Below the pieces are notes generated by a model. That model did not search any database. It was not told the DNA's origin and saw only the letters and a list, made by a program, of their open reading frames with translations. From Draconibacterium aestuarii (GTDB taxonomy: Bacteria; Bacteroidota; Bacteroidia; Bacteroidales; Prolixibacteraceae): 64,000 bases of DNA. The stretch's first letter is position 1. Every line of letters begins with the position of its first letter. Location: contig JAPOHD010000027.1 of assembly GCA_026671195.1 (NCBI GenBank), forward strand, positions 186,001 to 250,000, written 5' to 3'. The position numbers and the translations under genes were made by a program. Positions 1 through 64,000 of the stretch are shown here, piece by piece.

Positions 1-1054
1 GCCTTATAATTTGCAACTGGTTCATAAAAGCAAAACAGGCCTCTTTCGATTCAAGCTCAAAACTCATAATGGTACCCGGAACACCGTTAAAATAAGCAAG
101 AGCTGCTTCGTAGCCCGGATCGGATTTTAACCCCGGATAAACCACACTTTTTACTTTCGATTCGGAGTGTAGGAATTCGCCTAAAGCGAGGCAGTTTTTG
201 TGGCATTTTTCCACACGAAGTTCCAAAATATCCAATCCCTGAATTTGATAACGTGCCGTTTGCGGCGCCATACTCCCACCTGTATTTCGGTATATGTTTT
301 TCCGCAATTTGGCAATAAATGCATTCTGCTTAAATTTTTCGGTATACTGGTCGAGGTTCGAATTTAATTTCCAATCGTAATTACCATGGTCAATAATTGC
401 TCCTCCAAACGAGGTTGCTCCACCCGATATGTACTTGGTGGTTGAAATCACCTCAATGTTTATTCCAAATTTTCCGGCCCGAAATACATTGGGAGGGGTA
501 ATTGTGCTATCGGCAATCAACAGCAAATTGTGTTTGTTTGCAATTTGTGCCAGCATGTCAATATTGGCAATCTGTAGTTGCGGATTGGTTACGGTTTCAA
601 AATAAATGGCACGCGTATTTGTATCAATTAGGTTTTCAATATCGGTTTCCGATTGCAGATCCGAGAAACGTGTTTCAACACCGAATTCCGGCAATGTTTG
701 GTTAAACAAAGCATAAGTGTGTCCAAACAAACGATTTCCGGCAATAATATTGTCGCCGGCTTTGGTAAGGGCAAACAGAGTATTCGAAATCGCAGCCATT
801 CCCGAACTTACCGCCAAAACACCACTGCTGTTGGTAAGCGCTTTTAGTTTTAATTCAAAATATTCTACCGTTGGACTTGATGTTCGTGAATAAACATGTG
901 CCACATATTCTCCCTTAAAATTGGCTTCAATTTGCTCTGCCGAATCAAATTCGAAGGCTACCGATTCGTACAAGGGCATTTGTAACGCCTTATGAGGATC
1001 ATCTTTTGAATAAGGGACATTTAAGGCAGTGGTTGTAAATCCGGTTTTTTTCAT
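1..1054 (-). CDS. Cys/Met metabolism PLP-dependent enzyme (3' truncated by window edge)
   Basis: Read from the minus strand: ATG at 1054, open to the window edge, about 351 residues of the 400-430 usual for the family. It is a fold-type I PLP enzyme of the cystathionine gamma-synthase/O-acetylhomoserine sulfhydrylase/methionine gamma-lyase group. Visible signatures are the SSGMAA segment (about residue 83) that holds the cofactor phosphate and the STTKYISGG segment with the Schiff-base lysine at about K207. The YSRTSSPT segment near residue 55 is also typical. Sequence alone does not separate synthase, sulfhydrylase and lyase roles. If it is an O-acetylhomoserine sulfhydrylase it would be a second route to homocysteine beside the operon at 34809-42000. 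Family assignment is firm, substrate open. Confidence 0.85.
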   Translation of the reverse strand, partial: MKKTGFTTTALNVPYSKDDPHKALQMPLYESVAFEFDSAEQIEANFKGEYVAHVYSRTSSPTVEYFELKLKALTNSSGVLAVSSGMAAISNTLFALTKAGDNIIAGNRLFGHTYALFNQTLPEFGVETRFSDLQSETDIENLIDTNTRAIYFETVTNPQLQIANIDMLAQIANKHNLLLIADSTITPPNVFRAGKFGINIEVISTTKYISGGATSFGGAIIDHGNYDWKLNSNLDQYTEKFKQNAFIAKLRKNIYRNTGGSMAPQTARYQIQGLDILELRVEKCHKNCLALGEFLHSESKVKSVVYPGLKSDPGYEAALAYFNGVPGTIMSFELESKEACFAFMNQLQIIR

Positions 1055-1497
1055 TCGTGCTTTTATTTTAAATGCGAATTCCGCGCTGGTTGACTGGGGA
1101 ACAAATGTAGGGTAAAAAAAGTTTTGTGAGGCAGAATATATTGGGACGAACATGGCGAAATGACATCTGCTTTTGTTTAAAAAATATAACACGCGGGTTC
1201 AAAACTATAAATAAACGGCTTTCCTGTAATGATTTTCCTTTTCAGGTTTATCTTGTTCCAGGTGTTGGTAGTCAGTGTTTTGTTTCGTTATATGCAAGTT
1301 GAAAAATAAATTGGAACACCCGTAATTAATCCGTTTTTAGAAGACGATTAATCATCATTTATCAGAGCAATTATTCCGCTAAGCTAAATAGAACTGCGGA
1401 ATTCAGAGGTGAAGTTCTTCTTTTAATTCCTCATTAATTTTTTCGGAAACCCCGTAAAGTTAAGTCCTGATGTTATATCTTTATAAAAAAACTATCT
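1055..1497. other. Divergent intergenic region without a gene
   Basis: About 440 bp between the minus-strand PLP enzyme gene and the plus-strand branching enzyme gene. It is AT-rich, holds the leaders of both and the -7-like box at 1102-1109. I see no ORF of note, no tRNA and no riboswitch fold here. Confidence 0.6.
1102..1109 (-). promoter_or_regulatory. Possible -7 box for the PLP enzyme gene
   Basis: The minus strand reads TACATTTG, a full match to the Bacteroidota -7 consensus TAnnTTTG, about 48 nt before the ATG at 1054. No clear TTG is seen at the -33 position, so this is only a candidate. Confidence 0.4.
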
Positions 1498-3516
1498 ATG
1501 AAGAAATATCTTCCAAAACTTGTACAAAACGATTCGTGGCTTGAACCTTATTCGGGTGTGATCTCCGACAGAATGATTGTTGCAGATCGGAAAGAACAGG
1601 AGTTGACCAACGGAATACCATTAATTGATTTTGCAACGGGGTATCTTTATTTTGGCCTGCATAAAACCGACGGGGGTTGGGTGATTCGCGAATGGGCACC
1701 CAATGCCACACATATATATTTGGTTGGAACATTTAACAACTGGAACGAAGAAGCCAGGTATTCGTTTAAGTACATCGATAACGGTGTGTGGGAATTACTT
1801 TTGGATGAACAGGATATGTCGCACGGCGATTTGTATGCTCTTCATGTTCACTGGGCAGTAAATTTTGGGAAACGAATTCCGGCCTGGGCGAAAAGGGTGG
1901 TTCAGGATTCTGAAACACACATGTTCAACGCGCAGGTATGGTATCCCGAAAATCCTTATCAGTGGAAAAATCCGGAGTTCAGAAGAGAGGATGAACCCCC
2001 TTTGATTTATGAGGGACACATTGGAATGGCGGGAGAAGAGGAAAGGGTGCATACCTACAATGAATTTCGCGAAATAATGCTTCCGCGTATCAAGGAGAAT
2101 GGGTATAATACCATCCAGTTAATGGCCATTCCGGAACATCCGTATTATGGCAGCTTTGGGTATCATGTGTCCAGCTTTTTTGCTCCTTCATCGCGGTTTG
2201 GTACCCCCGACGAATTAAAACAATTGATTGATGAAGCGCATGGAATGGGCATTTCTATAATTATGGACCTGGTGCATTCGCATGCTGTTAAAAATGAAGT
2301 AGAAGGTTTGGGGAACTACGACGGTACCCGGTTTCAGTTTTTCCACGATGGAGCAAAAGGCGAACACCCGGCCTGGGATTCGTACTGTTTTAACTATGGT
2401 AAAAACGAGGTGCTGCACTTCCTGCTTTCAAATATAAAATATTGGCTCGACGAGTTTAAGTTTGATGGTTATCGTTTTGACGGGGTGACCAGCATGTTGT
2501 ATTTTAATCACGGACTGGAAATTGCCTTTACCAGTTACGACGATTATTTTAATGCCAACGTAGATCATGAGGCCACCACTTATTTTAAACTGGCCAATAA
2601 ACTAATGAAAGAGTTTAATCCACATTCGCTTTCCATTGCCGAGGACATGAGCGGGATGCCTGGTTTGTCGGCTCCGGTTGAGGATGGTGGACTTGGATTT
2701 GATTTTCGGATGGCAATGGGAATGCCCGATTTCTGGATAAAAACCATAAAAGAGAAATCGGATGACGAATGGGATGTGGGCGATATTTTTTATCAGCTTA
2801 CCTCCAAACGTCTGGAAGAAAAAGTGGTGAGTTATGCCGAATCGCACGATCAGGCACTGGTAGGCGACAAAACCATAATTTTCCGGCTCATCGACAAGGA
2901 AATGTATTTCAGCATGCGAAAAGATCAGCCGAACCTTATTGTTGACCGGGGTATTGCACTACATAAAATGATACGGCTGGCAACTGCCGGAGCAGCTGGC
3001 GGAGCCTACCTTAATTTTATGGGTAACGAATTTGGGCATCCGGAGTGGATCGATTTCCCGCGGGAAGGAAATAACTGGTCGTACAGCCATGCCCGCCGGA
3101 TTTGGAGCATTGCCGAAAATCAGGAGTTAAAATACCACTGGCTTTACGATTTCGATAAAGAAATGATCCGGTTAATCAATCAAAATAAGTTACTCACCGT
3201 TTCATCGGTTGATCTGGTTCTGGATAACAAACCGGATAAAATAATGGCCTTTCACCGGGGATTATTTCTGTTTGTGTTCAACTTTAATCCAACCCAATCG
3301 TTTACCGATTATGGTATTCCGCTTGGCGCCGGGAAGTATAAAATTGAATTAAATACCGATAACGGCAGGTTTGGCGGGCACGATTTGGTGGATGAAGACA
3401 TTAGTTATTACACGATGCCAAGCGGTGGCATTACAAGTCAGCATTATCTGAACCTGTATCTTCCGGCAAGAACCGCAATGGTGTTAAAAAAAATTGATTT
3501 TCCAAAAGTGAAGTAA
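1498..3516 (+). CDS. glgB: 1,4-alpha-glucan branching enzyme, GH13
   Basis: 672 residues. Makes alpha-1,6 branches in glycogen-like glucan by cutting and transferring alpha-1,4 chains. An N-terminal CBM48-like segment (about 60-150, with the FNNWN motif) precedes the GH13 barrel. Catalytic residues are recognisable: nucleophile D328 in DGYRFDG, acid/base E382 in IAEDMSG, and D451 in ESHDQ, the transition-state residue. The long N-terminus and overall pattern resemble the eukaryote-like GH13_8 branching enzymes rather than E. coli GlgB (family knowledge). First gene of the glucan cluster; its stop codon abuts the ATG of the GSCFA gene, so the two are probably co-transcribed. Confidence 0.93.
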   Translation: MKKYLPKLVQNDSWLEPYSGVISDRMIVADRKEQELTNGIPLIDFATGYLYFGLHKTDGGWVIREWAPNATHIYLVGTFNNWNEEARYSFKYIDNGVWELLLDEQDMSHGDLYALHVHWAVNFGKRIPAWAKRVVQDSETHMFNAQVWYPENPYQWKNPEFRREDEPPLIYEGHIGMAGEEERVHTYNEFREIMLPRIKENGYNTIQLMAIPEHPYYGSFGYHVSSFFAPSSRFGTPDELKQLIDEAHGMGISIIMDLVHSHAVKNEVEGLGNYDGTRFQFFHDGAKGEHPAWDSYCFNYGKNEVLHFLLSNIKYWLDEFKFDGYRFDGVTSMLYFNHGLEIAFTSYDDYFNANVDHEATTYFKLANKLMKEFNPHSLSIAEDMSGMPGLSAPVEDGGLGFDFRMAMGMPDFWIKTIKEKSDDEWDVGDIFYQLTSKRLEEKVVSYAESHDQALVGDKTIIFRLIDKEMYFSMRKDQPNLIVDRGIALHKMIRLATAGAAGGAYLNFMGNEFGHPEWIDFPREGNNWSYSHARRIWSIAENQELKYHWLYDFDKEMIRLINQNKLLTVSSVDLVLDNKPDKIMAFHRGLFLFVFNFNPTQSFTDYGIPLGAGKYKIELNTDNGRFGGHDLVDEDISYYTMPSGGITSQHYLNLYLPARTAMVLKKIDFPKVK

Positions 3517-4533
3517 ATGGCTAAATCCAAATTTCAAACGATTGTTGAGGTCCCTAAATTTTTGTGGGAAACCGGCTATGGAAAGAAGAACCTTTTTATG
3601 GGCTCGTGTTTTACCGAAAATGTGGGCAATAAAATGGCGGCTTTAAAATACGTGGTCGATATCAATCCTTTTGGAATTTTGTACAACCCCATGTCGGTGG
3701 CAAACGCTCTGGAACTTTTGCTGAACGAAAAAGTATTTTCAGAAAACGATTTGATCAGGCACAACGATTTGTGGCATAGTTTTTCGCATCATGGTCGTTT
3801 TTCGGCCAACGAAAAAAACGAAGCCCTGCAAAAAATCAACGATCGCATCCATACTTCTTCCGACTTTTTAAAGCACACCGATTTTTTGTTTTTAACCTTT
3901 GGAACTGCATGGATCTATCGGTATAAAAAGAGTGGGGAAGTGGTTTCCAATTGTCATAAAATACCGGCAAAAGAATTTACTCGCGAACGGCTTTCGGTAA
4001 CTGAAATTGTGGAAAAATACACCGGACTTTTACATTCGCTTTGGGAGGTCAATCCAAAACTGAAAGTAATTTTTACCGTAAGTCCGATCCGGCACTGGAA
4101 AGACGGCGCCATCGAAAATCAGCGGAGTAAGGCTACCTTGTTATTAGCCGTTGAAGAACTGGTGCAGCTTTTTGCCAACGACAAATGTGCTTATTTCCCT
4201 TCGTATGAAATTGTGATGGACGAATTGCGCGATTATCGTTTTTATGCCGAAGATATGCTGCATTTAACCGATGTGGCGGTGAATCATATCTGGGAAATAT
4301 TTGAAGAATCGCTGATTGACAGGGAAAGTAAAAGGGTGGCAAAAGAGATCAAAAAAATTGTTTTGGCGATCAATCATAAACCGTTTAATAAAAGGTCGGC
4401 CGAATACCTTAATTTCTTACAAAAAACAGCGAAGATGATCGCTGAGCTGGAAGAAAAATCGCTACACTTTAATTTAAAGTTAGAAAAAGATTATTTAAAT
4501 GTTCAATTAAAAGAATTCAGGCTATTGGATTAA
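3517..4533 (+). CDS. GSCFA domain protein
   Basis: 338 residues starting immediately after the glgB stop. The GSCFTENVG motif at residues 29-37 names the GSCFA family, which is related to SGNH/GDSL hydrolases. The segment TFGTAWIY and the later SPIRHW and DMLHLT motifs fit further SGNH blocks (the last could carry Asp/His). No signal peptide, so probably cytoplasmic. Its reaction is not established; the zero-gap placement after a branching enzyme hints at a role on glucan or an acylated sugar, which is inference. Confidence 0.82.
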   Translation: MAKSKFQTIVEVPKFLWETGYGKKNLFMGSCFTENVGNKMAALKYVVDINPFGILYNPMSVANALELLLNEKVFSENDLIRHNDLWHSFSHHGRFSANEKNEALQKINDRIHTSSDFLKHTDFLFLTFGTAWIYRYKKSGEVVSNCHKIPAKEFTRERLSVTEIVEKYTGLLHSLWEVNPKLKVIFTVSPIRHWKDGAIENQRSKATLLLAVEELVQLFANDKCAYFPSYEIVMDELRDYRFYAEDMLHLTDVAVNHIWEIFEESLIDRESKRVAKEIKKIVLAINHKPFNKRSAEYLNFLQKTAKMIAELEEKSLHFNLKLEKDYLNVQLKEFRLLD

Positions 4534-4553
4534 GAAACATGATATTAATCAGT

Positions 4554-4561
4554 TATATTTG
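4554..4561 (+). promoter_or_regulatory. Possible -7 box before the debranching enzyme gene
   Basis: TATATTTG matches TAnnTTTG and lies 68 nt before the ATG at 4630. A TTG at the right distance upstream is not seen, so this is a weak internal-promoter candidate. Confidence 0.35.
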
Positions 4562-4629
4562 AAGAGAAGGAAAAGTCCTTTTTTTCTGCACGACAACAAC
4601 CAATATACAACAATCCATAATTAATTGTT

Positions 4630-6576
4630 ATGCATTACCTTCAATTCGATAAGGAACAGTTAGTGAATCTGGAGTATTCCATGTATAAAGAAATTTTACG
4701 CTCCAACAGGGCAGGTTCGTATTTAAGTACCACCTTAAATGGTTGCAATTCAAGAAAATATCATGGGCTGTTGGTCTGCCCGATTAAAAATTTTGGCGGC
4801 GAAAAACATGTTCTTTTGTCGTCGTTAGACGAAACGGTTATTCAGAATGAGGCCGAGTTCAATCTAGGGATTCATCGTTTTAAAGGTGGCACCTACGAAC
4901 CCAAAGGTCACAAATACATTAAAAATGTGGAGTTTGGGAGTATTCCAAAAATTACCTATCGTGTGGGAGGTGTGGTTCTTACCAAAGAACGTCTTCTGGT
5001 TGAAAAAGAAGAACAGATTCTTATAAAATATACGCTTGAAGAAGCACATTCTCCAACAACCTTACGTTTGAAACCTTTTCTTGCATTTCGGAACATTCAT
5101 CAGTTGAGCAAGGCTAATATGTTTGTAAATACCAAATACAAAAAGGTTAAAAGTGGCATAAAAACTAAGCTTTACGATGGTTTCCCCGAACTTCATATGC
5201 AATTAAGTAACAATTCTGATTTTGTTGCTGTTCCTGACTGGTATTACGATATTGAATATATAAAAGAATTACATCGCGGTTATGATTATCTGGAAGATCT
5301 TTTTGTGCCGGGCTATTTCGAATTTTCCATTAAAAAAGGCGAATCGATAATATTTGCCGCCGGATTAAAAGAGGTGAATCCGTTGGGATTAAAACAACGG
5401 TTCACACGCGAACAGAATAAACGAGGAGGAAAAGAAACTTTTACCAGTTCGTTGGAACACGCCGCGCACCAGTTTGTACTACATGGGAAAAATACGGCCG
5501 ATATTATTGCCGGATTTCCATGGTACAATAGTATAACCAGACAAACATTTATTTCCTTGCCCGGATTGTGTTTGGCCTTTAACGATCCAAAGCTGTGTGA
5601 AAAAATACTGGATTCGTACCTGAAATATTTTAATGATGGTTTTTTCCCCGATCAGGTGAATGCGTCAGAACTAACATACAATTCGGTCGATGTATCGTTG
5701 TGGTTTATTTGGGTGGTTCAGCAGTATTTTAAAAAGAAAAACGATCCAAAAGAGCTATGGGCACTGTATGGCGAGGCAATCAAACGTATCCTGAATGCAT
5801 ACAGGAATTCCACATCGGAATACATAAACCTAAACAAGGAAGGTTTGATTGTTGCCGGGAAAAAGAATACCGCTCTAACATGGATGGATTCATATGTTCA
5901 CGGTAATCCCGTAGTTCAGCGGGCGGGTATGGCGGTCGAAGTAAATGCCTTGTGGTTTAATGCCATCTGTTTTGCACTGGATATGGCAGATATGGCCGGT
6001 GATACCGCGTTTATCGATGAGTGGAAGCAGATGTGTAATAGCGTGGCGAAAGCTTTTTTAAAAACATTTTGGAGCGAAGGCCATGGTTATTTGGCCGATG
6101 TTGTATATAATAACCACGCAGATTGGGCAGTTCGGCCAAATATGGTGATAGCTGTTGCCATGGATTATACTCCGCTATCGATAGAACAACAGAAACAAGT
6201 ACTGAGCATGGCCAAACGAAAGTTACTTACAAATCGTGGGCTTCGGTCGTTATCGCCCGACCATTTGCGGTACAAAGGATTGATTGCAGGTGGTCCTGAA
6301 GAACGCGAATCAGCAGTACATATGGGGGCTGTTTACCCCTGGCTGATTCAGTTTTTTGTAGAAGGATATTTGAAAATTCATAAACGGGGTGGTTTACCCC
6401 TGGTAAAACAAATAATTGAGAGTTTTGAAGATGAGATGACCGAGAATTGCATCGGCAATATTTCGGAAATGTACGATGGAAATCCGCCTCACTTGGGGAA
6501 AGGTACCATTTCGCAGGCATGGAGTGTAGCAGGGATTTCGTATGCCGCTAATTTAATTCAAAAATATAACGAATAA
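4630..6576 (+). CDS. Glycogen debranching enzyme, GH133 (amylo-alpha-1,6-glucosidase type)
   Basis: 648 residues, no signal peptide. The N-terminal glycogen-debranching domain begins at once with NLEYSMYKEIL and the NGCNSRKYHGLLV segment. The C-terminal (alpha/alpha)6-type domain (about 280-645) includes FPDQVN, WMDSYVHGNPVVQRAG and the GGPEERESAVHMGAVYPW block typical of archaeal-type GH133 proteins. It would hydrolyse alpha-1,6 branch stubs of cytoplasmic glycogen. Its position between a branching enzyme and a GT4 synthase-like enzyme supports this. It is not GlgX (GH13). Confidence 0.88.
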   Translation: MHYLQFDKEQLVNLEYSMYKEILRSNRAGSYLSTTLNGCNSRKYHGLLVCPIKNFGGEKHVLLSSLDETVIQNEAEFNLGIHRFKGGTYEPKGHKYIKNVEFGSIPKITYRVGGVVLTKERLLVEKEEQILIKYTLEEAHSPTTLRLKPFLAFRNIHQLSKANMFVNTKYKKVKSGIKTKLYDGFPELHMQLSNNSDFVAVPDWYYDIEYIKELHRGYDYLEDLFVPGYFEFSIKKGESIIFAAGLKEVNPLGLKQRFTREQNKRGGKETFTSSLEHAAHQFVLHGKNTADIIAGFPWYNSITRQTFISLPGLCLAFNDPKLCEKILDSYLKYFNDGFFPDQVNASELTYNSVDVSLWFIWVVQQYFKKKNDPKELWALYGEAIKRILNAYRNSTSEYINLNKEGLIVAGKKNTALTWMDSYVHGNPVVQRAGMAVEVNALWFNAICFALDMADMAGDTAFIDEWKQMCNSVAKAFLKTFWSEGHGYLADVVYNNHADWAVRPNMVIAVAMDYTPLSIEQQKQVLSMAKRKLLTNRGLRSLSPDHLRYKGLIAGGPEERESAVHMGAVYPWLIQFFVEGYLKIHKRGGLPLVKQIIESFEDEMTENCIGNISEMYDGNPPHLGKGTISQAWSVAGISYAANLIQKYNE

Positions 6577-6683
6577 GGAGCCGGAAATGAAACGACCTCG
6601 AGAAAACTTTTCACACGTACGAAAATGATTAGATTTTAGGGGAGTTTGATCTGTTACCAAAACAAATAAACAATTTTAAACAG

Positions 6684-7973
6684 ATGAAAGTATTAATGTT
6701 TGGATGGGAGTTTCCTCCACATATTTCAGGAGGACTTGGAACAGCTTGTTACGGGCTTACCAAAGGTTTGTCTGAAATTGAAGATGTGGATGTAACCTTT
6801 GTAGTTCCAAAGGCTTTTGGCGACGAAGACCAAACGGCAATGCAGTTAATTGGTGCCAATACAGTGGCAGTTTCAAAAAAGGATTTTCAATTTGCAGAAA
6901 CAAATAAAACGATTGAATACCTCGAAGTTGATTCGCAGATTATTCCATATGTTGGCGAAGAAGAATTTTGGAAACTAAAGAGTGTTAAGTACTCGCGGCA
7001 GGCAAAATTTGTAAAAACCGACGATAATTCGAAGATAAATTTTAGCGGAACCTATGGCCCGGGTTTAATGCAGGAGATAAAAGATTATGCTTTGGTAGCC
7101 CGGATTATCGCCCTCGAAAATGATTTTGATGTGATTCACGCCCACGACTGGTTGGCTTACCCGGCAGGAATGGCAGCAAAAAATGCGACGGGGAAACCTT
7201 TGGTAGTGCATGTCCATGCCACTGATTTCGATCGCAGTGGAGGACATGTAAATCAAAAGATCTATAACATTGAGCGCGAGGGAATGGAGATGGCCGATAA
7301 AATTATTACGGTAAGTAATTTGACCCGAAAAATTGTGATTGAAAAATATGGAATCCCTTCTGAAAAGGTAGTGACGGTTTATAATGCTGTTGATCAGGTG
7401 CCGGAAGCACAGGAAAAATTGCCTCCCAAAGCTGTAGGTGAAAAAGTGGTTACCTTTTTAGGCAGAATAACCATGCAAAAAGGTCCGGAATATTTTATTG
7501 AAGCGGCCAGTCTGGTTTTGAAAAAGATTCAAAATGTGCGCTTTGTAATGGCCGGAAGTGGCGATTTAATGAATGCTATGGTTACACGTATTGCAGATTT
7601 GGGCATAGCGGATAAATTTCATTTTACCGGTTTTTTAAAAGGTAACGACGTGCAAAATTTGTTTAATATGACAGATGTTTTTGTAATGCCTTCGGTTTCG
7701 GAGCCTTTTGGAATTGTGCCGCTCGAAGCCATGCAACTGAAAGTGCCCGTTATTATTTCAAATCAATCGGGAGTTGCCGAGATTCTTAAAAACGCTATAA
7801 AAATTGATTTTTGGGATACGTATGCTATGGCCGATGCCATTCACGGTGTGTTAAAGTACGCATCATTGGCAAAGTATTTTAAAGAAGAAGGGAAACATGA
7901 AGTGGAAGCTTTAAGATGGATTCATTCGGCACAACATGTAAAACAAGTGTATGCTTCAGTATTACAGCGATAA
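6684..7973 (+). CDS. GT4 glycosyltransferase, probable glycogen/alpha-glucan synthase
   Basis: 429 residues, GT-B fold. The N-terminal GWEFPPHISGGLG motif resembles the nucleotide-sugar loop of glycogen synthases. HAHDWLAYPAG and the GRITMQKGPEYF segment follow, and EPFGIVPLEAM supplies the EX7E motif of retaining GT4 enzymes. No canonical GT5 GlgA or GlgC is in the window, and this gene sits between debranching and GH57 enzymes. It is therefore a good candidate for the chain-elongating enzyme of this cluster (inference). The sugar donor (ADP- or UDP-glucose) cannot be read from sequence. Confidence 0.83.
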   Translation: MKVLMFGWEFPPHISGGLGTACYGLTKGLSEIEDVDVTFVVPKAFGDEDQTAMQLIGANTVAVSKKDFQFAETNKTIEYLEVDSQIIPYVGEEEFWKLKSVKYSRQAKFVKTDDNSKINFSGTYGPGLMQEIKDYALVARIIALENDFDVIHAHDWLAYPAGMAAKNATGKPLVVHVHATDFDRSGGHVNQKIYNIEREGMEMADKIITVSNLTRKIVIEKYGIPSEKVVTVYNAVDQVPEAQEKLPPKAVGEKVVTFLGRITMQKGPEYFIEAASLVLKKIQNVRFVMAGSGDLMNAMVTRIADLGIADKFHFTGFLKGNDVQNLFNMTDVFVMPSVSEPFGIVPLEAMQLKVPVIISNQSGVAEILKNAIKIDFWDTYAMADAIHGVLKYASLAKYFKEEGKHEVEALRWIHSAQHVKQVYASVLQR

Positions 7974-8006
7974 AAAACGCGTATAAAAGGAAACAAATTT
8001 AATGAA

Positions 8007-9332
8007 ATGAAATCAATTTGTTTATTTTTTCAGGTACATCAACCGTTTCGGCATCGCCGATACAGGTTTTTTGATATAGGCAATGATCATTATTATTACG
8101 ATGATTATTCAAATGAGACGATCATGCGAAAAGTTGCCGAAAAAAGTTATTTGCCAACTAATAAGTTGTTACTAGAAATGGCCGATAAACTTGAGGGAAA
8201 GTTTAAAGTGGCCTTTTCTATTACTGGAGTAGCGCTCGAACAATTTGAATTGTACGCCCCGGAGGTGATTGAATCCTTTCGGAAGTTGGCCAAATCAGGG
8301 TGTGTCGAATTTCTTTCTGAAACATATTCCCATTCGCTGGCTTCATTAAAAGACGCAGCTATTTTTGAAGACCAGGTAAAACAGCACGACGAACGGATTT
8401 TTGGCTTGTTCGGCCATAAACCCCGTGTGTTCCGAAACACAGAAATGATCTATTCCGACGAAATCGGCGAACGTATTGCCAATATGGGTTATTCGGCAAT
8501 ATTAACCGAAGGCGCTAAACATATTCTGGGGTGGAAAAGTCCGAATTTTATGTATGTAAATGCCATTAATCCGCGGCTAAAAGTGTTGATGCGTAACTTC
8601 AAACTCAGTGATGATATTGCCTTTCGCTTTTCGAATAAAAACTGGTCGGAATTTCCTTTAACAGCCGATAAGTATGTTGATTGGCTCGAAAAACTTGATG
8701 CTAAAGAAGAAGTGGTAAACCTATTTTTAAGTTACGAAGCATTTGGCGAAAGACAAACTGAAGATACCGGGGTTTTTAATTTTCTTGAGGCATTTTCAGA
8801 AAAAATTGTGAAGAGTAAAAAGCTGAAATTTGTTACGCCGTCAGAAGTAGTAGAAAATCTACAGCCTGTTTCGGCAGTAAGTGTGCCACATCCTATTTCG
8901 TGGGCCGACGAAGAGCGCGACCTGACTGCATGGCTTGGAAACGGCATGCAAAAGGAGGCCTTTGCCAAATTATACGATATGAAACAGCAAATGGCTAAAT
9001 GTATCGATCCGGAAATGCTAAAGGATTGGAATTACCTCCAGGGGAGCAACCATTTTTATTATATGTCGACCAAATATTTCTCTGACGGGGAGGTGCATAG
9101 ATCATTCAATCCGTTTGACTCACCATACGAAGCATTCATTAATTATATGAATGTGTTAAGCGATTTCAAGATCAGGCTAAATACTTTTGTGCCCGAGAAT
9201 GAAGTGGAAAGCGAAATTGCGGCATTGCACAAATTGGTAGAAGAAAAGGAAGAAAAAATAAAGAAAATGGAAGCAGACCTACTTCGGCTGCATAAGGCGA
9301 AAAGGAGGAAAAGTAATCCTCGAAAAAAATAA
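8007..9332 (+). CDS. GH57 alpha-amylase / glucanotransferase-like enzyme
   Basis: 441 residues, starting CLFFQVHQPFR, the first conserved GH57 block. Further blocks are FLSETYSHSL, FRNTEMIYSDE (nucleophile probably E146) and LSDDIAFRFS (acid/base probably D203). The last ~40 residues form a Lys/Glu-rich coiled coil (MEADLLRLHKAKRRK), an add-on often seen in the Bacteroidota members of the family. No signal peptide, so it acts on internal glucan, either hydrolysing or transferring alpha-1,4 chains. It lies 33 bp after the GT4 gene in the same direction. Confidence 0.87.
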   Translation: MKSICLFFQVHQPFRHRRYRFFDIGNDHYYYDDYSNETIMRKVAEKSYLPTNKLLLEMADKLEGKFKVAFSITGVALEQFELYAPEVIESFRKLAKSGCVEFLSETYSHSLASLKDAAIFEDQVKQHDERIFGLFGHKPRVFRNTEMIYSDEIGERIANMGYSAILTEGAKHILGWKSPNFMYVNAINPRLKVLMRNFKLSDDIAFRFSNKNWSEFPLTADKYVDWLEKLDAKEEVVNLFLSYEAFGERQTEDTGVFNFLEAFSEKIVKSKKLKFVTPSEVVENLQPVSAVSVPHPISWADEERDLTAWLGNGMQKEAFAKLYDMKQQMAKCIDPEMLKDWNYLQGSNHFYYMSTKYFSDGEVHRSFNPFDSPYEAFINYMNVLSDFKIRLNTFVPENEVESEIAALHKLVEEKEEKIKKMEADLLRLHKAKRRKSNPRKK

Positions 9333-9404
9333 CATTATATGTTATGCAACATTAAATTCATTTAACGATTTTTGTAAAACAAACAATAATTGCAAAGGAT
9401 AGTC

Positions 9405-9412
9405 TATTTTTG
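9405..9412 (+). promoter_or_regulatory. Possible -7 box before glgP
   Basis: TATTTTTG fits TAnnTTTG in the 127-bp gap before the phosphorylase gene, 47 nt before its ATG. No TTG at 17-21 nt upstream was found. Confidence 0.35.
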
Positions 9413-9459
9413 ACCTTAAATTAAATGCTCTAATAGGCTGAATTATAAAAAGTAAGGAA

Positions 9460-12039
9460 ATGGAAAAAGGAAAAGTGAGATTTATACAGAATCCGGTTAT
9501 TGAGGAACCGGTGTGGAAGAGGATAATTGTTGATTCGAATTTACCAAAAACTCTGGAGCCCCTGCGCATCTTGTCAAGAAACCTGTGGTGGGTTTGGAAT
9601 ACAGAAGCGCGTGAATTATTTCAATATATTGATGCTGAAATCTGGGAAGAATGTGAACACAATCCGATTGTATTATTGGACCGTGTAAGCTACAATCGTT
9701 ACAGAGAACTGGAAAAAGATGAGCATTTTCTTGGAAAAATGCACTATGCTGCCGAATTGTTTAACAATTACATGGAGGCACGAAAAACTCTGGAAGGACC
9801 GGAGATTGCCTACTTCAGTATGGAATACGGGCTGCACGATAGTCTGAAGATTTTTTCAGGAGGTTTGGGTATTTTGGCGGGCGACTACTTAAAGGAAGCC
9901 AGCGACTCGAAAGTAAATCTGGTAGCTGTTGGTTTGTTATACCGTTATGGATATTTCAAACAAACCCTGAACTTGCACGGCGAGCAGATGGCCAATTACG
10001 ATGCGCAGCAATTCTCAAAGATTCCGGTTCAACCGGCGCTTGATGCAGCCGGAAACTGGGTAAGTGTTGAAGTGGAATATCCGGGAAGAACATTAATTGC
10101 ACGAGTTTGGCAAACCAATGTTGGTTCAGTAAAACTTTATTTACTCGATGCCGATCATCACGATAACAGCGAAGCTGACCGCTTTGTAACGCACCATCTT
10201 TATGGCGGCGACAACGAAAACCGGTTAAAACAGGAAATGCTTCTTGGTTTGGGAGGTATTAAAGCGTTGAATAAACTTGGATATAACTCTGATGTTTATC
10301 ACTGTAACGAAGGTCATGCTGCCTTTATTGGTATTGAGCGAATTGCCGGCCTTATTCAGAATGAAAATTTAACTTTTGCCGAAGCGAAAGAAGCAGTGAG
10401 TGCATCTACCGTTTTTACTACTCACACACCCGTTCCTGCCGGTCACGACTCATTCCACAATGACATGTTCAGACATTACATGAACTTTTTCCCGGCAAAA
10501 CTGGGATTGGTATGGGAAGAATTTGATATGCTTGGAAAAACCCGAAAAGAAGAAGATCATTTTAATATGAGTTACCTGGCCAGCAACTTGTCACACGGAA
10601 TTAACGGTGTAAGTATGTTGCACGGCGATGTGAGTAAGGCGGTATTAAAAGATCTGTATAAAGGGTATATGGAAGAAGAACTGGAAATAGGTTATGTAAC
10701 CAATGGAGTTCATTATCCTACCTGGGCAGCTCAGGAATGGAAAGACATTCATAAAAAATATTTTGGCGAAGAGTTTCCATCAACGCAGTTAAACTTTGAT
10801 GTTTGGAAAAACATTTATAATGTGCCTGACGCAGAAATCTGGGAGCTTCGTAAAAAGCTTCGTCAGAAAATGATTAATTATATCAAACAACGTTTTTCCG
10901 ATAACTGGATTAAACGTTCGGAGAATCCAAAGCTAATTACCGAGGTTATGGGGAAATTAAACCCGAATACTTTAACAATTGGTTTTGCACGCAGGTTTGC
11001 TACCTATAAACGTGCACATCTTTTGTTTCGCAACCTCGATAATCTATCCAAAATTGTAAATAATCCTGATCGTCCGGTGCAGTTCATTTTTGCGGGAAAG
11101 GCACACCCGGCAGATAAAGCAGGGCAGGATTTGATTAAGCACATTGTTGAGGTTTCAAAAATGCCGGAATTCAGAGGAAAAATCCTTTTTGTTCAGAATT
11201 ACGATATGAATCTGGCCAAAATGTTACTTCAAGGTGTCGATATCTGGATGAATACACCAACCCGTCCGTTGGAAGCTTCGGGTACCAGTGGCGAAAAAGG
11301 AGTTATGAACGGAACGCTTCACTTTTCGGTTCTTGACGGTTGGTGGGTTGAAGGTTATCAGAAAAATGCCGGTTGGGCTTTACCGGCAGAGCGTACCTAC
11401 GATGTGCAGGATTTCCAGGATGAACTGGATGCTGAAACCATATATGATATTCTTGAGCAGGAAGTAGTTCCGGCATATTACGAACGCAATTCGCAGGATA
11501 TTCCTGAAAAATGGGTGGGATTTGTAAAAAATACGATCGCCAATGTGGCACCTCATTTTACTACCGGACGCATGATTAAAGACTACCAGGACAGGTACTA
11601 TAATCCGCAGTTCGATCGTTCAAAAAAAGTAAAAGCAGACAGTTTTAAACTGGCAAAAGAATTGGCCGAATGGAAAGCAAAAGTTGCTTCGAAATGGGAT
11701 GCCATCGAAGTGAAGAAGATCGAAATTATTGATGGAATTACCCATAAAATGGTAATGGGCGACAAATATCCTGTACGTGTATGTGTTGATCTGAACGGAT
11801 TAACACACAACGAAGTTGGTTTGGAAGTGGTAATTACCGAAACCGAAGACGGAGGTAATGAGAACATTGTTGCTACTCTGGAATTTGAAGGCGAAAAGTG
11901 TGAAGGAAATGTGTGCTGTTACAAGAGTATAGTTGCACCAGATCACCCGGGATCGTTTAGTTACAGTTTCCGCTTATTCCCAAAACATGAAGCACTGCCT
12001 CACCGACAGGATTTCAAATACGTAAAGTGGATTAGTTAA
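9460..12039 (+). CDS. glgP: Alpha-glucan phosphorylase, GT35
   Basis: 859 residues. Releases glucose-1-phosphate from alpha-1,4-glucan ends, using PLP. An N-terminal DUF3417-type region (LRILSRNLWWVWN) marks the short archaeal/bacterial alpha-glucan phosphorylase branch (TIGR02094 group). YFSMEYGLHDSLKIFSGGLG and CNEGHAAFIGIERI are conserved blocks. EASGTSGEK carries the PLP lysine, K613. The C-terminal ~90 residues form an extra beta-rich region. Last gene of the glucan cluster, followed by a strong terminator at 12059-12087. A TATTTTTG box at 9405-9412 could give it its own promoter. Confidence 0.93.
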   Translation: MEKGKVRFIQNPVIEEPVWKRIIVDSNLPKTLEPLRILSRNLWWVWNTEARELFQYIDAEIWEECEHNPIVLLDRVSYNRYRELEKDEHFLGKMHYAAELFNNYMEARKTLEGPEIAYFSMEYGLHDSLKIFSGGLGILAGDYLKEASDSKVNLVAVGLLYRYGYFKQTLNLHGEQMANYDAQQFSKIPVQPALDAAGNWVSVEVEYPGRTLIARVWQTNVGSVKLYLLDADHHDNSEADRFVTHHLYGGDNENRLKQEMLLGLGGIKALNKLGYNSDVYHCNEGHAAFIGIERIAGLIQNENLTFAEAKEAVSASTVFTTHTPVPAGHDSFHNDMFRHYMNFFPAKLGLVWEEFDMLGKTRKEEDHFNMSYLASNLSHGINGVSMLHGDVSKAVLKDLYKGYMEEELEIGYVTNGVHYPTWAAQEWKDIHKKYFGEEFPSTQLNFDVWKNIYNVPDAEIWELRKKLRQKMINYIKQRFSDNWIKRSENPKLITEVMGKLNPNTLTIGFARRFATYKRAHLLFRNLDNLSKIVNNPDRPVQFIFAGKAHPADKAGQDLIKHIVEVSKMPEFRGKILFVQNYDMNLAKMLLQGVDIWMNTPTRPLEASGTSGEKGVMNGTLHFSVLDGWWVEGYQKNAGWALPAERTYDVQDFQDELDAETIYDILEQEVVPAYYERNSQDIPEKWVGFVKNTIANVAPHFTTGRMIKDYQDRYYNPQFDRSKKVKADSFKLAKELAEWKAKVASKWDAIEVKKIEIIDGITHKMVMGDKYPVRVCVDLNGLTHNEVGLEVVITETEDGGNENIVATLEFEGEKCEGNVCCYKSIVAPDHPGSFSYSFRLFPKHEALPHRQDFKYVKWIS

Positions 12040-12058
12040 AACTATTTTTGATAAGTAT

Positions 12059-12087
12059 AAAAAAGGTGCTCCAAAGGCACCTTTTTT
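12059..12087 (+). terminator. Intrinsic terminator after the glucan cluster
   Basis: An 11-bp perfect stem (AAAAAAGGTGC / GCACCTTTTTT) with a 7-nt loop and a run of T, starting 20 nt after the phosphorylase stop. Confidence 0.9.
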
Positions 12088-12091
12088 ATTT

Positions 12092-12121
12092 TTGCGATTT
12101 TTATTTCAAACTTTACTTTTG
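12092..12121 (+). promoter_or_regulatory. Bacteroidota-type promoter for the XRE-cupin gene
   Basis: TTG at 12092-12094, a 19-nt spacer, and TACTTTTG at 12114-12121. This is a full match to the -33/-7 consensus (TTG / TAnnTTTG) with ideal spacing. It starts right after the terminator and ends 28 nt before the ATG at 12150. Confidence 0.75.
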
Positions 12122-12149
12122 TAGAACTTAATTTTTAAACCAAAAAGCA

Positions 12150-12722
12150 ATGGGCCGTAAAAGGATTGGCAAAAAGATAAAAGAGTTTCGTGAGTTTAGA
12201 AAAATATCGCGTGAGGATTTGGCTGTTCAGGCAAATCTCGATGTTTTACAAATTGAGCAAATTGAGGAAAAGGAAATTGTCCCTTCGCTGGGGCATCTCA
12301 TAAAAATCTCGCGTGCTTTTGGTGTTCGTATTGGTACTTTTCTTGATGATCAGGAGCAAATTGGTCCAGCTGTTGTGAAAGCCGGAGAAGCACAGGCGGG
12401 ATTAAGTTTCTCGACCAAAAACGAGAGTAGTCGGGAACATTTAAACTTCTTCTCGCTGGCACAGGCAAAAGCAGGTCGACACATGGAGCCTTTTATCGTT
12501 GAAATAGAACCGGCAGCCGCGTCTGATTATAAACTTTCGTCGCACGAAGGCGAGGAGTTCATTTTTGTTTTGGAGGGGAAAGTTGAGATTAACTACGGAA
12601 AAGAAGTTTATCAGCTCGATAAGGGCGATACTATTTATCTCGATTCTGTGGTGGCACACAATGTACATGCTGCAGCCAATCAGTCGGCAAAAATTCTGGC
12701 AGTGGTATATACTCCGGTTTAA
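12150..12722 (+). CDS. XRE-family regulator with C-terminal cupin domain
   Basis: 190 residues. A helix-turn-helix of the Cro/CI type occupies about 1-65 (KIKEFREFRKISREDLA...). A cupin-2 beta barrel occupies about 110-188 (HEGEEFIFVLEGKVEINYG, DTIYLDSVVAHNVHA), with histidines and glutamates that could bind a metal or ligand. The usual role is a ligand-sensing transcription factor. It sits 21 bp before the ATG of the acyl-CoA ligase gene and is probably co-transcribed from the promoter at 12092. An effect on acyl-CoA or fatty-acid metabolism is therefore likely, though the ligand is unknown. Confidence 0.88.
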   Translation: MGRKRIGKKIKEFREFRKISREDLAVQANLDVLQIEQIEEKEIVPSLGHLIKISRAFGVRIGTFLDDQEQIGPAVVKAGEAQAGLSFSTKNESSREHLNFFSLAQAKAGRHMEPFIVEIEPAAASDYKLSSHEGEEFIFVLEGKVEINYGKEVYQLDKGDTIYLDSVVAHNVHAAANQSAKILAVVYTPV

Positions 12723-12743
12723 TTTCAATTGAAAAAAAGACAA

Positions 12744-14396
12744 ATGCAGTTACTCGATTATACATTAGGGCAAATGCTCGAAAAGTGGGCCTACGAAACG
12801 CCTGATAAAGAATTTATTGTTTATCCCGATCGCGATTTACGTTTTACTTATGCACAGTTTAACGAGCGTGTTGATCAATTGGCCAAGGGATTGCTTTTTA
12901 TTGGAATTAAGCCGGGCGACAAGGTTGGTATATGGGCCAAAAATGTTCCTGACTGGATGACACTGATGTTTGCCACTGCAAAAGTAGGTGCAGTTCTGGT
13001 TACTATTAACACCAATTACAAACTGGCAGAACTTGATTACCTGCTCAAAAATGCCGATATAAATACTTTGTTTTTAATTGATGGCTATCGCGACAGCGAT
13101 TATGTAAAAATGATTTTTGAGCTGGTTCCTGAATTAAAAACCCAGGCGAGAGGCGACCTCAAAAGCGATAAATTTCCTGAGTTAAGGAATGTTGGTTTTA
13201 TCGGGCAGCAAAAACACCGGGGGATGTACAACACTGCAGAGTTAATTCTGCTGGGCAGCCACGTTGATGATCTGGAACTGGAAAGTGTAAAAGAAACCTT
13301 AAACTGCCACGATGTAATTAATATGCAATATACGTCGGGAACTACCGGTTTCCCAAAAGGAGTAATGCTTTCGCATCATAATATTCTGAACAATGGATTT
13401 GCCACCGGCGAGTGTATGAAATATACCGAAGATGATCGTTTGCTGGTTTGTGTTCCGCTGTTTCATTGTTTTGGTTGTGTTTTGGCTGTGTGTGCAATTA
13501 TTACGCACGGAGCAACCATGGTTTTCACTGAAGACTTTGACCCGCTTATGGTGCTTGCCTCCGTTCAGAAAGAAAAATGTACGGCTTTGTATGGTGTGCC
13601 AACTATGTTTATTGCCGAGTTAAATCACCCCATGTTCGATATGTTCGATCTGAGTTCCTTGCGAACCGGGATAATGGCAGGTGCACTTTGCCCCATCGAA
13701 ACCATGACCCAGGTGATGGGAAAAATGAACATGAAGGACATTATCATTGTATATGGCCTTACAGAATCGTCGCCGGGAATGACAGCTACCCGAACGCATA
13801 ATTCGGCAGAAGTGCGGTCTACAACCGTCGGTTTCGAATTTCCGAATGTGGAAGTGAAAATCGTAAATCCGGAAACCGGTGAAGATTGCCCGCAAGGAGA
13901 ACAGGGTGAAATTTGCTGTCGTGGTTACAACGTAATGAAAGGGTATTATAATAATCCGGAAGCCACTGCCAAAGCCATTGATGAGAAAGGATGGCTCCAC
14001 TCAGGCGATTTGGCAGTAAAAACCAAGGACGGTTTTTATCAGATAACGGGTCGGATAAAAGATATGATAATAAGGGGTGGTGAGAATATTTATCCGCGCG
14101 AGATTGAAAACTATCTCTATAGTTTGCCTCAAATTGAGGCCGTTGAAGTGGCTGGTGTTCCGAGTAAAAAATATGGTGAAGCTGTTGGTGCTTTTATAAA
14201 ATTGAAAATGGGTCAAAATCTTCTGGAAGAGGAGGTGGTTGACTTTTGCCGTGGAAATATTGCACGTTTTAAAATTCCAAAATATATCTTTTTTGTCGAT
14301 GAATTTCCGATGACCGCAAGTGGTAAAATACAGAAATATAAACTTAGTCAAATGTCGGTTGAACTATGTAAGCAAAAGGGAATTGAGATTGTGTAG
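12744..14396 (+). CDS. AMP-binding acyl-CoA synthetase (fatty-acid--CoA ligase type)
   Basis: About 550 residues of the ANL superfamily. The ATP/AMP signature [11 protein letters not shown], the [11 protein letters not shown] block, [10 protein letters not shown], and the C-terminal [11 protein letters not shown] with the adenylation lysine are all present. It activates a carboxylic acid, probably medium or long chain, to an acyl-CoA via acyl-AMP. I chose ATG at 12744. A TTG in the same frame at 12729 would add five residues (MKKRQ) and cannot be excluded. Linked to the upstream XRE-cupin gene. Confidence 0.88.
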
Positions 14397-14917
14397 GACT
14401 TAAATTCAATATCGATCATTATTTTCTATATGATTGGGGTTTTATATTGAAATTACTGAATGTAGGACCACACATTTTTATTCGCTTTCACTTCGGAGCA
14501 GAAACTGATATATTACTAACAATTTGGCAATGCAAGCAGGGCTGTATTAAATGATTAGAGATGTAATAGATATTTAAATTCCAGAATGCAGTTACCTGTT
14601 TTTTTACTGGTTTGGGAAAGCTGATTATTATCATGGGAGGCAATTCAAAAAAGCACCACTTTCGCAGCCGTTCAGAGAAATAGTATTTATATATGCCTTT
14701 GTAAAGGGTAAGTATATTAGACAGCACAGCATTTTTTCAAGCCATTTGTGAGTTCGCAGGTGGCTTTTGTTTTATGTGGAGTGCCCATTAACTTACAAAT
14801 TTGAATTATCTTTAACGCCGACTTTTAAACCGGCGTGGGCAGAATCAACTCGGTTTCCTGTTTACAATAAAAAAAATTAAGAACCCGTGTTTAATGACGG
14901 GCAACTAATAACGATAA
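14397..14917 (+). other. Gene-poor intergenic region with structured leader before pyrH
   Basis: 520 bp with no convincing ORF on either strand. It holds a terminator-like hairpin at 14739-14775. It also holds two short perfect stems nearer pyrH: CGCCG/CGGCG at 14816-14835 and CCCGT/ACGGG at 14884-14901. A TATCTTTA box at 14807-14814 resembles a -7 element. The stretch 14400-14738 could hold a small RNA ending at the hairpin, but nothing there is recognisable. Confidence 0.45.
14739..14775 (+). terminator. Terminator-like hairpin upstream of pyrH
   Basis: The stem begins AAGCCA and ends TGGCTT; with G-T pairs it extends inward to about 12 bp around an AGTT loop. It is followed by a T-rich run (TTTTGTTTT). 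It lies 340 nt after the acyl-CoA ligase stop, far for that gene alone. Confidence 0.55.
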
Positions 14918-15631
14918 ATGATGGCAAAATACAAACGTATTCTTTTAAAATTAAGTGGCGAATCGTTAATGGGCGATCAACAGTATGGAATTGACCAAAA
15001 CCGTTTAGGCGATTATGCCGAACAAATTGCAGAAATTGTAAAGGGGGGAGTTCAGGTAGGAATTGTAATTGGCGGAGGAAATATATTCAGGGGTTTAAGT
15101 GGCGCTGCAAACGGATTTGACCGAGTAAAAGGCGACCAAATGGGAATGCTTGCCACTGTAATAAATAGCCTGGCCCTAAATTCGGCGTTGGTAAATGCCG
15201 GTGTAAAATCGAAAGTGCTTACGGCCATTCGTATGGAACCTGTTGGTGAGTATTATTCAAAAGAAAAAGCGGTTGAGGCACTTTCAAATGGGGAAGTGGT
15301 TATTATTTCGGGCGGAACCGGAAATCCTTATTTTACAACAGATACAGCCAGTGCTTTGCGTGGAATTGAAATTGAAGCCGAGGTTATGTTAAAAGGTACT
15401 CGTGTTGACGGCATTTATACTGCCGATCCGGAAAAAGATGCAAATGCAACCAAATTCGACACAATTAGCTTCGACGAAATTTATAACAGAAATCTTCGAA
15501 TTATGGATTTGACGGCAACCACATTATGTAAGGAAAATAATTTGCCTATCTATGTTTTTGACATGGATCAAAAAGGTAATTTACAGAAAGTTATGAGTGG
15601 AGAAGATATTGGTACGCTAGTGCATAATTGA
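14918..15631 (+). CDS. pyrH: UMP kinase
   Basis: 237 residues, the full length of bacterial hexameric UMP kinases. It phosphorylates UMP to UDP with ATP. YKRILLKLSGESLMG, GIVIGGGNIFRG and the GTGNPYFTTDTASALR block are family hallmarks. Two adjacent ATGs (14918 and 14921) are possible; the difference is one residue. It is followed at 107 bp by frr, the common pyrH-frr order. Confidence 0.96.
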   Translation: MMAKYKRILLKLSGESLMGDQQYGIDQNRLGDYAEQIAEIVKGGVQVGIVIGGGNIFRGLSGAANGFDRVKGDQMGMLATVINSLALNSALVNAGVKSKVLTAIRMEPVGEYYSKEKAVEALSNGEVVIISGGTGNPYFTTDTASALRGIEIEAEVMLKGTRVDGIYTADPEKDANATKFDTISFDEIYNRNLRIMDLTATTLCKENNLPIYVFDMDQKGNLQKVMSGEDIGTLVHN

Positions 15632-15673
15632 TCTTTTTTTATATGAATTTGGAATAAATTAACCAAAAAAGTT

Positions 15674-15701
15674 TTGAGTAAATATATTTTTTCTATATTT
15701 G
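15674..15701 (+). promoter_or_regulatory. Promoter for frr
   Basis: TTG at 15674-15676, a 17-nt spacer and TATATTTG at 15694-15701, a good match to the Bacteroidota consensus with a slightly short spacer. It lies 37 nt before the frr ATG. Confidence 0.6.
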
Positions 15702-15738
15702 CTAACAGTCCAAAAAAAGGAAATACAGGCTTATCCTA

Positions 15739-16302
15739 ATGCAAGAAGAAGTTGAATTTGTTTTAGACATTTGTAAAGAGAAAATGGGTGCAGCAGTTGA
15801 GCACCTTGAAAAAGAGTTGATGCACATTAGGGCAGGGAAGGCATCTCCTACCATGTTGGATGGCGTTCTGGTAGAATATTATGGAAGTATGACTCCGTTA
15901 GCTCAGGTATCGAATGTTAGTACACCTGATGCAAGAACCATTGCCGTACAGCCCTGGGAAAAGAGTTTAATCACGGTTATTGAAAAGGCAATATTAAATG
16001 CCGATTTAGGATTAAATCCTGATAATAATGGCGAAGTGATTCGAATCAATGTCCCTATTTTGACGGAAGAAAGAAGGCGTGGCTTGGTAAAACAAGCTCA
16101 TCAGGCGGGAGAACACGCAAAAATTAGTATCAGAGGGGCACGAAAAGATGCAAATGTTAATCTGAAAAAGTTAGAAAAAGATGGACTTTCTGAAGATCTT
16201 GAAAAAGATGGAGAGGCCGAGGTACAAAGATTAACGGATGATTTTACGAAGAAAGTAGACTCTTTAGTTGATGCTAAAGAAAAAGATATTATGACTATTT
16301 AA
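15739..16302 (+). CDS. frr: Ribosome recycling factor
   Basis: 187 residues, standard length. It splits post-termination ribosomes together with EF-G. LMHIRAGKASPTMLDGV, VQPWEKSLI and LTEERRRGLVK are diagnostic. Placed after pyrH with its own promoter, and followed by a very strong terminator. Confidence 0.96.
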   Translation: MQEEVEFVLDICKEKMGAAVEHLEKELMHIRAGKASPTMLDGVLVEYYGSMTPLAQVSNVSTPDARTIAVQPWEKSLITVIEKAILNADLGLNPDNNGEVIRINVPILTEERRRGLVKQAHQAGEHAKISIRGARKDANVNLKKLEKDGLSEDLEKDGEAEVQRLTDDFTKKVDSLVDAKEKDIMTI

Positions 16303-16355
16303 TTGTTTCTAGTTTTCTGTTTTCTGAACATTGTTTAATTGTTTTCATGGCTTTG

Positions 16356-16385
16356 AGGCAGCTTGTAGAAGCTGCCTTTTTTTTT
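16356..16385 (+). terminator. Intrinsic terminator after frr
   Basis: A 9-bp perfect stem (AGGCAGCTT / AAGCTGCCT), GTAG loop, then a run of nine T. It lies between convergent genes (frr and the DUF3267 gene). Confidence 0.92.
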
Positions 16386-16397
16386 ACCTCTTTTTAA

Positions 16398-17030
16398 CTA
16401 TTTCCTTCTGAAATAATAACTTTTCTTTTCGATTTTTACATCGTAGGTAAAAATCTGCGAATTTCCATATTTATAAAACAAGGATAATAATCCAATATCA
16501 CCGGCACAAAACAAACTGTGGGCACACATTACCAAAACCATAAAATAAACCATGGGGTGATGAATAAACAGAATAATCACAATGATGGTAACGAATTTGA
16601 TAACAACGAAAGGTGTTAATGCTATAAATGCAAATTGTTTTCGATTAAGTACGTGCTGGTTGGCTTCGGCGTAAAAAATGAACTTTTTCAGATATGCTCC
16701 GTAATTTACCTTTTTTGCTCCGGTAAGTTTTATTGCAATTCCATGTAAAAGTTCGTGAATAATAATTAAGAAGCTAATACAGAAAATTAGGGCTGCCAGA
16801 GTGTAATACAGTGGCAGTAAATAAGCATTTACCGCTTGAGTAATTGCCCATATTAAAACCATCAAACCGAAAGCAAGCATTATTACTTGGTAAATCATAA
16901 ATGATTTAACAATCCAGCCACCCTGTGTAAGTTGTTCGAGTACAAATTCTTTAATCTGTTTATGATCGAGTTCGGCAATTAACTCATATCGTTCTTTATT
17001 TTGTAATTCTGTTATCGTAGGATTTGCCAT
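16398..17030 (-). CDS. DUF3267 putative membrane zinc metallopeptidase
   Basis: 210 residues with four or more hydrophobic segments. HELLHG in the second membrane segment is an HExxH zinc motif, and CAGDIGLL near the C-terminus could supply a third ligand, as in the DUF3267/zincin family. The substrate is unknown. Its start lies 3 bp from the stop of the flippase gene, so the two form a minus-strand operon. A link to cell-surface polysaccharide export is only suggested by that neighbour. Confidence 0.75.
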   Translation of the reverse strand: MANPTITELQNKERYELIAELDHKQIKEFVLEQLTQGGWIVKSFMIYQVIMLAFGLMVLIWAITQAVNAYLLPLYYTLAALIFCISFLIIIHELLHGIAIKLTGAKKVNYGAYLKKFIFYAEANQHVLNRKQFAFIALTPFVVIKFVTIIVIILFIHHPMVYFMVLVMCAHSLFCAGDIGLLSLFYKYGNSQIFTYDVKIEKKSYYFRRK

Positions 17031-17032
17031 TT

Positions 17033-18469
17033 TTATTCGCTGCGAACAATTTTGTATAGATCTTTCAAATTAAATAGTTTTAAAATCACCGCAAAAATCA
17101 CCGAGCTGACAATCATAGCCAGGTAACCATAAAACCACTGATCGATTTGTTTCGAGAGTGTGCCCAATACAGCAACAATTCCTACAAAGAGTACCAGTTG
17201 AATAATGTATTTTATTTCAGGTTTTAATTTAAAAATATACAGTGCCAGAATGAGTTGCGTTGCTCCGGTAAAAAGTTGAGTCGACAGGCTTGCCCATGCT
17301 GAACCAAAAGCCTGGAAACGTGGTATCAGCAAGAGGTTTAGTGCTATATTTAGTGCCATCCCGGTAGCAGCCATAATGTTAAGTTGTTTCATACTGCCAT
17401 TGGCTGTAAGCAAAGTTCCAAAAATATACGAAGTAGCAATTCCGATAAATCCTGTCATTAAAATCCCAAGAATTTCCGCTGAATTTTCTGAATTAGAGGT
17501 GTACAAAAGAGCCATAATCGGAGCACTGTAGTACAAACACGAAATGGAAAGAATTATTGCCGGAACAATTAGCAGGGTATATGAGAGTTTTACAATTTGC
17601 CCAACATGTTCTTTTTCTTTAATCATCTTTGAGAAAATAGGTAGCAGTAACCCGGCAAACAAAACACCGAACATTGAAACGGCATCTAATAAACGAAAAG
17701 CCTGGGCATAAATTCCAGCCTGTTCTTTCCCATCGGGAAGAAGGCGTTCAAGCATAACCGAATCGATACGATTATAGAACGACATTAAAAGAATCAGAAG
17801 TGCATAGGGATACGATTTTCGAAGAAAAACCATGAAAAAACTGAGATCGAAACGTACTTTAATTTTTCCTGATTTTTTTAATACGATTGTAAAGGTGATT
17901 AGCATGGTAAGTGCATAGGCAATTGTTTGTGCATAAACAAACAAGTTAATGGTAAATTCGATTTTAAGCAGATTGGTAAACAGAAGTATGCTGCAAATTA
18001 TTATCATAAAACTTCGATCCAACACAGAAATTAAACTATCGGTACGAAATAAATGAAGTGCACTGATATTTGAGCGGAGATAGAGTGTAAAGGAAATCAG
18101 AAACTGGTTAAGAATTAAAAAGAACAGCAAATGAAATTGTATCTGGTTATAACCAATAATTGCTGCTATGGTAAGACTGAATATTGTGTAAATAATGGCA
18201 AGCAAAAACTTCAATCCTACAATATTTGCCAGGTGTTTGGGCAGTAGAAAGTTATGTTGCGCAATGTTCTTGTTATTAAAATTGGTAATTCCTATATCCA
18301 GGAGGATATTCAAAATCATGGAAAAATTGAAAAGCGCAAAATACATTCCGTAACTTCCATCCCCAACTGTATTTTGAACGGTACGATCGATGCCAAAAAT
18401 CCAAAATGGTTTGATCAAAAGATTGAGGGCAAGCAGTAATATGAGATTGGTTACGAATTTACGTTTCAA
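17033..18469 (-). CDS. Polysaccharide flippase / oligosaccharide export protein (MOP superfamily)
   Basis: 478 residues with about 12-14 membrane segments and almost no extramembrane domain, as in Wzx-type flippases. Recognisable points are the N-terminal ALNLLIKPFWIFGIDR and YGMYFALFNFSMIL, and the second-half FGVLFAGLLLPIFSKMI. It would flip lipid-linked glycans across the inner membrane. It is divergent from the GT4 gene at 18593, which may act on the same glycan. A hypothetical -7-like box (TACATTTA on the minus strand) lies in the 123-bp divergent region. Confidence 0.82.
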   Translation of the reverse strand: MKRKFVTNLILLLALNLLIKPFWIFGIDRTVQNTVGDGSYGMYFALFNFSMILNILLDIGITNFNNKNIAQHNFLLPKHLANIVGLKFLLAIIYTIFSLTIAAIIGYNQIQFHLLFFLILNQFLISFTLYLRSNISALHLFRTDSLISVLDRSFMIIICSILLFTNLLKIEFTINLFVYAQTIAYALTMLITFTIVLKKSGKIKVRFDLSFFMVFLRKSYPYALLILLMSFYNRIDSVMLERLLPDGKEQAGIYAQAFRLLDAVSMFGVLFAGLLLPIFSKMIKEKEHVGQIVKLSYTLLIVPAIILSISCLYYSAPIMALLYTSNSENSAEILGILMTGFIGIATSYIFGTLLTANGSMKQLNIMAATGMALNIALNLLLIPRFQAFGSAWASLSTQLFTGATQLILALYIFKLKPEIKYIIQLVLFVGIVAVLGTLSKQIDQWFYGYLAMIVSSVIFAVILKLFNLKDLYKIVRSE

Positions 18470-18592
18470 AACGCTTATTTTGATGTTTCTCTGTTAGATT
18501 TTGAATGGATAAATGTACTAAATATTGAACAGATTGAACCGATAATAATCAACAGTTTCTTTGTACATTTACGCAAATTTGAACTAATACAC

Positions 18593-19717
18593 ATGGTAAT
18601 AGCTGTAAATACCCGATTACTTTTAAAAGGAAAGCTGGAGGGCATAGGCTGGTTTACTTTTGAGACTTTAAAACGGATGACCTTAAACCATCCGGAACAT
18701 GAATTCATCTTTATTTTCGACCGGCCTTATAATCAGGATTATGTGTTTGGCGAGAATGTGATACCGGTGGTTATTGGTCCGCCAGCCAGACATCCTTTTC
18801 TATGGTATTTGTGGTTCGACTACCAGGTGCCCCGAATTCTGAAAAAATACAAAGTTGATCTGTTCCTCTCACCCGATGGTTATTTGTCGCAACGCACAAA
18901 AGTACCACAATTGGCCGTAATGCACGATATTAATTTTGTGCACCGCCCCGATGATTTGCCTTGGTTAAAAGCGAAGTATTACAATTATTTTTTCCCAAAA
19001 TTTGCAAAAATTGCCAAACGTTTGGCTACGGTTTCCTTTTATTCGAAAGAAGACATCACACGTTCGTTTAAAGTGGAATACGACAAGATTGATGTGGTTT
19101 ACGACGGCATAAACCAGATATTTAAACCTATTACGGCGGAAGAAAAACAGAAGGTCAAGGATAAATATACCGATGGTTCAGAGTATTTTTTATTTGTTGG
19201 GGCACTTCATCCCCGGAAGAATGTCTGTGGGCTCTTGAATGCTTTCGATGCATTTAAAAGTATAAATGGTAATACAACCAAACTTGTTATTGTTGGTGGC
19301 GAGATGCACAAAACCGGGCCGATTTTCGATACCTACGAAAATATGCGTAGTAAAAAGGATGTTATATTTACAGGCAGGATAAGTACACAAGAGTTACACG
19401 ATGTTTTTGGTGGTGCGCTTGCTCTTACATTTGTACCTTTTTTTGAAGGATTTGGAATCCCTATTGTTGAAGCAATGAGTGCAGGAGTTCCTGTAATTTG
19501 TTCCAACACAACTTCAATCCCGGAAGTAGGTGGCAATGCTGTAATTTATGCCGATCCGCTAAAGATCGATCAGATAACTGAGGCAATGATTAAAATGCAT
19601 AATAATGAAGAACTGCGTGAAACACTCATCGAAAAAGGTTTTGTGCAAAAGAATAAGTTTAGCTGGGATGAAACTGCGCGTTTGCTTTGGATGAGTGTGG
19701 AAAGAGCCCTGCAATAA
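18593..19717 (+). CDS. GT4 family glycosyltransferase
   Basis: 374 residues. N-terminal GT-B half with VNTRLLLKGKLEGIGWFT, then FVGALHPRKNVCGLL at the start of the nucleotide-sugar domain and EGFGIPIVEAM (EX7E) as the retaining GT4 signature. Probably a mannosyl- or glucosyl-type transferase in surface polysaccharide assembly, given the divergent flippase gene. Donor and acceptor cannot be told. Confidence 0.85.
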   Translation: MVIAVNTRLLLKGKLEGIGWFTFETLKRMTLNHPEHEFIFIFDRPYNQDYVFGENVIPVVIGPPARHPFLWYLWFDYQVPRILKKYKVDLFLSPDGYLSQRTKVPQLAVMHDINFVHRPDDLPWLKAKYYNYFFPKFAKIAKRLATVSFYSKEDITRSFKVEYDKIDVVYDGINQIFKPITAEEKQKVKDKYTDGSEYFLFVGALHPRKNVCGLLNAFDAFKSINGNTTKLVIVGGEMHKTGPIFDTYENMRSKKDVIFTGRISTQELHDVFGGALALTFVPFFEGFGIPIVEAMSAGVPVICSNTTSIPEVGGNAVIYADPLKIDQITEAMIKMHNNEELRETLIEKGFVQKNKFSWDETARLLWMSVERALQ

Positions 19718-19761
19718 GCAGTGGTTGGTATCAGTGATCAGTTTTTAGTTTCCATATTAAG

Positions 19762-20373
19762 ATGATTAAACAAAAGTTACTACCCTATTTCAACGAAAAT
19801 ACAATTGAGGCAGGTTGCGATGAAGCCGGGCGTGGGTGCTTGGCCGGACCGGTTTTTGCCGCTGCTGTTATTTTACCTCCCGATTTTGAAAACGATCTTC
19901 TAAACGATTCGAAAAAACTTACCGAGAAACAACGCAATAAACTGCGTCCGGTTATTGAAGAGGAAGCGCTTGCTTGGGCTGTGGTTGCCGTTGATAATAA
20001 AGAAATCGATGAGGTAAATATTCTGAACGCTTCATTTCTGGCAATGAATCGTGCTGTTGAACAACTGAAAGTTAGTCCTGAACATCTTTTAATTGATGGA
20101 AACCGGTTTCGAACCAAAAGTACAATTCCGTATACCTGTATGATAAAAGGAGATGGCCGGTTCTATTCCATTGCGGCTGCTTCGGTTCTAGCCAAAACCT
20201 ATCGCGACGATTTTATGAAAGAAATTCATCAGGAATTTCCGGCTTACGACTGGAACAAAAATAAAGGCTATCCTACAAAAAAACACCGGGCAGGCATAAA
20301 ACAGTTTGGTACTACCAAATACCATCGAATGACGTTCCGTTTGCTGGACGAGCAGCTTTCGCTCGAATTTTAA
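19762..20373 (+). CDS. rnhB: Ribonuclease HII
   Basis: 203 residues. Cleaves RNA in RNA-DNA hybrids and excises single ribonucleotides. [15 protein letters not shown] carries the catalytic D20/E21; [13 protein letters not shown] and [12 protein letters not shown] follow. Its stop codon overlaps the stop of the convergent GH97 gene (the shared bases are 20370-20373), leaving no room for a terminator between them. Confidence 0.95.
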
Positions 20374-22259
20374 TTTATGGCTCTGAAATGGATTGCTAAT
20401 CCTGAGTTCGCCTCTATACTAAAATCTAAATTCTTTTCAGATTCCACCTCAATATTTTCAATTTTCACTTTGGTTGTTGATTCTGAATCGGGATCGAATG
20501 AATAAATTGTTGCTTCGTATTTTTTGTTTTTATCAAGGAATTCCGTTTTTATCGAAAGGTTGCGTGGATTCTCGCCGGTAAGTGAACCTAAAAACCAGTC
20601 GTTTCCGGATCGGCGGGCAAGTGTCGCAAATTTGCCAATCTCACCTTCGAGCACTTTGGTTTCATCCCAAACGGTTGGCACATATTTAAAGAATTCAAGT
20701 TCAGGTACGAGTTGGATAAAACCATCGGAACCGGGTACACCACCAATTACATCAGAAGAATTAGGAGGTCGGTCGTACCAAAATAGAAATTGCCATGGGC
20801 TATACATCATTACGGCTTTTGCCAGTTGCGATATATGGCCACCCATTTTTTCGGTAACACGAGGTGCAAAATAACAAATGGTATTGTCTCCGGCTCCTGC
20901 CAGCATTCTTGTAAACAACGTGGTTAAAGTGTGTTCGTTTGAAGGCGATTCTTCATCGCCTCTGATTCCTTCCTGGGTCATCAGATTCGGATATGTTCGT
21001 GAAAATCCTGTTGGGCGGTATTCATCATGAATATCAACCATCAGTTTATATGTAGCCGCTTTTTTAACTGCTTCGTGCAGCCACGTAGTCCATTCTTGCG
21101 AACCTACCTGTACAAATCCGTATTTTACACCTTTTATCCCCCATGCCTGAAACAAGGGAAGAATTTCATCCAGCTGTTTTTCCAGGGCCCGGCGATTGAC
21201 ATAAAGAATGATTCCAATGTTTTTGCTTTCGGCATAGTTAATTACTTCCTGCAAATTCAGTGGACCAGGTGATCGTTTCGGATCAACGGTTACGGTAGTG
21301 GCATTCGATGCATCATCGTATTCCAAACCATACCAACCCGCATCAAATTCTACATACTGAAGACCATTATTTGCAGCAAAATCTACACAGGCCTTACCTC
21401 CCTTTGTTGTTAAAGTTACCTCTCGAATTACTTTCCCTGGTTTTATCCACGAAACATCTTCGATGGCACATTCATCGTTTAAGTTCTCCAATATGAAATT
21501 ATTCTCCAGCAACTCTGCCGCCGATTTCCCGATCATAATTGTTCGCCAGGGAGTGGTGTAAGGGAGTGCAACTTTTGGTTCGCCATGAAGTTCGGCACGT
21601 AATGAATTGTTTTTGTCACCAGTTAAAAATTTCATTCGGGCAAAGTCGGTCAGTTTCGCTTCTCCAAGTGCAACAAAATTATCTCCTGCCTCAACAACCA
21701 AGGGGCGTTCAGCCGGTTTTTCGATTGTACTGATATTTTGTTTCCTGTATGCTGATTGCGCCCTGTCTGAAACCCAGGCTGCGTAATCGTTTGTGAAATT
21801 AAATTCGCTAAGGTCACTCTCAATCAGAACAGAATCCGTTCTGTTTTCTTGAAAAAGAGAATAATTAAATGCCGCACCTTCGTTATAAACTCTGAATGTA
21901 ATGGCAAATTCCCGCTCGGGGGCTACGGTTTCTTTTAAATGAACGATTACCTGGTTGTAATTATCGCGAATTTCGGAAGACTCTCCATAAACTGGTTTCC
22001 ATACTTTATCAACTTTTGTTTCGCGAACGGAAACGATTTTTACATTCGCACCTAAATCTTGCCCGTTGTCGGTTAGTAATCCCAAAAACGAAGGCTGTAT
22101 TAGGATTTCATTTTCATAACTAACTGTGTAATAATTACCATTAGTCTCATCTATACAAAAGTTTACCACAATTTTTCCATCGGGGCTTTGAATCGAAAGG
22201 GAATGTTGTTTGCACGAAAAAAGTAATAGAAGCAATACGGAAACGATTAGGTTTTTCAT
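20370..22259 (-). CDS. GH97 family glycoside hydrolase, inverting-type pattern, lipoprotein
   Basis: 629 residues. A lipobox (LLLFSC, C16) predicts an outer- or periplasmic-face lipoprotein. The N-terminal beta-sandwich spans about 20-280, the TIM barrel about 280-530, and a C-terminal beta domain follows. At the spot where retaining GH97 enzymes carry a nucleophile Asp, this protein has Gly (GVKYGFV, G381). Glutamates are present at HDE (E413), MTQE (E430) and GDE (E436), as expected for inverting, SusB-like alpha-glucosidases (from family knowledge). It stands outside any SusCD locus. Confidence 0.88.
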
Positions 22260-22397
22260 TTGATTAATATTGTCGGTTTATATTGTTGGCCGACATAAAT
22301 ATCAGAAAAAGATGCGAATTATTTTCATCAGCAGGCAACGTTTTATAATTAACTTGCATTTTAAAGGTGTAAGCATAAATAAACCAAATCGATAGTA

Positions 22398-22937
22398 GTG
22401 CAACTTCATAAATTACTTCATAAAAGTTCGAAAGGCGACAGGCGGGCGCAAAAACATTTTTTCGATTTATACGCCGACCGGCTGTTTGCAATTGCCAAAC
22501 GCTATTCGAATTCCTATGAAATGGCAGAAGAAGCTTTGTTTCAGGCATTTCTGAAAATATTTGAAAAACTGTCCGACTTTGAATTTATAAATGAAGCTGC
22601 ATTAATTGGGTGGTTGAAACGTATTGTTATCAATCAGGCTTTAATGGACAGGCGAAAGGAGATGAACACACTTTACAAACTTGAAACAATTGACGAAGAA
22701 CGACACGATACTTTGTATTTCGATAAAACAAACGAGGAAACTCTGATTGAGCTGGTAAATGAATTGCCCGATGGTTACAAAACCGTTTTTTTGATGAATG
22801 TGGTTGATGGTTATGCGCACAAAGAAATTGCTGAGATTTTAGGAATTACAGAAGGTACATCGCGCTCGCAATTTTTTAAGGCACGTAAATTATTACAAAA
22901 GAAAATTAATCAGGAATATGTGCAATCTGGAACATAA
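22398..22937 (+). CDS. ECF-type RNA polymerase sigma factor
   Basis: 179 residues with a GTG start. Region 2 (FFDLYADRLFAIAKRYS, EEALFQAFLKIFEKL) and region 4 (LPDGYKTVFLMNVVDGYAHKEIAEILGI) are clear. It begins a three-gene set: its 3' end overlaps the next gene by 20 nt, an arrangement usual for a sigma factor and its regulator. It does not lie next to a SusC gene, unlike the sigma gene at 43448. Confidence 0.9.
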   Translation: MQLHKLLHKSSKGDRRAQKHFFDLYADRLFAIAKRYSNSYEMAEEALFQAFLKIFEKLSDFEFINEAALIGWLKRIVINQALMDRRKEMNTLYKLETIDEERHDTLYFDKTNEETLIELVNELPDGYKTVFLMNVVDGYAHKEIAEILGITEGTSRSQFFKARKLLQKKINQEYVQSGT

Positions 22938-23610
22938 TATTAAAGAGGCCTTTGACGGACAGGAAGCCCGAACAAAACTTGCTGATAAAAAAAGTATGTG
23001 GAACCGTTTGGAAAATGAAATGCGACCACAAAAAGGAGTTGCTTTATTTTGGCGTGTTGCTGCCCTATTCCTGGGATTTTTAGTTGTAACCGGTGCCGGT
23101 GCCGCCCTGAATATGCGGGTAAAACAACAAAATACCCTTGAATTACTGAAGATTGAGAATGAAAAAATGGTCGCTATCATTGATTCTTTATATTCGATTC
23201 CTGCCCAAAAGGAGACAGAGATTGTTGAAAAAGAGAAAATTGTATATCGGTATAAAACGGTTATTCAAAAAAGTGCCGGTGTTAACAATGAATGGAAAAA
23301 GAAATACCTGAGTTTAGTTGATTCAACAGAAACAATATTGGCAAGCGTGCAGGAAGAATACAAGCATGAAATTACGCAATTGTCAAGGGAATTAGCTGAA
23401 GCAAAACAAGAACTTGCCAGAATTAAGCCTGATTTGAAAGAGCATTCAGTGAGCAAGGAAGCGGCTCCTTTTCATTTAAAAAGTGAACGAATTGAAGTTG
23501 ATGTTCCCAAAAAACCATCGGTAAAGGATCCGGAAATGGAAATGAAAATATTTCAGAAAAACTTTATAGAAAACAGAAACAATTTAAACCGTACAATTTT
23601 TAAACAATAA
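22918..23610 (+). CDS. Single-pass membrane coiled-coil protein, candidate anti-sigma factor
   Basis: 230 residues, not assigned to a named family. About 40 cytoplasmic residues (helix with SMWNRLENEM, typical of short anti-sigma regions in this phylum) precede one membrane segment at about 44-64. A long outside part follows, with coiled coil about 70-95 and 125-170 (LSRELAEAKQELARI), and a basic tail. The 20-nt overlap with the sigma gene implies coupled translation. A role in holding that sigma factor is inference; no zinc-binding HxxxCxxC motif is present. Confidence 0.72.
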   Translation: MCNLEHNIKEAFDGQEARTKLADKKSMWNRLENEMRPQKGVALFWRVAALFLGFLVVTGAGAALNMRVKQQNTLELLKIENEKMVAIIDSLYSIPAQKETEIVEKEKIVYRYKTVIQKSAGVNNEWKKKYLSLVDSTETILASVQEEYKHEITQLSRELAEAKQELARIKPDLKEHSVSKEAAPFHLKSERIEVDVPKKPSVKDPEMEMKIFQKNFIENRNNLNRTIFKQ

Positions 23611-23613
23611 GCC

Positions 23614-24651
23614 ATGAAAACAGTTAAGACAATTTTTCTTTTCATTCTTTTACTCCTTTTTTCTATTTCAGTATCGGCTATGGCCGGGTATTACAAAGGC
23701 GATACAATCAGGTACAAGTTTGATAAAATGCTGGTTGAAGTGAGTACTACAGATGCCATACAAAAAGGGCTGCAAATTGACTCTAATTCAGATCGGATAA
23801 AACAAATCCAGAAGATTTTGAATGAAATTTCGATTGATCAGCCTGCCAAAGATGAACGTGTGACCATCAGTTTTAAAGAAATGGGAGACGATTTGTATGT
23901 CTGGAATTACAAGGAGGTGGAACTGGAGCGCAGCAAAAGAAATAGAAAAACACTTGTGGTTTTCGAAGATGGGACAACTTTTGAAAAGGACTTTGGCCGG
24001 TACTGTATTACTTTTTTGTTTAAAGATATAGAGACCAATGTATTTACTGATGACCTGGCAGACTTAGAACTCCTTTTAGCTGATGAATTTGTAACTAAAA
24101 TTAAACATGCAGAACAGTTTATGAACGGGAAGTTTGGAGCAAAGTATAAAAAAGGGATCAATGCCTGGCTTGATTTACGCAGTGATGAAGTAAAAGGATA
24201 TTTTCAAAACAATACCAGTAAAAATTTGGATATGCTTCTCCTATCGGGAGGAATTGGATCGGGATGGATAAAAAATACGTTTGTTTCGGACATTCATTTT
24301 AGGCTTGGTGTTTCGTTTAGTCAAAAAGGGATGTTCAAAAACATGTACGCGGTAGATTACAACCTCATGTACGATTTTTCAGAATCGAATGAAAACAAGT
24401 TTTATGAGTTAAACCATTTTCTTTCGTTAACATGGGAGCATAATTTTTCGAATACTCCGGAGCTTGATAAATGGTACGGATTTTCCTTTGGGTATCTTGT
24501 AAAACGAAACAACGATTTTTTTAAGGAGAATACGTTTAAAGTTGCCGTGAATAAGAAGATTAACGACACATTTATAATAAAACCGGAATTGTATTTTAAT
24601 GATTTCTTTAAGAATATTTACCCGGGGGTTCGCCTGTCGGTAGCATTTTAA
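23614..24651 (+). CDS. Exported protein of unknown function, possible outer-membrane barrel
   Basis: 345 residues. N-terminal signal peptide (ILLLLFSISVSAMAG), then a mixed region of ~190 residues. The C-terminal half has alternating hydrophobic strands and ends in a terminal Phe (GVRLSVAF), like outer-membrane proteins. Starts 3 bp after the coiled-coil protein gene, so it is the third member of the sigma-led set. It could be the outer-surface partner sensed by, or controlled through, the sigma/anti-sigma pair. I do not recognise a family. Confidence 0.7.
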   Translation: MKTVKTIFLFILLLLFSISVSAMAGYYKGDTIRYKFDKMLVEVSTTDAIQKGLQIDSNSDRIKQIQKILNEISIDQPAKDERVTISFKEMGDDLYVWNYKEVELERSKRNRKTLVVFEDGTTFEKDFGRYCITFLFKDIETNVFTDDLADLELLLADEFVTKIKHAEQFMNGKFGAKYKKGINAWLDLRSDEVKGYFQNNTSKNLDMLLLSGGIGSGWIKNTFVSDIHFRLGVSFSQKGMFKNMYAVDYNLMYDFSESNENKFYELNHFLSLTWEHNFSNTPELDKWYGFSFGYLVKRNNDFFKENTFKVAVNKKINDTFIIKPELYFNDFFKNIYPGVRLSVAF

Positions 24652-24676
24652 GCACAGAAAACAATTAAACAGCTAG

Positions 24677-24704
24677 GGGAGACAATAAACGGTCTCCCTT
24701 TTTT
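24677..24704 (+). terminator. Terminator after the sigma-led set
   Basis: A 7-bp stem (GGGAGAC / GTCTCCC), 8-nt loop and six T. The T run overlaps the stop codon of the convergent phosphatidylserine decarboxylase gene. Confidence 0.85.
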
Positions 24705-25701
24705 ACGAGGCTATATTTTCGCCCATTCGAACAGTGGTTTCTAAACCATTTTTTGTGTTCGAGATCAGATCTTTATCGAAAATAATTTTCCCTTTTTCGA
24801 AAAGGATAACCAGCGTAGATCCGCCAAAAGCAAAGTAGCCCTTTTCTTCGCCTTTTGTAATTTCTGAATTGCCCCGGTACGTTTGAATTATACTGCCAAC
24901 CATTGTGGCACCAACATCCGAAATTAACAGGTCTCCGTATTCTTGAGTCTTCAGAGTGCAGTATTCGCGGTAGTTCTCGCAGAAAATTTTAAGGCTGCCT
25001 TGCAGCGCCAAAGGCGAAACCGAAAAATAATACCCTTTTATAGGGACTGAAGCGGAAACGTTTCCTGAAGCCGGGAAGTGAAAGCGATGATAATCGGCCG
25101 GGGCAAGCCGGATAATAGCCATTGCACCACCTTCGTATTTTTTTGCCAGTTCTTCGTTTTGTAAAAAGGAACTTAGCGTAAATTCCGATCCTTTGATAAA
25201 AAAATTAGGTACGTCATTTAACGATTGAAAAACCAATATTTTCCCATCGGCCGGCGATACAATATTTTCGCCGATTTGCCGCGCATCTTTTTTTAATTTC
25301 CGGGCAAAAAAGTGGTTGAATGTTTTGAATTGAGAAGCGTCGCTAATCTGACATTCGTCTAAATTGATGTTGTGTTCATGTACAAATTTTTTAATACGCT
25401 TGGCCGAGAGTCTGGTGTCCATATACCAACCACCAAGCTGCGATACAAGCTTACGCTTAAACAATATATGCAGTGCGGCTTTTCCTGTTGACGACGAATA
25501 CAACCATTTTAATAAGCCTTCGCTCGGAACGTTTTCAGTTCTTGTTTCTTGGCTTGTTCTGTCGATATATGATATTGTATTCATTTTAGGTTGTTCTACA
25601 TTGTTTTTGATATTTTTGTTATTGTCAGTGTTCTCTGACTCCGAATCTTGCCGGCACGAAAAAAGTGCCAAAAGCACGAATGCAAAACTTAGATTTTTCA
25701 T
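24703..25701 (-). CDS. psd: Phosphatidylserine decarboxylase proenzyme with N-terminal lipoprotein-like signal
   Basis: 332 residues. Converts phosphatidylserine to phosphatidylethanolamine; self-cleaves to form a pyruvoyl group. Processing motif GGST at 293-296 (cut before S295). SPADG (D151) and DYHRFHFP (H205, H208) supply the other triad members. Oddly, the ORF starts with a perfect lipoprotein signal (LLALFSC, C16) and an Asn/Glu-rich spacer. The usual family start would be M40 (ATG at 25584). Either the enzyme is exported and lipid-anchored or the start is the inner ATG. It lies 21 bp downstream of rnhA on the same strand. Confidence 0.88.
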   Translation of the reverse strand: MKNLSFAFVLLALFSCRQDSESENTDNNKNIKNNVEQPKMNTISYIDRTSQETRTENVPSEGLLKWLYSSSTGKAALHILFKRKLVSQLGGWYMDTRLSAKRIKKFVHEHNINLDECQISDASQFKTFNHFFARKLKKDARQIGENIVSPADGKILVFQSLNDVPNFFIKGSEFTLSSFLQNEELAKKYEGGAMAIIRLAPADYHRFHFPASGNVSASVPIKGYYFSVSPLALQGSLKIFCENYREYCTLKTQEYGDLLISDVGATMVGSIIQTYRGNSEITKGEEKGYFAFGGSTLVILFEKGKIIFDKDLISNTKNGLETTVRMGENIAS

Positions 25702-25722
25702 AAAAATGCAATATAATCAATT

Positions 25723-26184
25723 TTACTCTGGTTTGTATCCTGTATCGGTGAGGAGGTTTGGTTGCATGGAAGCTTCTACTGCCAGTTCGTCACAGCGCTC
25801 GTTTAGTGGGTTGTTGGCGTGCCCTTTTACCCAGATAAATTTTACCACATGTTTTCTGTAAATCCCGAGGAAACGCATCCAGAGATCAGGATTTTTTTTC
25901 CCTTTAAAACGTGTTTTTACCCAATTAAATACCCAGCCTTTGGTGACCGAGTCGGCAACATATTTCGAGTCGGTGTAAATGGTTACGTCACAACCTTCAA
26001 TTTTTAAGGTTTCTAAAGCCACAATTACAGCCAGCAATTCCATGCGATTATTTGTGGTTAATTTATAGCCTTCAGAGAGTTCTTTGCGGTGTTCTCCCGA
26101 AAGCATTACTACTCCGTATCCACCCGGACCCGGATTTCCGCGAGCCGCACCGTCGGTGTATATAGTTATTTTGGGTCGAGCCAT
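25723..26184 (-). CDS. rnhA: Ribonuclease HI
   Basis: 153 residues. Degrades RNA in RNA-DNA hybrids. IYTDGAARGNPGPGG (D11), NRMELLAV (E49) and YTDSKYV (D72) give the DED active-site set; HANNPLNERCDELA carries the last Asp. The WVKGH segment is also typical. It precedes the decarboxylase gene by 21 bp, so the two are probably one transcript. The window thus has both RNase H types. Confidence 0.95.
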   Translation of the reverse strand: MARPKITIYTDGAARGNPGPGGYGVVMLSGEHRKELSEGYKLTTNNRMELLAVIVALETLKIEGCDVTIYTDSKYVADSVTKGWVFNWVKTRFKGKKNPDLWMRFLGIYRKHVVKFIWVKGHANNPLNERCDELAVEASMQPNLLTDTGYKPE

Positions 26185-26255
26185 GTTTTTAAAAAGTACT
26201 GAGATTGTAATTACAAAGAAGTGAGTATTATTCTAAATAAACAAACATACAAAAC

Positions 26256-26283
26256 AAAACCCCGCCATAAATGACGAGGTTTT
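26256..26283 (-). terminator. Terminator after the S46 peptidase gene
   Basis: On the minus strand a stem AAAACC.CG / CGGGGTTTT (one bulged base, about 8 bp) around ~10 nt, followed by a T-rich stretch (TTTTGTTTTG). It lies 21 nt past the peptidase stop. Confidence 0.75.
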
Positions 26284-26303
26284 ACAGTTATATAAGTTTC
26301 TTG

Positions 26304-28457
26304 TTATCTTCTTATTTCCATTTCGTCGATCAGGTTTTGTGCGCCGGCATAAACATCAATTACCCATAGCACAAAACGAATATCAACGTTGATACAGCGT
26401 TGCAGATTTTCTTCAAAATCAAGGTCGCCACTCATGGCTTCCCAGTTTCCGTCGAAAGCAACACCAATTAGTTCTCCCTTGCCATTAATGACAGGGCTCC
26501 CCGAGTTTCCCCCTGTAATGTCGTTGTCGGTTAAGAAACAGGCATGTAGTTTGCCATCAGCAGCGGCATAATCGCCATAGTTTTTGTCAAGAAGAAGTTC
26601 TTTCATTCTGGCAGGAACATCAAATTCGTAATCGCCCGGAATTTCTTTCTCCAAATAACCATCGGTGGTTGTGTAATATTTATAGAGAACACCATCGCGA
26701 GGATCGTACGATTTTACAGTTCCGTAAGTTAAGCGCATGGTGGAGTTTGCATCCGGATAAAAGTCTTTGTCGGGCTGCATTTCCATTAATCCGGCAACAA
26801 ACAGGCGACGGCCTTTTTCCAGTTGTTCTCCACTGCCAGCCTGTTCTTTCGAAATCTCACGGAATTTATCAAAAATGGCTGTTGCAGCCTGGAAAACCAT
26901 ATCTTTTTCCAATACTTTTAAAGACGGATTGTCTAAGAAAGCGGTCAACTCTTCTTTACTGTCGAAAATCGATTTCTGAAACATTTTTGCTGCGTATTTC
27001 TCAAAATCGCCTTTGTATTTTTTCTCTATTTCAGCATAAAACTCAGGGTGAAATCTTGAACTGGTTTTATCCGCATAAATTTTCATTAATGCTCCGGCAG
27101 TTTTTTCATCGGTTTTGGCATCGTAATCTTTAAAATAATCATCCAATGCCATTTTCATTTTTTCGCTTACTTTGGCAATTTTATCCTTGTTTTCCTCCGG
27201 TTTTTCCAACAGATCGGTCAAGACCTGTGCACGGTTTGCAAACAAAAATATTTCCGGCCCCATCAGCAAGGCTTCCATCATATACTGGCGTGCTTTGCTT
27301 GCTTCGATATCCTGGTAACTCTCTTCAATTAATTTTAAAGTTTCACCATACTTGGCTTTACGACTTGCATCGGCATTTACCCAGGCAGTAAATTCATCTT
27401 CCAGTTCTTTTTTCTGGGCAATAATTTTCAGGTGGTCCAAAGCCTCGTTTTGGCCAATTGCATTTTTGTAATAGTTGGCACTTCGGGCGTGTTTCGATGC
27501 ATACTGAATTTTTGCTTTTTGACTGGTTGCCATATACTCAGCAATAATATCCAGTTTCTTTTCGCGCACTTCAATTCGCGATGCGTTGGTTACCTTCATC
27601 GTATAATCAATACCGTACGAAGTTTTGTATCGGTTCGTGCTTCCCGGGTAACCAAATACCATTGCAAAATCTCCTTCTTCAACTCCTTTTAGCGAAATCG
27701 GTAAAAAGTGTTTGGGTTGGTATGGGATATTTTCTTCCGAATATTCGGCAGGTTTTCCATCAGGACCTGAATACACACGGAACATCGAAAAATCGTTGGT
27801 ATGACGTGGCCACATCCAGTTATCGGTGTCGCCACCAAATTTTCCGAGCGCTTGTGGAGGTGCGCCTACCAAACGAATATCTTTAAATGTTTCGGTTACA
27901 AAAAGAAAATATTGATTGGCGTTAAAAAAGTCGCGAATGTATACTTCGTAATCTGTATCACCCTGTGCTTCTTTTTCCAGTTTATTCGATACTTCGCTGA
28001 TTTTACGCGACCTCTCGGCTTCACTCATGTCGTCAGTAAGGTCCGCTAAAACTTTATCGGTAACATCTTCAACACGAACAAGAAAAGTTACTGTTTTGCC
28101 CGGATTTGGAAGCTCTTCTTCCTTCGACATGGCCCAAAAACCATCTTGCAGGTAGTCGTGTTCAACGCTTGAATGATTCTGAATTTCGCCAAATCCACAG
28201 TGGTGATTGGTTAATAATAATCCATCTTTCGAAATTACTTCGGCAGTACACGAGCCGCGGTCAAGGGCAACTATTGCATCTTTCAGGCTCGAATTGTTAA
28301 TGCTGTAAATATCTTCAGCACTTAACTCGCAGCCCATTTTTTGCATGGTGTTTATATTCAGTTTGTGAATAAGTGAAGGCAGCCACATTCCTTCGTCGGC
28401 CACTGCTGTACTGTAGATAAATACAGAAAGTAGCAGTATTAAATTAAACTTTCTCAT
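26304..28457 (-). CDS. S46 family dipeptidyl-peptidase, DPP7-like
   Basis: 717 residues with a signal peptide (STAVA cleavage region). Releases N-terminal dipeptides from oligopeptides in the periplasm, a main amino-acid supply route of asaccharolytic Bacteroidota. Chymotrypsin-like motifs: TNHHCGFG (H85/H86), DTDNWMWPRH (Asp), GGNSGSPV (S652). The S1-pocket position corresponding to residue 673 of P. gingivalis DPP11 is Gly (FDGNWE, G670). As I recall the family, Gly marks DPP7-type enzymes preferring hydrophobic P1 residues and Arg marks acidic-specific DPP11. It has its own promoter and terminator. Confidence 0.9.
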   Translation of the reverse strand: MRKFNLILLLSVFIYSTAVADEGMWLPSLIHKLNINTMQKMGCELSAEDIYSINNSSLKDAIVALDRGSCTAEVISKDGLLLTNHHCGFGEIQNHSSVEHDYLQDGFWAMSKEEELPNPGKTVTFLVRVEDVTDKVLADLTDDMSEAERSRKISEVSNKLEKEAQGDTDYEVYIRDFFNANQYFLFVTETFKDIRLVGAPPQALGKFGGDTDNWMWPRHTNDFSMFRVYSGPDGKPAEYSEENIPYQPKHFLPISLKGVEEGDFAMVFGYPGSTNRYKTSYGIDYTMKVTNASRIEVREKKLDIIAEYMATSQKAKIQYASKHARSANYYKNAIGQNEALDHLKIIAQKKELEDEFTAWVNADASRKAKYGETLKLIEESYQDIEASKARQYMMEALLMGPEIFLFANRAQVLTDLLEKPEENKDKIAKVSEKMKMALDDYFKDYDAKTDEKTAGALMKIYADKTSSRFHPEFYAEIEKKYKGDFEKYAAKMFQKSIFDSKEELTAFLDNPSLKVLEKDMVFQAATAIFDKFREISKEQAGSGEQLEKGRRLFVAGLMEMQPDKDFYPDANSTMRLTYGTVKSYDPRDGVLYKYYTTTDGYLEKEIPGDYEFDVPARMKELLLDKNYGDYAAADGKLHACFLTDNDITGGNSGSPVINGKGELIGVAFDGNWEAMSGDLDFEENLQRCINVDIRFVLWVIDVYAGAQNLIDEMEIRR

Positions 28458-28494
28458 ATTGTATTAATTGTTTGTATCCTTTTTTTTGAATGTG

Positions 28495-28523
28495 CAAATA
28501 TAGTTTTTCAATTGTCTTTACAA
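28495..28523 (-). promoter_or_regulatory. Promoter of the S46 peptidase gene
   Basis: Minus strand: TTG (28521-28523), an 18-nt spacer, TATATTTG (28495-28502). Full match to the Bacteroidota -33/-7 consensus, 37 nt before the ATG at 28457. Confidence 0.72.
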
Positions 28524-28705
28524 TGTGATATCTCTCGCTTTTGTTCATTGCAATTAACTGAACATGGCATTTAAAACAGATAAAAACATGGACAAAATCA
28601 GGAAAATCAAAAGGCTTTCTTTTGTTTAATCGATTTGGTCAACACAATTTGTATATAAAAGGATTTAGTAATTACATTTAAACCTTTATATTAAACAAAA
28701 AAATC

Positions 28706-29707
28706 ATGCGCAAACTCATCCGAATAAATATTGCAGTTCTTATAATGGCCGCCCTTTTTGTTGGAATTGCTTACCTCCTTCCCCAAACGGTTCATGTTGA
28801 ACGAACTGCTGTTATTGAAGCTTTGCCAAAAACCGTGTATTCGCAAATCATTGATTTGAAGAGCTGGAATAAATGGTCGGTTTGGTACCAGATGGATCCG
28901 GAAATGGAAATTACATATTCGAATTATGGCGTTGGAGTTGGAGCTGGTTACACTTGGGATAGTGAAAATAAAAAAGTGGGAACCGGCAGTGTTAAAATTA
29001 CTGATGCTGTCGCGTTCAGATCAATAACGGTGAGTTTGAATTTTATGAAAGATTCAAATGCAACAAGTACATTTCTACTTTCTGAAGTTGATGGCTCGAT
29101 CCAAATTACCTGGTTTTTTAAGTATAACACAGGCAAAAACCCAATTGCCCGGTGGATGGGTGTATTTATGGATAATTTTGTTGGGCCTGATTTTGAGAAA
29201 GGATTACAGAATTTAAATGCTCTTTGTAAAGGGCTCGAAACAAATAAGGCATACATTGTACTGCTCGATGATGTGGAAGAATTTGCATTTGCAAGCATAC
29301 GTGAAAAAGTTCAGTATATCGATATTAGTCTGAAAATGGAGGAGATGTATGAGAAAATTGGGAATTACCTGGCGCAAAAGGAAATTGAAATGGCAGGTAT
29401 GCCTTATTCATTATATCATTTAATGGATGAAGATGGAATTGATTTGGAATGTGGAATTCCTACAACTTCGCTTCTCGACGGTAACGATGAAATTGAAACA
29501 GGAACTTTTCGAAAAACTAGGTGTGCTATTCTTGATTTTTATGGAGATTATCAGAATTTGAGTGATGGACATTCTGCCGTTCAAAAGTGGATAGAAAACC
29601 ATGGTTTTACTCTGGCAGCCCCACCTATTGAAATTTATGAAAGTGATCCGGGTACAGAACCAAATTCTGAAAAATGGCTTACGCGAATTTGTTACCCTGT
29701 GGAATAA
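28706..29707 (+). CDS. Membrane-anchored SRPBCC domain protein with GyrI-like effector-binding domain
   Basis: 333 residues. One N-terminal membrane segment (about 8-26) is followed by an SRPBCC/polyketide-cyclase-like fold (about 30-170: HVERTAVIEALPKTVYSQIIDLKSWNKW in two blocks). A C-terminal AraC-effector/GyrI-like domain lies at about 180-330 (ending with EWL-type and DPGTEPNSEKW). Such two-domain proteins bind small hydrophobic ligands; the ligand here is unknown. It stands alone between the S46 gene and the M23 gene. Confidence 0.78.
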   Translation: MRKLIRINIAVLIMAALFVGIAYLLPQTVHVERTAVIEALPKTVYSQIIDLKSWNKWSVWYQMDPEMEITYSNYGVGVGAGYTWDSENKKVGTGSVKITDAVAFRSITVSLNFMKDSNATSTFLLSEVDGSIQITWFFKYNTGKNPIARWMGVFMDNFVGPDFEKGLQNLNALCKGLETNKAYIVLLDDVEEFAFASIREKVQYIDISLKMEEMYEKIGNYLAQKEIEMAGMPYSLYHLMDEDGIDLECGIPTTSLLDGNDEIETGTFRKTRCAILDFYGDYQNLSDGHSAVQKWIENHGFTLAAPPIEIYESDPGTEPNSEKWLTRICYPVE

Positions 29708-29826
29708 TCTCCTAACCATTCTGCGGCTAAATACTTTACGTGGATGATAAAACCGTCTCTGAAACATGCAGTTAAAGAGATTAGGTTAAAAATGGCCAAA
29801 CACCGGTAGTTTTAATCAATTGTTGT

Positions 29827-29834
29827 TAAATTTG
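29827..29834 (+). promoter_or_regulatory. Possible -7 box of the M23 peptidase gene
   Basis: TAAATTTG matches TAnnTTTG 20 nt before the GTG start at 29855. A consensus -33 TTG is not seen. It would imply a very short leader. Confidence 0.4.
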
Positions 29835-29854
29835 CACTTCAAAATAAATTTGGG

Positions 29855-30706
29855 GTGGATAAGAGGAAAAAATTATACGAAAAACTTAAGAATCAGTACC
29901 GCTTAATTGTTTACAACGACACTACTTTTCAATCGGTATGGAGCATGAAACTCTCCATGTTGAAGGTGTTTACCGTTACCAGTTTGGCCTCGGCAGTTAT
30001 TGTGGTGTTGGTTATTCTGTTAATAGCCACAACCGGTTTACGCGAATACATTCCGGGCTATCCAAAAGCTGAGTACCGCCAAATGTTGGTGCACAACGCA
30101 TTAAAAGTAGATTCGCTGGAACATGAGTTGGCCGCTCGCGATAGGTTTTTTCGTGGAATTCAGAGCATCATGTCGGGCGAGATTCCCGAAGACAGCCTCT
30201 CTATTCAGGAAGAAACACCGCAAGAACAGGTACAGTTTGTAGAATACAACCACGACTCTGTTTTTCAGGACAAACTCCTGGCCGAACAATTAAGTCTCTC
30301 CATTCAAAATAATGAGAACAAGGCGACAGAGTTAAGTCAGATTCATTTTTTTGTGCCGCTGAAAGGTGTGATAACCGAACATTTTAATTCTTCTCCCAAT
30401 CATTTTGGAATAGATTTAGTGAGCGTACCTAATGCCAGGATTTCTGCCGTTTTGGGAGGAACTGTAATTTTTTCGGGATGGACACTTGAAACCGGATATG
30501 TAATTTATCTGCAACACGAAGCCGATCTGATTTCGGTGTATAAACACAATGCAGAGTTGTTAAAAAATACGGGAGATAAAGTGAATGCCGGTGAAGCAAT
30601 TGCAATTATCGGTAATACCGGAGAACTTACGTCGGGCCCACATTTGCATTTCGAATTGTGGCATAAAGGATCTGCGCTTAATCCCGAACAATACATTGAT
30701 TTTTAA
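29855..30706 (+). CDS. M23 family peptidoglycan endopeptidase
   Basis: 283 residues with a GTG start. Short cytoplasmic stretch, one membrane segment (about 38-60), a helical linker, then a LytM/M23 domain (165-283). Zinc ligands: H183 and D187 (HFGID) and H265 of GPHLHFE, with H263 as the catalytic His, so the peptidase looks active rather than an EnvC-like degenerate one. Probably cleaves peptidoglycan cross-bridges for growth or division. Its stop is 1 nt from the ATG of dxr. Confidence 0.9.
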   Translation: MDKRKKLYEKLKNQYRLIVYNDTTFQSVWSMKLSMLKVFTVTSLASAVIVVLVILLIATTGLREYIPGYPKAEYRQMLVHNALKVDSLEHELAARDRFFRGIQSIMSGEIPEDSLSIQEETPQEQVQFVEYNHDSVFQDKLLAEQLSLSIQNNENKATELSQIHFFVPLKGVITEHFNSSPNHFGIDLVSVPNARISAVLGGTVIFSGWTLETGYVIYLQHEADLISVYKHNAELLKNTGDKVNAGEAIAIIGNTGELTSGPHLHFELWHKGSALNPEQYIDF

Positions 30707-30707
30707 A

Positions 30708-31868
30708 ATGAAAAGGAAGATAGCTATTTTGGGATCAACCGGCTCGATTGGAACACAATCGCTTGAAGTAATTGCCCAAAATCCCGATTACTTCGAAGTG
30801 GAGGTTCTAACCGCGAACAATAATGTTGATTTATTGATTCAGCAAGCCAAACAATTTCAACCCAATGTGGTGGTAATCGCCAACAAAGAAAAATATGCCT
30901 TTGTATCGGAAGCACTCGAAAACGAAGACATTAAAGTATATGCCGGCGTTGATGCGTTAAATCAGGTGGTGGAAATGGACACTGTGGATTTGGTGTTGAC
31001 GGCTATGGTAGGATACTCAGGACTGGTACCCACCTACAATGCAGTAAAAGCAGGTAAAAATATTGCGCTGGCCAATAAAGAAACACTGGTTGTTGCCGGA
31101 GAAATTATCACAAAAACCGCGTTGGAAAATAAGGTTGAAATTTTGCCTGTGGATTCAGAACATTCGGCAATTTTTCAGTGTTTGGTGGGCGAATTTATGA
31201 ATCCCATTGAAAAAATTTACCTGACTTGTTCCGGTGGTCCTTTTCGGGGAAAAACGTTGGATGAATTACAACACGTAACAGTCGACGATGCGCTGGATCA
31301 TCCGAACTGGGATATGGGTGCAAAAATTACAATCGACTCGGCAACGCTTATGAATAAGGGTTTTGAAATGATTGAGGCACACTGGTTATTTGGTTTGCCG
31401 TCGTCAAAAATCGATGTAATTGTTCATCCGCAGTCCATTATTCACTCCATTGTACAGTTTGAAGATGGCTCGATGAAAGCACAGATGGGACTGCCTGATA
31501 TGAAATTACCCATTCAATATGCCATGGGATTTCCGAAGCGAATAAAGAATAACTTCCCTCGTTTCAACTTTTTAGATTATCCCTCGCTCAATTTTGAGCA
31601 GCCAAATACAAAAATTTTTCGTAACCTTGCACTCTCTTTTGAGGCTATGGATAAAGGCGGAAATGTTCCGTGTGTATTAAATGCCGCAAATGAGATTGTT
31701 GTTGAGGAATTTTTAAACAGAAAGATTGGGTTTCTTCAAATGTCGGAGATAATTGAAGAGGCAATGAACAAGGTCGCTTTTATTGAAAAACCCGGGTTGG
31801 ACGATTTAATTGCAACCAACGACGAAACAAGAAGAATAACAAAATTGTTAGCAGAAAACAGAATTTAG
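30708..31868 (+). CDS. dxr: 1-deoxy-D-xylulose 5-phosphate reductoisomerase
   Basis: 386 residues. Second step of the MEP isoprenoid pathway, using NADPH. ILGSTGSIGTQSLEVI (nucleotide site), ANKETLVVAGEI, VDSEHSAIFQCL (metal-binding acidic residues) and the MNKGFEMIEAHWLF block are all present. The open frame extends upstream to 30585, but the ATG at 30708 directly opens the conserved domain and the earlier part lies inside the M23 gene. dxr-rseP order is the usual one. Confidence 0.95.
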   Translation: MKRKIAILGSTGSIGTQSLEVIAQNPDYFEVEVLTANNNVDLLIQQAKQFQPNVVVIANKEKYAFVSEALENEDIKVYAGVDALNQVVEMDTVDLVLTAMVGYSGLVPTYNAVKAGKNIALANKETLVVAGEIITKTALENKVEILPVDSEHSAIFQCLVGEFMNPIEKIYLTCSGGPFRGKTLDELQHVTVDDALDHPNWDMGAKITIDSATLMNKGFEMIEAHWLFGLPSSKIDVIVHPQSIIHSIVQFEDGSMKAQMGLPDMKLPIQYAMGFPKRIKNNFPRFNFLDYPSLNFEQPNTKIFRNLALSFEAMDKGGNVPCVLNAANEIVVEEFLNRKIGFLQMSEIIEEAMNKVAFIEKPGLDDLIATNDETRRITKLLAENRI

Positions 31869-31880
31869 GAAAGTAATTGA

Positions 31881-33218
31881 ATGGAATCGATATTAATAAA
31901 AACGGCGCAGCTACTATTAAGCCTTTCTATTTTGGTTGTGTTGCACGAAGCAGGGCACTTTATGTTTGCCCGGTTATTTAACACCCGAGTTGAAAAATTT
32001 TACCTTTTTTTCGACCCCTGGTTTTCGCTTTTTAAAACGAAAAAGGGTGATACCGAGTACGGAATTGGCTGGTTGCCGTTGGGTGGCTATGTTAAAATCT
32101 CGGGGATGATTGACGAGTCGATGGACAAGGAAGCGATGAAACTTCCTCCACAACCCTACGAATTCAGGGCAAAACCAGCCTGGCAGCGTTTACTGATTAT
32201 GGTTGGTGGGGTTTTAATGAACTTTATCTTTGCCATGGTAATTTACATTGGTGTTTTATATGCTTGGGGCGAGCAATATTTGCCAACTGCCAATGTAAAA
32301 TACGGTATTGTGGTTAACGAACAGGGTGAAGAAATTGGATTTAAAACCGGCGATAAAATATTAACTGTCGATAATATTTATGTCGAAGAATTTCACAAAG
32401 TAGTTCCAACTATTGTTCTCGATGGCGCCAAAACGGTGCAGGTTGAGCGTAACGGACAGAAAATTGATGTTGAAATCTCAGGTGAAGATTTAGCCCTTCT
32501 GTTAAAAAGCAAAAGTATTTGGGACGAACGAATTCCTTACGATATAAACATTGGCAAACTGGCCAAAGATTATCCGGCAGCAAAAGCCGGTCTTCAGGTG
32601 GGCGATATTTTGGGAACCGTTGACGGAAATGCGTTTGAATATTACGATGAGTTTACCAAATATTTAGAATCAAAAGCCGGATCGGATATTGAAATTGCAT
32701 TTACCCGCGATGGTAATAAAATGACAAAAACCATTACGGTAAACGAAGAGGGGAAGTTAGGATTTAATCCCGCATTCAATAATTCGGATCTGTTTGAGTT
32801 CAAAACGATAAAATACGGATTTTTGGAGTCGATACCGGCCGGAATTAAACGCGGGGTGCAAACTACTTCAAATTATTTGAAACAGTTTAAACTGATTTTT
32901 AATAAAGAAACAAAAGGATATGAATCGTTGGGTGGCTTTGCTACCATTGGTAACATTTTTTCACCAACTTGGGACTGGGGACATTTTTGGAATATGACCG
33001 CATTCATCTCCATTATCCTTGCCATTATGAACCTTCTGCCAATACCAGCATTGGATGGGGGGCATGTAATGTTCCTGTTTGGTGAGATTATTACCGGGCG
33101 GAAACCGGGCGAGAAATTTTTGGAATATGCTCAAATTGCCGGAATGATTTTACTTTTAGGCCTGGTACTTTATGCCAACGCCAACGATATTATAAAAATG
33201 ATAAACGGAACTTTTTAA
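31881..33218 (+). CDS. rseP: Site-2 protease RseP
   Basis: 445 residues. Intramembrane zinc protease that completes regulated proteolysis of anti-sigma factors and signal peptides. HEAGH at residues 22-26 in the first membrane helix, PDZ-type regions in the periplasmic part (about 115-325, with AAKAGLQVGDIL), and PIPALDGGH near the C-terminus with the third zinc ligand. 12 bp after dxr, so co-transcribed. It could act on the FecR-type anti-sigma encoded at 44171 (inference). Confidence 0.94.
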   Translation: MESILIKTAQLLLSLSILVVLHEAGHFMFARLFNTRVEKFYLFFDPWFSLFKTKKGDTEYGIGWLPLGGYVKISGMIDESMDKEAMKLPPQPYEFRAKPAWQRLLIMVGGVLMNFIFAMVIYIGVLYAWGEQYLPTANVKYGIVVNEQGEEIGFKTGDKILTVDNIYVEEFHKVVPTIVLDGAKTVQVERNGQKIDVEISGEDLALLLKSKSIWDERIPYDINIGKLAKDYPAAKAGLQVGDILGTVDGNAFEYYDEFTKYLESKAGSDIEIAFTRDGNKMTKTITVNEEGKLGFNPAFNNSDLFEFKTIKYGFLESIPAGIKRGVQTTSNYLKQFKLIFNKETKGYESLGGFATIGNIFSPTWDWGHFWNMTAFISIILAIMNLLPIPALDGGHVMFLFGEIITGRKPGEKFLEYAQIAGMILLLGLVLYANANDIIKMINGTF

Positions 33219-33229
33219 TAAAAAAATTC

Positions 33230-33237
33230 TATTTTTG
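33230..33237 (+). promoter_or_regulatory. Possible -7 box before tatA
   Basis: TATTTTTG in the short gap after rseP, 29 nt before the tatA ATG; no TTG at -33. Confidence 0.35.
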
Positions 33238-33266
33238 TTGTTGAACCAATTAACGTATTGAAAGAA

Positions 33267-33467
33267 ATGAATTTATTTGTAATAGCAGGATTTGTTGGAC
33301 CGCAGGAGATAATAATCATCCTAATTATTGTTTTACTTCTTTTTGGTGGACGTAAAATTCCGGAATTAATGAAAGGTCTTGGGAAAGGGATGAAGGAATT
33401 TAAGAATGCGACAAAGGAAGAAGAAGACGAGGATACTAAATCGGAATCCGGAAAAATTGAGAAATAA
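33267..33467 (+). CDS. tatA: Twin-arginine translocase TatA/TatE-type subunit
   Basis: 66 residues from ATG 33267 (an in-frame TTG at 33258 would add three). N-terminal membrane helix ([13 protein letters not shown]), the FGGRKIPEL hinge, an amphipathic helix, and a very acidic tail (KEEEDEDTK). It forms the pore-forming oligomer for folded protein export. tatC is not in the window. A terminator follows at once. Confidence 0.93.
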
Positions 33468-33488
33468 GTAATATCAATTCAAAAATTA

Positions 33489-33521
33489 TAAATCCCGTTC
33501 TGCAATGAACGGGATTTTTTT
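33489..33521 (+). terminator. Intrinsic terminator after tatA
   Basis: An 11-bp perfect stem (AAATCCCGTTC / GAACGGGATTT), 6-nt loop, then a T run. Confidence 0.92.
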
Positions 33522-33593
33522 GAATGCGCCGGTTGGTATTGCGAATTTACTGGTAAGGTTTTTGTTGGAGATTATTAAAATTCCATAAAACTG

Positions 33594-34649
33594 ATGAATA
33601 TGAAAATCAAATTTAACCAACTGCTTGTTGTTGTTGTTACTGCAATGTTTTTGTTTTCGTGTGGTAGCAATTCAACCCAGATGCGAAAAAATATTACCGG
33701 AAAAGCCGGCGAATTAGTTGTTGTAATTTCAAAAGACGCATGGGATGCAACTCCGGGAAAAGTGATTCGCGAAACTCTGGCTCAGTCGCATGTTGCACTT
33801 CCCCAGGATGAACCGCTTTTTGATGTAATTAATATTCCGCATGCTGCCTTCAAAGATATTTTTAAAAGCACCCGGAATATTATTCAAACCAATATTTCTG
33901 CTGATGTAGCAGAACCCGGCATTTCGTTTACCGACGATGTGTGGGCATACCCACAAGCAACTGTTCAGATTAAAGCCAAAAACCACGCTCAGTTTACCGA
34001 TATTTTTGATGAAAACAGGGAAAAAATCTTGTCGTATTTCTTGTTGGCCGAGAAAAAGCGGATAACAATGAACTACAAAAAAATCTATGAAAAGGGGGTT
34101 TACAATGTTCTTGATAAAGATTTTAATGTGACGATGAAAGTTCCCCCGGGTTTTGTAATTGCTATCCAGAAAAAGGATTTTCTTTGGTTTAAATACGAAA
34201 CCCCTGAAATATCGCAAGGTATAATTGTATATACCTATCCTTATGTTTCCGACAGTGCCTTTACTGTAAATTATCAGTTGCCTATTCGCGATAGTTTGTT
34301 GAAATCTCATGTTCCCGGCCCATTGGACGGAAGTTACATGACCACTGAAAAACAATTTGAACAGGTATTCAATGTGTTTAAACACAACGGAAATTATGCC
34401 ACCGAAATGCGTGGTTTGTGGAAGGTTAAGAACGATTTTATGGGTGGACCATATATTGCCATATCAGAACTGGATGCTGCGAACCAGAGAGTGGTAAATG
34501 CGTATGCATATGTTTATGCTCCCAGTAAAAACAAACGAAATTATCTGCGCCAGGTGGAAGCTATGATTTATTCATTGAAATTAAATAACCAGAAGGATAA
34601 CGACAAACTGAATAAACAATCGGATTTCGACGTTCAGGTGGAAGGTTAA
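33594..34649 (+). CDS. DUF4837 family lipoprotein
   Basis: 351 residues. Lipobox MFLFSC (C23) after a hydrophobic signal. The body starts KNITGKAGELVVVISKDAWDATPG, characteristic of DUF4837, a family confined mainly to Bacteroidota. Its function is unknown; its wide conservation suggests an envelope housekeeping role. Two start codons (33594 and 33600) differ by two residues. Monocistronic between two strong terminators. Confidence 0.85.
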   Translation: MNMKIKFNQLLVVVVTAMFLFSCGSNSTQMRKNITGKAGELVVVISKDAWDATPGKVIRETLAQSHVALPQDEPLFDVINIPHAAFKDIFKSTRNIIQTNISADVAEPGISFTDDVWAYPQATVQIKAKNHAQFTDIFDENREKILSYFLLAEKKRITMNYKKIYEKGVYNVLDKDFNVTMKVPPGFVIAIQKKDFLWFKYETPEISQGIIVYTYPYVSDSAFTVNYQLPIRDSLLKSHVPGPLDGSYMTTEKQFEQVFNVFKHNGNYATEMRGLWKVKNDFMGGPYIAISELDAANQRVVNAYAYVYAPSKNKRNYLRQVEAMIYSLKLNNQKDNDKLNKQSDFDVQVEG

Positions 34650-34677
34650 TATTCATTAATGTGTTGATTGTTTCTAC

Positions 34678-34722
34678 AAAAAGGAAGCGCTGAAGATTTA
34701 AGTCTTCAGCGCTTCCTTTTTT
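34678..34722. terminator. Bidirectional terminator between DUF4837 gene and metF
   Basis: A long stem of ~18 bp (AAAAGGAAGCGCTGAAGA / TCTTCAGCGCTTCCTTTT) with a 6-nt loop. T runs flank it on both strands, so it serves the convergent DUF4837 and metF transcripts. Confidence 0.92.
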
Positions 34723-34808
34723 ATTTATTTCAGAAATCATCTTAATCCCGGATTATGCCTTAAGGAGTAGTTTCAATGCGCAATAGACATTTTAATGCAT
34801 ATTGCGGG

Positions 34809-35762
34809 TTAAAAGGCGGCTTTCACTATTTCTTTTACATTATCGGAAATACCGTAAGTGTAAATATGAAGTGATGGTGCATTATGGGCAACAAGGTCTT
34901 TCGATTGATAAATTGCCCATTCGGTGCCAACCCGGCGTGCAGCGTCGTTGTTTTTACATTTCGCTAATTCTGTTGCCAGCTCTTGTGGTAAATCAATGCT
35001 GAATATTTTTGGAAGTACTGTTAACTGGTTTTTTAAATTAATGGGTTTAATGCCGGGTATAATTGGAATTGTAATTCCATTGGCGCGGCATTTGTCCACA
35101 AAATCGTAGTAAACCTGGTTATCGAAAAACATTTGTGTAACAATATAATCAGCTCCTTCATCCACCTTTTGTTTTAAGTAAAACATATCTTGCTCCATGT
35201 TTGGAGCTTCAAAATGCTTTTCCGGATAACCGGCAACACCAATACAAAAATCAAGTGGTGTATTATTTTTCAAATCTTCTTCAAGGTATTTCCCTTTTCC
35301 CAGATTTTTTATCTGGCGTACCAGTTCGTTGGCATTGCTGTGCCCGTTTTCGGTTGGTGTAAATACATGCTGACTTTTTAATCCGTCGCCACGTAATGCC
35401 AAAACATTATCAATACCTAAAAAATTCAGATCGATTAAAACATGTTCGGTTTCACTTTTTGTAAATCCTCCGCAAAGAATGTGAGGAACTACAGGGATTC
35501 CGTATCTATGCTGAATAGAGGCTGCAATGGCAACAGTTCCCGGACGTTTTCGGACGGTTCGTTTTACAATTTTACCGTCAGGTAATTCTTTAAATTCCAA
35601 CTCGTCTCGGTGCGTGGTAATATTAATGTATTTTGGGTCGAACTCAGTTAAACTCTCAATGGTTTTATACAAACGAGTAACATCGTTTCCTTTTAACGGC
35701 GGCAAAAGTTCAAATGAAAACACTGTACTTTTTGCCTGGTTTATGGTGTCAATAACTTTCAT
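34809..35762 (-). CDS. metF: Methylenetetrahydrofolate reductase
   Basis: 317 residues, a FAD enzyme of the MTHFR fold. Reduces 5,10-methylene-THF to 5-methyl-THF, the methyl donor for MetH. FSFELLPP, NITTHRDE, HILCGGFTKSE and DYIVTQMFFDN are the family blocks. It lies 124 bp downstream of metH on the same strand and closes the methionine block. A TAAATTTG box in the gap (35785-35792) may add internal transcription. Confidence 0.93.
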   Translation of the reverse strand: MKVIDTINQAKSTVFSFELLPPLKGNDVTRLYKTIESLTEFDPKYINITTHRDELEFKELPDGKIVKRTVRKRPGTVAIAASIQHRYGIPVVPHILCGGFTKSETEHVLIDLNFLGIDNVLALRGDGLKSQHVFTPTENGHSNANELVRQIKNLGKGKYLEEDLKNNTPLDFCIGVAGYPEKHFEAPNMEQDMFYLKQKVDEGADYIVTQMFFDNQVYYDFVDKCRANGITIPIIPGIKPINLKNQLTVLPKIFSIDLPQELATELAKCKNNDAARRVGTEWAIYQSKDLVAHNAPSLHIYTYGISDNVKEIVKAAF

Positions 35763-35784
35763 TGTCTGTTCTTTTTTTGAAATA

Positions 35785-35792
35785 CAAATTTA
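35785..35792 (-). promoter_or_regulatory. Possible internal -7 box for metF
   Basis: Minus strand TAAATTTG, 22 nt before the metF ATG. No convincing -33 element. Confidence 0.35.
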
Positions 35793-35886
35793 ATAAAATC
35801 ATACCTAATCATCCGAATAAGGTTGAATTTACATGAGAAATGACAGTTTTTTTAACTGAACTTCGGTTTTTGTACTTCTAGCTTTG

Positions 35887-38800
35887 TTATTTGTAATTCA
35901 GATTTGTAGGAAGAAATTTCTCTACAAATTCTACTGTTACTCCTTTGCGCTTTGCGTAGTCTTCAACCTGGTCTTTGCCAATTTTTTCGAGGCTGAAATA
36001 ACGTGACTCGGGATGCACAAAGAACTGCCCCGAAACCGAAGCATTTGGATACATTGCATAGTGTTCTGTCAGTGTGATCCCAATTTTTTCCGCATCTAAT
36101 AGTTTAAATAAACTCTCCTTCTCCGAATGTTCCGGACATGCCGGGTAGCCCAGTGCCGGACGAATTCCCTGGTATTTAATTTTCAGAATATCATCTAACG
36201 AAAGTTTTTCATCGGGAACATAACCCCAGTAATTTTTGCGTACTTCGAGGTGTAGCAGTTCGGCAAAGGCTTCGCTTAAACGGTCGGCAAGTGCTTCAAC
36301 CATAATGGCTTTATAATCGTTGTTTTCCTCGCGGTATTTCTTTGTCCATTTTTCAATGCCAATCCCGGCCGTGGTTGCAAAACCTCCGCAATAGTCCATT
36401 TTTCCCGATTCTTTGGATGCCACAAAATCAGCTAGACAGAAATTGGCAACGCCTTCTTTTTTCTTTTCCTGCTGGCGAATGTGGAAAAACCTACCCAATT
36501 CTTTTTTCTGTGTTTCATCTTCATAAAGAACTACATCGTCGCCATCCGAATTTGCCGGCCAAATACCAAAAGAGGCATTTGCCTGCAACATTTTCTTTTC
36601 AATAATTTCGTCAAGAAACTGGTTGGCTTCGGCATATAATTTTTTAGCTGCCTCGCCCTGTTTCTCATCGGCAAGAATTTGCGGATAATGTCCCTTTAAT
36701 CCCCAGGTGATAAAAAAGAAAGTCCAGTCGATATAATTCCGAAGCTCTTCCAATGGGAAATCGATAAGGTGTTTAACACCAACAAAATTGGGTTTGTAGA
36801 TTGGAGTATTATTCCAGTCTATTTTGTATTTGTTTTGTTGTGCTTCTTCTAAAGTTAGGTATTGTTTTGCTTTTCTTTTGCCTTGGAATTCTCGGATTTG
36901 AGTATAATCAGCTTTTACCGTTTCGATGTATTTATCGTTTTTTGCAATCAGGTTTGAAACTACATTTACCGCCAACGATGCATCTTTTACATGAATTACG
37001 GGATTGGAATATTCAGGTTCGATTTTAACTGCAGTATGAATTTTTGATGTGGTTGCTCCACCAATAAGAACCGGAATATCCAATTTGCGGCGTTCCATTT
37101 CTTTTGCAATATCAACCATAATTTCAAGCGAGGGAGTTATCAGACCGCTCAGTCCAATTACATCAACGTTGTTTTTAACAGCCTCGTTAATTATTTTTTC
37201 AGTTGGAACCATTACGCCAAGATCGATGATTTCGTAGTTGTTACAAGCGAGTACTACTCCAACAATATTTTTACCAATGTCGTGAACATCGCCTTTAACA
37301 GTGGCCATCAATATTTTTTTCTGTGCCGACGAAACTTTTAATTTTGCTTTTTCAGCTTCGATGTAAGGAAGCAAAATGGCCACTGCTTTTTTCATTACAC
37401 GTGCCGATTTTATTACCTGCGGTAAAAACATTTTCCCGGAGCCAAACAAGTTCCCAACAATGTTCATCCCATCCATTAACGGGCCTTCAATAATATTTAA
37501 AGTGGGTGAATATTTTGTAAGTGCTTCGGCCATGTCTTCTTCCACATACTCAGGAAATCCTTTTACCAATGCGTGTGCAATTCTTTCCTCCAGTGGTAAT
37601 TCGCGCCATTCATCTTTTTTCTCTTCTTTTTTACCGTCTGATTTTATGTTCTCTGCAAATTCAAGCAATCTTTCTGTAGCATCGGGACGACGGTTTAATA
37701 CCAAATCCTCTACCTTTTCGAGCAAATCCTTTGGTATCTCATCGTAAATTTGCAACATTCCCGGGTTAACAATTCCCATATCGAGCCCGGCCTTAATGGC
37801 ATGGAATAGGAAAACGGAATGAATCGCTTCACGCACAATATTATTTCCTCTAAACGAAAAGGAAACGTTACTAATTCCACCACTTGTTTTGGCATGTGGC
37901 AGATGTGCTTTTATCCACTTTACCGACTCAATAAAATCGATTGCATAATTATTGTGCTCTTCCAGTCCAGTTCCAATGGTCAATATGTTGGTGTCAAAAA
38001 TTATATCCTGCGGAGGGAAGTTTACTTTTTCAGTAAGAATCTTGTACGCACGGGTGCAAATTTCAATTCGACGCTCCAGGTTATCGGCTTGACCCACTTC
38101 ATCGAAAGCCATTACAATTACTGCAGCTCCGTAGCGTTTAATGGTTTTTGCCTGTTGTATAAAAATTTCTTCACCTTCTTTCAGGCTAATCGAATTTACA
38201 ATCGCTTTTCCCTGCAAACATTTTAACCCTTTTTCAATTACTTTCCATTTCGATGAATCAATCATTATGGGAAGTTTGGCGATGTCGGGCTCTGCCATAA
38301 TCAGATTTAGAAATGTCACCATTTCTTTTTCTGCATCCAACATGGCGTCGTCAACATTAACATCAATTACCTGCGCGCCATCTTCCACCTGTGCGCGTGC
38401 AATGGAAAGTGCCTCTTCATATTTTTCTTCACGAATCAACCGTGCAAATTTTCTTGATCCGGCCACATTGCAGCGTTCGCCAATGTTTACAAAATTGGTT
38501 TCTTCAGTAAGAGTGACTGGTTCCAGGCCACTAAAACGGGTGTTTGAATCGACGGGATTTATGGCATGAGGTTTTGCTTGTGCGGCAATTTCGGCAAAAG
38601 CATGAATGTGTGCAGGAGTTGTACCACAACATCCGCCAATTATATTTACAAGGTTGTTGTCGAGGTAATCTTTAATGTGCACGGCCATTATTTCAGGTGT
38701 TTCGTCGTATTCCCCAAACTGGTTGGGTAACCCTGCATTTGGATGTGCACTAATATGGAAAGGTGCCTTTTTTGAAAGCTCCTTAACATAGGGGCGAAGA

Positions 38801-39552
38801 TCGGTAGCTCCCAGCGAACAGTTTAACCCGATACTTAATAATTCGACATGCGAAACTGAATTTAAAAATGCTTCTAAAGTTTGACCTGAAAGTGTGCGGC
38901 CACTGGCATCGGTTATTGTTCCCGAAACCATAAGCGGGAGTTTTATTCCACGAGCTTCCAGGGCATCTTCAATGGCAAAAATTGCCGCTTTCCCGTTCAG
39001 GGTATCAAATATGGTTTCAATTATTAGCAGGTCAACATCACCGTCTAAAAGGCCCTCTACCTGCTCGCGATAGGCCTCTTTTACTTCGTCGAAACTTACA
39101 GCACGAAACCCTGGATCGTTTACATCGGGCGAAAGTGAAAGTGTTTTATTGGTTGGTCCTAGTGAACCCGCAACAAACCTTGGCTTATCCGGATTTTTGG
39201 CGGTAAACTCATCGGCAACTTTTCGGGCAATTTCTGCTGATTTTTGGTTCATCTCGTGCACTAACTCTTCAGTGCCATAGTCGGCCTGCGAAATACGTGT
39301 TGCATTAAACGTATTGGTAAGTAGAATATCGGCACCGGCCTCGAGGTATTTTCTATGAATCTCCTTAATAATTTCAGGATGGGTAATAGACAAAATGTCG
39401 TTGTTCCCCTTCTGATCGTTGGGGTGGTCTTTTAAACGCTGCCCGTGATAATCTGCTTCGGTTAATTTGTATTCCTGAATTAATGAACCCATTGCCCCAT
39501 CCATCACTAGAACACGGGATCGTAGCTCTTCTTTTATGTCTTTTTTTATCAT
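35887..39552 (-). CDS. metH: Cobalamin-dependent methionine synthase
   Basis: 1221 residues, close to E. coli MetH (about 1227). Order of domains: homocysteine-binding barrel with zinc ligands C245, C308, C309; pterin-binding barrel from about 350 ([16 protein letters not shown]); B12 cap and B12-binding domain with DVHDIG (H757, the lower cobalt ligand); and a C-terminal reactivation domain with [12 protein letters not shown]. The full-length form implies flavodoxin/AdoMet reactivation. It follows the UPF0280 gene by 94 bp containing a palindromic repeat. Pathway role: methylates the homocysteine made by the upstream genes. Confidence 0.96.
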
Positions 39553-39565
39553 TCTGTTATCTGAG

Positions 39566-39646
39566 TTTCTCTGTGATGTCTTTGTGTTCTCAGTGGTGAA
39601 AAATTACCACAAAGTTACACAAAGTAGGCTCAAAGCCTCACAAAGC
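39566..39646. repeat. Palindromic CTTTGTG/CACAAAG repeat between UPF0280 gene and metH
   Basis: Imperfect inverted repeat: arms at 39580-39597 and 39606-39624 share CTTTGTGT...TGGT and its complement around a GAAAAATT centre. Further CACAAAG copies follow up to 39645. It fills almost the whole gap between the two genes and has the look of the dispersed extragenic repeats of this phylum. Confidence 0.6.
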
Positions 39647-40423
39647 TTATTTCAAAATTCTTATTTCATTTCCACCCTTAATTCCAACCTTGTCTTCGCA
39701 AATAATTAGCAAGGATTCTATTTCGGGATATTGTTCAGCCTGTTTTATCACTTTCTCTACATGGTCAGGCGATTTTACTTTATTCCCAAGTGCTGTTGCA
39801 AAAGCATCGGCTAAAAGTATGTCTTCGCAAACAACCACAACCGCATCAGCTATTCCATAACTTAATGAAGGCCCAACTGTTCCTGCTGAAGTACATATTC
39901 CGAGTTTCTTATTTTTGGCTGGAATTACCAGACCGATACGTTCGGAAAGAATTGATTCGCCGGCAAAAACCGAAAGCACCAATTCATCTTCTAAAAGCAC
40001 ATAAATATCGCCGCCGTTCTCTATAACCAACTCCTTTACCGAAAAGTTCCGAATAATTTCCTCTCCAATTTCGCGTGCAAACAAACCGGCCACTGCCGAC
40101 ATCGGACCAATGCCTGCTTTTTCAGCAGCAGCAGCCATTTCATGCGCTTCTTTTGGAGCCGTTTCTGAGGGCTGAAAAGGTTTCAAACTTTTTTTGAAAA
40201 AGGGTTCGGTTTCAATGTAAGAGTCGAAAGATTTCCGAAGACTTTCCATTTTTGCCAGCGCCACTTCTTTCATCCGCTCGTCGAATGATTCCGGATCGAC
40301 GCCAATCCACAGATCGGTTTCAAGGTATTTAATTTCAATACCTGAAAACCTTTCAGTATTGAATTGAGAGCGATATGTGCGAGCTTGAAAACCTCCCAGT
40401 AAATTTTTAAAAGGCTGATTCAT
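39647..40423 (-). CDS. UPF0280 family protein (COG2122, ApbE-like)
   Basis: 258 residues. The VIENGGDIYV and GPMSAVAGLFAREIG segments and the GICTSAGTVGPSLSYG block are typical of UPF0280, a fold related to the flavin transferase ApbE. In Methanosarcina a COG2122 protein is reported to help sulfide assimilation into homocysteine (knowledge of that family, MA1715). Here it lies 10 bp after the NIL-ferredoxin gene and before metH, which supports the same role. Confidence 0.88.
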   Translation of the reverse strand: MNQPFKNLLGGFQARTYRSQFNTERFSGIEIKYLETDLWIGVDPESFDERMKEVALAKMESLRKSFDSYIETEPFFKKSLKPFQPSETAPKEAHEMAAAAEKAGIGPMSAVAGLFAREIGEEIIRNFSVKELVIENGGDIYVLLEDELVLSVFAGESILSERIGLVIPAKNKKLGICTSAGTVGPSLSYGIADAVVVVCEDILLADAFATALGNKVKSPDHVEKVIKQAEQYPEIESLLIICEDKVGIKGGNEIRILK

Positions 40424-40433
40424 TTATTTGAGC

Positions 40434-40844
40434 TTATCTAAAGTCTATTTCGAACAAGTTTAAGGGACAGGCCGGAATACAAAGTTCGCAAACCACACAA
40501 TTACTTTTGTCGAATTCCAGTTTCCATGTTTCACGGTTCATGTTCAGTGCGCCTGCAAAACAAACGGCAGTACAGTTTCCGCAGTCGATACATTTTTCTT
40601 CCTTCCAGCTAATTCGTTTATCTAGCGATTCGCAGGTAATTTTATGACTTTTAATGTATTCAACCCCTTTTTCAATGTTTTCTTTTTTCCCTTGTAATTC
40701 GAGCAACAAACTTCCGCGTTTGCCCGGGTAAACTTCGGCTTTCAGAATATTGATGCGAATATCGTAATCTTTTACCAAGTGATAGGTAAATGCTTTGTCT
40801 CCGCTTTGTGGGGGGAAATTCAGGATGTATCTTTTTTTAATCAT
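40434..40844 (-). CDS. NIL domain plus 2[4Fe-4S] ferredoxin
   Basis: 136 residues. N-terminal NIL domain (about 1-75), the small ligand-binding fold of methionine transporters, followed by a bacterial ferredoxin. Cys sets: C85, C88, C91, C95 and C116, C119, C122, C126, each followed by a cluster-type loop. In methanogens the same fusion (MA1822 type) is the redox partner of the DUF39 protein in homocysteine formation. Its start overlaps the end of the DUF39 gene by 8 bp, showing translational coupling. Confidence 0.92.
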   Translation of the reverse strand: MIKKRYILNFPPQSGDKAFTYHLVKDYDIRINILKAEVYPGKRGSLLLELQGKKENIEKGVEYIKSHKITCESLDKRISWKEEKCIDCGNCTAVCFAGALNMNRETWKLEFDKSNCVVCELCIPACPLNLFEIDFR

Positions 40845-42000
40845 TGTCGGCCTCCGTTTCTTTTAATCCGTTTAACGAAGTGTTGCCTGGGAACATTTGA
40901 ACTGGTTTGGTTACTTCGAACTCGCCTTTTAGCAACCACTGTTTTAATTCATCGGCAATTTTACGTGCTTTTGCCAGGCTGGCAACCGGAGCAGTCCTGA
41001 TTTTTTTGTTTCCAACTTTGATAGAGCCAGATTGCAGTTCTTCGTATGTAACTTGGCCGAGTTTTGGCGTGCCAACCGTTCCATAATCCAGAACCGAAGT
41101 TTCTATTTGGCTGTTGTTTATCGAAACACGTTTGGCAATGTCGGCGTTTAAAATCGGAATCGGAATTCCAATCCCCACAAACATACTCACCCCGTATTTT
41201 TCGTAATAAGCCGCTTTAATATAATCGGGCGACATTTCTTTTAAGTTTCCCATAACTGCAATGGTGGCGGCATTGGTTACGGGCACACCCAGCTCATTTT
41301 TGGGTTTGGTTGTATGAAATTGCGTGCCGGGCCAAACTACAAATCCCTGTGTTCCGCCAAGGAAAATGCGGGTTCCCAAACCAATGGTTTTAAACTCCGG
41401 ATCGTTAAGCAGCGGACTCAATTCACCCGAAGTGGAGTAGGTGGCATTGCGCAAATTCGGCAACAGAGTACCCATGTAGGTGTGAATCATTTTTTGAGTT
41501 GTATTTACCGCTACATTGTAGTTTTGGTAAGCATTGCGCGGATTAAACAGCGTAAACTCGTTAATCGTATTTATGTTGATCTTGGTTTTAATGTGTTTCC
41601 GCGGATAACAGTCGGTTCCTTTTGCCCAGGCTTCCAAAACCACGTCTCTCCCTTCCAGCAGATCCTGAATAACATGGGCCCCGCCGTATTTTGGATTGTC
41701 AGGATCGCAGGCAGTAGCACCAATGTACGAATCAACCGCAGCCAGTCCTTCGTAACAGGGAACTCCGTTCAAACGAATCTTTTCCATGCGAATGGGTGGA
41801 TTGGCATGACCAAAATTGATAATGGCACCTGACGAACACATGGCTCCAAAAGTTGCGGTTGTAACCACATCTACTTTTTCTACAATTTCTTCCGGCGACA
41901 TTTCCTTCGCCATTTTAGAAACTTCCTCGGCCGTAAGCACCACTGCTTCACCCGATTTAAGTTTTCTGTTTATTTCTTCGTAAGTTTTTATTTTTGGCAT
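40837..42000 (-). CDS. DUF39 (COG1900) homocysteine biosynthesis protein
   Basis: 387 residues from ATG 42000; the frame is open to 42090 but that part runs through a tandem repeat and lacks conserved sequence. KTEINRK-like start, TTATFGAMCSSGA (C55, a likely catalytic Cys), TACDPDNP and TDCYPRK give several conserved cysteines. LGTRIFLGGTQGFVVWPG is another family block. The Methanosarcina homologue (MA1821) takes part in making homocysteine from aspartate semialdehyde and sulfide. No O-acyl-homoserine step would be needed. First gene of the SAM-riboswitch-controlled operon. Confidence 0.9.
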   Translation of the reverse strand: MPKIKTYEEINRKLKSGEAVVLTAEEVSKMAKEMSPEEIVEKVDVVTTATFGAMCSSGAIINFGHANPPIRMEKIRLNGVPCYEGLAAVDSYIGATACDPDNPKYGGAHVIQDLLEGRDVVLEAWAKGTDCYPRKHIKTKININTINEFTLFNPRNAYQNYNVAVNTTQKMIHTYMGTLLPNLRNATYSTSGELSPLLNDPEFKTIGLGTRIFLGGTQGFVVWPGTQFHTTKPKNELGVPVTNAATIAVMGNLKEMSPDYIKAAYYEKYGVSMFVGIGIPIPILNADIAKRVSINNSQIETSVLDYGTVGTPKLGQVTYEELQSGSIKVGNKKIRTAPVASLAKARKIADELKQWLLKGEFEVTKPVQMFPGNTSLNGLKETEADND

Positions 42001-42005
42001 ATTTT

Positions 42006-42033
42006 GAAGCTCGAAGTCGGAAGCTCGAAGTCG
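42006..42033. repeat. Tandem 14-bp repeat in the leader of the homocysteine operon
   Basis: Two perfect head-to-tail copies of GAAGCTCGAAGTCG (42006-42019, 42020-42033), ending 6 nt upstream of the DUF39 ATG. A third copy begins (GAAG) and stops. Confidence 0.85.
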
Positions 42034-42116
42034 GAAGAAAACTATTCCAAAATCAGCCCTCGTCTTCATTAATATTTTATAGATTAACAAACTTTATCAA
42101 TGCGACCTTTATGCGG

Positions 42117-42194
42117 TTAAAACCGCCATTGCATACACATATTCGCCCCATGCAAATAGCTTGTAAAAAATAATTTGTACTGTAATTTTTTCAT
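42117..42194 (-). CDS. Possible 25-residue leader peptide after the SAM riboswitch
   Basis: ATG at 42194, five nt past the 3' side of riboswitch helix P1; stop at 42117. The peptide begins MKKLQYKLFF and ends with HGANMCMQWRF, so it has two internal Met close together near its end. The stop overlaps a GCGGTT/AACCGC hairpin. It could be a methionine-sensing leader peptide or chance; there is no independent evidence of translation. Confidence 0.3.
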   Translation of the reverse strand: MKKLQYKLFFTSYLHGANMCMQWRF

Positions 42195-42198
42195 GATC

Positions 42199-42322
42199 GT
42201 GTTCAAATTATAATTCCGTTTCCGGCCGGGTATTGGCACCTTGTATCTCCAATGCATTATGGCTACAGGTTGCCAGAGTTTCTTTGAGCCCGCTCTCTTC
42301 ACTCTTCTGTATATTCAAACAC
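42199..42322 (-). ncRNA. SAM-I-type (S-box) riboswitch
   Basis: Minus-strand fold found by eye. P1: 42313-42322 pairs with 42199-42208 (10 bp with two G-U). P2: AGAGT (42301-42305) with ACTCT (42275-42279), enclosing GAAGAG...GGGCTCAAAGAA as in the kink-turn arm. Core GGCAACC at 42268-42274. P3: TGTA/TACA with an inner CCA/TGG. Core AAGGTGCCAATACC at 42229-42242. P4: CCG-GAAA-CGG (42216-42225), a GNRA loop. These are the conserved elements of SAM-I in the right order. It lies about 200 nt before the DUF39 start, so high SAM should repress methionine synthesis genes. Confidence 0.85.
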
Positions 42323-42352
42323 CCTATTGCGAAAGAATATTTGACGATGCCA

Positions 42353-42381
42353 CAAAGTTAATCGATTTTGCATATTTACAA
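42353..42381 (-). promoter_or_regulatory. Promoter of the SAM-riboswitch methionine operon
   Basis: Minus strand: TTG (42379-42381), 18-nt spacer, TAACTTTG (42353-42360), a full consensus match. Predicted start near 42346, about 24 nt before helix P1 of the riboswitch, which fits an operon leader of ~345 nt. Confidence 0.75.
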
Positions 42382-42455
42382 TTAGCCGGTTCTCCAATAT
42401 TTATGATTCTTAAAGACTTTTTCATAAATTAACGCTTAATTAAAGAATATTCGTT

Positions 42456-43016
42456 ATGCGGCTAAAATCAATACACCTTGTTTTGTTTATTTTTCTTTTG
42501 GGTTGTTCAACTAAAATCGATTCAGGGACTTATGCTGGCATTCAGCAGAAGGGGAGAGAGGTTTCGGCAGTGGCACAAACCACATTGCTGAAAAATGTTG
42601 GCAGCGCTATTCAAAAGGGAGGTCCGCAATATGCGGTTGAATTTTGTAATCTGGAAGCCGCTGACATCATTGGAAATATAAATGCGCAATATAATTGCAC
42701 CATTTCACGTGTTTCGGCAAAAAACAGGAATCCGAATAATGCCCTGGTGTCTGAACAGGAGAAAACACTTTGGATGATTTTTCAGCAAACAGAGTTGACG
42801 GATACCGTTATTCGCGGGAATAAACAACAACTTGTTTATTATAAAACCATAAAAATTGGCATGCCAGTCTGTTTAAAATGTCATGGAAATCCGGAATCGG
42901 ATATCAATACACCAACGCTACAAAAACTTCATGAATTATATCCAAACGATCAGGCAACCGGTTACCAGATCAATGATTTTAGGGGTTTGTGGAAAATTGA
43001 GTTTAGAAATGACTAA
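42456..43016 (+). CDS. DUF3365 lipoprotein with c-type heme motif
   Basis: 186 residues. Lipobox FLLGC (C17). DUF3365/Tll0287-like fold: AVEFCNLEAADI near the middle, SRVSAKNRNPNN (typical of the family), and CLKCHG, a CxxCH heme-c attachment site at about residues 147-151. Such proteins are periplasmic redox sensors or electron carriers. Divergent from the methionine operon, with the promoter region 42323-42455 between them; no functional link to it is visible. Confidence 0.85.
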   Translation: MRLKSIHLVLFIFLLGCSTKIDSGTYAGIQQKGREVSAVAQTTLLKNVGSAIQKGGPQYAVEFCNLEAADIIGNINAQYNCTISRVSAKNRNPNNALVSEQEKTLWMIFQQTELTDTVIRGNKQQLVYYKTIKIGMPVCLKCHGNPESDINTPTLQKLHELYPNDQATGYQINDFRGLWKIEFRND

Positions 43017-43447
43017 TCAATGAGAGAAATTTTAAAAGCACGATCATTACTGACAGTGGTTTTTCTGTGAGCTCACCTGTGTTTGAATCTATTTTTTAAT
43101 GACCTTATGGACAGTACGATGGAGCGGGATCGTTTTTGAAACTACCGAATTCTACACCTATTGTTTGCAATATCTTTAGAACTTCTCTACAAGAATAGGA
43201 AACTCCCCAATGAAAACAATGTGGAGTATGAATGCATGTTAAAAATGAAAATTATAACGCTAAGGCATGTCCTTGTCAATAATAGGCTTTTTAATAACAT
43301 CTTTCTTTTCAGAAGAGATAATCACGAAATACCTGCCACTTATATGTTTGAAAATATTGAAACATATCTTTTTAGGAGTTAAAAGAATACAGTAAAAAAG
43401 TGTTTTTTTTATAATATTAATTTCATATTTTGTGTTGATCTAAATTA
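43017..43447. other. Intergenic region holding a diverged repeat copy
   Basis: 431 bp before the PUL sigma gene. It contains repeat copy B (43067-43186). The rest is AT-rich, with no convincing ORF and no recognised RNA. A promoter for the sigma gene should lie in the last ~80 bp but no full consensus was found. Confidence 0.5.
43067..43186. repeat. Diverged intergenic repeat, copy B
   Basis: Aligns without gaps over 89 bp to 55472-55560 with 65 identical positions by hand count (about 73%), then with one gap for about 30 more bp. Shared anchors: CACCTG near the left end and CCGAATTCTAC near position 80, then GAACTTC. See copy A. Confidence 0.7.
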
Positions 43448-44032
43448 ATGAAAACTAATAAATCTAATACTGAACTGATATTACGGCTTAGTCAAGACGA
43501 TAAAGTTGCGTTCTATAATCTTTATGAACGTTACAGTAAACGCTTATATAGCTTTGTTTTCCGTTTTATAAAACAGGAGTTAGATACTGAAGAAATCGTT
43601 CAGGAAGTTTTTGTGAAAATATGGGAAAAAAGGCGTAATATAGATGCGTATTCCTCTTTTGAATCCTATTTATTTACCGTTGCATATAACTCAACCATCA
43701 GTTTATTCCGTAAGCGTCTTTCTGAAAAGAAATACTTTGAGCACATTGCTTCATTGCAGGAAGTGAACAAAGCCCCAAATCTGATCGATGAAATTCAATT
43801 CAACGATTTAATAAATCAAGTAAATAATCTCCTTGCAGAGCTCACTCCGCGGCAAAGAGAAATTTACAGCTTGAGCAGGGAATCAGGACTTTCGTATCAA
43901 GATATAGCGAAGAAATTAAACATATCTGCAAGCACTGTAAAAAAACATATGGCAAACACTTTGTCGTTTTTAAAATCAAACCTCAACAGCAGTTTGATGA
44001 CCAACATTTTGTTCATCTACCTGTTTTTTTGA
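43448..44032 (+). CDS. ECF sigma factor of the PUL (Bacteroidetes expansion family)
   Basis: 194 residues. Region 2 with YSKRLYSFVFRFIKQELDTEEIVQEVFVKIWEKR split in two blocks, region 4 with LTPRQREIYSLSRESGLSYQDIAKKL. This is the FecI-like group that always sits before a FecR anti-sigma and a SusC with an N-terminal STN domain, exactly the order seen here. It should drive the SusCD genes on sensing the cognate glycan through SusC. Confidence 0.92.
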   Translation: MKTNKSNTELILRLSQDDKVAFYNLYERYSKRLYSFVFRFIKQELDTEEIVQEVFVKIWEKRRNIDAYSSFESYLFTVAYNSTISLFRKRLSEKKYFEHIASLQEVNKAPNLIDEIQFNDLINQVNNLLAELTPRQREIYSLSRESGLSYQDIAKKLNISASTVKKHMANTLSFLKSNLNSSLMTNILFIYLFF

Positions 44033-44170
44033 AATAATTTCAATTGAGAGTACTCCCATCTGTTTGTTTGGACGTATTACTATAAGATACTATTGACTAG
44101 ATTGATTTAGTATTAATTTTAGTTAAAGGATTAAACCTTTACATTTCAATATATATTGTTGTTGATTCAA

Positions 44171-45229
44171 ATGAACATAGAAATACTCATAAAATATTTA
44201 AATAATAAATGTTCAACTGCTGAACTTAATGAGGTTATTAGTTGGGCAAAGGAACAAGATTTGGACGAAGATGAGCAGAACCAAATTATAGCAGCTTGGA
44301 AAAATACAAGCGAAAAAGATGAAGTTGATGATTATCGTTTAAGCTTGATTTTTGATAAAATTCAACAAAAAACCAGTTCAGACAATTCAAAAATAATTCA
44401 AGACGGAGAATTAAATCCGAAACGTGCAAAATTTCTTGCTGTACTGACAAAAGTAGCCGCTGTCCTGTTAATTCCGGTGTTGTTACTATTTTCCTATACA
44501 CTTTCAGAAAGAAGTAAGATTGCATCTGATTACGAGGACATTGTAATAGATTCGTTAGAAATTGTTGCTCCGTGGGGGTCGAGAACTGTTGTACAATTAT
44601 CAGACGGAAGTGTGATTCATTTAAATTCTGGTAGTAAGATAAAATATCCACAGGCGTTTACAAGCGACAAACGAGAGGTTTTGCTAAATGGAGAAGCTTT
44701 TTTTGAGGTGGCTCATAATGCACAAATGCCCTTCATTGTAAAAACAGGAGACGTACATGTAACTGCTTTGGGTACATCGTTTAATGTCTTTGCTTATTCT
44801 GATGCAAAGTTTATAGAAACTACTCTGGTAGATGGGAAAGTCCTTCTGGAAAATACTCCGGATTATAAAAAAATTGGAGTTATGACTCCCGGGGAACATA
44901 TGAAATACAATAAAAAAGAAGGAACAGCTATTTCCTCCATGGGAAAAGTTGAAAAATATATTTCGTGGATCGAAGGAAAAATTATTTTCGAAGATACTCC
45001 TATCACAGAGGTTGCAGAGCGGTTGAGCCGAATGTTTAATGTTGATATAGTCGTTTCTGACGCTATAAAAAACTACAATTATACTGTAACAATTATCGAT
45101 GAACCCCTGTATCAGATATTGGATTTGATGGCACTTGCGACTCCGATCAAATATACTGTTTTTAAGAGAAAGAAGAATGCCGACGGAATATATTCAAAAC
45201 AAAAAATAATTCTGAACAAAAGAAAATAA
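44171..45229 (+). CDS. FecR-type anti-sigma factor
   Basis: About 352 residues from ATG 44171; TTG codons at 44156, 44159 and 44162 would add up to five. Cytoplasmic N-terminal helical domain (about 1-90), membrane segment (about 95-115: VAAVLLIPVLLLFSY), FecR domain (about 130-225: APWGSRTVVQLSDGSVIHLNSGS) and a C-terminal DUF4974 domain (IIFEDTPITEVAERLSRMF) that contacts the STN domain of the transducing SusC. Pairs with the sigma gene 138 bp upstream. Confidence 0.92.
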   Translation: MNIEILIKYLNNKCSTAELNEVISWAKEQDLDEDEQNQIIAAWKNTSEKDEVDDYRLSLIFDKIQQKTSSDNSKIIQDGELNPKRAKFLAVLTKVAAVLLIPVLLLFSYTLSERSKIASDYEDIVIDSLEIVAPWGSRTVVQLSDGSVIHLNSGSKIKYPQAFTSDKREVLLNGEAFFEVAHNAQMPFIVKTGDVHVTALGTSFNVFAYSDAKFIETTLVDGKVLLENTPDYKKIGVMTPGEHMKYNKKEGTAISSMGKVEKYISWIEGKIIFEDTPITEVAERLSRMFNVDIVVSDAIKNYNYTVTIIDEPLYQILDLMALATPIKYTVFKRKKNADGIYSKQKIILNKRK

Positions 45230-45278
45230 ACTATAAAAGCTAACTAAAAAAAATATTGCCTATGGATTAACCAAGTAA

Positions 45279-45343
45279 AACAGGGAAATGCGCCAACACT
45301 TCCCTGTTAAGATTGAATTTTACCCCTATATAGTGGTATAGGG
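45279..45343 (+). promoter_or_regulatory. Two hairpins in the leader of susC
   Basis: First stem AACAGGGAA (45279-45287) with TTCCCTGTT (45300-45308). Second stem CCCTATA (45324-45330) with TATAGGG (45337-45343). They lie in the 141-bp gap between the FecR gene and the SusC start. The first could attenuate read-through; there is no strong T run. Confidence 0.5.
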
Positions 45344-45370
45344 CAGTTACAAATTAATCAATACAAATTT

Positions 45371-48300
45371 ATGAAAAATATCACATGTACGTTCAGGAGG
45401 GGTATATCTCCTGGATTTAAGAAACTTATGATGATAATGAAACTAACTAACTTTCTCATCCTTATTTCAGTGGTCACTGCTTTTGCAGGCAGAACCTACT
45501 CGCAAACAAAAAAGCTAAACCTGTCAATAGAAAATTCAACGGTAAAAGATGTTCTTGGAGCCATAGAAGAACAAAGTGAATTTTACTTTATGTACAGCAG
45601 TAAAATCATTGATGTTGACAGAGTAGTATCTGTGGAAATCGACAATAAAAAAATAGATGATGTTTTAAGCTTACTTTTTTCCGGAACCGATGTTGAGTAC
45701 ACTATCAAGGACCGATTCATCGTTCTGGCAACGCCAGAAGTTTTATATGACAATGCCTTTAGCGAGCTTCAACAAGGATCTGTTTCAGGAAAGGTGACAG
45801 ATCAGGCAGGAAAACCATTACCCGGGGTAACAGTAATTGTAAAAGGAACCACCAAGGGTACAGTTACTGATGTTGATGGTTTGTATACAATACCTGAAGT
45901 CCCTGATGATGCTGTGTTGAGATTCTCATTTGTAGGAATGAAAATGCAGGAAATACAGGTAAACAATCAATCCCAGATCAATATAACCATGGAAGAAGAC
46001 GCCATTGGACTTGATGAAGTGGTAGCGATTGGCTATGGAACCATTAAAAAAAGTGATTTAACGGGGTCTGTTACATCAGTAAAAACGGAAGACCTTGAAA
46101 GCGTGAAAATGCAATCTATAGATCAGGCTTTAGCAGGACGGGCAGCAGGAGTACAGGTAACTCAGTCATCAGGAGTTCCGGGATCTGCACCTGCCGTTAG
46201 GGTACGAGGCACAACATCGCTGCAGGGGGCTAACGAACCACTTTATGTGGTTGACGGTTTCCCAATATACGCAGGAGCAGGAAGCGGGAATGCAGGTACG
46301 GCGGCTGGTTCGTCAAATATTAGTGGTATAGCCAATATTAACCCAAACGATATTGAAAGCATTGAAATATTAAAAGACGCCTCGGCAACGGCTATTTACG
46401 GAGCAAGAGCCGCAAACGGTGTAATCCTTATCACAACAAAATCGGGAACTGCCGGGAATGACAAGATTTCATTTTCTGCCAATTATGGATTTCAGAGTGT
46501 GACTAAAAAAATGGATGTGATGGATGCTTACCAATATGCCGTGTTAAAAAATGAGGCATATACCAATGAAGGTAGTGCTCCGGTTTATTCTTCATCTGAA
46601 TTAGAAGAAATAAAAAACAATCCGGAATTAGGAACTAATTGGCAAGAAGAGGTTTTTCAGGTGGCTCCTACGCAAGAATACAATATATCGTTTACAGGTG
46701 GTGACAGAAAAACGAATTATGCGATCACGGGTGGTTATACCAAACAAGACGGAATAATAAAAAGTACAGATTTTGAACGCTTTTCATCCAGGATTAATCT
46801 TAGTCGCCAGATGAATAACTGGCTTAAAGCAGGTACACATATTTCTGTATTCAGGATTTTCTCTAATCAACAAAACGTTGATGGTTTAGGTGTTGTTAAC
46901 GGTGCCACTCAATTTAGCCCAATACTTCCTGTTTATTCTGGCCAGGGATATTCTTTTCTTCCCAGTTCAAGCGCCAGTGAATATACCCTTGTAAACGATG
47001 GTATTATAATTAACAATCCGGTTGCTACAATGAATGAAGTAGTGCGACAAACACAACGTAACGGGATATTAGGCGATATGTTCTTAGAAATTAAAATCAC
47101 TCCAAATTTAACGGCAAAGATTAAAGGAGGAGCTGATATCTCAAATGTTAAAAACGACACTTATCTGGCGAGTAATACAAACGAAGGTCAGGGATCAAAT
47201 GGCAATGGTACTATCAGATATAATTTAAACCAAAACTGGCTAAACGAGAATACTATAAGTTATTTAAACGTATTTGGGGAACATTCGGTAAGTGCTGTTG
47301 CCGGGGTTACTTATCAGGAAAATATTTTTGAATACGTTTCCGGTTCTTCTCAGGGATTTACGAATGATATCCTGCAAGAAAACAATCTTCAAGGTGCAGA
47401 AACATACAATAGCCCACAATCAGGAAAAACAAGATGGGGGCTTATTTCTTATCTTGCCCGTGTAAATTATTCATACAGAGGAAAATACCTTGCGTCTATT
47501 GCCGGACGTACAGATGGTTCTTCCAGATTTGGAGAAAACAACAAATATGCCTTTTTTCCATCCGGATCTTTAGCCTGGCGGGCTAGTGAAGAAGAATTCA
47601 TTCGAGATCTTAACCTTTTTTCATACCTAAAATTACGTGCCAGTTTTGGCTATACAGGTAACCAGGAAATTGGTTTATATAATTCTTTGCCAACAACCGG
47701 AACCCAAACTTATACATTTGGAGATGGATCGTTAGCTACTGGTGTTAGTCCGAACAAAATTGCTAACGCAGACCTTCAATGGGAAAAAACTGCTCAGTTC
47801 GATGCTGGAATTGACGTAGCATTTTTTGATAATCGATTGGGATTTACACTTGATTATTACTATAAAAAAACTACAGAAATGCTGTACAGCGAACAGGTCC
47901 CATACACCACTGGTTTTACTACATACTTAAACAATATTGGAAGTATGCAAAACCAGGGCTTCGAACTTGAGATAAGAGGAGATATTCTCAAAGGGGAACT
48001 AAAGTGGAATACTGACTTCAACTTTTCTTTTAACCGGAACAAGGTTCTTAGCCTGGCAGGCGTTCTGTATAAAGACGTTGGTGTAAACCAGGGGCACCTT
48101 AAAATCGATCCTTGGTCGAGACGAATATTTGTGGGAGAATCTATCGGTAGTTTTTTTGGATGGCAATTTGATGGTATCATTCAGGAAGGAGAAACTATAG
48201 ACCAAACAATTAGCCAGGTAGGTCCAGGTAGAAGAAAATATAAAGATGTTTCAAGCGAAGATGACAATCCGGACGATGGTAAATACACTGGAGCACCAGA

Positions 48301-48832
48301 CGGTGTGATAGATAATGCCGACAGGCAGGTCATCGGAAATGCTTTACCCGATTTTATTGGAGGTATGAACAATAATTTCTCATACAAAAATTTCAAACTT
48401 AGTGTATTTCTGCAATGGTCTGTTGGAAATGATATACTGAATTTTGACAAAACACAATTAACCCTGCCTACAGGAGGGCAAAATGTTTATGCAGCAATGG
48501 TGAACCGGTGGACACCACAAAATCCAAGCAATGAGTTCCCGCTGGCCAGCACAAATCGCCAGATAGTTTTTAATGACTATTACATCGAAGATGGGTCATA
48601 TCTTAAAATTAAAAACATAGTGTTTGGATATACATTCCCTAAAAACATGGTGAAATTTGTCGATCGACTCTACTTGTATTCCTCCCTTAACAACTTTATT
48701 ACTTTCACTAACTACACAGGCTTCGATCCTGAAGTTAGCTTGCACGGTGCTTCAAATCTAACAATGGGTGAAGATTACAGTACCTATCCGCAATCTAAAA
48801 CAGTAATGTTTGGAGTACAAATTGATTTTTAA
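45371..48832 (+). CDS. SusC/RagA-type TonB-dependent transporter with STN domain
   Basis: 1153 residues. Signal peptide up to about residue 45. STN domain (about 50-115: STVKDVLGAIEEQSEFYFMYS) for signal transfer to FecR. Carboxypeptidase-like beta-sandwich (about 135-210: GSVSGKVTDQAGKPLPGVTV), plug domain (about 215-340, with KDASATAIYGARAANGV), then a 22-strand barrel ending in Phe. Imports oligosaccharides through the outer membrane with SusD as lid. It has the STN domain typical of transducers for ECF/FecR regulation. Confidence 0.95.
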   Translation: MKNITCTFRRGISPGFKKLMMIMKLTNFLILISVVTAFAGRTYSQTKKLNLSIENSTVKDVLGAIEEQSEFYFMYSSKIIDVDRVVSVEIDNKKIDDVLSLLFSGTDVEYTIKDRFIVLATPEVLYDNAFSELQQGSVSGKVTDQAGKPLPGVTVIVKGTTKGTVTDVDGLYTIPEVPDDAVLRFSFVGMKMQEIQVNNQSQINITMEEDAIGLDEVVAIGYGTIKKSDLTGSVTSVKTEDLESVKMQSIDQALAGRAAGVQVTQSSGVPGSAPAVRVRGTTSLQGANEPLYVVDGFPIYAGAGSGNAGTAAGSSNISGIANINPNDIESIEILKDASATAIYGARAANGVILITTKSGTAGNDKISFSANYGFQSVTKKMDVMDAYQYAVLKNEAYTNEGSAPVYSSSELEEIKNNPELGTNWQEEVFQVAPTQEYNISFTGGDRKTNYAITGGYTKQDGIIKSTDFERFSSRINLSRQMNNWLKAGTHISVFRIFSNQQNVDGLGVVNGATQFSPILPVYSGQGYSFLPSSSASEYTLVNDGIIINNPVATMNEVVRQTQRNGILGDMFLEIKITPNLTAKIKGGADISNVKNDTYLASNTNEGQGSNGNGTIRYNLNQNWLNENTISYLNVFGEHSVSAVAGVTYQENIFEYVSGSSQGFTNDILQENNLQGAETYNSPQSGKTRWGLISYLARVNYSYRGKYLASIAGRTDGSSRFGENNKYAFFPSGSLAWRASEEEFIRDLNLFSYLKLRASFGYTGNQEIGLYNSLPTTGTQTYTFGDGSLATGVSPNKIANADLQWEKTAQFDAGIDVAFFDNRLGFTLDYYYKKTTEMLYSEQVPYTTGFTTYLNNIGSMQNQGFELEIRGDILKGELKWNTDFNFSFNRNKVLSLAGVLYKDVGVNQGHLKIDPWSRRIFVGESIGSFFGWQFDGIIQEGETIDQTISQVGPGRRKYKDVSSEDDNPDDGKYTGAPDGVIDNADRQVIGNALPDFIGGMNNNFSYKNFKLSVFLQWSVGNDILNFDKTQLTLPTGGQNVYAAMVNRWTPQNPSNEFPLASTNRQIVFNDYYIEDGSYLKIKNIVFGYTFPKNMVKFVDRLYLYSSLNNFITFTNYTGFDPEVSLHGASNLTMGEDYSTYPQSKTVMFGVQIDF

Positions 48833-48849
48833 CATTTAAATCTTGAAAA

Positions 48850-50364
48850 ATGAAAAAAATAATATGCATTCTTTTAATACTTATACCGGTAACGCTATTC
48901 AATTCATGTAGCGAGTTCCTCGAGGAAAATCCCGTAGACAGGTATGTCGTTAGTAATGTTTACACAGATGAATCAGGGGCTATAGCCTCAGTGACGTCAG
49001 TCTATAATAGTTTATATAGTTTGTATGAAAGACTAATGTTTTTGGTTTTCGATCTTCCGGTTGACGACGAAAAAAACGGTAGGGGTATGCCAAATCAATA
49101 CCTGCAAAACCTGGAATATATGCGTTACACTCCAAACAATACTTTTATAAGAAACTTTTGGAGGGATAGCTACAGTGGAATTTTTAGAGCAAATAATGCC
49201 CTGGAACAAATTCCGAATATTGAAATGGATGAAACCTTGAAAACCAGGTTGATGAATGAGGCTAAATTTTTACGGGCATTGTATTTATACAATCTTGTTC
49301 GTGCATTTGGCGACATCCCTTTAACATTAGGGACATCGGTGGAGGAAACGGTTACAGAACGTAAGCCGGTTGCTGATGTTTATACTCAAATTATTTCCGA
49401 CCTTAATGATGCAAAGGCATTGCCCAAAAGCTATAGCGGTTCTGATGTTGGAAGGGCAACTTCGGGTGCAGCCTCTGTACTGCTCGGATCAGTTTATGTA
49501 ACAATGAAAAACTGGAGCGCTGCCGTGAACGAACTCGGAGCAGTCGTAAACAATGAGGGAAGCTATGGTTATGGCCTTTGGGAAGACGTAAAAGATAATT
49601 ACAGAGTTGCCACCGAAAATGGTAAAGAATGTGTTTTTTCCGTACAATTTGATTCACCCCCATCAAACGGGAATGGTGATATGCAGCTTTCAGGTCCTAA
49701 ATATGCACTCCAGGCCACATACAAAACACAGCAAATACCTGGTCGTAATCAAATGAATGAGGCAGACATACCTATCGAAGAACTATATGCTCAGTATAGC
49801 GATAAAGATCAACGAAAATTTGTTTACTTCAGTAAAGAATTTACAAGTCCTATCGATACGACTATTTATCGGGTAGATTTACCTATTTTCACAAAAGCAT
49901 GGGATGAGAATGAGTTTAATGCGCCAAACTCAGCAGTTAACAGGTTTGTTCTGAGATATGTAGATGCACTTTTGCTTTATGCTGAAGCTTTAAATGAAAG
50001 TGGTGATCCCGACGGTGCATACACACACCTTCAACGCGTTCGCAGCAGGGCATATCATGACGATCCGGCTGGAATTTTAACTGGAGACAAAACAAAAGAG
50101 AACCTTACGGAATGGATCAGAAGAGAACGCTGGATGGAACTTGTGCACGAAGGTAAACGTTGGTTTGATCTCGTTCGTTGGGGAATTCTTAAAGAAAGAA
50201 TGTTTGAACATGCTGAAAATGAAAGCCAATTCACTGATTCTTTTGAAGCAGCACAGAAATTACAAATAAAAGATAATTTCAAAGATGCTATGACATTAAT
50301 GCCAATTCCACAGACAGAGTTGGATGCCAATCAATTGTTAGTGCAAAATCCCGGATGGCAATAG
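48850..50364 (+). CDS. SusD/RagB-type surface glycan-binding lipoprotein
   Basis: 504 residues. Lipobox near LFNSC (C20). TPR-like N-terminal part (ANNALEQIPNIEMDETLKTRL in two blocks, AKFLRALYLYNLVRAFGDIPL) and the C-terminal ERWMELVHEGKRWFDLVRWG hallmark. It begins 17 bp after susC and would form the lid on the SusC channel. A terminator-like hairpin follows, before the sulfatase genes. Confidence 0.94.
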   Translation: MKKIICILLILIPVTLFNSCSEFLEENPVDRYVVSNVYTDESGAIASVTSVYNSLYSLYERLMFLVFDLPVDDEKNGRGMPNQYLQNLEYMRYTPNNTFIRNFWRDSYSGIFRANNALEQIPNIEMDETLKTRLMNEAKFLRALYLYNLVRAFGDIPLTLGTSVEETVTERKPVADVYTQIISDLNDAKALPKSYSGSDVGRATSGAASVLLGSVYVTMKNWSAAVNELGAVVNNEGSYGYGLWEDVKDNYRVATENGKECVFSVQFDSPPSNGNGDMQLSGPKYALQATYKTQQIPGRNQMNEADIPIEELYAQYSDKDQRKFVYFSKEFTSPIDTTIYRVDLPIFTKAWDENEFNAPNSAVNRFVLRYVDALLLYAEALNESGDPDGAYTHLQRVRSRAYHDDPAGILTGDKTKENLTEWIRRERWMELVHEGKRWFDLVRWGILKERMFEHAENESQFTDSFEAAQKLQIKDNFKDAMTLMPIPQTELDANQLLVQNPGWQ

Positions 50365-50390
50365 TATAGTTAAGTTAGTTAAAAATTAGA

Positions 50391-50429
50391 GGATAGCTTT
50401 CATTTTATTCTGGGAGCTATCTCCTTTTT
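50391..50429 (+). terminator. Partial terminator between susD and the sulfatases
   Basis: A GATAGCT/AGCTATC stem plus flanking G-C pairs, a 16-nt loop and a T5 run. It may lower sulfatase expression relative to SusCD. Confidence 0.6.
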
Positions 50430-50475
50430 GCCTATTGTAATTTGTTTTGCAATATTGAATCTAAAAAATTAAGTT

Positions 50476-52098
50476 ATGATCCAAAATTTTCGATTAGTAA
50501 TTACCTGTCTTCTATTTGGTGCCGTTTTTCACTCTTGTTCTTCTCAAAAGGGACAAACTGCAGAACAACCAAATATTATCTACATTATGAGTGACGACCA
50601 TGCCTACCAGGCCATTAGTGCCTATGGCTACGGTTTAAATGAAACACCAAACATTGACAGGTTGGCTGACGAAGGAGCCATTTTTACCCGCGCTTGTGTT
50701 ACCAACTCGCTTTGCGCTCCTAGTAGAGCTGTCCTTTTAACTGGGAAACATAGTTTTTTAAATGGAAAAGTGGATAACGTCCAGTCTTTTAACTGGGATC
50801 AACCTAACTTTCCGAAACTGTTCCAGGCAAATGGTTACCAAACTGCCATGATCGGTAAAATCCACATGGATGGAATTCCCCAGGGATTTGACTTTTCAAT
50901 GGTTCTCCCCGGGCAGGGTAACTACTATAATCCGGATTTCCTTATTGATGGAGAGACGGTTCGAAAAGAAGGTTATGTAACCGAGATTATAACAGAAACA
51001 GCACTTGACTGGCTAAAAAACAAACGCAATCAAGATAAACCTTTTTGTTTGCTGTATCATCAAAAAGCACCGCATCGCGAATGGATGCCTGCAGAAAAAT
51101 ATTACAAGCAATATACGCAAATGGAATTTGAAGAACCAGCAACTCTTTTTGACGATTTTGAAGGAAGAGGTTCGGCAGCCAAAGAGGCAGAAATGAACAT
51201 TCTGAAACATCAGAACTGGGCCGGTGATTCTAAATTGTATCCTGAAGTGATGGAAGAGCTTGGCATTGAAGAAACATCAGGCTGGGGTGTAAATGCCTTT
51301 AATAACAATACCGGACGGATGAATGAGGCTCAAAAAGCAGCTTGGGATTCAGTGTATCGTCCAATTAACGAGAAATTCAAAAAATTATATCCTGCTATAA
51401 AATCAGACGAAAAGGCCCTCATGCATTGGCGTTACGAACGTTATATGCAGGATTACCTTGCATGTATTGCATCGGTTGATGAGGGAGTTGGACAACTACT
51501 TGATTATCTCGATGAATCAGGATTGGCTGAAAATACAATTGTTGTGTACACTTCTGACCAGGGATTTTACCTTGGCGAACATGGGTGGTTCGACAAACGT
51601 TTTATGTACGAAGAATCTTTGCGCACTCCACTTATTATCCGCTATCCAAAAGAAATTGAACCGGGTACGAAAATCGGCAATTTGGTTCAAAACCTCGACT
51701 TTGCACCAACATTTCTTGATTATGCCGGAATTAAAGCTCCCGAAGAAATGCAGGGAGAATCATTTCGGGAACTGGTTAGTGGTGAAACTGATAAATTCCG
51801 TGATTTTGTGTATTACACCTATTACGAATATCCGTCAATCCATATGGTAAAACGCCATTATGGAATTGCTACCAACCGTTACAAACTGATACATTTTTAC
51901 TATGACATTGACGAATGGGAAATGTACGATCTGGAAAAAGATCCGCAGGAATTGCAAAATATTTACAATGATCCTGAATATACCGATGTGCAAAAAATGC
52001 TACACGAAAAGCTAACCGAAGCACGCACCAACTATGGCGACAGCGACGAGTTAGATCAGAAATACCTGAAAGCATATCTCGACCACCAGGAACAATGA
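50476..52098 (+). CDS. Sulfatase (S1 family) lipoprotein, paralogue 1
   Basis: 540 residues. Lipobox FHSC (C21). Formylglycine motif C80-A-P-S-R84 followed by AVLLTGK; SDDHAYQAISAYG and MIGKIHMDG segments; DQGFYLGEHGWFDKRF near residue 360 with metal/sulfate residues. It needs anaerobic sulfatase-maturating enzyme (not in the window) for activity. Very similar to the sulfatase at 53654, especially in the last 100 residues (HYGIATNRYKLIHFYYD). Desulfates glycan, perhaps amino-sugar 6-sulfate; the substrate is not certain. Confidence 0.9.
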   Translation: MIQNFRLVITCLLFGAVFHSCSSQKGQTAEQPNIIYIMSDDHAYQAISAYGYGLNETPNIDRLADEGAIFTRACVTNSLCAPSRAVLLTGKHSFLNGKVDNVQSFNWDQPNFPKLFQANGYQTAMIGKIHMDGIPQGFDFSMVLPGQGNYYNPDFLIDGETVRKEGYVTEIITETALDWLKNKRNQDKPFCLLYHQKAPHREWMPAEKYYKQYTQMEFEEPATLFDDFEGRGSAAKEAEMNILKHQNWAGDSKLYPEVMEELGIEETSGWGVNAFNNNTGRMNEAQKAAWDSVYRPINEKFKKLYPAIKSDEKALMHWRYERYMQDYLACIASVDEGVGQLLDYLDESGLAENTIVVYTSDQGFYLGEHGWFDKRFMYEESLRTPLIIRYPKEIEPGTKIGNLVQNLDFAPTFLDYAGIKAPEEMQGESFRELVSGETDKFRDFVYYTYYEYPSIHMVKRHYGIATNRYKLIHFYYDIDEWEMYDLEKDPQELQNIYNDPEYTDVQKMLHEKLTEARTNYGDSDELDQKYLKAYLDHQEQ

Positions 52099-52124
52099 AG
52101 AAACCGCAACAATAATTAGAAACA

Positions 52125-53651
52125 ATGGCTTTATTCAACCTTAACCAGTTATATCTAAAAGGAAATACCTCGTTTTCGAGGTATTTCTTTATAATACTTT
52201 TGATTCTGACTCCTGTGTTTACAAATGCACAACCTAATATCCTGCTGATCTTTTCTGATGATCTGAACACCAGGATTGGACCATATATGGGAATTGACGA
52301 ACATACACCAAATCTTGACAGACTTGCAAAAGAAGGAGTAATGTTCACCCAAGCATACTGCCAGTACCCGCTTTGCGGCCCTTCCCGGGCTTCAATTATG
52401 AGTGGGTTGTATCCGTCTACCAACGGTGTTTTGGTTAACGATGATAGTCCGGGTAGTTATAAAAAAATTAATCCAAGTTTAAAGGAACATCCTTCAATGG
52501 CTGGGTTCTTCAGAGAACATGGTTATTTTACAGCACGAGTTTCCAAAATATTTCATATGGGAGTTCCAGGAGGTATTGAAAGAGGCGATCCGGGAGGTGA
52601 TGAGCCTGATTCGTGGGATTATGCCTTCAATGTTATGGGACCCGAAACACTCAGCCCGGGAGAGTTGGAATTACTTTCACCCAAAAACTTTCATTACGGA
52701 TCAAATTTTGCACGTTTGATATTACCGGATTCCCTGCAATACTATCAAACCGATTATATTGCCGCAAATCAGGCAATTGCGATCCTCGAAAGTCGTGCAA
52801 AAGAGGTTGCAAGCGGAGCCACAAACAAGGTGAAGATAAAACCTGATGCGCCATTTTTCCTGGCTGTAGGATTTGTAAGACCGCATGTCCCTTTGATATC
52901 TACTGAGAGCTGTTTTGCAAATTATCCCTACGAAGAGAGCGTTCTACCTCCGGTTGTAGTTGGAGATAATGTCCCAAAACAGGCGCTGATAAGACAAAAT
53001 AACAATATTTGGGGAATGAACGAACTTCAGAAGAAGAAAACCATAAGTGCTTATATGGCCAGTGTAAAATTTATGGATGAGCAGGTGGGGCGACTTTTAG
53101 AAACAATGGATCAACTGGATCTGCGTAAAAACACCATTGTAATTTTTCTTTCTGATCATGGATACAATCTGGGGGAGCATGATTGTTGGGCAAAAACCAG
53201 TTTGTGGGAAGGAACCGTAAGGGTGCCACTCGTCATTTCAGTTCCTGGAATGGAAAAAACGTATGGCGTAAAATGTGAATCAATAGCCGAGTTGATTGAT
53301 TTGTATCCAACGCTGGTTGAATTGGGGGGCTATTCTGATGAGGCCCCGGAAATTCTGCAGGGAAAAAGTCTTGTTAAATACATTGAAAACGGGAATCTGG
53401 TTGATAATAATGCGGAAGCATTCACTATTACAAACAGGGGAAATGCAGGTACATTGGTTTTCGGTAATTACAGATACACTCGTTGGGGAGAGGATATCAA
53501 TAACAATAACGAAGAATTGTACAACCATGAATCAGATCCTGAAGAACTTGAAAATATAATAGATCACCCGGATCAGAATAAACTTTTAGAAGAAATGCGG
53601 AAACGCTTTAATTTGGCAAAGCAAAAGTCACAAAAATCAATAATGAAATAA
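52125..53651 (+). CDS. Sulfatase, iduronate-2-sulfatase-like
   Basis: 508 residues. Signal peptide about 1-36. Formylglycine motif C84-G-P-S-R88. The pattern SDDLNTRIGPY, TPNLDRLAKEGVMFTQAYCQYPLCGPSR (two blocks) and the FHMGVPGG segment match iduronate-2-sulfatase-type enzymes (S1_7-like, as I recall). The true substrate may be another 2- or 3-sulfated uronate or hexose. A perfect 11-bp stem with TTTT loop lies within its first 25 codons (52162-52187), so its start region is unusual. Confidence 0.88.
   Translation: MALFNLNQLYLKGNTSFSRYFFIILLILTPVFTNAQPNILLIFSDDLNTRIGPYMGIDEHTPNLDRLAKEGVMFTQAYCQYPLCGPSRASIMSGLYPSTNGVLVNDDSPGSYKKINPSLKEHPSMAGFFREHGYFTARVSKIFHMGVPGGIERGDPGGDEPDSWDYAFNVMGPETLSPGELELLSPKNFHYGSNFARLILPDSLQYYQTDYIAANQAIAILESRAKEVASGATNKVKIKPDAPFFLAVGFVRPHVPLISTESCFANYPYEESVLPPVVVGDNVPKQALIRQNNNIWGMNELQKKKTISAYMASVKFMDEQVGRLLETMDQLDLRKNTIVIFLSDHGYNLGEHDCWAKTSLWEGTVRVPLVISVPGMEKTYGVKCESIAELIDLYPTLVELGGYSDEAPEILQGKSLVKYIENGNLVDNNAEAFTITNRGNAGTLVFGNYRYTRWGEDINNNNEELYNHESDPEELENIIDHPDQNKLLEEMRKRFNLAKQKSQKSIMK
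52162..52187 (+). promoter_or_regulatory. Strong hairpin inside the 5' coding region of the second sulfatase
   Basis: Perfect 11-bp inverted repeat GAAATACCTCG / CGAGGTATTTC with a TTTT loop, then TTTATAATACTTTTG. It is 37-62 nt into the annotated gene, within the signal peptide codons. It looks like a terminator or attenuator; alternatively the true start is further down. Confidence 0.7.
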
Positions 53652-53653
53652 AA

Positions 53654-55258
53654 ATGGGATCGATTAATTATTTTAGAATAATACTGTGTTTTATAGTTAT
53701 TTCATATTTTATATCAGGATGTAAATCCGGCACTGAAGAACAAACAAAACAACGCCCCAATATCCTTTTTATCATGGCTGATGACCATGCTTTTCAGGCA
53801 ATAAGTGCTTATGGCGGTCCGTTGGCAGATCTTGCACCTACGCCAAATATTGACAGGATTGCGGATGCCGGAATGCGCTTTAACCAATGTTTAGTAACAA
53901 ATTCAATTTGCGGCCCTTCACGGGCAACCATCTTTAGTGGTAAATACAGTCATCAAAATGATTTTATTGATAATACAATGGGATCGAAATTTGATTTTAG
54001 TCAGAATTCTTTTCCAAAAGAACTGCAAAAAAATGGCTATAAAACGGCGGTGATTGGGAAACTTCATCTGGGAGGAACACCAACGGGATTTGATTATTTC
54101 GATATTCTGCCGGGGCAGGGAGCCTATTACAATCCTACATTTATCAACCAGGAAGGCCAGTACAAAATGGAAGGTTACACCACTGAAATTATCACAGACA
54201 AAACCATCAACTGGTTACAGTCGGTAAAAGATTCAGCGCAGCCGTTTATGGTAATGATGTGGCACAAAGCACCGCATCGAGCCTGGGATCCCGGACCAAA
54301 CGAATTGGGGATGTACGAGAATACTATTTTCCCGGAACCTGAATCGCTTTTTGATGATTATGCAACAAGAGAACCGGCCTCACTGAATTACATGAGTATT
54401 GCAGATGCTATGACCTTGGACCGCGACCTGAAAATGACTGATCAGCCAAGAAGAGGACTGAATGAAGAGCAGCTAAAAGCCTGGGATGCAGTTTACGGAC
54501 CTATTTATAGAGAGTTTAAAGAGGTAAATCCGCAGGGAAAAGATTTGGTTCGTTTTAAATTTCAGCGTTACATGCGCGATTACCTTGCCTGTATTTCAGC
54601 AGTGGATAAAAGTGTTGGCAATGTACTGGATTATTTGAAAGAAAGTGGGTTGGATAAAAATACGATTGTGATCTACTCGTCTGATCAGGGATTTTACCTT
54701 GGAGAACACGGTTGGTTTGATAAACGCTGGATGTATAAAGAATCGTTGAATACACCGCTGCTGATCAGTTGGCCGGGTATAATCAAAGCCGGTTCGCTTA
54801 ACAACGATCTGGTTTCAAATCTTGATTTTGGCGAAACATTAATCGATATTGCCGGAGGAGAGGTTCCTGCCGATATGCAGGGAAAAAGTATGCTTCCAAT
54901 CTTAAAAGGCGAAACACCGGACGACTGGCGAAAAGCACATTATTATCATTACTACGAACATCCGTCGGAACACAATGTGATGCGTCATTACGGAATTACC
55001 ACTGACAAGTACAAACTCATTCATTTTTATTACGATATGGACGATTGGGAATTGTATGATCTTGAAAAAGATCCGAATGAAATGAATGATGTGTATAACG
55101 ATCCGGCTTATGCCGAGGTACAGGCTGATATACATAAACAGCTGGAAGAACTGCGAACACAATACGAGGATAACGATGAGTTGAATCAGAAATTTATTGA
55201 TGAGTACAACGAAAAAGTGAAGAAGAATCCGCGTATTGAATACTGGAAAAGACGTTAA
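53654..55258 (+). CDS. Sulfatase (S1 family) lipoprotein, paralogue 2
   Basis: 534 residues. Lipobox FISGC (C23). Formylglycine motif C86-G-P-S-R90; ADDHAFQAISAYG, VIGKLHLGG and QGFYLGEHGWFDKRW blocks. It resembles the sulfatase at 50476 over nearly its whole length, so the pair is a duplication flanking the iduronate-type gene. Starts 2 bp after that gene. Last gene of the PUL on the plus strand. Confidence 0.9.
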   Translation: MGSINYFRIILCFIVISYFISGCKSGTEEQTKQRPNILFIMADDHAFQAISAYGGPLADLAPTPNIDRIADAGMRFNQCLVTNSICGPSRATIFSGKYSHQNDFIDNTMGSKFDFSQNSFPKELQKNGYKTAVIGKLHLGGTPTGFDYFDILPGQGAYYNPTFINQEGQYKMEGYTTEIITDKTINWLQSVKDSAQPFMVMMWHKAPHRAWDPGPNELGMYENTIFPEPESLFDDYATREPASLNYMSIADAMTLDRDLKMTDQPRRGLNEEQLKAWDAVYGPIYREFKEVNPQGKDLVRFKFQRYMRDYLACISAVDKSVGNVLDYLKESGLDKNTIVIYSSDQGFYLGEHGWFDKRWMYKESLNTPLLISWPGIIKAGSLNNDLVSNLDFGETLIDIAGGEVPADMQGKSMLPILKGETPDDWRKAHYYHYYEHPSEHNVMRHYGITTDKYKLIHFYYDMDDWELYDLEKDPNEMNDVYNDPAYAEVQADIHKQLEELRTQYEDNDELNQKFIDEYNEKVKKNPRIEYWKRR

Positions 55259-55430
55259 GACATGCAGGAAATGTTTGAGAGTTCTGGTAAAGAATATACA
55301 TAAGGTATTTTGGATTAACCAAACCGATAAATCAGACATAACAGGTATTAGTGTTAGCACGCTATTCAAAATAGAAAGAGTTCAGGCCAACTGCCAGAGA
55401 TACAATATAAATTGATCAAGATCGGGAGAT

Positions 55431-55467
55431 AAAAAAAGCAGCTGCACATTAGTGTAGCTGCTTTTTT
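55431..55467. terminator. Bidirectional terminator between convergent PUL halves
   Basis: Stem AAAAAAGCAGCTGCACA... with ...TGTAGCTGCTTTTTT (about 15 bp), with T runs on both strands, serving the sulfatase transcript and the minus-strand sialic-acid operon. Confidence 0.9.
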
Positions 55468-55471
55468 GTAC

Positions 55472-55592
55472 GTGGGCCCACCTGGGCTTGAACCTGTTTT
55501 CAAATGTCCTTACTTTCAGCATGATAGAGTAGTGCTGTTTTTGTAACTCCCGAATTCTACGCCTTTTATTTGCATCACGTAAAAGAACTTCC
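55472..55592. repeat. Intergenic repeat, copy A
   Basis: Homologous to 43067-43186. It starts with a perfect palindrome GTGGGCCCAC (55472-55481) next to the terminator. On the minus strand it ends GGTTCAAGCCCAGGTGGGCC, vaguely tRNA-end-like, followed by the terminator hairpin. It is not a complete tRNA. Nature unknown. Confidence 0.7.
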
Positions 55593-55621
55593 TTAAAATT
55601 TAAAGATACTAAACCATCCAT

Positions 55622-56287
55622 TTATTTCTCAATATCAAAAGAAATAATTTCAGCCCATTTTAAATACCCCTTTGCCGTTAAGTGCAGTCCGTCGTTGGTG
55701 AAATCAGGATTTAAAAAGTTGGTTTTATCTTCCGTGAAAGAATGAAACAAATCAATAAATTCAACACTATTTTCAGCACACCATCTATTTAGTTTTTGGT
55801 TTATGGCTATAACTTCGTTGGTTTTGCACACATGGTTTGAAAATTTACTGAATGATGGATTGACAGGTAAAATACTTTGTATATAAACTTTAGTCGAGGG
55901 TGATGCTTTGGTGATATTACTTACGATATTACAAATGTTTTGAAAAACTATGTCAGCGTACATGTCTTGTGCCAGGTCGTTAATTCCTATCATCAGAAAT
56001 ATTTTTGTCGGTTTCGAGCGTGTAACTTCTTCAAGTCTATAAAGAACTCCTTCGGTTATATCACCACTGATACCCCGGTTTTTTATATTGGGATTTTGAA
56101 ATAGTTCACTCCATTCACAACCATCGGTTATACTGTTACCCAACATGATGATTTCGTTAGGAGTGTCCGGCAGTTTTTCAAACAATGTTAGTCGCTGGTT
56201 ATAGTACGTACTAAAATTATTGTTTTGAGCTGGAAGCTGGACTATGCTTAATATGACCAGCAAAAGAGAAAAGCAAATATGTCTCAT
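55622..56287 (-). CDS. SGNH/GDSL hydrolase, secreted
   Basis: About 221 residues from ATG 56287, which opens a clean signal peptide (HICFSLLLVILSIVQLPAQ); ATG 56323 upstream would add 12 residues. Motifs: GNSITDG (Ser), GISGD (Gly), GINDL (Asn), DGLHLTAKGY (Asp, His). Probably a deacetylase acting on acetylated sugars, given the sialate esterase in the same operon. Last gene of the operon. Confidence 0.85.
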   Translation of the reverse strand: MRHICFSLLLVILSIVQLPAQNNNFSTYYNQRLTLFEKLPDTPNEIIMLGNSITDGCEWSELFQNPNIKNRGISGDITEGVLYRLEEVTRSKPTKIFLMIGINDLAQDMYADIVFQNICNIVSNITKASPSTKVYIQSILPVNPSFSKFSNHVCKTNEVIAINQKLNRWCAENSVEFIDLFHSFTEDKTNFLNPDFTNDGLHLTAKGYLKWAEIISFDIEK

Positions 56288-56339
56288 AGTTTTTAATGTA
56301 TTGACTATGCGAAAAAACCTCATTTAAATATGTTTCCAA

Positions 56340-57599
56340 TTAATCGTTTTCCTTATTGGCAGTAGTTGGTTTAAGGGTAAAAAGTTGAAATAGAACTGCA
56401 GCTGCAACAGGAATTGAGAGTAATGCCATATCTCTTCCCAAATGTCCGGAGTCTGTTGATTTTCCCAGCAGTTCTGTTACAAAGGCTCCGGCAAAAACAC
56501 CGGTAAGATTCATCAAACCATAACCTGCTGCACGGTGTTTGGGTGATATGAACTGACAAAGTATCGGCATATTGTTGGCGTCGAACATACCATAGCCGAT
56601 TCCAAATATAACACCACCTCCTACAATGCCTAAAAGTCCGTTCCCATAACCAAGTAAAATCAGAGATGGAATCATAAAAGAGAGCCCAATGGCTCCTGTA
56701 TATATCCTTCCCCGCAGGTTTCTTAAAATCCAACGATCAGCAATTATCCCTCCGGAAATTACCCCAATAAAAGACGAAGCTGCAATAGTAATGGTAGCCA
56801 TTGGACCGGCTTTTGACATGTCCATTCCCAAACTTTCAGAAAATAAGGTTGGGAGCCAGTTTTTTGTTGCCCATCCCGGGAAGCTGGGTGCTGCAAAATA
56901 AAAGAGAATGACCCAGAAGCTAACAGTCCCAAGCAACATCCCAAGGCTTTTTGTAATGGATGAAAATCCACTGGATTTTACTGTTTTTATTTCTGAAACC
57001 GGTTCTGAAACAAAACGGTCTTTTTTCTCACGAAGAAAGAAAATAAGGATTATACTGTATCCGATACCTACCAACCCAAAAGAATGAAAGGTGGTTTGCC
57101 ATGAAAACTGGTGAGCAACTGTCGCCCCGAATCCACCTATTGCTTGTCCAAAATACAAACCGGTCATATGAATTCCTATGGCAAGTGAGCGTGTACCCTC
57201 TTTGTGGTAGTCGGCAATAAGGGCTAAAGCAGCAGGTATGTAGAGCGCTTCACTAATCCCCATCAGAGCGCGTAGAACATATAAAACCTGAAAATTATTT
57301 GAATAGCCCATTGAAAGTGTAACCCCAGACCAAACAGCAAGACTGCCAACAATCAACCATTTTCGGTTGATCCGGTCTGCTATTAATCCCGCAACAGGGC
57401 TCATAAAAGCGTATATCCATAAGAAAACAGCCATTAAACGACCGAAATTTTCAGCCGTTTCCAGCTCCTTAATATCGATCATCATCGATACTTTCATGGT
57501 GGATAACATCTGGCGATCCATATAATTTAAAAGAGCAACAACCCATAAAAGTCCAACTACAATCCAAGGGTATATTGATTTACTTTTGCTTTGATTCAT
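56340..57599 (-). CDS. MFS transporter, candidate sialic acid/amino sugar importer
   Basis: 419 residues with 12 membrane segments. LLNYMDRQMLSTMK in the first helix and GLIADRINRKW in loop 2-3 are typical of the anion:cation symporter / sialate-hexuronate branch of the MFS. Its place between an AGE epimerase and an SGNH hydrolase and with a lyase in the same operon suggests a NanT-like role, as in Bacteroides fragilis (inference). 17 to 53 bp separate it from the SGNH gene, depending on start. Confidence 0.85.
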   Translation of the reverse strand: MNQSKSKSIYPWIVVGLLWVVALLNYMDRQMLSTMKVSMMIDIKELETAENFGRLMAVFLWIYAFMSPVAGLIADRINRKWLIVGSLAVWSGVTLSMGYSNNFQVLYVLRALMGISEALYIPAALALIADYHKEGTRSLAIGIHMTGLYFGQAIGGFGATVAHQFSWQTTFHSFGLVGIGYSIILIFFLREKKDRFVSEPVSEIKTVKSSGFSSITKSLGMLLGTVSFWVILFYFAAPSFPGWATKNWLPTLFSESLGMDMSKAGPMATITIAASSFIGVISGGIIADRWILRNLRGRIYTGAIGLSFMIPSLILLGYGNGLLGIVGGGVIFGIGYGMFDANNMPILCQFISPKHRAAGYGLMNLTGVFAGAFVTELLGKSTDSGHLGRDMALLSIPVAAAVLFQLFTLKPTTANKEND

Positions 57600-57619
57600 A
57601 AGGTTCTGATTGTGTAGTT

Positions 57620-58795
57620 TTAAAATGTTTTGTCTGTTATCTTTTCAAGAGTTTTCCATACCTGGAAGAGACCTCGTGGTACATGAAAGCAGCCTTTCCA
57701 TTTTCCCCCTTTTAAAGGTAATAATACTTCACCCTGGCGGTTTAAGTAACCAAACCATTCGGGATGTTCCGGATCGGAAAAGTGCGACCACGTGTAGTTG
57801 TGCACTTTTTCAAACCAGTTTAGACATTCCTGGTTTCCGGTAAGCGCGTAGCCTTTAATAAGGGTGATTAATGTTTCAATGTGTACCCACCAAAGTTTCT
57901 GATCCCATTCGAGTTGTTGCGGCGGATTTCCTTTAATATCGAGGAAATAGAAAATACCACCATATTTTTCGTCCCAACCGTATTTTAAGCTACGTAAAGC
58001 AATATCAACTGCTTTTTGTGCCAGTTCTGGCTTTTTTAACCGCTCTGATAAGTCCATAATGAACCACATGGCTTCAATGGCATGTCCAGGATTTAACAGA
58101 CGTCCTTCGAACGAATCGGAGAAGCTTCCGTCGGGATTTACATTTTCGAGAATCAATCCCGAATCAGGCTGGTAGAAAACTTCCATCACTTCGTGAATAC
58201 AAGTGTTTATTGTCTTTTCTACTAAATCAGGTTCCAGCAGATGTTCAAGCTCAAGAGAGAGATTGCACAATATCATGGGTAAGGAAAATCCTTTTAGTGG
58301 CCGTGTTCCCGGATAGAGTTTATTATACTGACCTTTGGGATTTTCACTACGGCTTAAAATATTCTCAAAGGTTTGGGTGGCAATATTTGCGTATTGTTTT
58401 TCTCCTGTAGCTTTATATAGCTGGCCAAAAGCCATCGCTGCAAAACAATCGGAAAAGATGTTATAAGGTTGAACCAGTGGTTTCCCTTCTCTTGAAAGAG
58501 AGAAATACCAGTTGATCTGATCGTCGTGACCAAATTGATTAAGAAAATGAGCCCCATCGGATGCAATCTTCTTCCAGTTTTCTTTTTGCTCTACTTCGTT
58601 ATAAAGTTTTGAAAACATCCATACCTGTCGTGCTTGTAACCAGACAAATTTATCGGTATCAAAAACATTTCCTTCACGGTCGAGACAGGTAAAATAGCCT
58701 CCATATTTATGGTCAATCGAGTAATTTTCCCAAAAAGGAATTACCCGTTGAAGCAATTCATTCTTATATTTTTCGCTTAGTTCTTTTAGCTCCAT
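57620..58795 (-). CDS. AGE family epimerase, N-acylglucosamine 2-epimerase-like
   Basis: 391 residues of the (alpha/alpha)6-barrel AGE family. Interconverts ManNAc and GlcNAc or a related sugar. Conserved blocks: KYGGYFTCLDREG near the start, NPGHAIEAMWFIM (His), LRSLKYGWDEKYGGIFYF, and KLWWVHIETL (His). With the lyase next door, it would turn ManNAc from sialic acid into GlcNAc. In B. fragilis an AGE-type epimerase plays this role instead of the NanK/NanE pair. Confidence 0.88.
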   Translation of the reverse strand: MELKELSEKYKNELLQRVIPFWENYSIDHKYGGYFTCLDREGNVFDTDKFVWLQARQVWMFSKLYNEVEQKENWKKIASDGAHFLNQFGHDDQINWYFSLSREGKPLVQPYNIFSDCFAAMAFGQLYKATGEKQYANIATQTFENILSRSENPKGQYNKLYPGTRPLKGFSLPMILCNLSLELEHLLEPDLVEKTINTCIHEVMEVFYQPDSGLILENVNPDGSFSDSFEGRLLNPGHAIEAMWFIMDLSERLKKPELAQKAVDIALRSLKYGWDEKYGGIFYFLDIKGNPPQQLEWDQKLWWVHIETLITLIKGYALTGNQECLNWFEKVHNYTWSHFSDPEHPEWFGYLNRQGEVLLPLKGGKWKGCFHVPRGLFQVWKTLEKITDKTF

Positions 58796-58806
58796 TCTAC
58801 TCCATT

Positions 58807-59982
58807 TTAATGTCTTGATTTAGAAACTTTAAGACAGGTAACCTCAGGTGTTCTGATACCCGGTTTAACTTCTCCGCTGGGGATGAATATGTTATTGTCG
58901 TTTTTTACCGCCGTTGTTGTTAACTGCGCTGCATGCGGCAAGGTTCCCATTTGTTGGCAAACGTTGGTTAACGTGTTGTAGATTAGTATAACACGATCGA
59001 ATCCCGGATGATTTTGAAGATGTGAGTTTTTCTGTTTTACCAGCTCTGATTTTTTTTCTGTTTCATTTTCCTTCAAAATCCGGTTGATAAAATCTTCAGT
59101 TTTATTGAAGAGAGTTCCGTGGTCGCCACCAAAAAGAAGAATGGAATTTTCACCTACAGCCACACCTGTTCCGGCTGTCAGAGCAAATGGTTCGTTTTCT
59201 CCCTTTGTAATTTCACCACATTTTGTCCATTTGTTTTTTGCTGGAGAATATTTCCAAACAGCACTGAAAAATTCAGTCAATTCACTCGTTTTATTCCGAC
59301 CACCCAAAACATAAATACATTGTTCGCTTCCATCCCATTGGTTCACTACTACAGCATGCGAAAGTGGCAATGGTATTTCGGGGAGTCTGCTCCAATGCAT
59401 GGAATCGGTTGTTATGTCAGCACAATAAAATGAAGAAAGCGCCCCGTTTACTCCTGTTCCTCCAGCAATGTATATCTTACTGTCGATGTTGGCTATTCCT
59501 GCATTCGAAACAGCAAAAGGCAGTTTTGTTTGTTCCTGGAAATCAAAATCGTGGGCATGCTTCGAAATCATTATTATGCGCGAGGTGGGGCCATCTTGGT
59601 TTTCTCCACCTACGCAAATAATTTTATTATCCACTGTAACGCATGCTGAGTAGGCCAGTGGTTCGTTTAGTTTTTTTGTTGAAATTTTCCAGCCCGAATC
59701 AATATTGTTTGTGTTGACGTAATAAACCTGATCGTAATAGGTTTTTGTTCCACCATGCCATGGCAGCGAGTCCGGGAAATTTGAACCTCCGGCAATAATC
59801 AGGTAATCTGAAATCACACCGGTTATTGGGCCTGCAAGTCCTGGCTGGTTTTGCTGGCCGTTTCCCGCAATCAATTCAGGGAAATTACTAAATTCCACGT
59901 TTAAGTTCATATCTTTTGTTATCGTAGTGCATGAAACCGATAATACCAACAAAAAAATTGCTATCGTTCCAAATTTTTTCAC
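58807..59982 (-). CDS. Kelch-repeat lipoprotein, NanM-like mutarotase
   Basis: 391 residues. Lipobox VLSVSC (C18). Six or so Kelch-type blades: LIIAGGSNFPDS, IICVGGENQDGP, IYIAGGTGVNG, YVLGGRN, ILLFGGDHG. This is the cyclically permuted mutarotase family. It speeds equilibration of alpha- and beta-N-acetylneuraminate outside the cytoplasm. Sits 4 bp after the lyase gene, in agreement. Confidence 0.88.
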   Translation of the reverse strand: MKKFGTIAIFLLVLSVSCTTITKDMNLNVEFSNFPELIAGNGQQNQPGLAGPITGVISDYLIIAGGSNFPDSLPWHGGTKTYYDQVYYVNTNNIDSGWKISTKKLNEPLAYSACVTVDNKIICVGGENQDGPTSRIIMISKHAHDFDFQEQTKLPFAVSNAGIANIDSKIYIAGGTGVNGALSSFYCADITTDSMHWSRLPEIPLPLSHAVVVNQWDGSEQCIYVLGGRNKTSELTEFFSAVWKYSPAKNKWTKCGEITKGENEPFALTAGTGVAVGENSILLFGGDHGTLFNKTEDFINRILKENETEKKSELVKQKNSHLQNHPGFDRVILIYNTLTNVCQQMGTLPHAAQLTTTAVKNDNNIFIPSGEVKPGIRTPEVTCLKVSKSRH

Positions 59983-59986
59983 CTGC

Positions 59987-60904
59987 TTAACTTTTTGAAA
60001 ACCATTCCTCCATGTTCAGGCTTTTTACTTCCTTTTCGAATGACTCGTAATCATTTTGACTCATATTTTTTATCGGCAAACGAAATCCGCCACAATCGAT
60101 ACCAATGTATTTCATGTAAGCTTTTCCGGTTGCAATTCCACCATATTTTCCCAACAGCCTTATCATATTGATTGATAGCTGTTGTAGTTCACGAGCCAGT
60201 TTCAGGTTTCCACTGTCAAAGGCTTCAATAAGTTTTAAATAAAGTGGAGTCGCATAATTAAAAGTACTTCCAACTCCTCCCCGGGTTCCTAATACCAGTG
60301 CCGATAGTAAATTCTCATCGCGTCCCCAAAGCATATCGTATTTCCCATTTTCGAAATTGATACAACTCTGAAAATCCATAAAATCTTCGTGGGTATATTT
60401 GATTCCGGCCAGATTTGGAATTACTGTTGAAGCCTCTTTAAGGAATTCGAACATAGAAACATTACACCCGGTAAGCACGGGAATATGATAAAAATATACC
60501 GGCATTTGTGGGACTGACGTAGCCACCTTAGCACAAAAATCAACTAACGTACTGGCATTTTGAGGTTTAAAATAGTAAGGAGCCAGTAATGCAATGGCAT
60601 CTACCCCACATTCTTCAGAGTGCAGAGCATTTTCGATGCATTCTTTGTAGGATGTTCCCCCGACCAGGTTAATAATTTTTAGTTCCTTTTTAGAGGAAGC
60701 AGCTTTTACCCACTCCTCGGTGATTTTCATTTTTTCCTTTTGCGAAAGGGAAACTCCTTCACCGGTTGAACCATTTACAAAAGCACCATGCACTTTATTC
60801 TTTTCCAATAATCCGGCGTAATCCGGAATTTTTCCATAAACCACTTCACCCTTGTTGTCCATCGGGGTGAAGGGTGCTGCAATAAGGCCGTTAAACTTAT
60901 TCAT
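59987..60904 (-). CDS. nanA: N-acetylneuraminate lyase-like protein (DHDPS/NAL family)
   Basis: 305 residues. TIM-barrel class I aldolase of the NAL/DHDPS superfamily. GSTGEG at residues 45-50, Y139 in FYHIP (general acid/base) and K169 in GIKYTHEDF (Schiff-base lysine). FYH and IKYTH look like N-acetylneuraminate lyases rather than DapA. Splits sialic acid to ManNAc and pyruvate in the cytoplasm. Neighbours (NanM-like mutarotase, AGE epimerase, esterase) confirm the pathway. Confidence 0.9.
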   Translation of the reverse strand: MNKFNGLIAAPFTPMDNKGEVVYGKIPDYAGLLEKNKVHGAFVNGSTGEGVSLSQKEKMKITEEWVKAASSKKELKIINLVGGTSYKECIENALHSEECGVDAIALLAPYYFKPQNASTLVDFCAKVATSVPQMPVYFYHIPVLTGCNVSMFEFLKEASTVIPNLAGIKYTHEDFMDFQSCINFENGKYDMLWGRDENLLSALVLGTRGGVGSTFNYATPLYLKLIEAFDSGNLKLARELQQLSINMIRLLGKYGGIATGKAYMKYIGIDCGGFRLPIKNMSQNDYESFEKEVKSLNMEEWFSKS

Positions 60905-60979
60905 ATTTTCAGTTTTTAAATCGTCAATTATTTCTAGATATTTTTCTCACTATTTTCAAATCCTTTCCTATCAATCAAG

Positions 60980-63100
60980 CTACTGTGGACAAGCTACCTG
61001 AAAAGTAGATGCCGGCCACCCGTTTTCGTTTACCAGATTGCCTCTGGAAAAAGGTTTCCAGCCATAACGAACCTGTTCTATCGTTTTATCTTTTGAGTTG
61101 ATGATGATTTTATTGTCCTCAAGCTTTGCGCTAACGGGATGGAAGAGCCCATCCGCTCCGGCCACTTCCAATTCCCGAACAGGATTTCCATCAGCAGTTT
61201 TTAATTGTATGGTATGCGAAAAAGAAAGAATTACCTTCCCATTTTCCTGGGCTACAGCGCTAATTTGCGGTCCGCCATACGGAACATCTTTCATCCCGTA
61301 ATTGCGGGATAAGGCCAGGTTGGCAAAGCGTTCGCCTATTTTAATCTTGTGTTTGGGATGCACATCCAGCGAATCGCCTAAATCGCTCGTTACCACCATG
61401 GCGGTGTTTGGGGTATTGAGCGCCAATTGCCGCTGTGTTTCACGGAACCAGGGCCACAAAGGCCGGTTGATACTCGACAACTGGGCAAAGTAAAAAGGCA
61501 TTTCTGCTTGATTAAAAGCCGAGCGCCACGATTGTACCAGCGCCGAAAAAGCAGGTTTATAGTGTTCTGCGTTATGTGCATTCGATTCGCCCTGGTACCA
61601 GATTACTCCGGCCACGGGGATTCCGGCTACCAACTTTACGCCGGCCTCATATATATATGCGGGCTCGAACGGATGTCGCTGCAGTTTGTTTTCAGCTAAT
61701 TCAATGTTTTTAGCAGCACGCTCGCGGCACCATTCCAGGATAAAATCGTTGTATTTCCAGTTGTAAAGCATATCCACCATAAAAGGGTCAAACTCCAGCG
61801 TTTTGCGGTCGATAAACGCTTCCGCCGGAGCGCCTCCAACGCTTATCTGTATCAATCCAACCGGAACATCCAGCTTTTCATTCAACTTTCTTCCGAAAGT
61901 GTAGCCAATTGCTGAAAATTCAGCTGCATCACCGGCATTACTTTGCTTCCATTTTCCATCAAAAAAATGAAGTTGATTGATTTGCGCCAGCGTTGTTGAA
62001 TTCCAATTTGTATTATCGGGGCGCACAATTCCTTTTAAATTATACAGGCGAAGATTCGGAAAGTTAGATGCATTGTCAATCAGCGTTGAAGCATCGACAG
62101 CTTGTTGCAACTGAAATTCCATGTTAGATTGTCCGGCGCAAATCCACACTTCGCCCACCAAAATATCTTCGATTGAAATGGTCTGCTGATCTTCTGTAAT
62201 TACTACTAGCTGGTAAGGGCCTCCGGCTGCAACCGGCTCGAAAGTAACCGACCATATACCGTTTTCGTTGGCAGTACAAATCCTTTTTTGTTGGTCGAAA
62301 GTCAGTGTTAGTTTCGTCCCGCTGTTCGCTTTTCCCCACACAGGTATGGGCTGCTTTTGTTGCAACACTATGTGGTTCATAAAAACAGGAGCCAGGCTTA
62401 ATCCGCCAAAGTTGCCCGAAATGTTTTCGTAAACCGTTTGCGCAATAATGCCTGCCCCTTCCACATTGGGATGAAGGGCATCGGCAAACAACTCGGGATG
62501 CGAATACAGTGACTCGTGTAAATCAATCAGGCCTGTTTTGCTGTTCCATGCAACTTGTTCGATAGCTTGCTGAATTTGCCAGAACCAGTCGCGTGTGCCG
62601 GATTTAAAACGCGGATGAGCATTAAAAATCGGGCTTATTTTGCAGATATAAACTTTGGGACCGTTGTCGTTGTCTTTGCGGAAAGAAGCAATCAGGTCCA
62701 TATAGTCCGTTAGAAATTCATCTCGGTAGTTAGGCCAATTGCGAGGGTCGGTATCGTTTAAGCCCAGGTGGATAACAATAATTTCGGCATCAAACTTCAA
62801 AGCCCCGGCATACTCCGGCATTTCGATATACGGACGGTGCCCTTTGGTTAAAAGTGTTGCTCCGCTGTGCCCAAAATTTTGCACATCGTAATCGTCGCCC
62901 AATAATTTCTGCAACTGCGAGGGATAAGAATCCCGATCCGGGTTGCTCAACAAGTAGCCTTGTGTCACTGAATTTCCCACACAGGCTACTTTTATTTTCT
63001 TATGGACATCGTCTTTTGATGAACCAGCCATGGCATTTTGCCCGATACCCACAATGAGCATAAGTAAACCAACTACAAAAGTTATCCCAGACAATTTCAT
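60980..63100 (-). CDS. Two-domain acetylesterase: SGNH hydrolase plus SASA (sialate O-acetylesterase)
   Basis: 706 residues with a signal peptide (cut near NAMA-G). N-terminal SGNH domain (about 35-235): VGNSVTQG (S44), HLGLNDTDP (Asn) and DALHPN (Asp/His). C-terminal SASA domain (about 240-650): CAGQSNMEF (S325) and WYQGESN (a conserved block). Two catalytic domains in one protein would strip acetyl groups from O-acetylated sialic acid or other sugars. It precedes the lyase gene by 75 bp. Confidence 0.88.
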   Translation of the reverse strand: MKLSGITFVVGLLMLIVGIGQNAMAGSSKDDVHKKIKVACVGNSVTQGYLLSNPDRDSYPSQLQKLLGDDYDVQNFGHSGATLLTKGHRPYIEMPEYAGALKFDAEIIVIHLGLNDTDPRNWPNYRDEFLTDYMDLIASFRKDNDNGPKVYICKISPIFNAHPRFKSGTRDWFWQIQQAIEQVAWNSKTGLIDLHESLYSHPELFADALHPNVEGAGIIAQTVYENISGNFGGLSLAPVFMNHIVLQQKQPIPVWGKANSGTKLTLTFDQQKRICTANENGIWSVTFEPVAAGGPYQLVVITEDQQTISIEDILVGEVWICAGQSNMEFQLQQAVDASTLIDNASNFPNLRLYNLKGIVRPDNTNWNSTTLAQINQLHFFDGKWKQSNAGDAAEFSAIGYTFGRKLNEKLDVPVGLIQISVGGAPAEAFIDRKTLEFDPFMVDMLYNWKYNDFILEWCRERAAKNIELAENKLQRHPFEPAYIYEAGVKLVAGIPVAGVIWYQGESNAHNAEHYKPAFSALVQSWRSAFNQAEMPFYFAQLSSINRPLWPWFRETQRQLALNTPNTAMVVTSDLGDSLDVHPKHKIKIGERFANLALSRNYGMKDVPYGGPQISAVAQENGKVILSFSHTIQLKTADGNPVRELEVAGADGLFHPVSAKLEDNKIIINSKDKTIEQVRYGWKPFSRGNLVNENGWPASTFQVACPQ

Positions 63101-63116
63101 TTTAAAATCTCTTTTT

Positions 63117-64000
63117 CTATTTTATTTCGGCTGAAAACTTCAAGCCTTCAACCTCTTTTATTGTCCCATTATTGTCCTGAACCGGTACAAAAGTGAACAT
63201 TCGTTTCCATGTATCATTTTTTACCGGTATTTTGAGCAGTACCTCATTCCAACCTTTTTTAAGGTGAATGGAATTGGACTTTCTGAAAAAGTAATTTTCA
63301 TCGGTGAATGGAATTTCTTCGGAATTGCCGGCCAGTCCTGGGTTATTCCATTTGGGTGCGGCAATAAGCTCACCGTTCAGCCAGGCTTTCGGATGAGTAT
63401 TGTGCCATTCGCCATCATGCGGGAATGGGCCACCTCTTCTTCCTCCGGAACGAGACCAGTCGTGAAAGCCAATCCAGGCACCAACCGTTTGTTCTTTTGA
63501 CGACCAAATTTGGGTGTAAGCATAATAAGTCCCCTCTTCTCTGGAAAAATAAGAAGGGTATCCAAAGTAGTGGGTCAGTTGAATCGTGCCACCAACAAAA
63601 GGCCCTTGCCACGAATAGCTCGCTGTGTCAATCTGATAAGTTTCCTGCAAAGTATCTTCCACTGAAAAACGTGCATCAACATCGTCATTATTTGCTATTG
63701 GCCCCAATATTTTCCATTCCATGTTTGTCTGCTTGATGTATGAAAAAGGTTTTCCGGCGAAATATTTATCGCGGTGCTGAATCATCCGGTCTTCAAAAGC
63801 GCTGAATTCGTTAAACAACCCACTCCCTTTTTCCGGCAGTTTAGCGAGATAGTTTTCGCCAAAATCTTCTTTCTGTCCGGTCCAGGAAGTTTCGCTGTAG
63901 GTGAGTATACCCGGATAAACCGGATTATGTCTTAAAATATCGTATTCGTCGTTTACATTGTTGTCGTTCCAGCAACACAGGATCCCTCCCAGTCGCAGCG
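63117..64000 (-). CDS. GH20-family beta-N-acetylhexosaminidase, C-terminal part (5' truncated by window edge)
   Basis: Read from the minus strand, open to the edge; about 294 residues. The frame extends upstream of the first possible start (63818): the part GILCCWNDNNVN and ILTYSETSWTG is typical of the end of the catalytic barrel in long GH20 enzymes of Bacteroidota. Then KPFSYIKQTNMEWKILGP and a C-terminal beta domain. The active-site Asp-Glu pair is off the window. It would remove terminal GlcNAc or GalNAc. First gene seen of the operon, 16 bp before the esterase gene. Confidence 0.72.
   Translation of the reverse strand, partial: LRLGGILCCWNDNNVNDEYDILRHNPVYPGILTYSETSWTGQKEDFGENYLAKLPEKGSGLFNEFSAFEDRMIQHRDKYFAGKPFSYIKQTNMEWKILGPIANNDDVDARFSVEDTLQETYQIDTASYSWQGPFVGGTIQLTHYFGYPSYFSREEGTYYAYTQIWSSKEQTVGAWIGFHDWSRSGGRRGGPFPHDGEWHNTHPKAWLNGELIAAPKWNNPGLAGNSEEIPFTDENYFFRKSNSIHLKKGWNEVLLKIPVKNDTWKRMFTFVPVQDNNGTIKEVEGLKFSAEIK

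Follow-up and report, generated by a model that had tools for sequence, protein, structure and literature searches.

What controls the methionine operon of Draconibacterium aestuarii, and why would a cell with another route to homocysteine keep it? The window, the whole 64,000-nucleotide stretch of DNA that we analyzed, carries five genes in one orientation on the minus strand, for an HcyBio (DUF39) protein, a NIL-domain ferredoxin, a UPF0280 protein, MetH and MetF, with a promoter-like element and a SAM-I riboswitch aptamer ahead of them. Control by the riboswitch alone, assumed in the initial annotation, passes over a conserved leader ORF (42194-42117) that sits between the aptamer and the DUF39 gene. 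From the sequence, we think it likely that the operon is under two sensors in series: a SAM-I aptamer that would gate translation of a leader attenuator with methionine codons.

The operon and the region ahead of it

The features, by position in the window, are as follows.

42353..42381, minus strand: promoter-like element TTG-N18-TAACTTTG of Bacteroidota type (from the sequence)
42205..42317, minus strand: SAM-I riboswitch aptamer (RF00162, 56.4 bits; gathering score 44.4; E 2.4e-10 for a scan of the entire window)
42117..42194, minus strand: leader ORF of 25 codons, MKKLQYKLFFTSYLHGANMCMQWRF, starting 10 nt past the aptamer
42113..42126, minus strand: short inverted repeat, GCGG-TTTTAA-CCGC, whose loop contains the stop codon of the leader (from the sequence)
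40837..42000, minus strand: HcyBio / DUF39 / COG1900a, candidate L-aspartate semialdehyde sulfurtransferase (PF01837, 495 bits)
40434..40844, minus strand: NIL-domain ferredoxin with two [4Fe-4S] (PF09383 and Fer4, both over cut-off)
39647..40423, minus strand: UPF0280 / COG2122 protein (NF003323, 230 bits, 3.6e-68, below the curated cut-off of 271)
35887..39552, minus strand: metH, B12-dependent methionine synthase (NF007024, 2016 bits; cut-off 1497)
34809..35762, minus strand: metF, methylenetetrahydrofolate reductase (TIGR00676, 307.5 bits; cut-off 293.7)
34678..34721, no strand assigned: long palindromic hairpin in the gap that separates metF from its convergent neighbor (stem of 20 pairs; score from the plus strand only)

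The promoter-like element follows TTG-N18-TAnnTTTG, which we take to be the Bacteroidota promoter consensus. Gene content and order are as first annotated, and the claimed 8-bp overlap is borne out between the HcyBio and NIL-ferredoxin genes (40837/40844); the remaining intergenic gaps are 10, 94 and 124 nt. For HcyBio we took the start to be the ATG at 42000, not the TTG at 42090 of the ORF list. The UPF0280 protein has no match in Pfam and matches PDB entry 2o34 (3.3e-29). The hairpin beyond metF is a possible terminator for both metF and the convergent gene. The PLP enzyme reported at the window edge is real as a family member (PF01053, 337 bits), but its score falls short of the cut-off in all 25 NCBIfam models shown.

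The SAM-I aptamer, already proposed from the letters, is the sole Rfam match at the gathering threshold in the window, where no T-box was found at that threshold, and the sole SAM riboswitch found in the genome. In a scan of 29 further loci of the genus, 28 likewise have a SAM-I aptamer ahead of the HcyBio operon. For searching and for the pairing test the Rfam fold was imposed on the genus alignment; an RNAalifold fold from a MAFFT alignment was unlike the Rfam aptamer and was set aside. The four helices are kept in relatives, with standard pairs in 90.3% of cells compared with 31–40% when slid by 1–3 columns. Covariation is weak (four pairs with two-sided changes, with as many in 76 of 500 shuffles) because the aptamer is nearly invariant within the genus. 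Spermidine variants of SAM-I are described in the available text of PMC10853860; the genes behind this aptamer are methionine genes. In the fold of the window, the 3ʹ strand of P1 pairs with leader codons. That the two may pair in the cell is an idea only, and since this strand of P1 is almost constant across the genus there is no covariation by which to judge it. Two HcyBio-bearing genus genomes have no aptamer match; one (G023) keeps the leader and the other (G027) has neither, so aptamer and leader are not strictly tied.

The window leader has Met-Cys-Met near its end, and its tail holds only two Met and one Cys. Purifying selection acts on this leader within the genus (pN/pS 0.35 for 19 distinct sequences; column shuffles average 0.90, with 0 of 300 as low), and the residues LF and HG-NMCM are conserved. 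In being preserved by selection and having putative regulatory codons close to the stop, this short ORF matches what is expected of an attenuator. Could the leader instead encode a small protein with a function of its own? Selection on the peptide and its conserved residues would fit such a protein, but a leader profile matches just once, at this place, in 26 genus genomes, and across families the Met-rich tail recurs while the remainder of the leader differs. We consider this explanation very unlikely. A pyrimidine-rich spacer repeat lies ahead of HcyBio and was considered as a Rho site.

Leaders behind SAM aptamers across the order

Our survey of the order covered 128 SAM aptamers from 111 genomes, of 132 places found; G000 and G019, of the window's own genus, were treated apart, and G712 and G701 fell below the gathering score. 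The 20 aptamers without the string GCAACC were all retained. A leader was called from the first ATG 5–17 nt past the aptamer. By this rule, a leader ORF lies behind 78 of the 128 aptamers and none behind 50; two of the 78 overlap the start of the main gene. Of these leaders, 52 have at least two Met in their last 12 residues, with fewer than two in the other 26, and Met makes up 16.3% of these residues, as compared with 2.0% in shuffles (maximum 3.0%). When one leader was taken per family, 21 of 33 had at least two Met in the tail, a number that none of 200 shuffles reached. Met is also the most enriched residue in the last 10 positions (18.5%, versus 1.3% elsewhere), followed by Arg and Cys. 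Behind three further SAM aptamers, two in one genome (G683) and one in another (G592), the leaders end in Cys runs. Aptamer and leader seem to be stacked in this way in 26 or more families of a single order.

Might the Met codons be extra starts or re-initiation sites rather than sensors? A Met codon does also initiate translation. Nonetheless, these codons lie just before the leader stop, with the main gene usually tens to hundreds of nucleotides beyond, and the Cys-run leaders stand behind SAM aptamers too. Of the explanations that we weighed, this is the one we find hardest to credit.

The position of the start codon is itself kept. An ATG lies 9–15 nt past 87 of the 128 aptamers, compared with a mean of 17 and a maximum of 29 in shuffles. 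Ten leaderless loci have metH itself starting 11–20 nt past the aptamer; six of the 29 loci of the genus also lack a leader, and there HcyBio starts 11–31 nt past it. The spacing between the aptamer and the first start codon is preserved whether that codon belongs to a leader or to an enzyme. This is what a plain SAM riboswitch operon would show, in which the leader would be a relay that carries the riboswitch signal to HcyBio and would sense neither Met nor Cys.

Structures at the leader stop bear on the same question. Of 23 leader regions from the genus, 21 contain the repeat GCGG-N6-CCGC. Across the order, folding and terminators were assessed for 71 of the 78 leaders (those having a Met among their final 14 residues, or four or more Cys). 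The folding z around the leader stop is −1.29, as against −0.29 for a control inside the main gene (66 sequences), and short GC hairpins surround the stop in 34 of the 71, where 20 shuffles give 8–20. Sites resembling intrinsic terminators are rare, at most slightly in excess: five of 71 near the leader stop (shuffles 0–4) and eight of 65 in the stretch between this stop and the main gene (shuffles 1–6). A standard intrinsic terminator, considered as a candidate, is weak at best, and the leaders examined showed no conserved pair of hairpins that exclude each other. The rarity of terminators would also suit a relay. However, a relay needs no Met-rich tail, and Met is enriched about tenfold in the tail and not elsewhere; moreover, there are leaders with Cys runs, and a Met-rich leader exists where there is no riboswitch (see below). 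We therefore regard a simple relay as unlikely.

We propose that the two sensors work in series as follows. With SAM bound, helix P1, which ends 10 nt before the leader start codon, would hinder initiation. When SAM is low, the leader peptide with its terminal Met and Cys codons would be translated. Should charged Met-tRNA or Cys-tRNA be short, the ribosome would pause on these codons and block the stop-codon hairpin, and the operon would be expressed; with charged tRNAs plentiful, the ribosome would depart and the hairpin at the leader stop would form. The operon would then be fully on only under low SAM with Met-tRNA uncharged. SAM binding, ribosome stalling and the direction of the effect are what we infer from the arrangement, and the step after the hairpin could be either transcriptional or translational.

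Two probable routes to homocysteine

The operon would convert aspartate semialdehyde and sulfide to homocysteine by way of HcyBio, the NIL-ferredoxin and UPF0280, and homocysteine to methionine by way of MetH and MetF. The initial annotation rightly placed its gene families among those linked to homocysteine synthesis from aspartate semialdehyde and sulfide. In Desulfovibrio, the HcyBio (DUF39), NIL-ferredoxin and COG2122 families were shown genetically to yield homocysteine without homoserine, and in Methanosarcina HcyBio-type families act as L-ASST (MA1821-MA1822), according to the available text of PMC5764234 and PMC12068725, respectively. The families are the same three as here. Cys55 is present in 81 of 81 HcyBio sequences and Cys131 in 80 of 81; by position number these agree with the conserved Cys54 and Cys131 of M. 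acetivorans, to which they may correspond. The methanogen L-ASST has a C-terminal CBS domain (PMC12068725, available text), whereas the 387-aa Draconibacterium protein has none, PF01837 being its sole domain match. A further difference from both Methanosarcina and Desulfovibrio is that here metH and metF join the genes downstream of a SAM riboswitch, and that a complete metA-metY route coexists.

The label “archaeal-type” proved too narrow for this cluster. Among the best 80 of 551 confirmed loci, HcyBio, NIL-ferredoxin and UPF0280 occur together in 68, the NIL-ferredoxin lies close downstream of HcyBio in 73, and record titles name Bacteroidota, Spirochaetes, Neomarinimicrobiota, WOR-3 and Bacillota. 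The cluster recurs in further anaerobe-type loci, and the sulfide route is presumably the anaerobic one. HcyBio is carried by 33 of the 37 genomes from the genus and by 12 of the 393 from the order, with Odoribacter and Butyricimonas among the named loci; the idea that the cluster is new to Bacteroidota was rejected on these grounds. In a sample of the phylum, one of 395 genomes has HcyBio, namely the window's own, and among the 21 rows listed five others are from the same order.

The genome also encodes MetA of the acetyl type (NF047918, 491.8 bits; cut-off 460.5), adjoining an O-acetylhomoserine/O-acetylserine sulfhydrylase, MetY (TIGR01326 subfamily model, 680.9 bits; cut-off 495.1). For MetX, the genus gave nothing over cut-off, only weak partial matches. 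The initial annotation had named a complete O-acetylhomoserine route as one half of what would tell against its reading; that half is present, and the HcyBio operon cannot be upheld as the cell's only homocysteine route. It would be a second one.

If metA-metY suffices, HcyBio, NIL-ferredoxin and UPF0280 might serve some other sulfur transfer here, and an HcyBio paralogue does make coenzyme M (PMC12068725, available text). Against this, the protein scores only 139 bits with the MMP16 model (TIGR03287; cut-off 364), which argues for an HcyBio domain and not MMP16/ComF, and metH lies within 5 kb downstream of HcyBio in 35 of the best 80 of 551 loci. Furthermore, in five HcyBio-bearing genomes of the genus neither MetA nor an over-cut-off MetY is present; two of these are 93% and 96% complete. 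We judge a different sulfur transfer improbable.

The window's own genome also carries a Met-rich leader on its metY-metA operon, ending SAMFMSSMSMFMR, and the genome scan places no SAM riboswitch there. Met-rich leaders without a SAM riboswitch precede metY-metA in all eight genus loci examined.

Relation to known regulatory systems

On balance, we favor the view that a two-input gate is common in this Bacteroidota order, in which a SAM-bound SAM-I aptamer would block the start of a leader with Met (sometimes Cys) codons, such that SAM and amino-acid supply would be read serially by RNA and ribosome; in the genus, the aptamer would act on the HcyBio sulfide route and the leader alone on metY-metA. 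One cell would then have two homocysteine routes under different sensors, and the reason why some such bacteria keep both would become testable. If so, annotation of the aptamer only would miss half of the switch, and SAM riboswitches of this order should be studied together with the leader ORF. Bacteroidota make little use of Shine-Dalgarno sites; the fixed start codon could offer a simple model of riboswitch translational control.

Leader-peptide attenuators are known of the trp and his type and as cys uORFs of actinobacteria. In these, too, a short ORF whose regulatory codons lie toward its end precedes biosynthetic genes. Here, in contrast, the leader is directly behind a riboswitch that apparently controls its start codon, and a classical terminator/antiterminator pair was not found. 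Riboswitches and leader-peptide attenuators are usually seen as alternatives, whereas here they appear to be stacked on methionine synthesis genes. For Flavobacterium psychrophilum (PMC9723704) and Bacteroides thetaiotaomicron (PMC7366714), the available text reports clues to leader peptides before amino-acid operons and leader-like short ORFs in long 5ʹ UTRs, with no link drawn there between a leader peptide and a SAM riboswitch. Among the literature matches listed, none describes a SAM riboswitch combined with a Met leader peptide. The nearest known logic is that of the SAM-I/T-box(Met) tandem, with two reported examples, metX and metY, in which the same signals (SAM and uncharged tRNA-Met) are read in the same order ahead of homocysteine genes. 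In place of the T-box, the second sensor here would be a translated leader peptide, making the arrangement, if we are correct, a ribosome-based counterpart of that tandem.

The operon and its leader ORF

The five genes of the HcyBio operon, its promoter-like element and its SAM-I aptamer (56.4 bits) lie where the initial annotation placed them, and the aptamer is the sole SAM riboswitch detected in the 6.37-Mb genome. The riboswitch proposed for the control region also stands, but the description was incomplete: a conserved leader ORF, MKKLQYKLFFTSYLHGANMCMQWRF, is present between the aptamer and HcyBio. It has 25 codons and starts 10 nt 3ʹ of the aptamer. Of 29 aptamer-bearing genus loci, the window's included, 23 carry a leader ORF, of 24–33 codons, and HcyBio starts 140–232 nt 3ʹ of the aptamer; in the six leaderless loci, HcyBio's own start is 11–31 nt 3ʹ of it. 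The leader has a pN/pS of 0.35 (19 distinct sequences), a value as low as this being reached in none of 300 column shuffles, and the two other frames of the region give 0.90 and 1.22. A leader profile finds matches at E <1e-9 in 26 genus genomes, in single copy and adjoining HcyBio; three more matches are weak (E 0.02–0.04) and likely due to chance. GCGG-N6-CCGC is located around the end of the leader in 21 of the 23 loci. We conclude that the leader is almost certainly a genuine ORF, conserved and belonging to a Met-rich class.

HcyBio and the NIL-ferredoxin gene overlap by 8 bp, and the remaining intergenic gaps are 10, 94 and 124 nt. The one intergenic terminator-like site on the minus strand (39638-39626) is weak, and such sites are no commoner in the region than in shuffles (10 found versus 8.5 expected, both strands). 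From its layout, the operon is likely to give a single transcript of all five genes. A hairpin beyond metF is perhaps a two-way terminator for metF and the convergent gene:

34678-34721, scored on the plus strand only: palindromic hairpin with a 20-pair stem, between metF and the convergent gene

A tandem CTTCCGACTTCGAG repeat lies immediately 5ʹ of HcyBio, at 42001-42040, and its 14-mer is present twice in the window. tRNA genes adjoin the HcyBio operon in relatives at loci L009, L010, L011, L017, L030, L032, L035 and L037.

Met-rich leaders behind SAM aptamers across the order

We examined 128 of the 132 listed aptamer places, from 111 genomes of the GTDB order (the sense of "order" in all counts), scoring as a leader any ORF of 10–60 codons at the first ATG 5–17 nt past the aptamer. 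By this rule, 78 places have a leader; in ten further places metH starts 11–20 nt past the aptamer. Start codons are concentrated 11–15 nt past it. Met accounts for 16.3% of the 12 C-terminal leader residues, compared with 2.0% in shuffles (maximum 3.0%). At least two Met occur in this tail in 52 of the 78 leaders, which come from 49 genomes and represent 26 of the 33 families. With one leader per family the count is 21 of 33 (shuffles ~2%, as high in 0 of 200), and for opposite-strand control ORFs from the same stretches the figure is 4.5% (n = 177). Sorted by first gene, leaders with two or more Met precede metY (24/37), an aspartokinase-like gene (13/14), metH (10/17), HcyBio (4/4), a MetX-like gene (0/1) and others (1/5). 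Runs of Cys end three leaders directly behind SAM aptamers, two in genome G683 and one in G592 (loci L200, L229 and L233). The gene that follows encodes a Cys/Met PLP enzyme (L229, L233) or a protein of 322 aa that matches no Pfam family (L200), and TonB receptors are also downstream in L200 and L229. At locus L153, an extended T run and an ORF of nine residues follow the aptamer in place of a Met-rich leader.

Genome G715 also belongs to this order, and its leader peptide has the same sequence as the one at a locus labelled uncultured Odoribacter (L083, L269); NCBI taxonomy places Draconibacterium and Odoribacter in separate orders.

How might aptamer and leader act together? The end of the P1 helix lies at a near-constant, short distance from the first start codon, be it the leader's or the enzyme's. 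On the simplest reading, SAM-bound P1 would hinder initiation at that codon, and the leader codons would then sense the supply of Met (and Cys). Folding is stronger around the leader stop than in a control stretch (mean z -1.29 versus -0.29), and short GC hairpins occur there in 34 of 71 cases (shuffles 8–20). Terminator-like sites are rare, with a slight excess at most (5/71, shuffles 0–4; 8/65, shuffles 1–6), and the last step after the leader could be transcriptional or translational. A SAM-I aptamer gating translation of a leader-peptide attenuator, in series, is the best explanation, and a probable one.

The Met leader also occurs without a riboswitch. In the window's genome, the leader ORF of the aspartokinase-metY-metA operon ends SAMFMSSMSMFMR, with five Met among its 12 C-terminal residues, and the leader end is spanned by a stem in which CGCTAG/CTAGCG encloses GCCTTC/GAAGGC:

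L285 from 5489 downward (contig C25 of the window's genome, near 173988), minus strand: Met-rich leader ORF MNLETRNILSSAVATRYSAMFMSSMSMFMR, 5ʹ of aspartokinase-metY-metA

A leader of this kind, with two to five Met, is present at each of the eight genus loci examined, and an Rfam search found no riboswitch in them. The Met leader is therefore an independent device, which the HcyBio operon joins to a riboswitch. This combination may conceivably be novel: among the matches listed (titles and abstract starts, from coverage without most subscription journals and preprints), we found no account of a leader peptide placed behind a SAM riboswitch in Bacteroidota. Clues to leader peptides in this phylum are on record in two papers (PMC9723704, PMC7366714).

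Two homocysteine routes and their proposed SAM control

The archaeal-type homocysteine route was soundly assigned by family but is not the sole route, since metY and metA score over cut-off in the same genome. They follow consecutively on a gene for an aspartokinase-type protein (amino-acid-kinase/ACT; PF00696 plus ACT domains); metY exceeds the TIGR01326 cut-off and metA is of the acetyl type. Among the 37 genus genomes, 33 have HcyBio and 32 MetA: 28 have both, four MetA only and five HcyBio only. MetY is over cut-off in all four MetA-only genomes and none of the five HcyBio-only genomes, which are 73, 70, 93, 96 and 79% complete, so that absence of MetA and MetY is firm for only two. This distribution is consistent with each route being sufficient by itself; the HcyBio route would be the anaerobic one.

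Genome G023 (L163/L293; 2.2 Mb, 96% complete) has retained HcyBio together with the leader but lacks an aptamer match, MetA and any MetY over cut-off. The metY matches of G012 are split over two reading frames (L288, 4850-6147), and the gene may be broken or mis-sequenced. The Cys/Met PLP enzyme (PF01053) at 1-1033 on the minus strand, which extends beyond the window start, is below the cut-off of all 25 NCBIfam models shown and falls between sulfhydrylase and lyase families.

Within the genus, the riboswitch is associated with HcyBio: it occurs once per genome in 31 of 37, always adjoining HcyBio, and under strict filters has no match in G023, in G027 or in any of the four genomes that lack HcyBio. 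Across the order, 115 of 393 genomes have a SAM riboswitch match (113 above the gathering score) and 12 have HcyBio, adjoined by the riboswitch in seven. Elsewhere in the order, other families have the riboswitch 5ʹ of metY/metX, of an aspartokinase-like gene and metY (and metA), or of metH, and in G759, from a different genus of the same family, it is on aspartokinase-metY-metA (L283). Hence, SAM control seems to have shifted between homocysteine routes. Among the 80 best named loci, a genus-trained model places an aptamer 5ʹ of HcyBio in at least 24, including WOR-3 (L121) and Bacillota (L124, L126); this is a lower bound, given the narrowness of the model and the limited length of some contigs. 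The same model places an aptamer 5ʹ of metH in two Acetobacterium loci.

The candidate homocysteine enzymes and their known counterparts

HcyBio, NIL-ferredoxin and UPF0280 genes are clustered at 68 of 80 retained loci (the best 80 of 551 confirmed), and 21 of the 80 have the complete five-gene set. metH lies ≤5 kb downstream in 35 of the 80; 21 of the contigs have <5 kb downstream, and among the other 59 metH is present in 31. The closest named loci are from Draconibacterium and Mariniphaga (Prolixibacteraceae), with 84–91% identity in HcyBio. Judged by score, HcyBio of the window is not the coenzyme M paralogue. Methionine in Desulfovibrio vulgaris requires all three families, and homoserine is not an intermediate (PMC5764234). 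In the aligned HcyBio (PF01837) sequences, Cys55 is present in 81 of 81 sequences and Cys131 in 80 of 81. These positions agree with the essential Cys54, and Cys131, of the Methanosarcina enzyme (PMC12068725), MA1821 itself being outside the alignment. The same source describes a C-terminal CBS domain in the methanogen enzyme, whereas HcyBio of the window has no CBS match.
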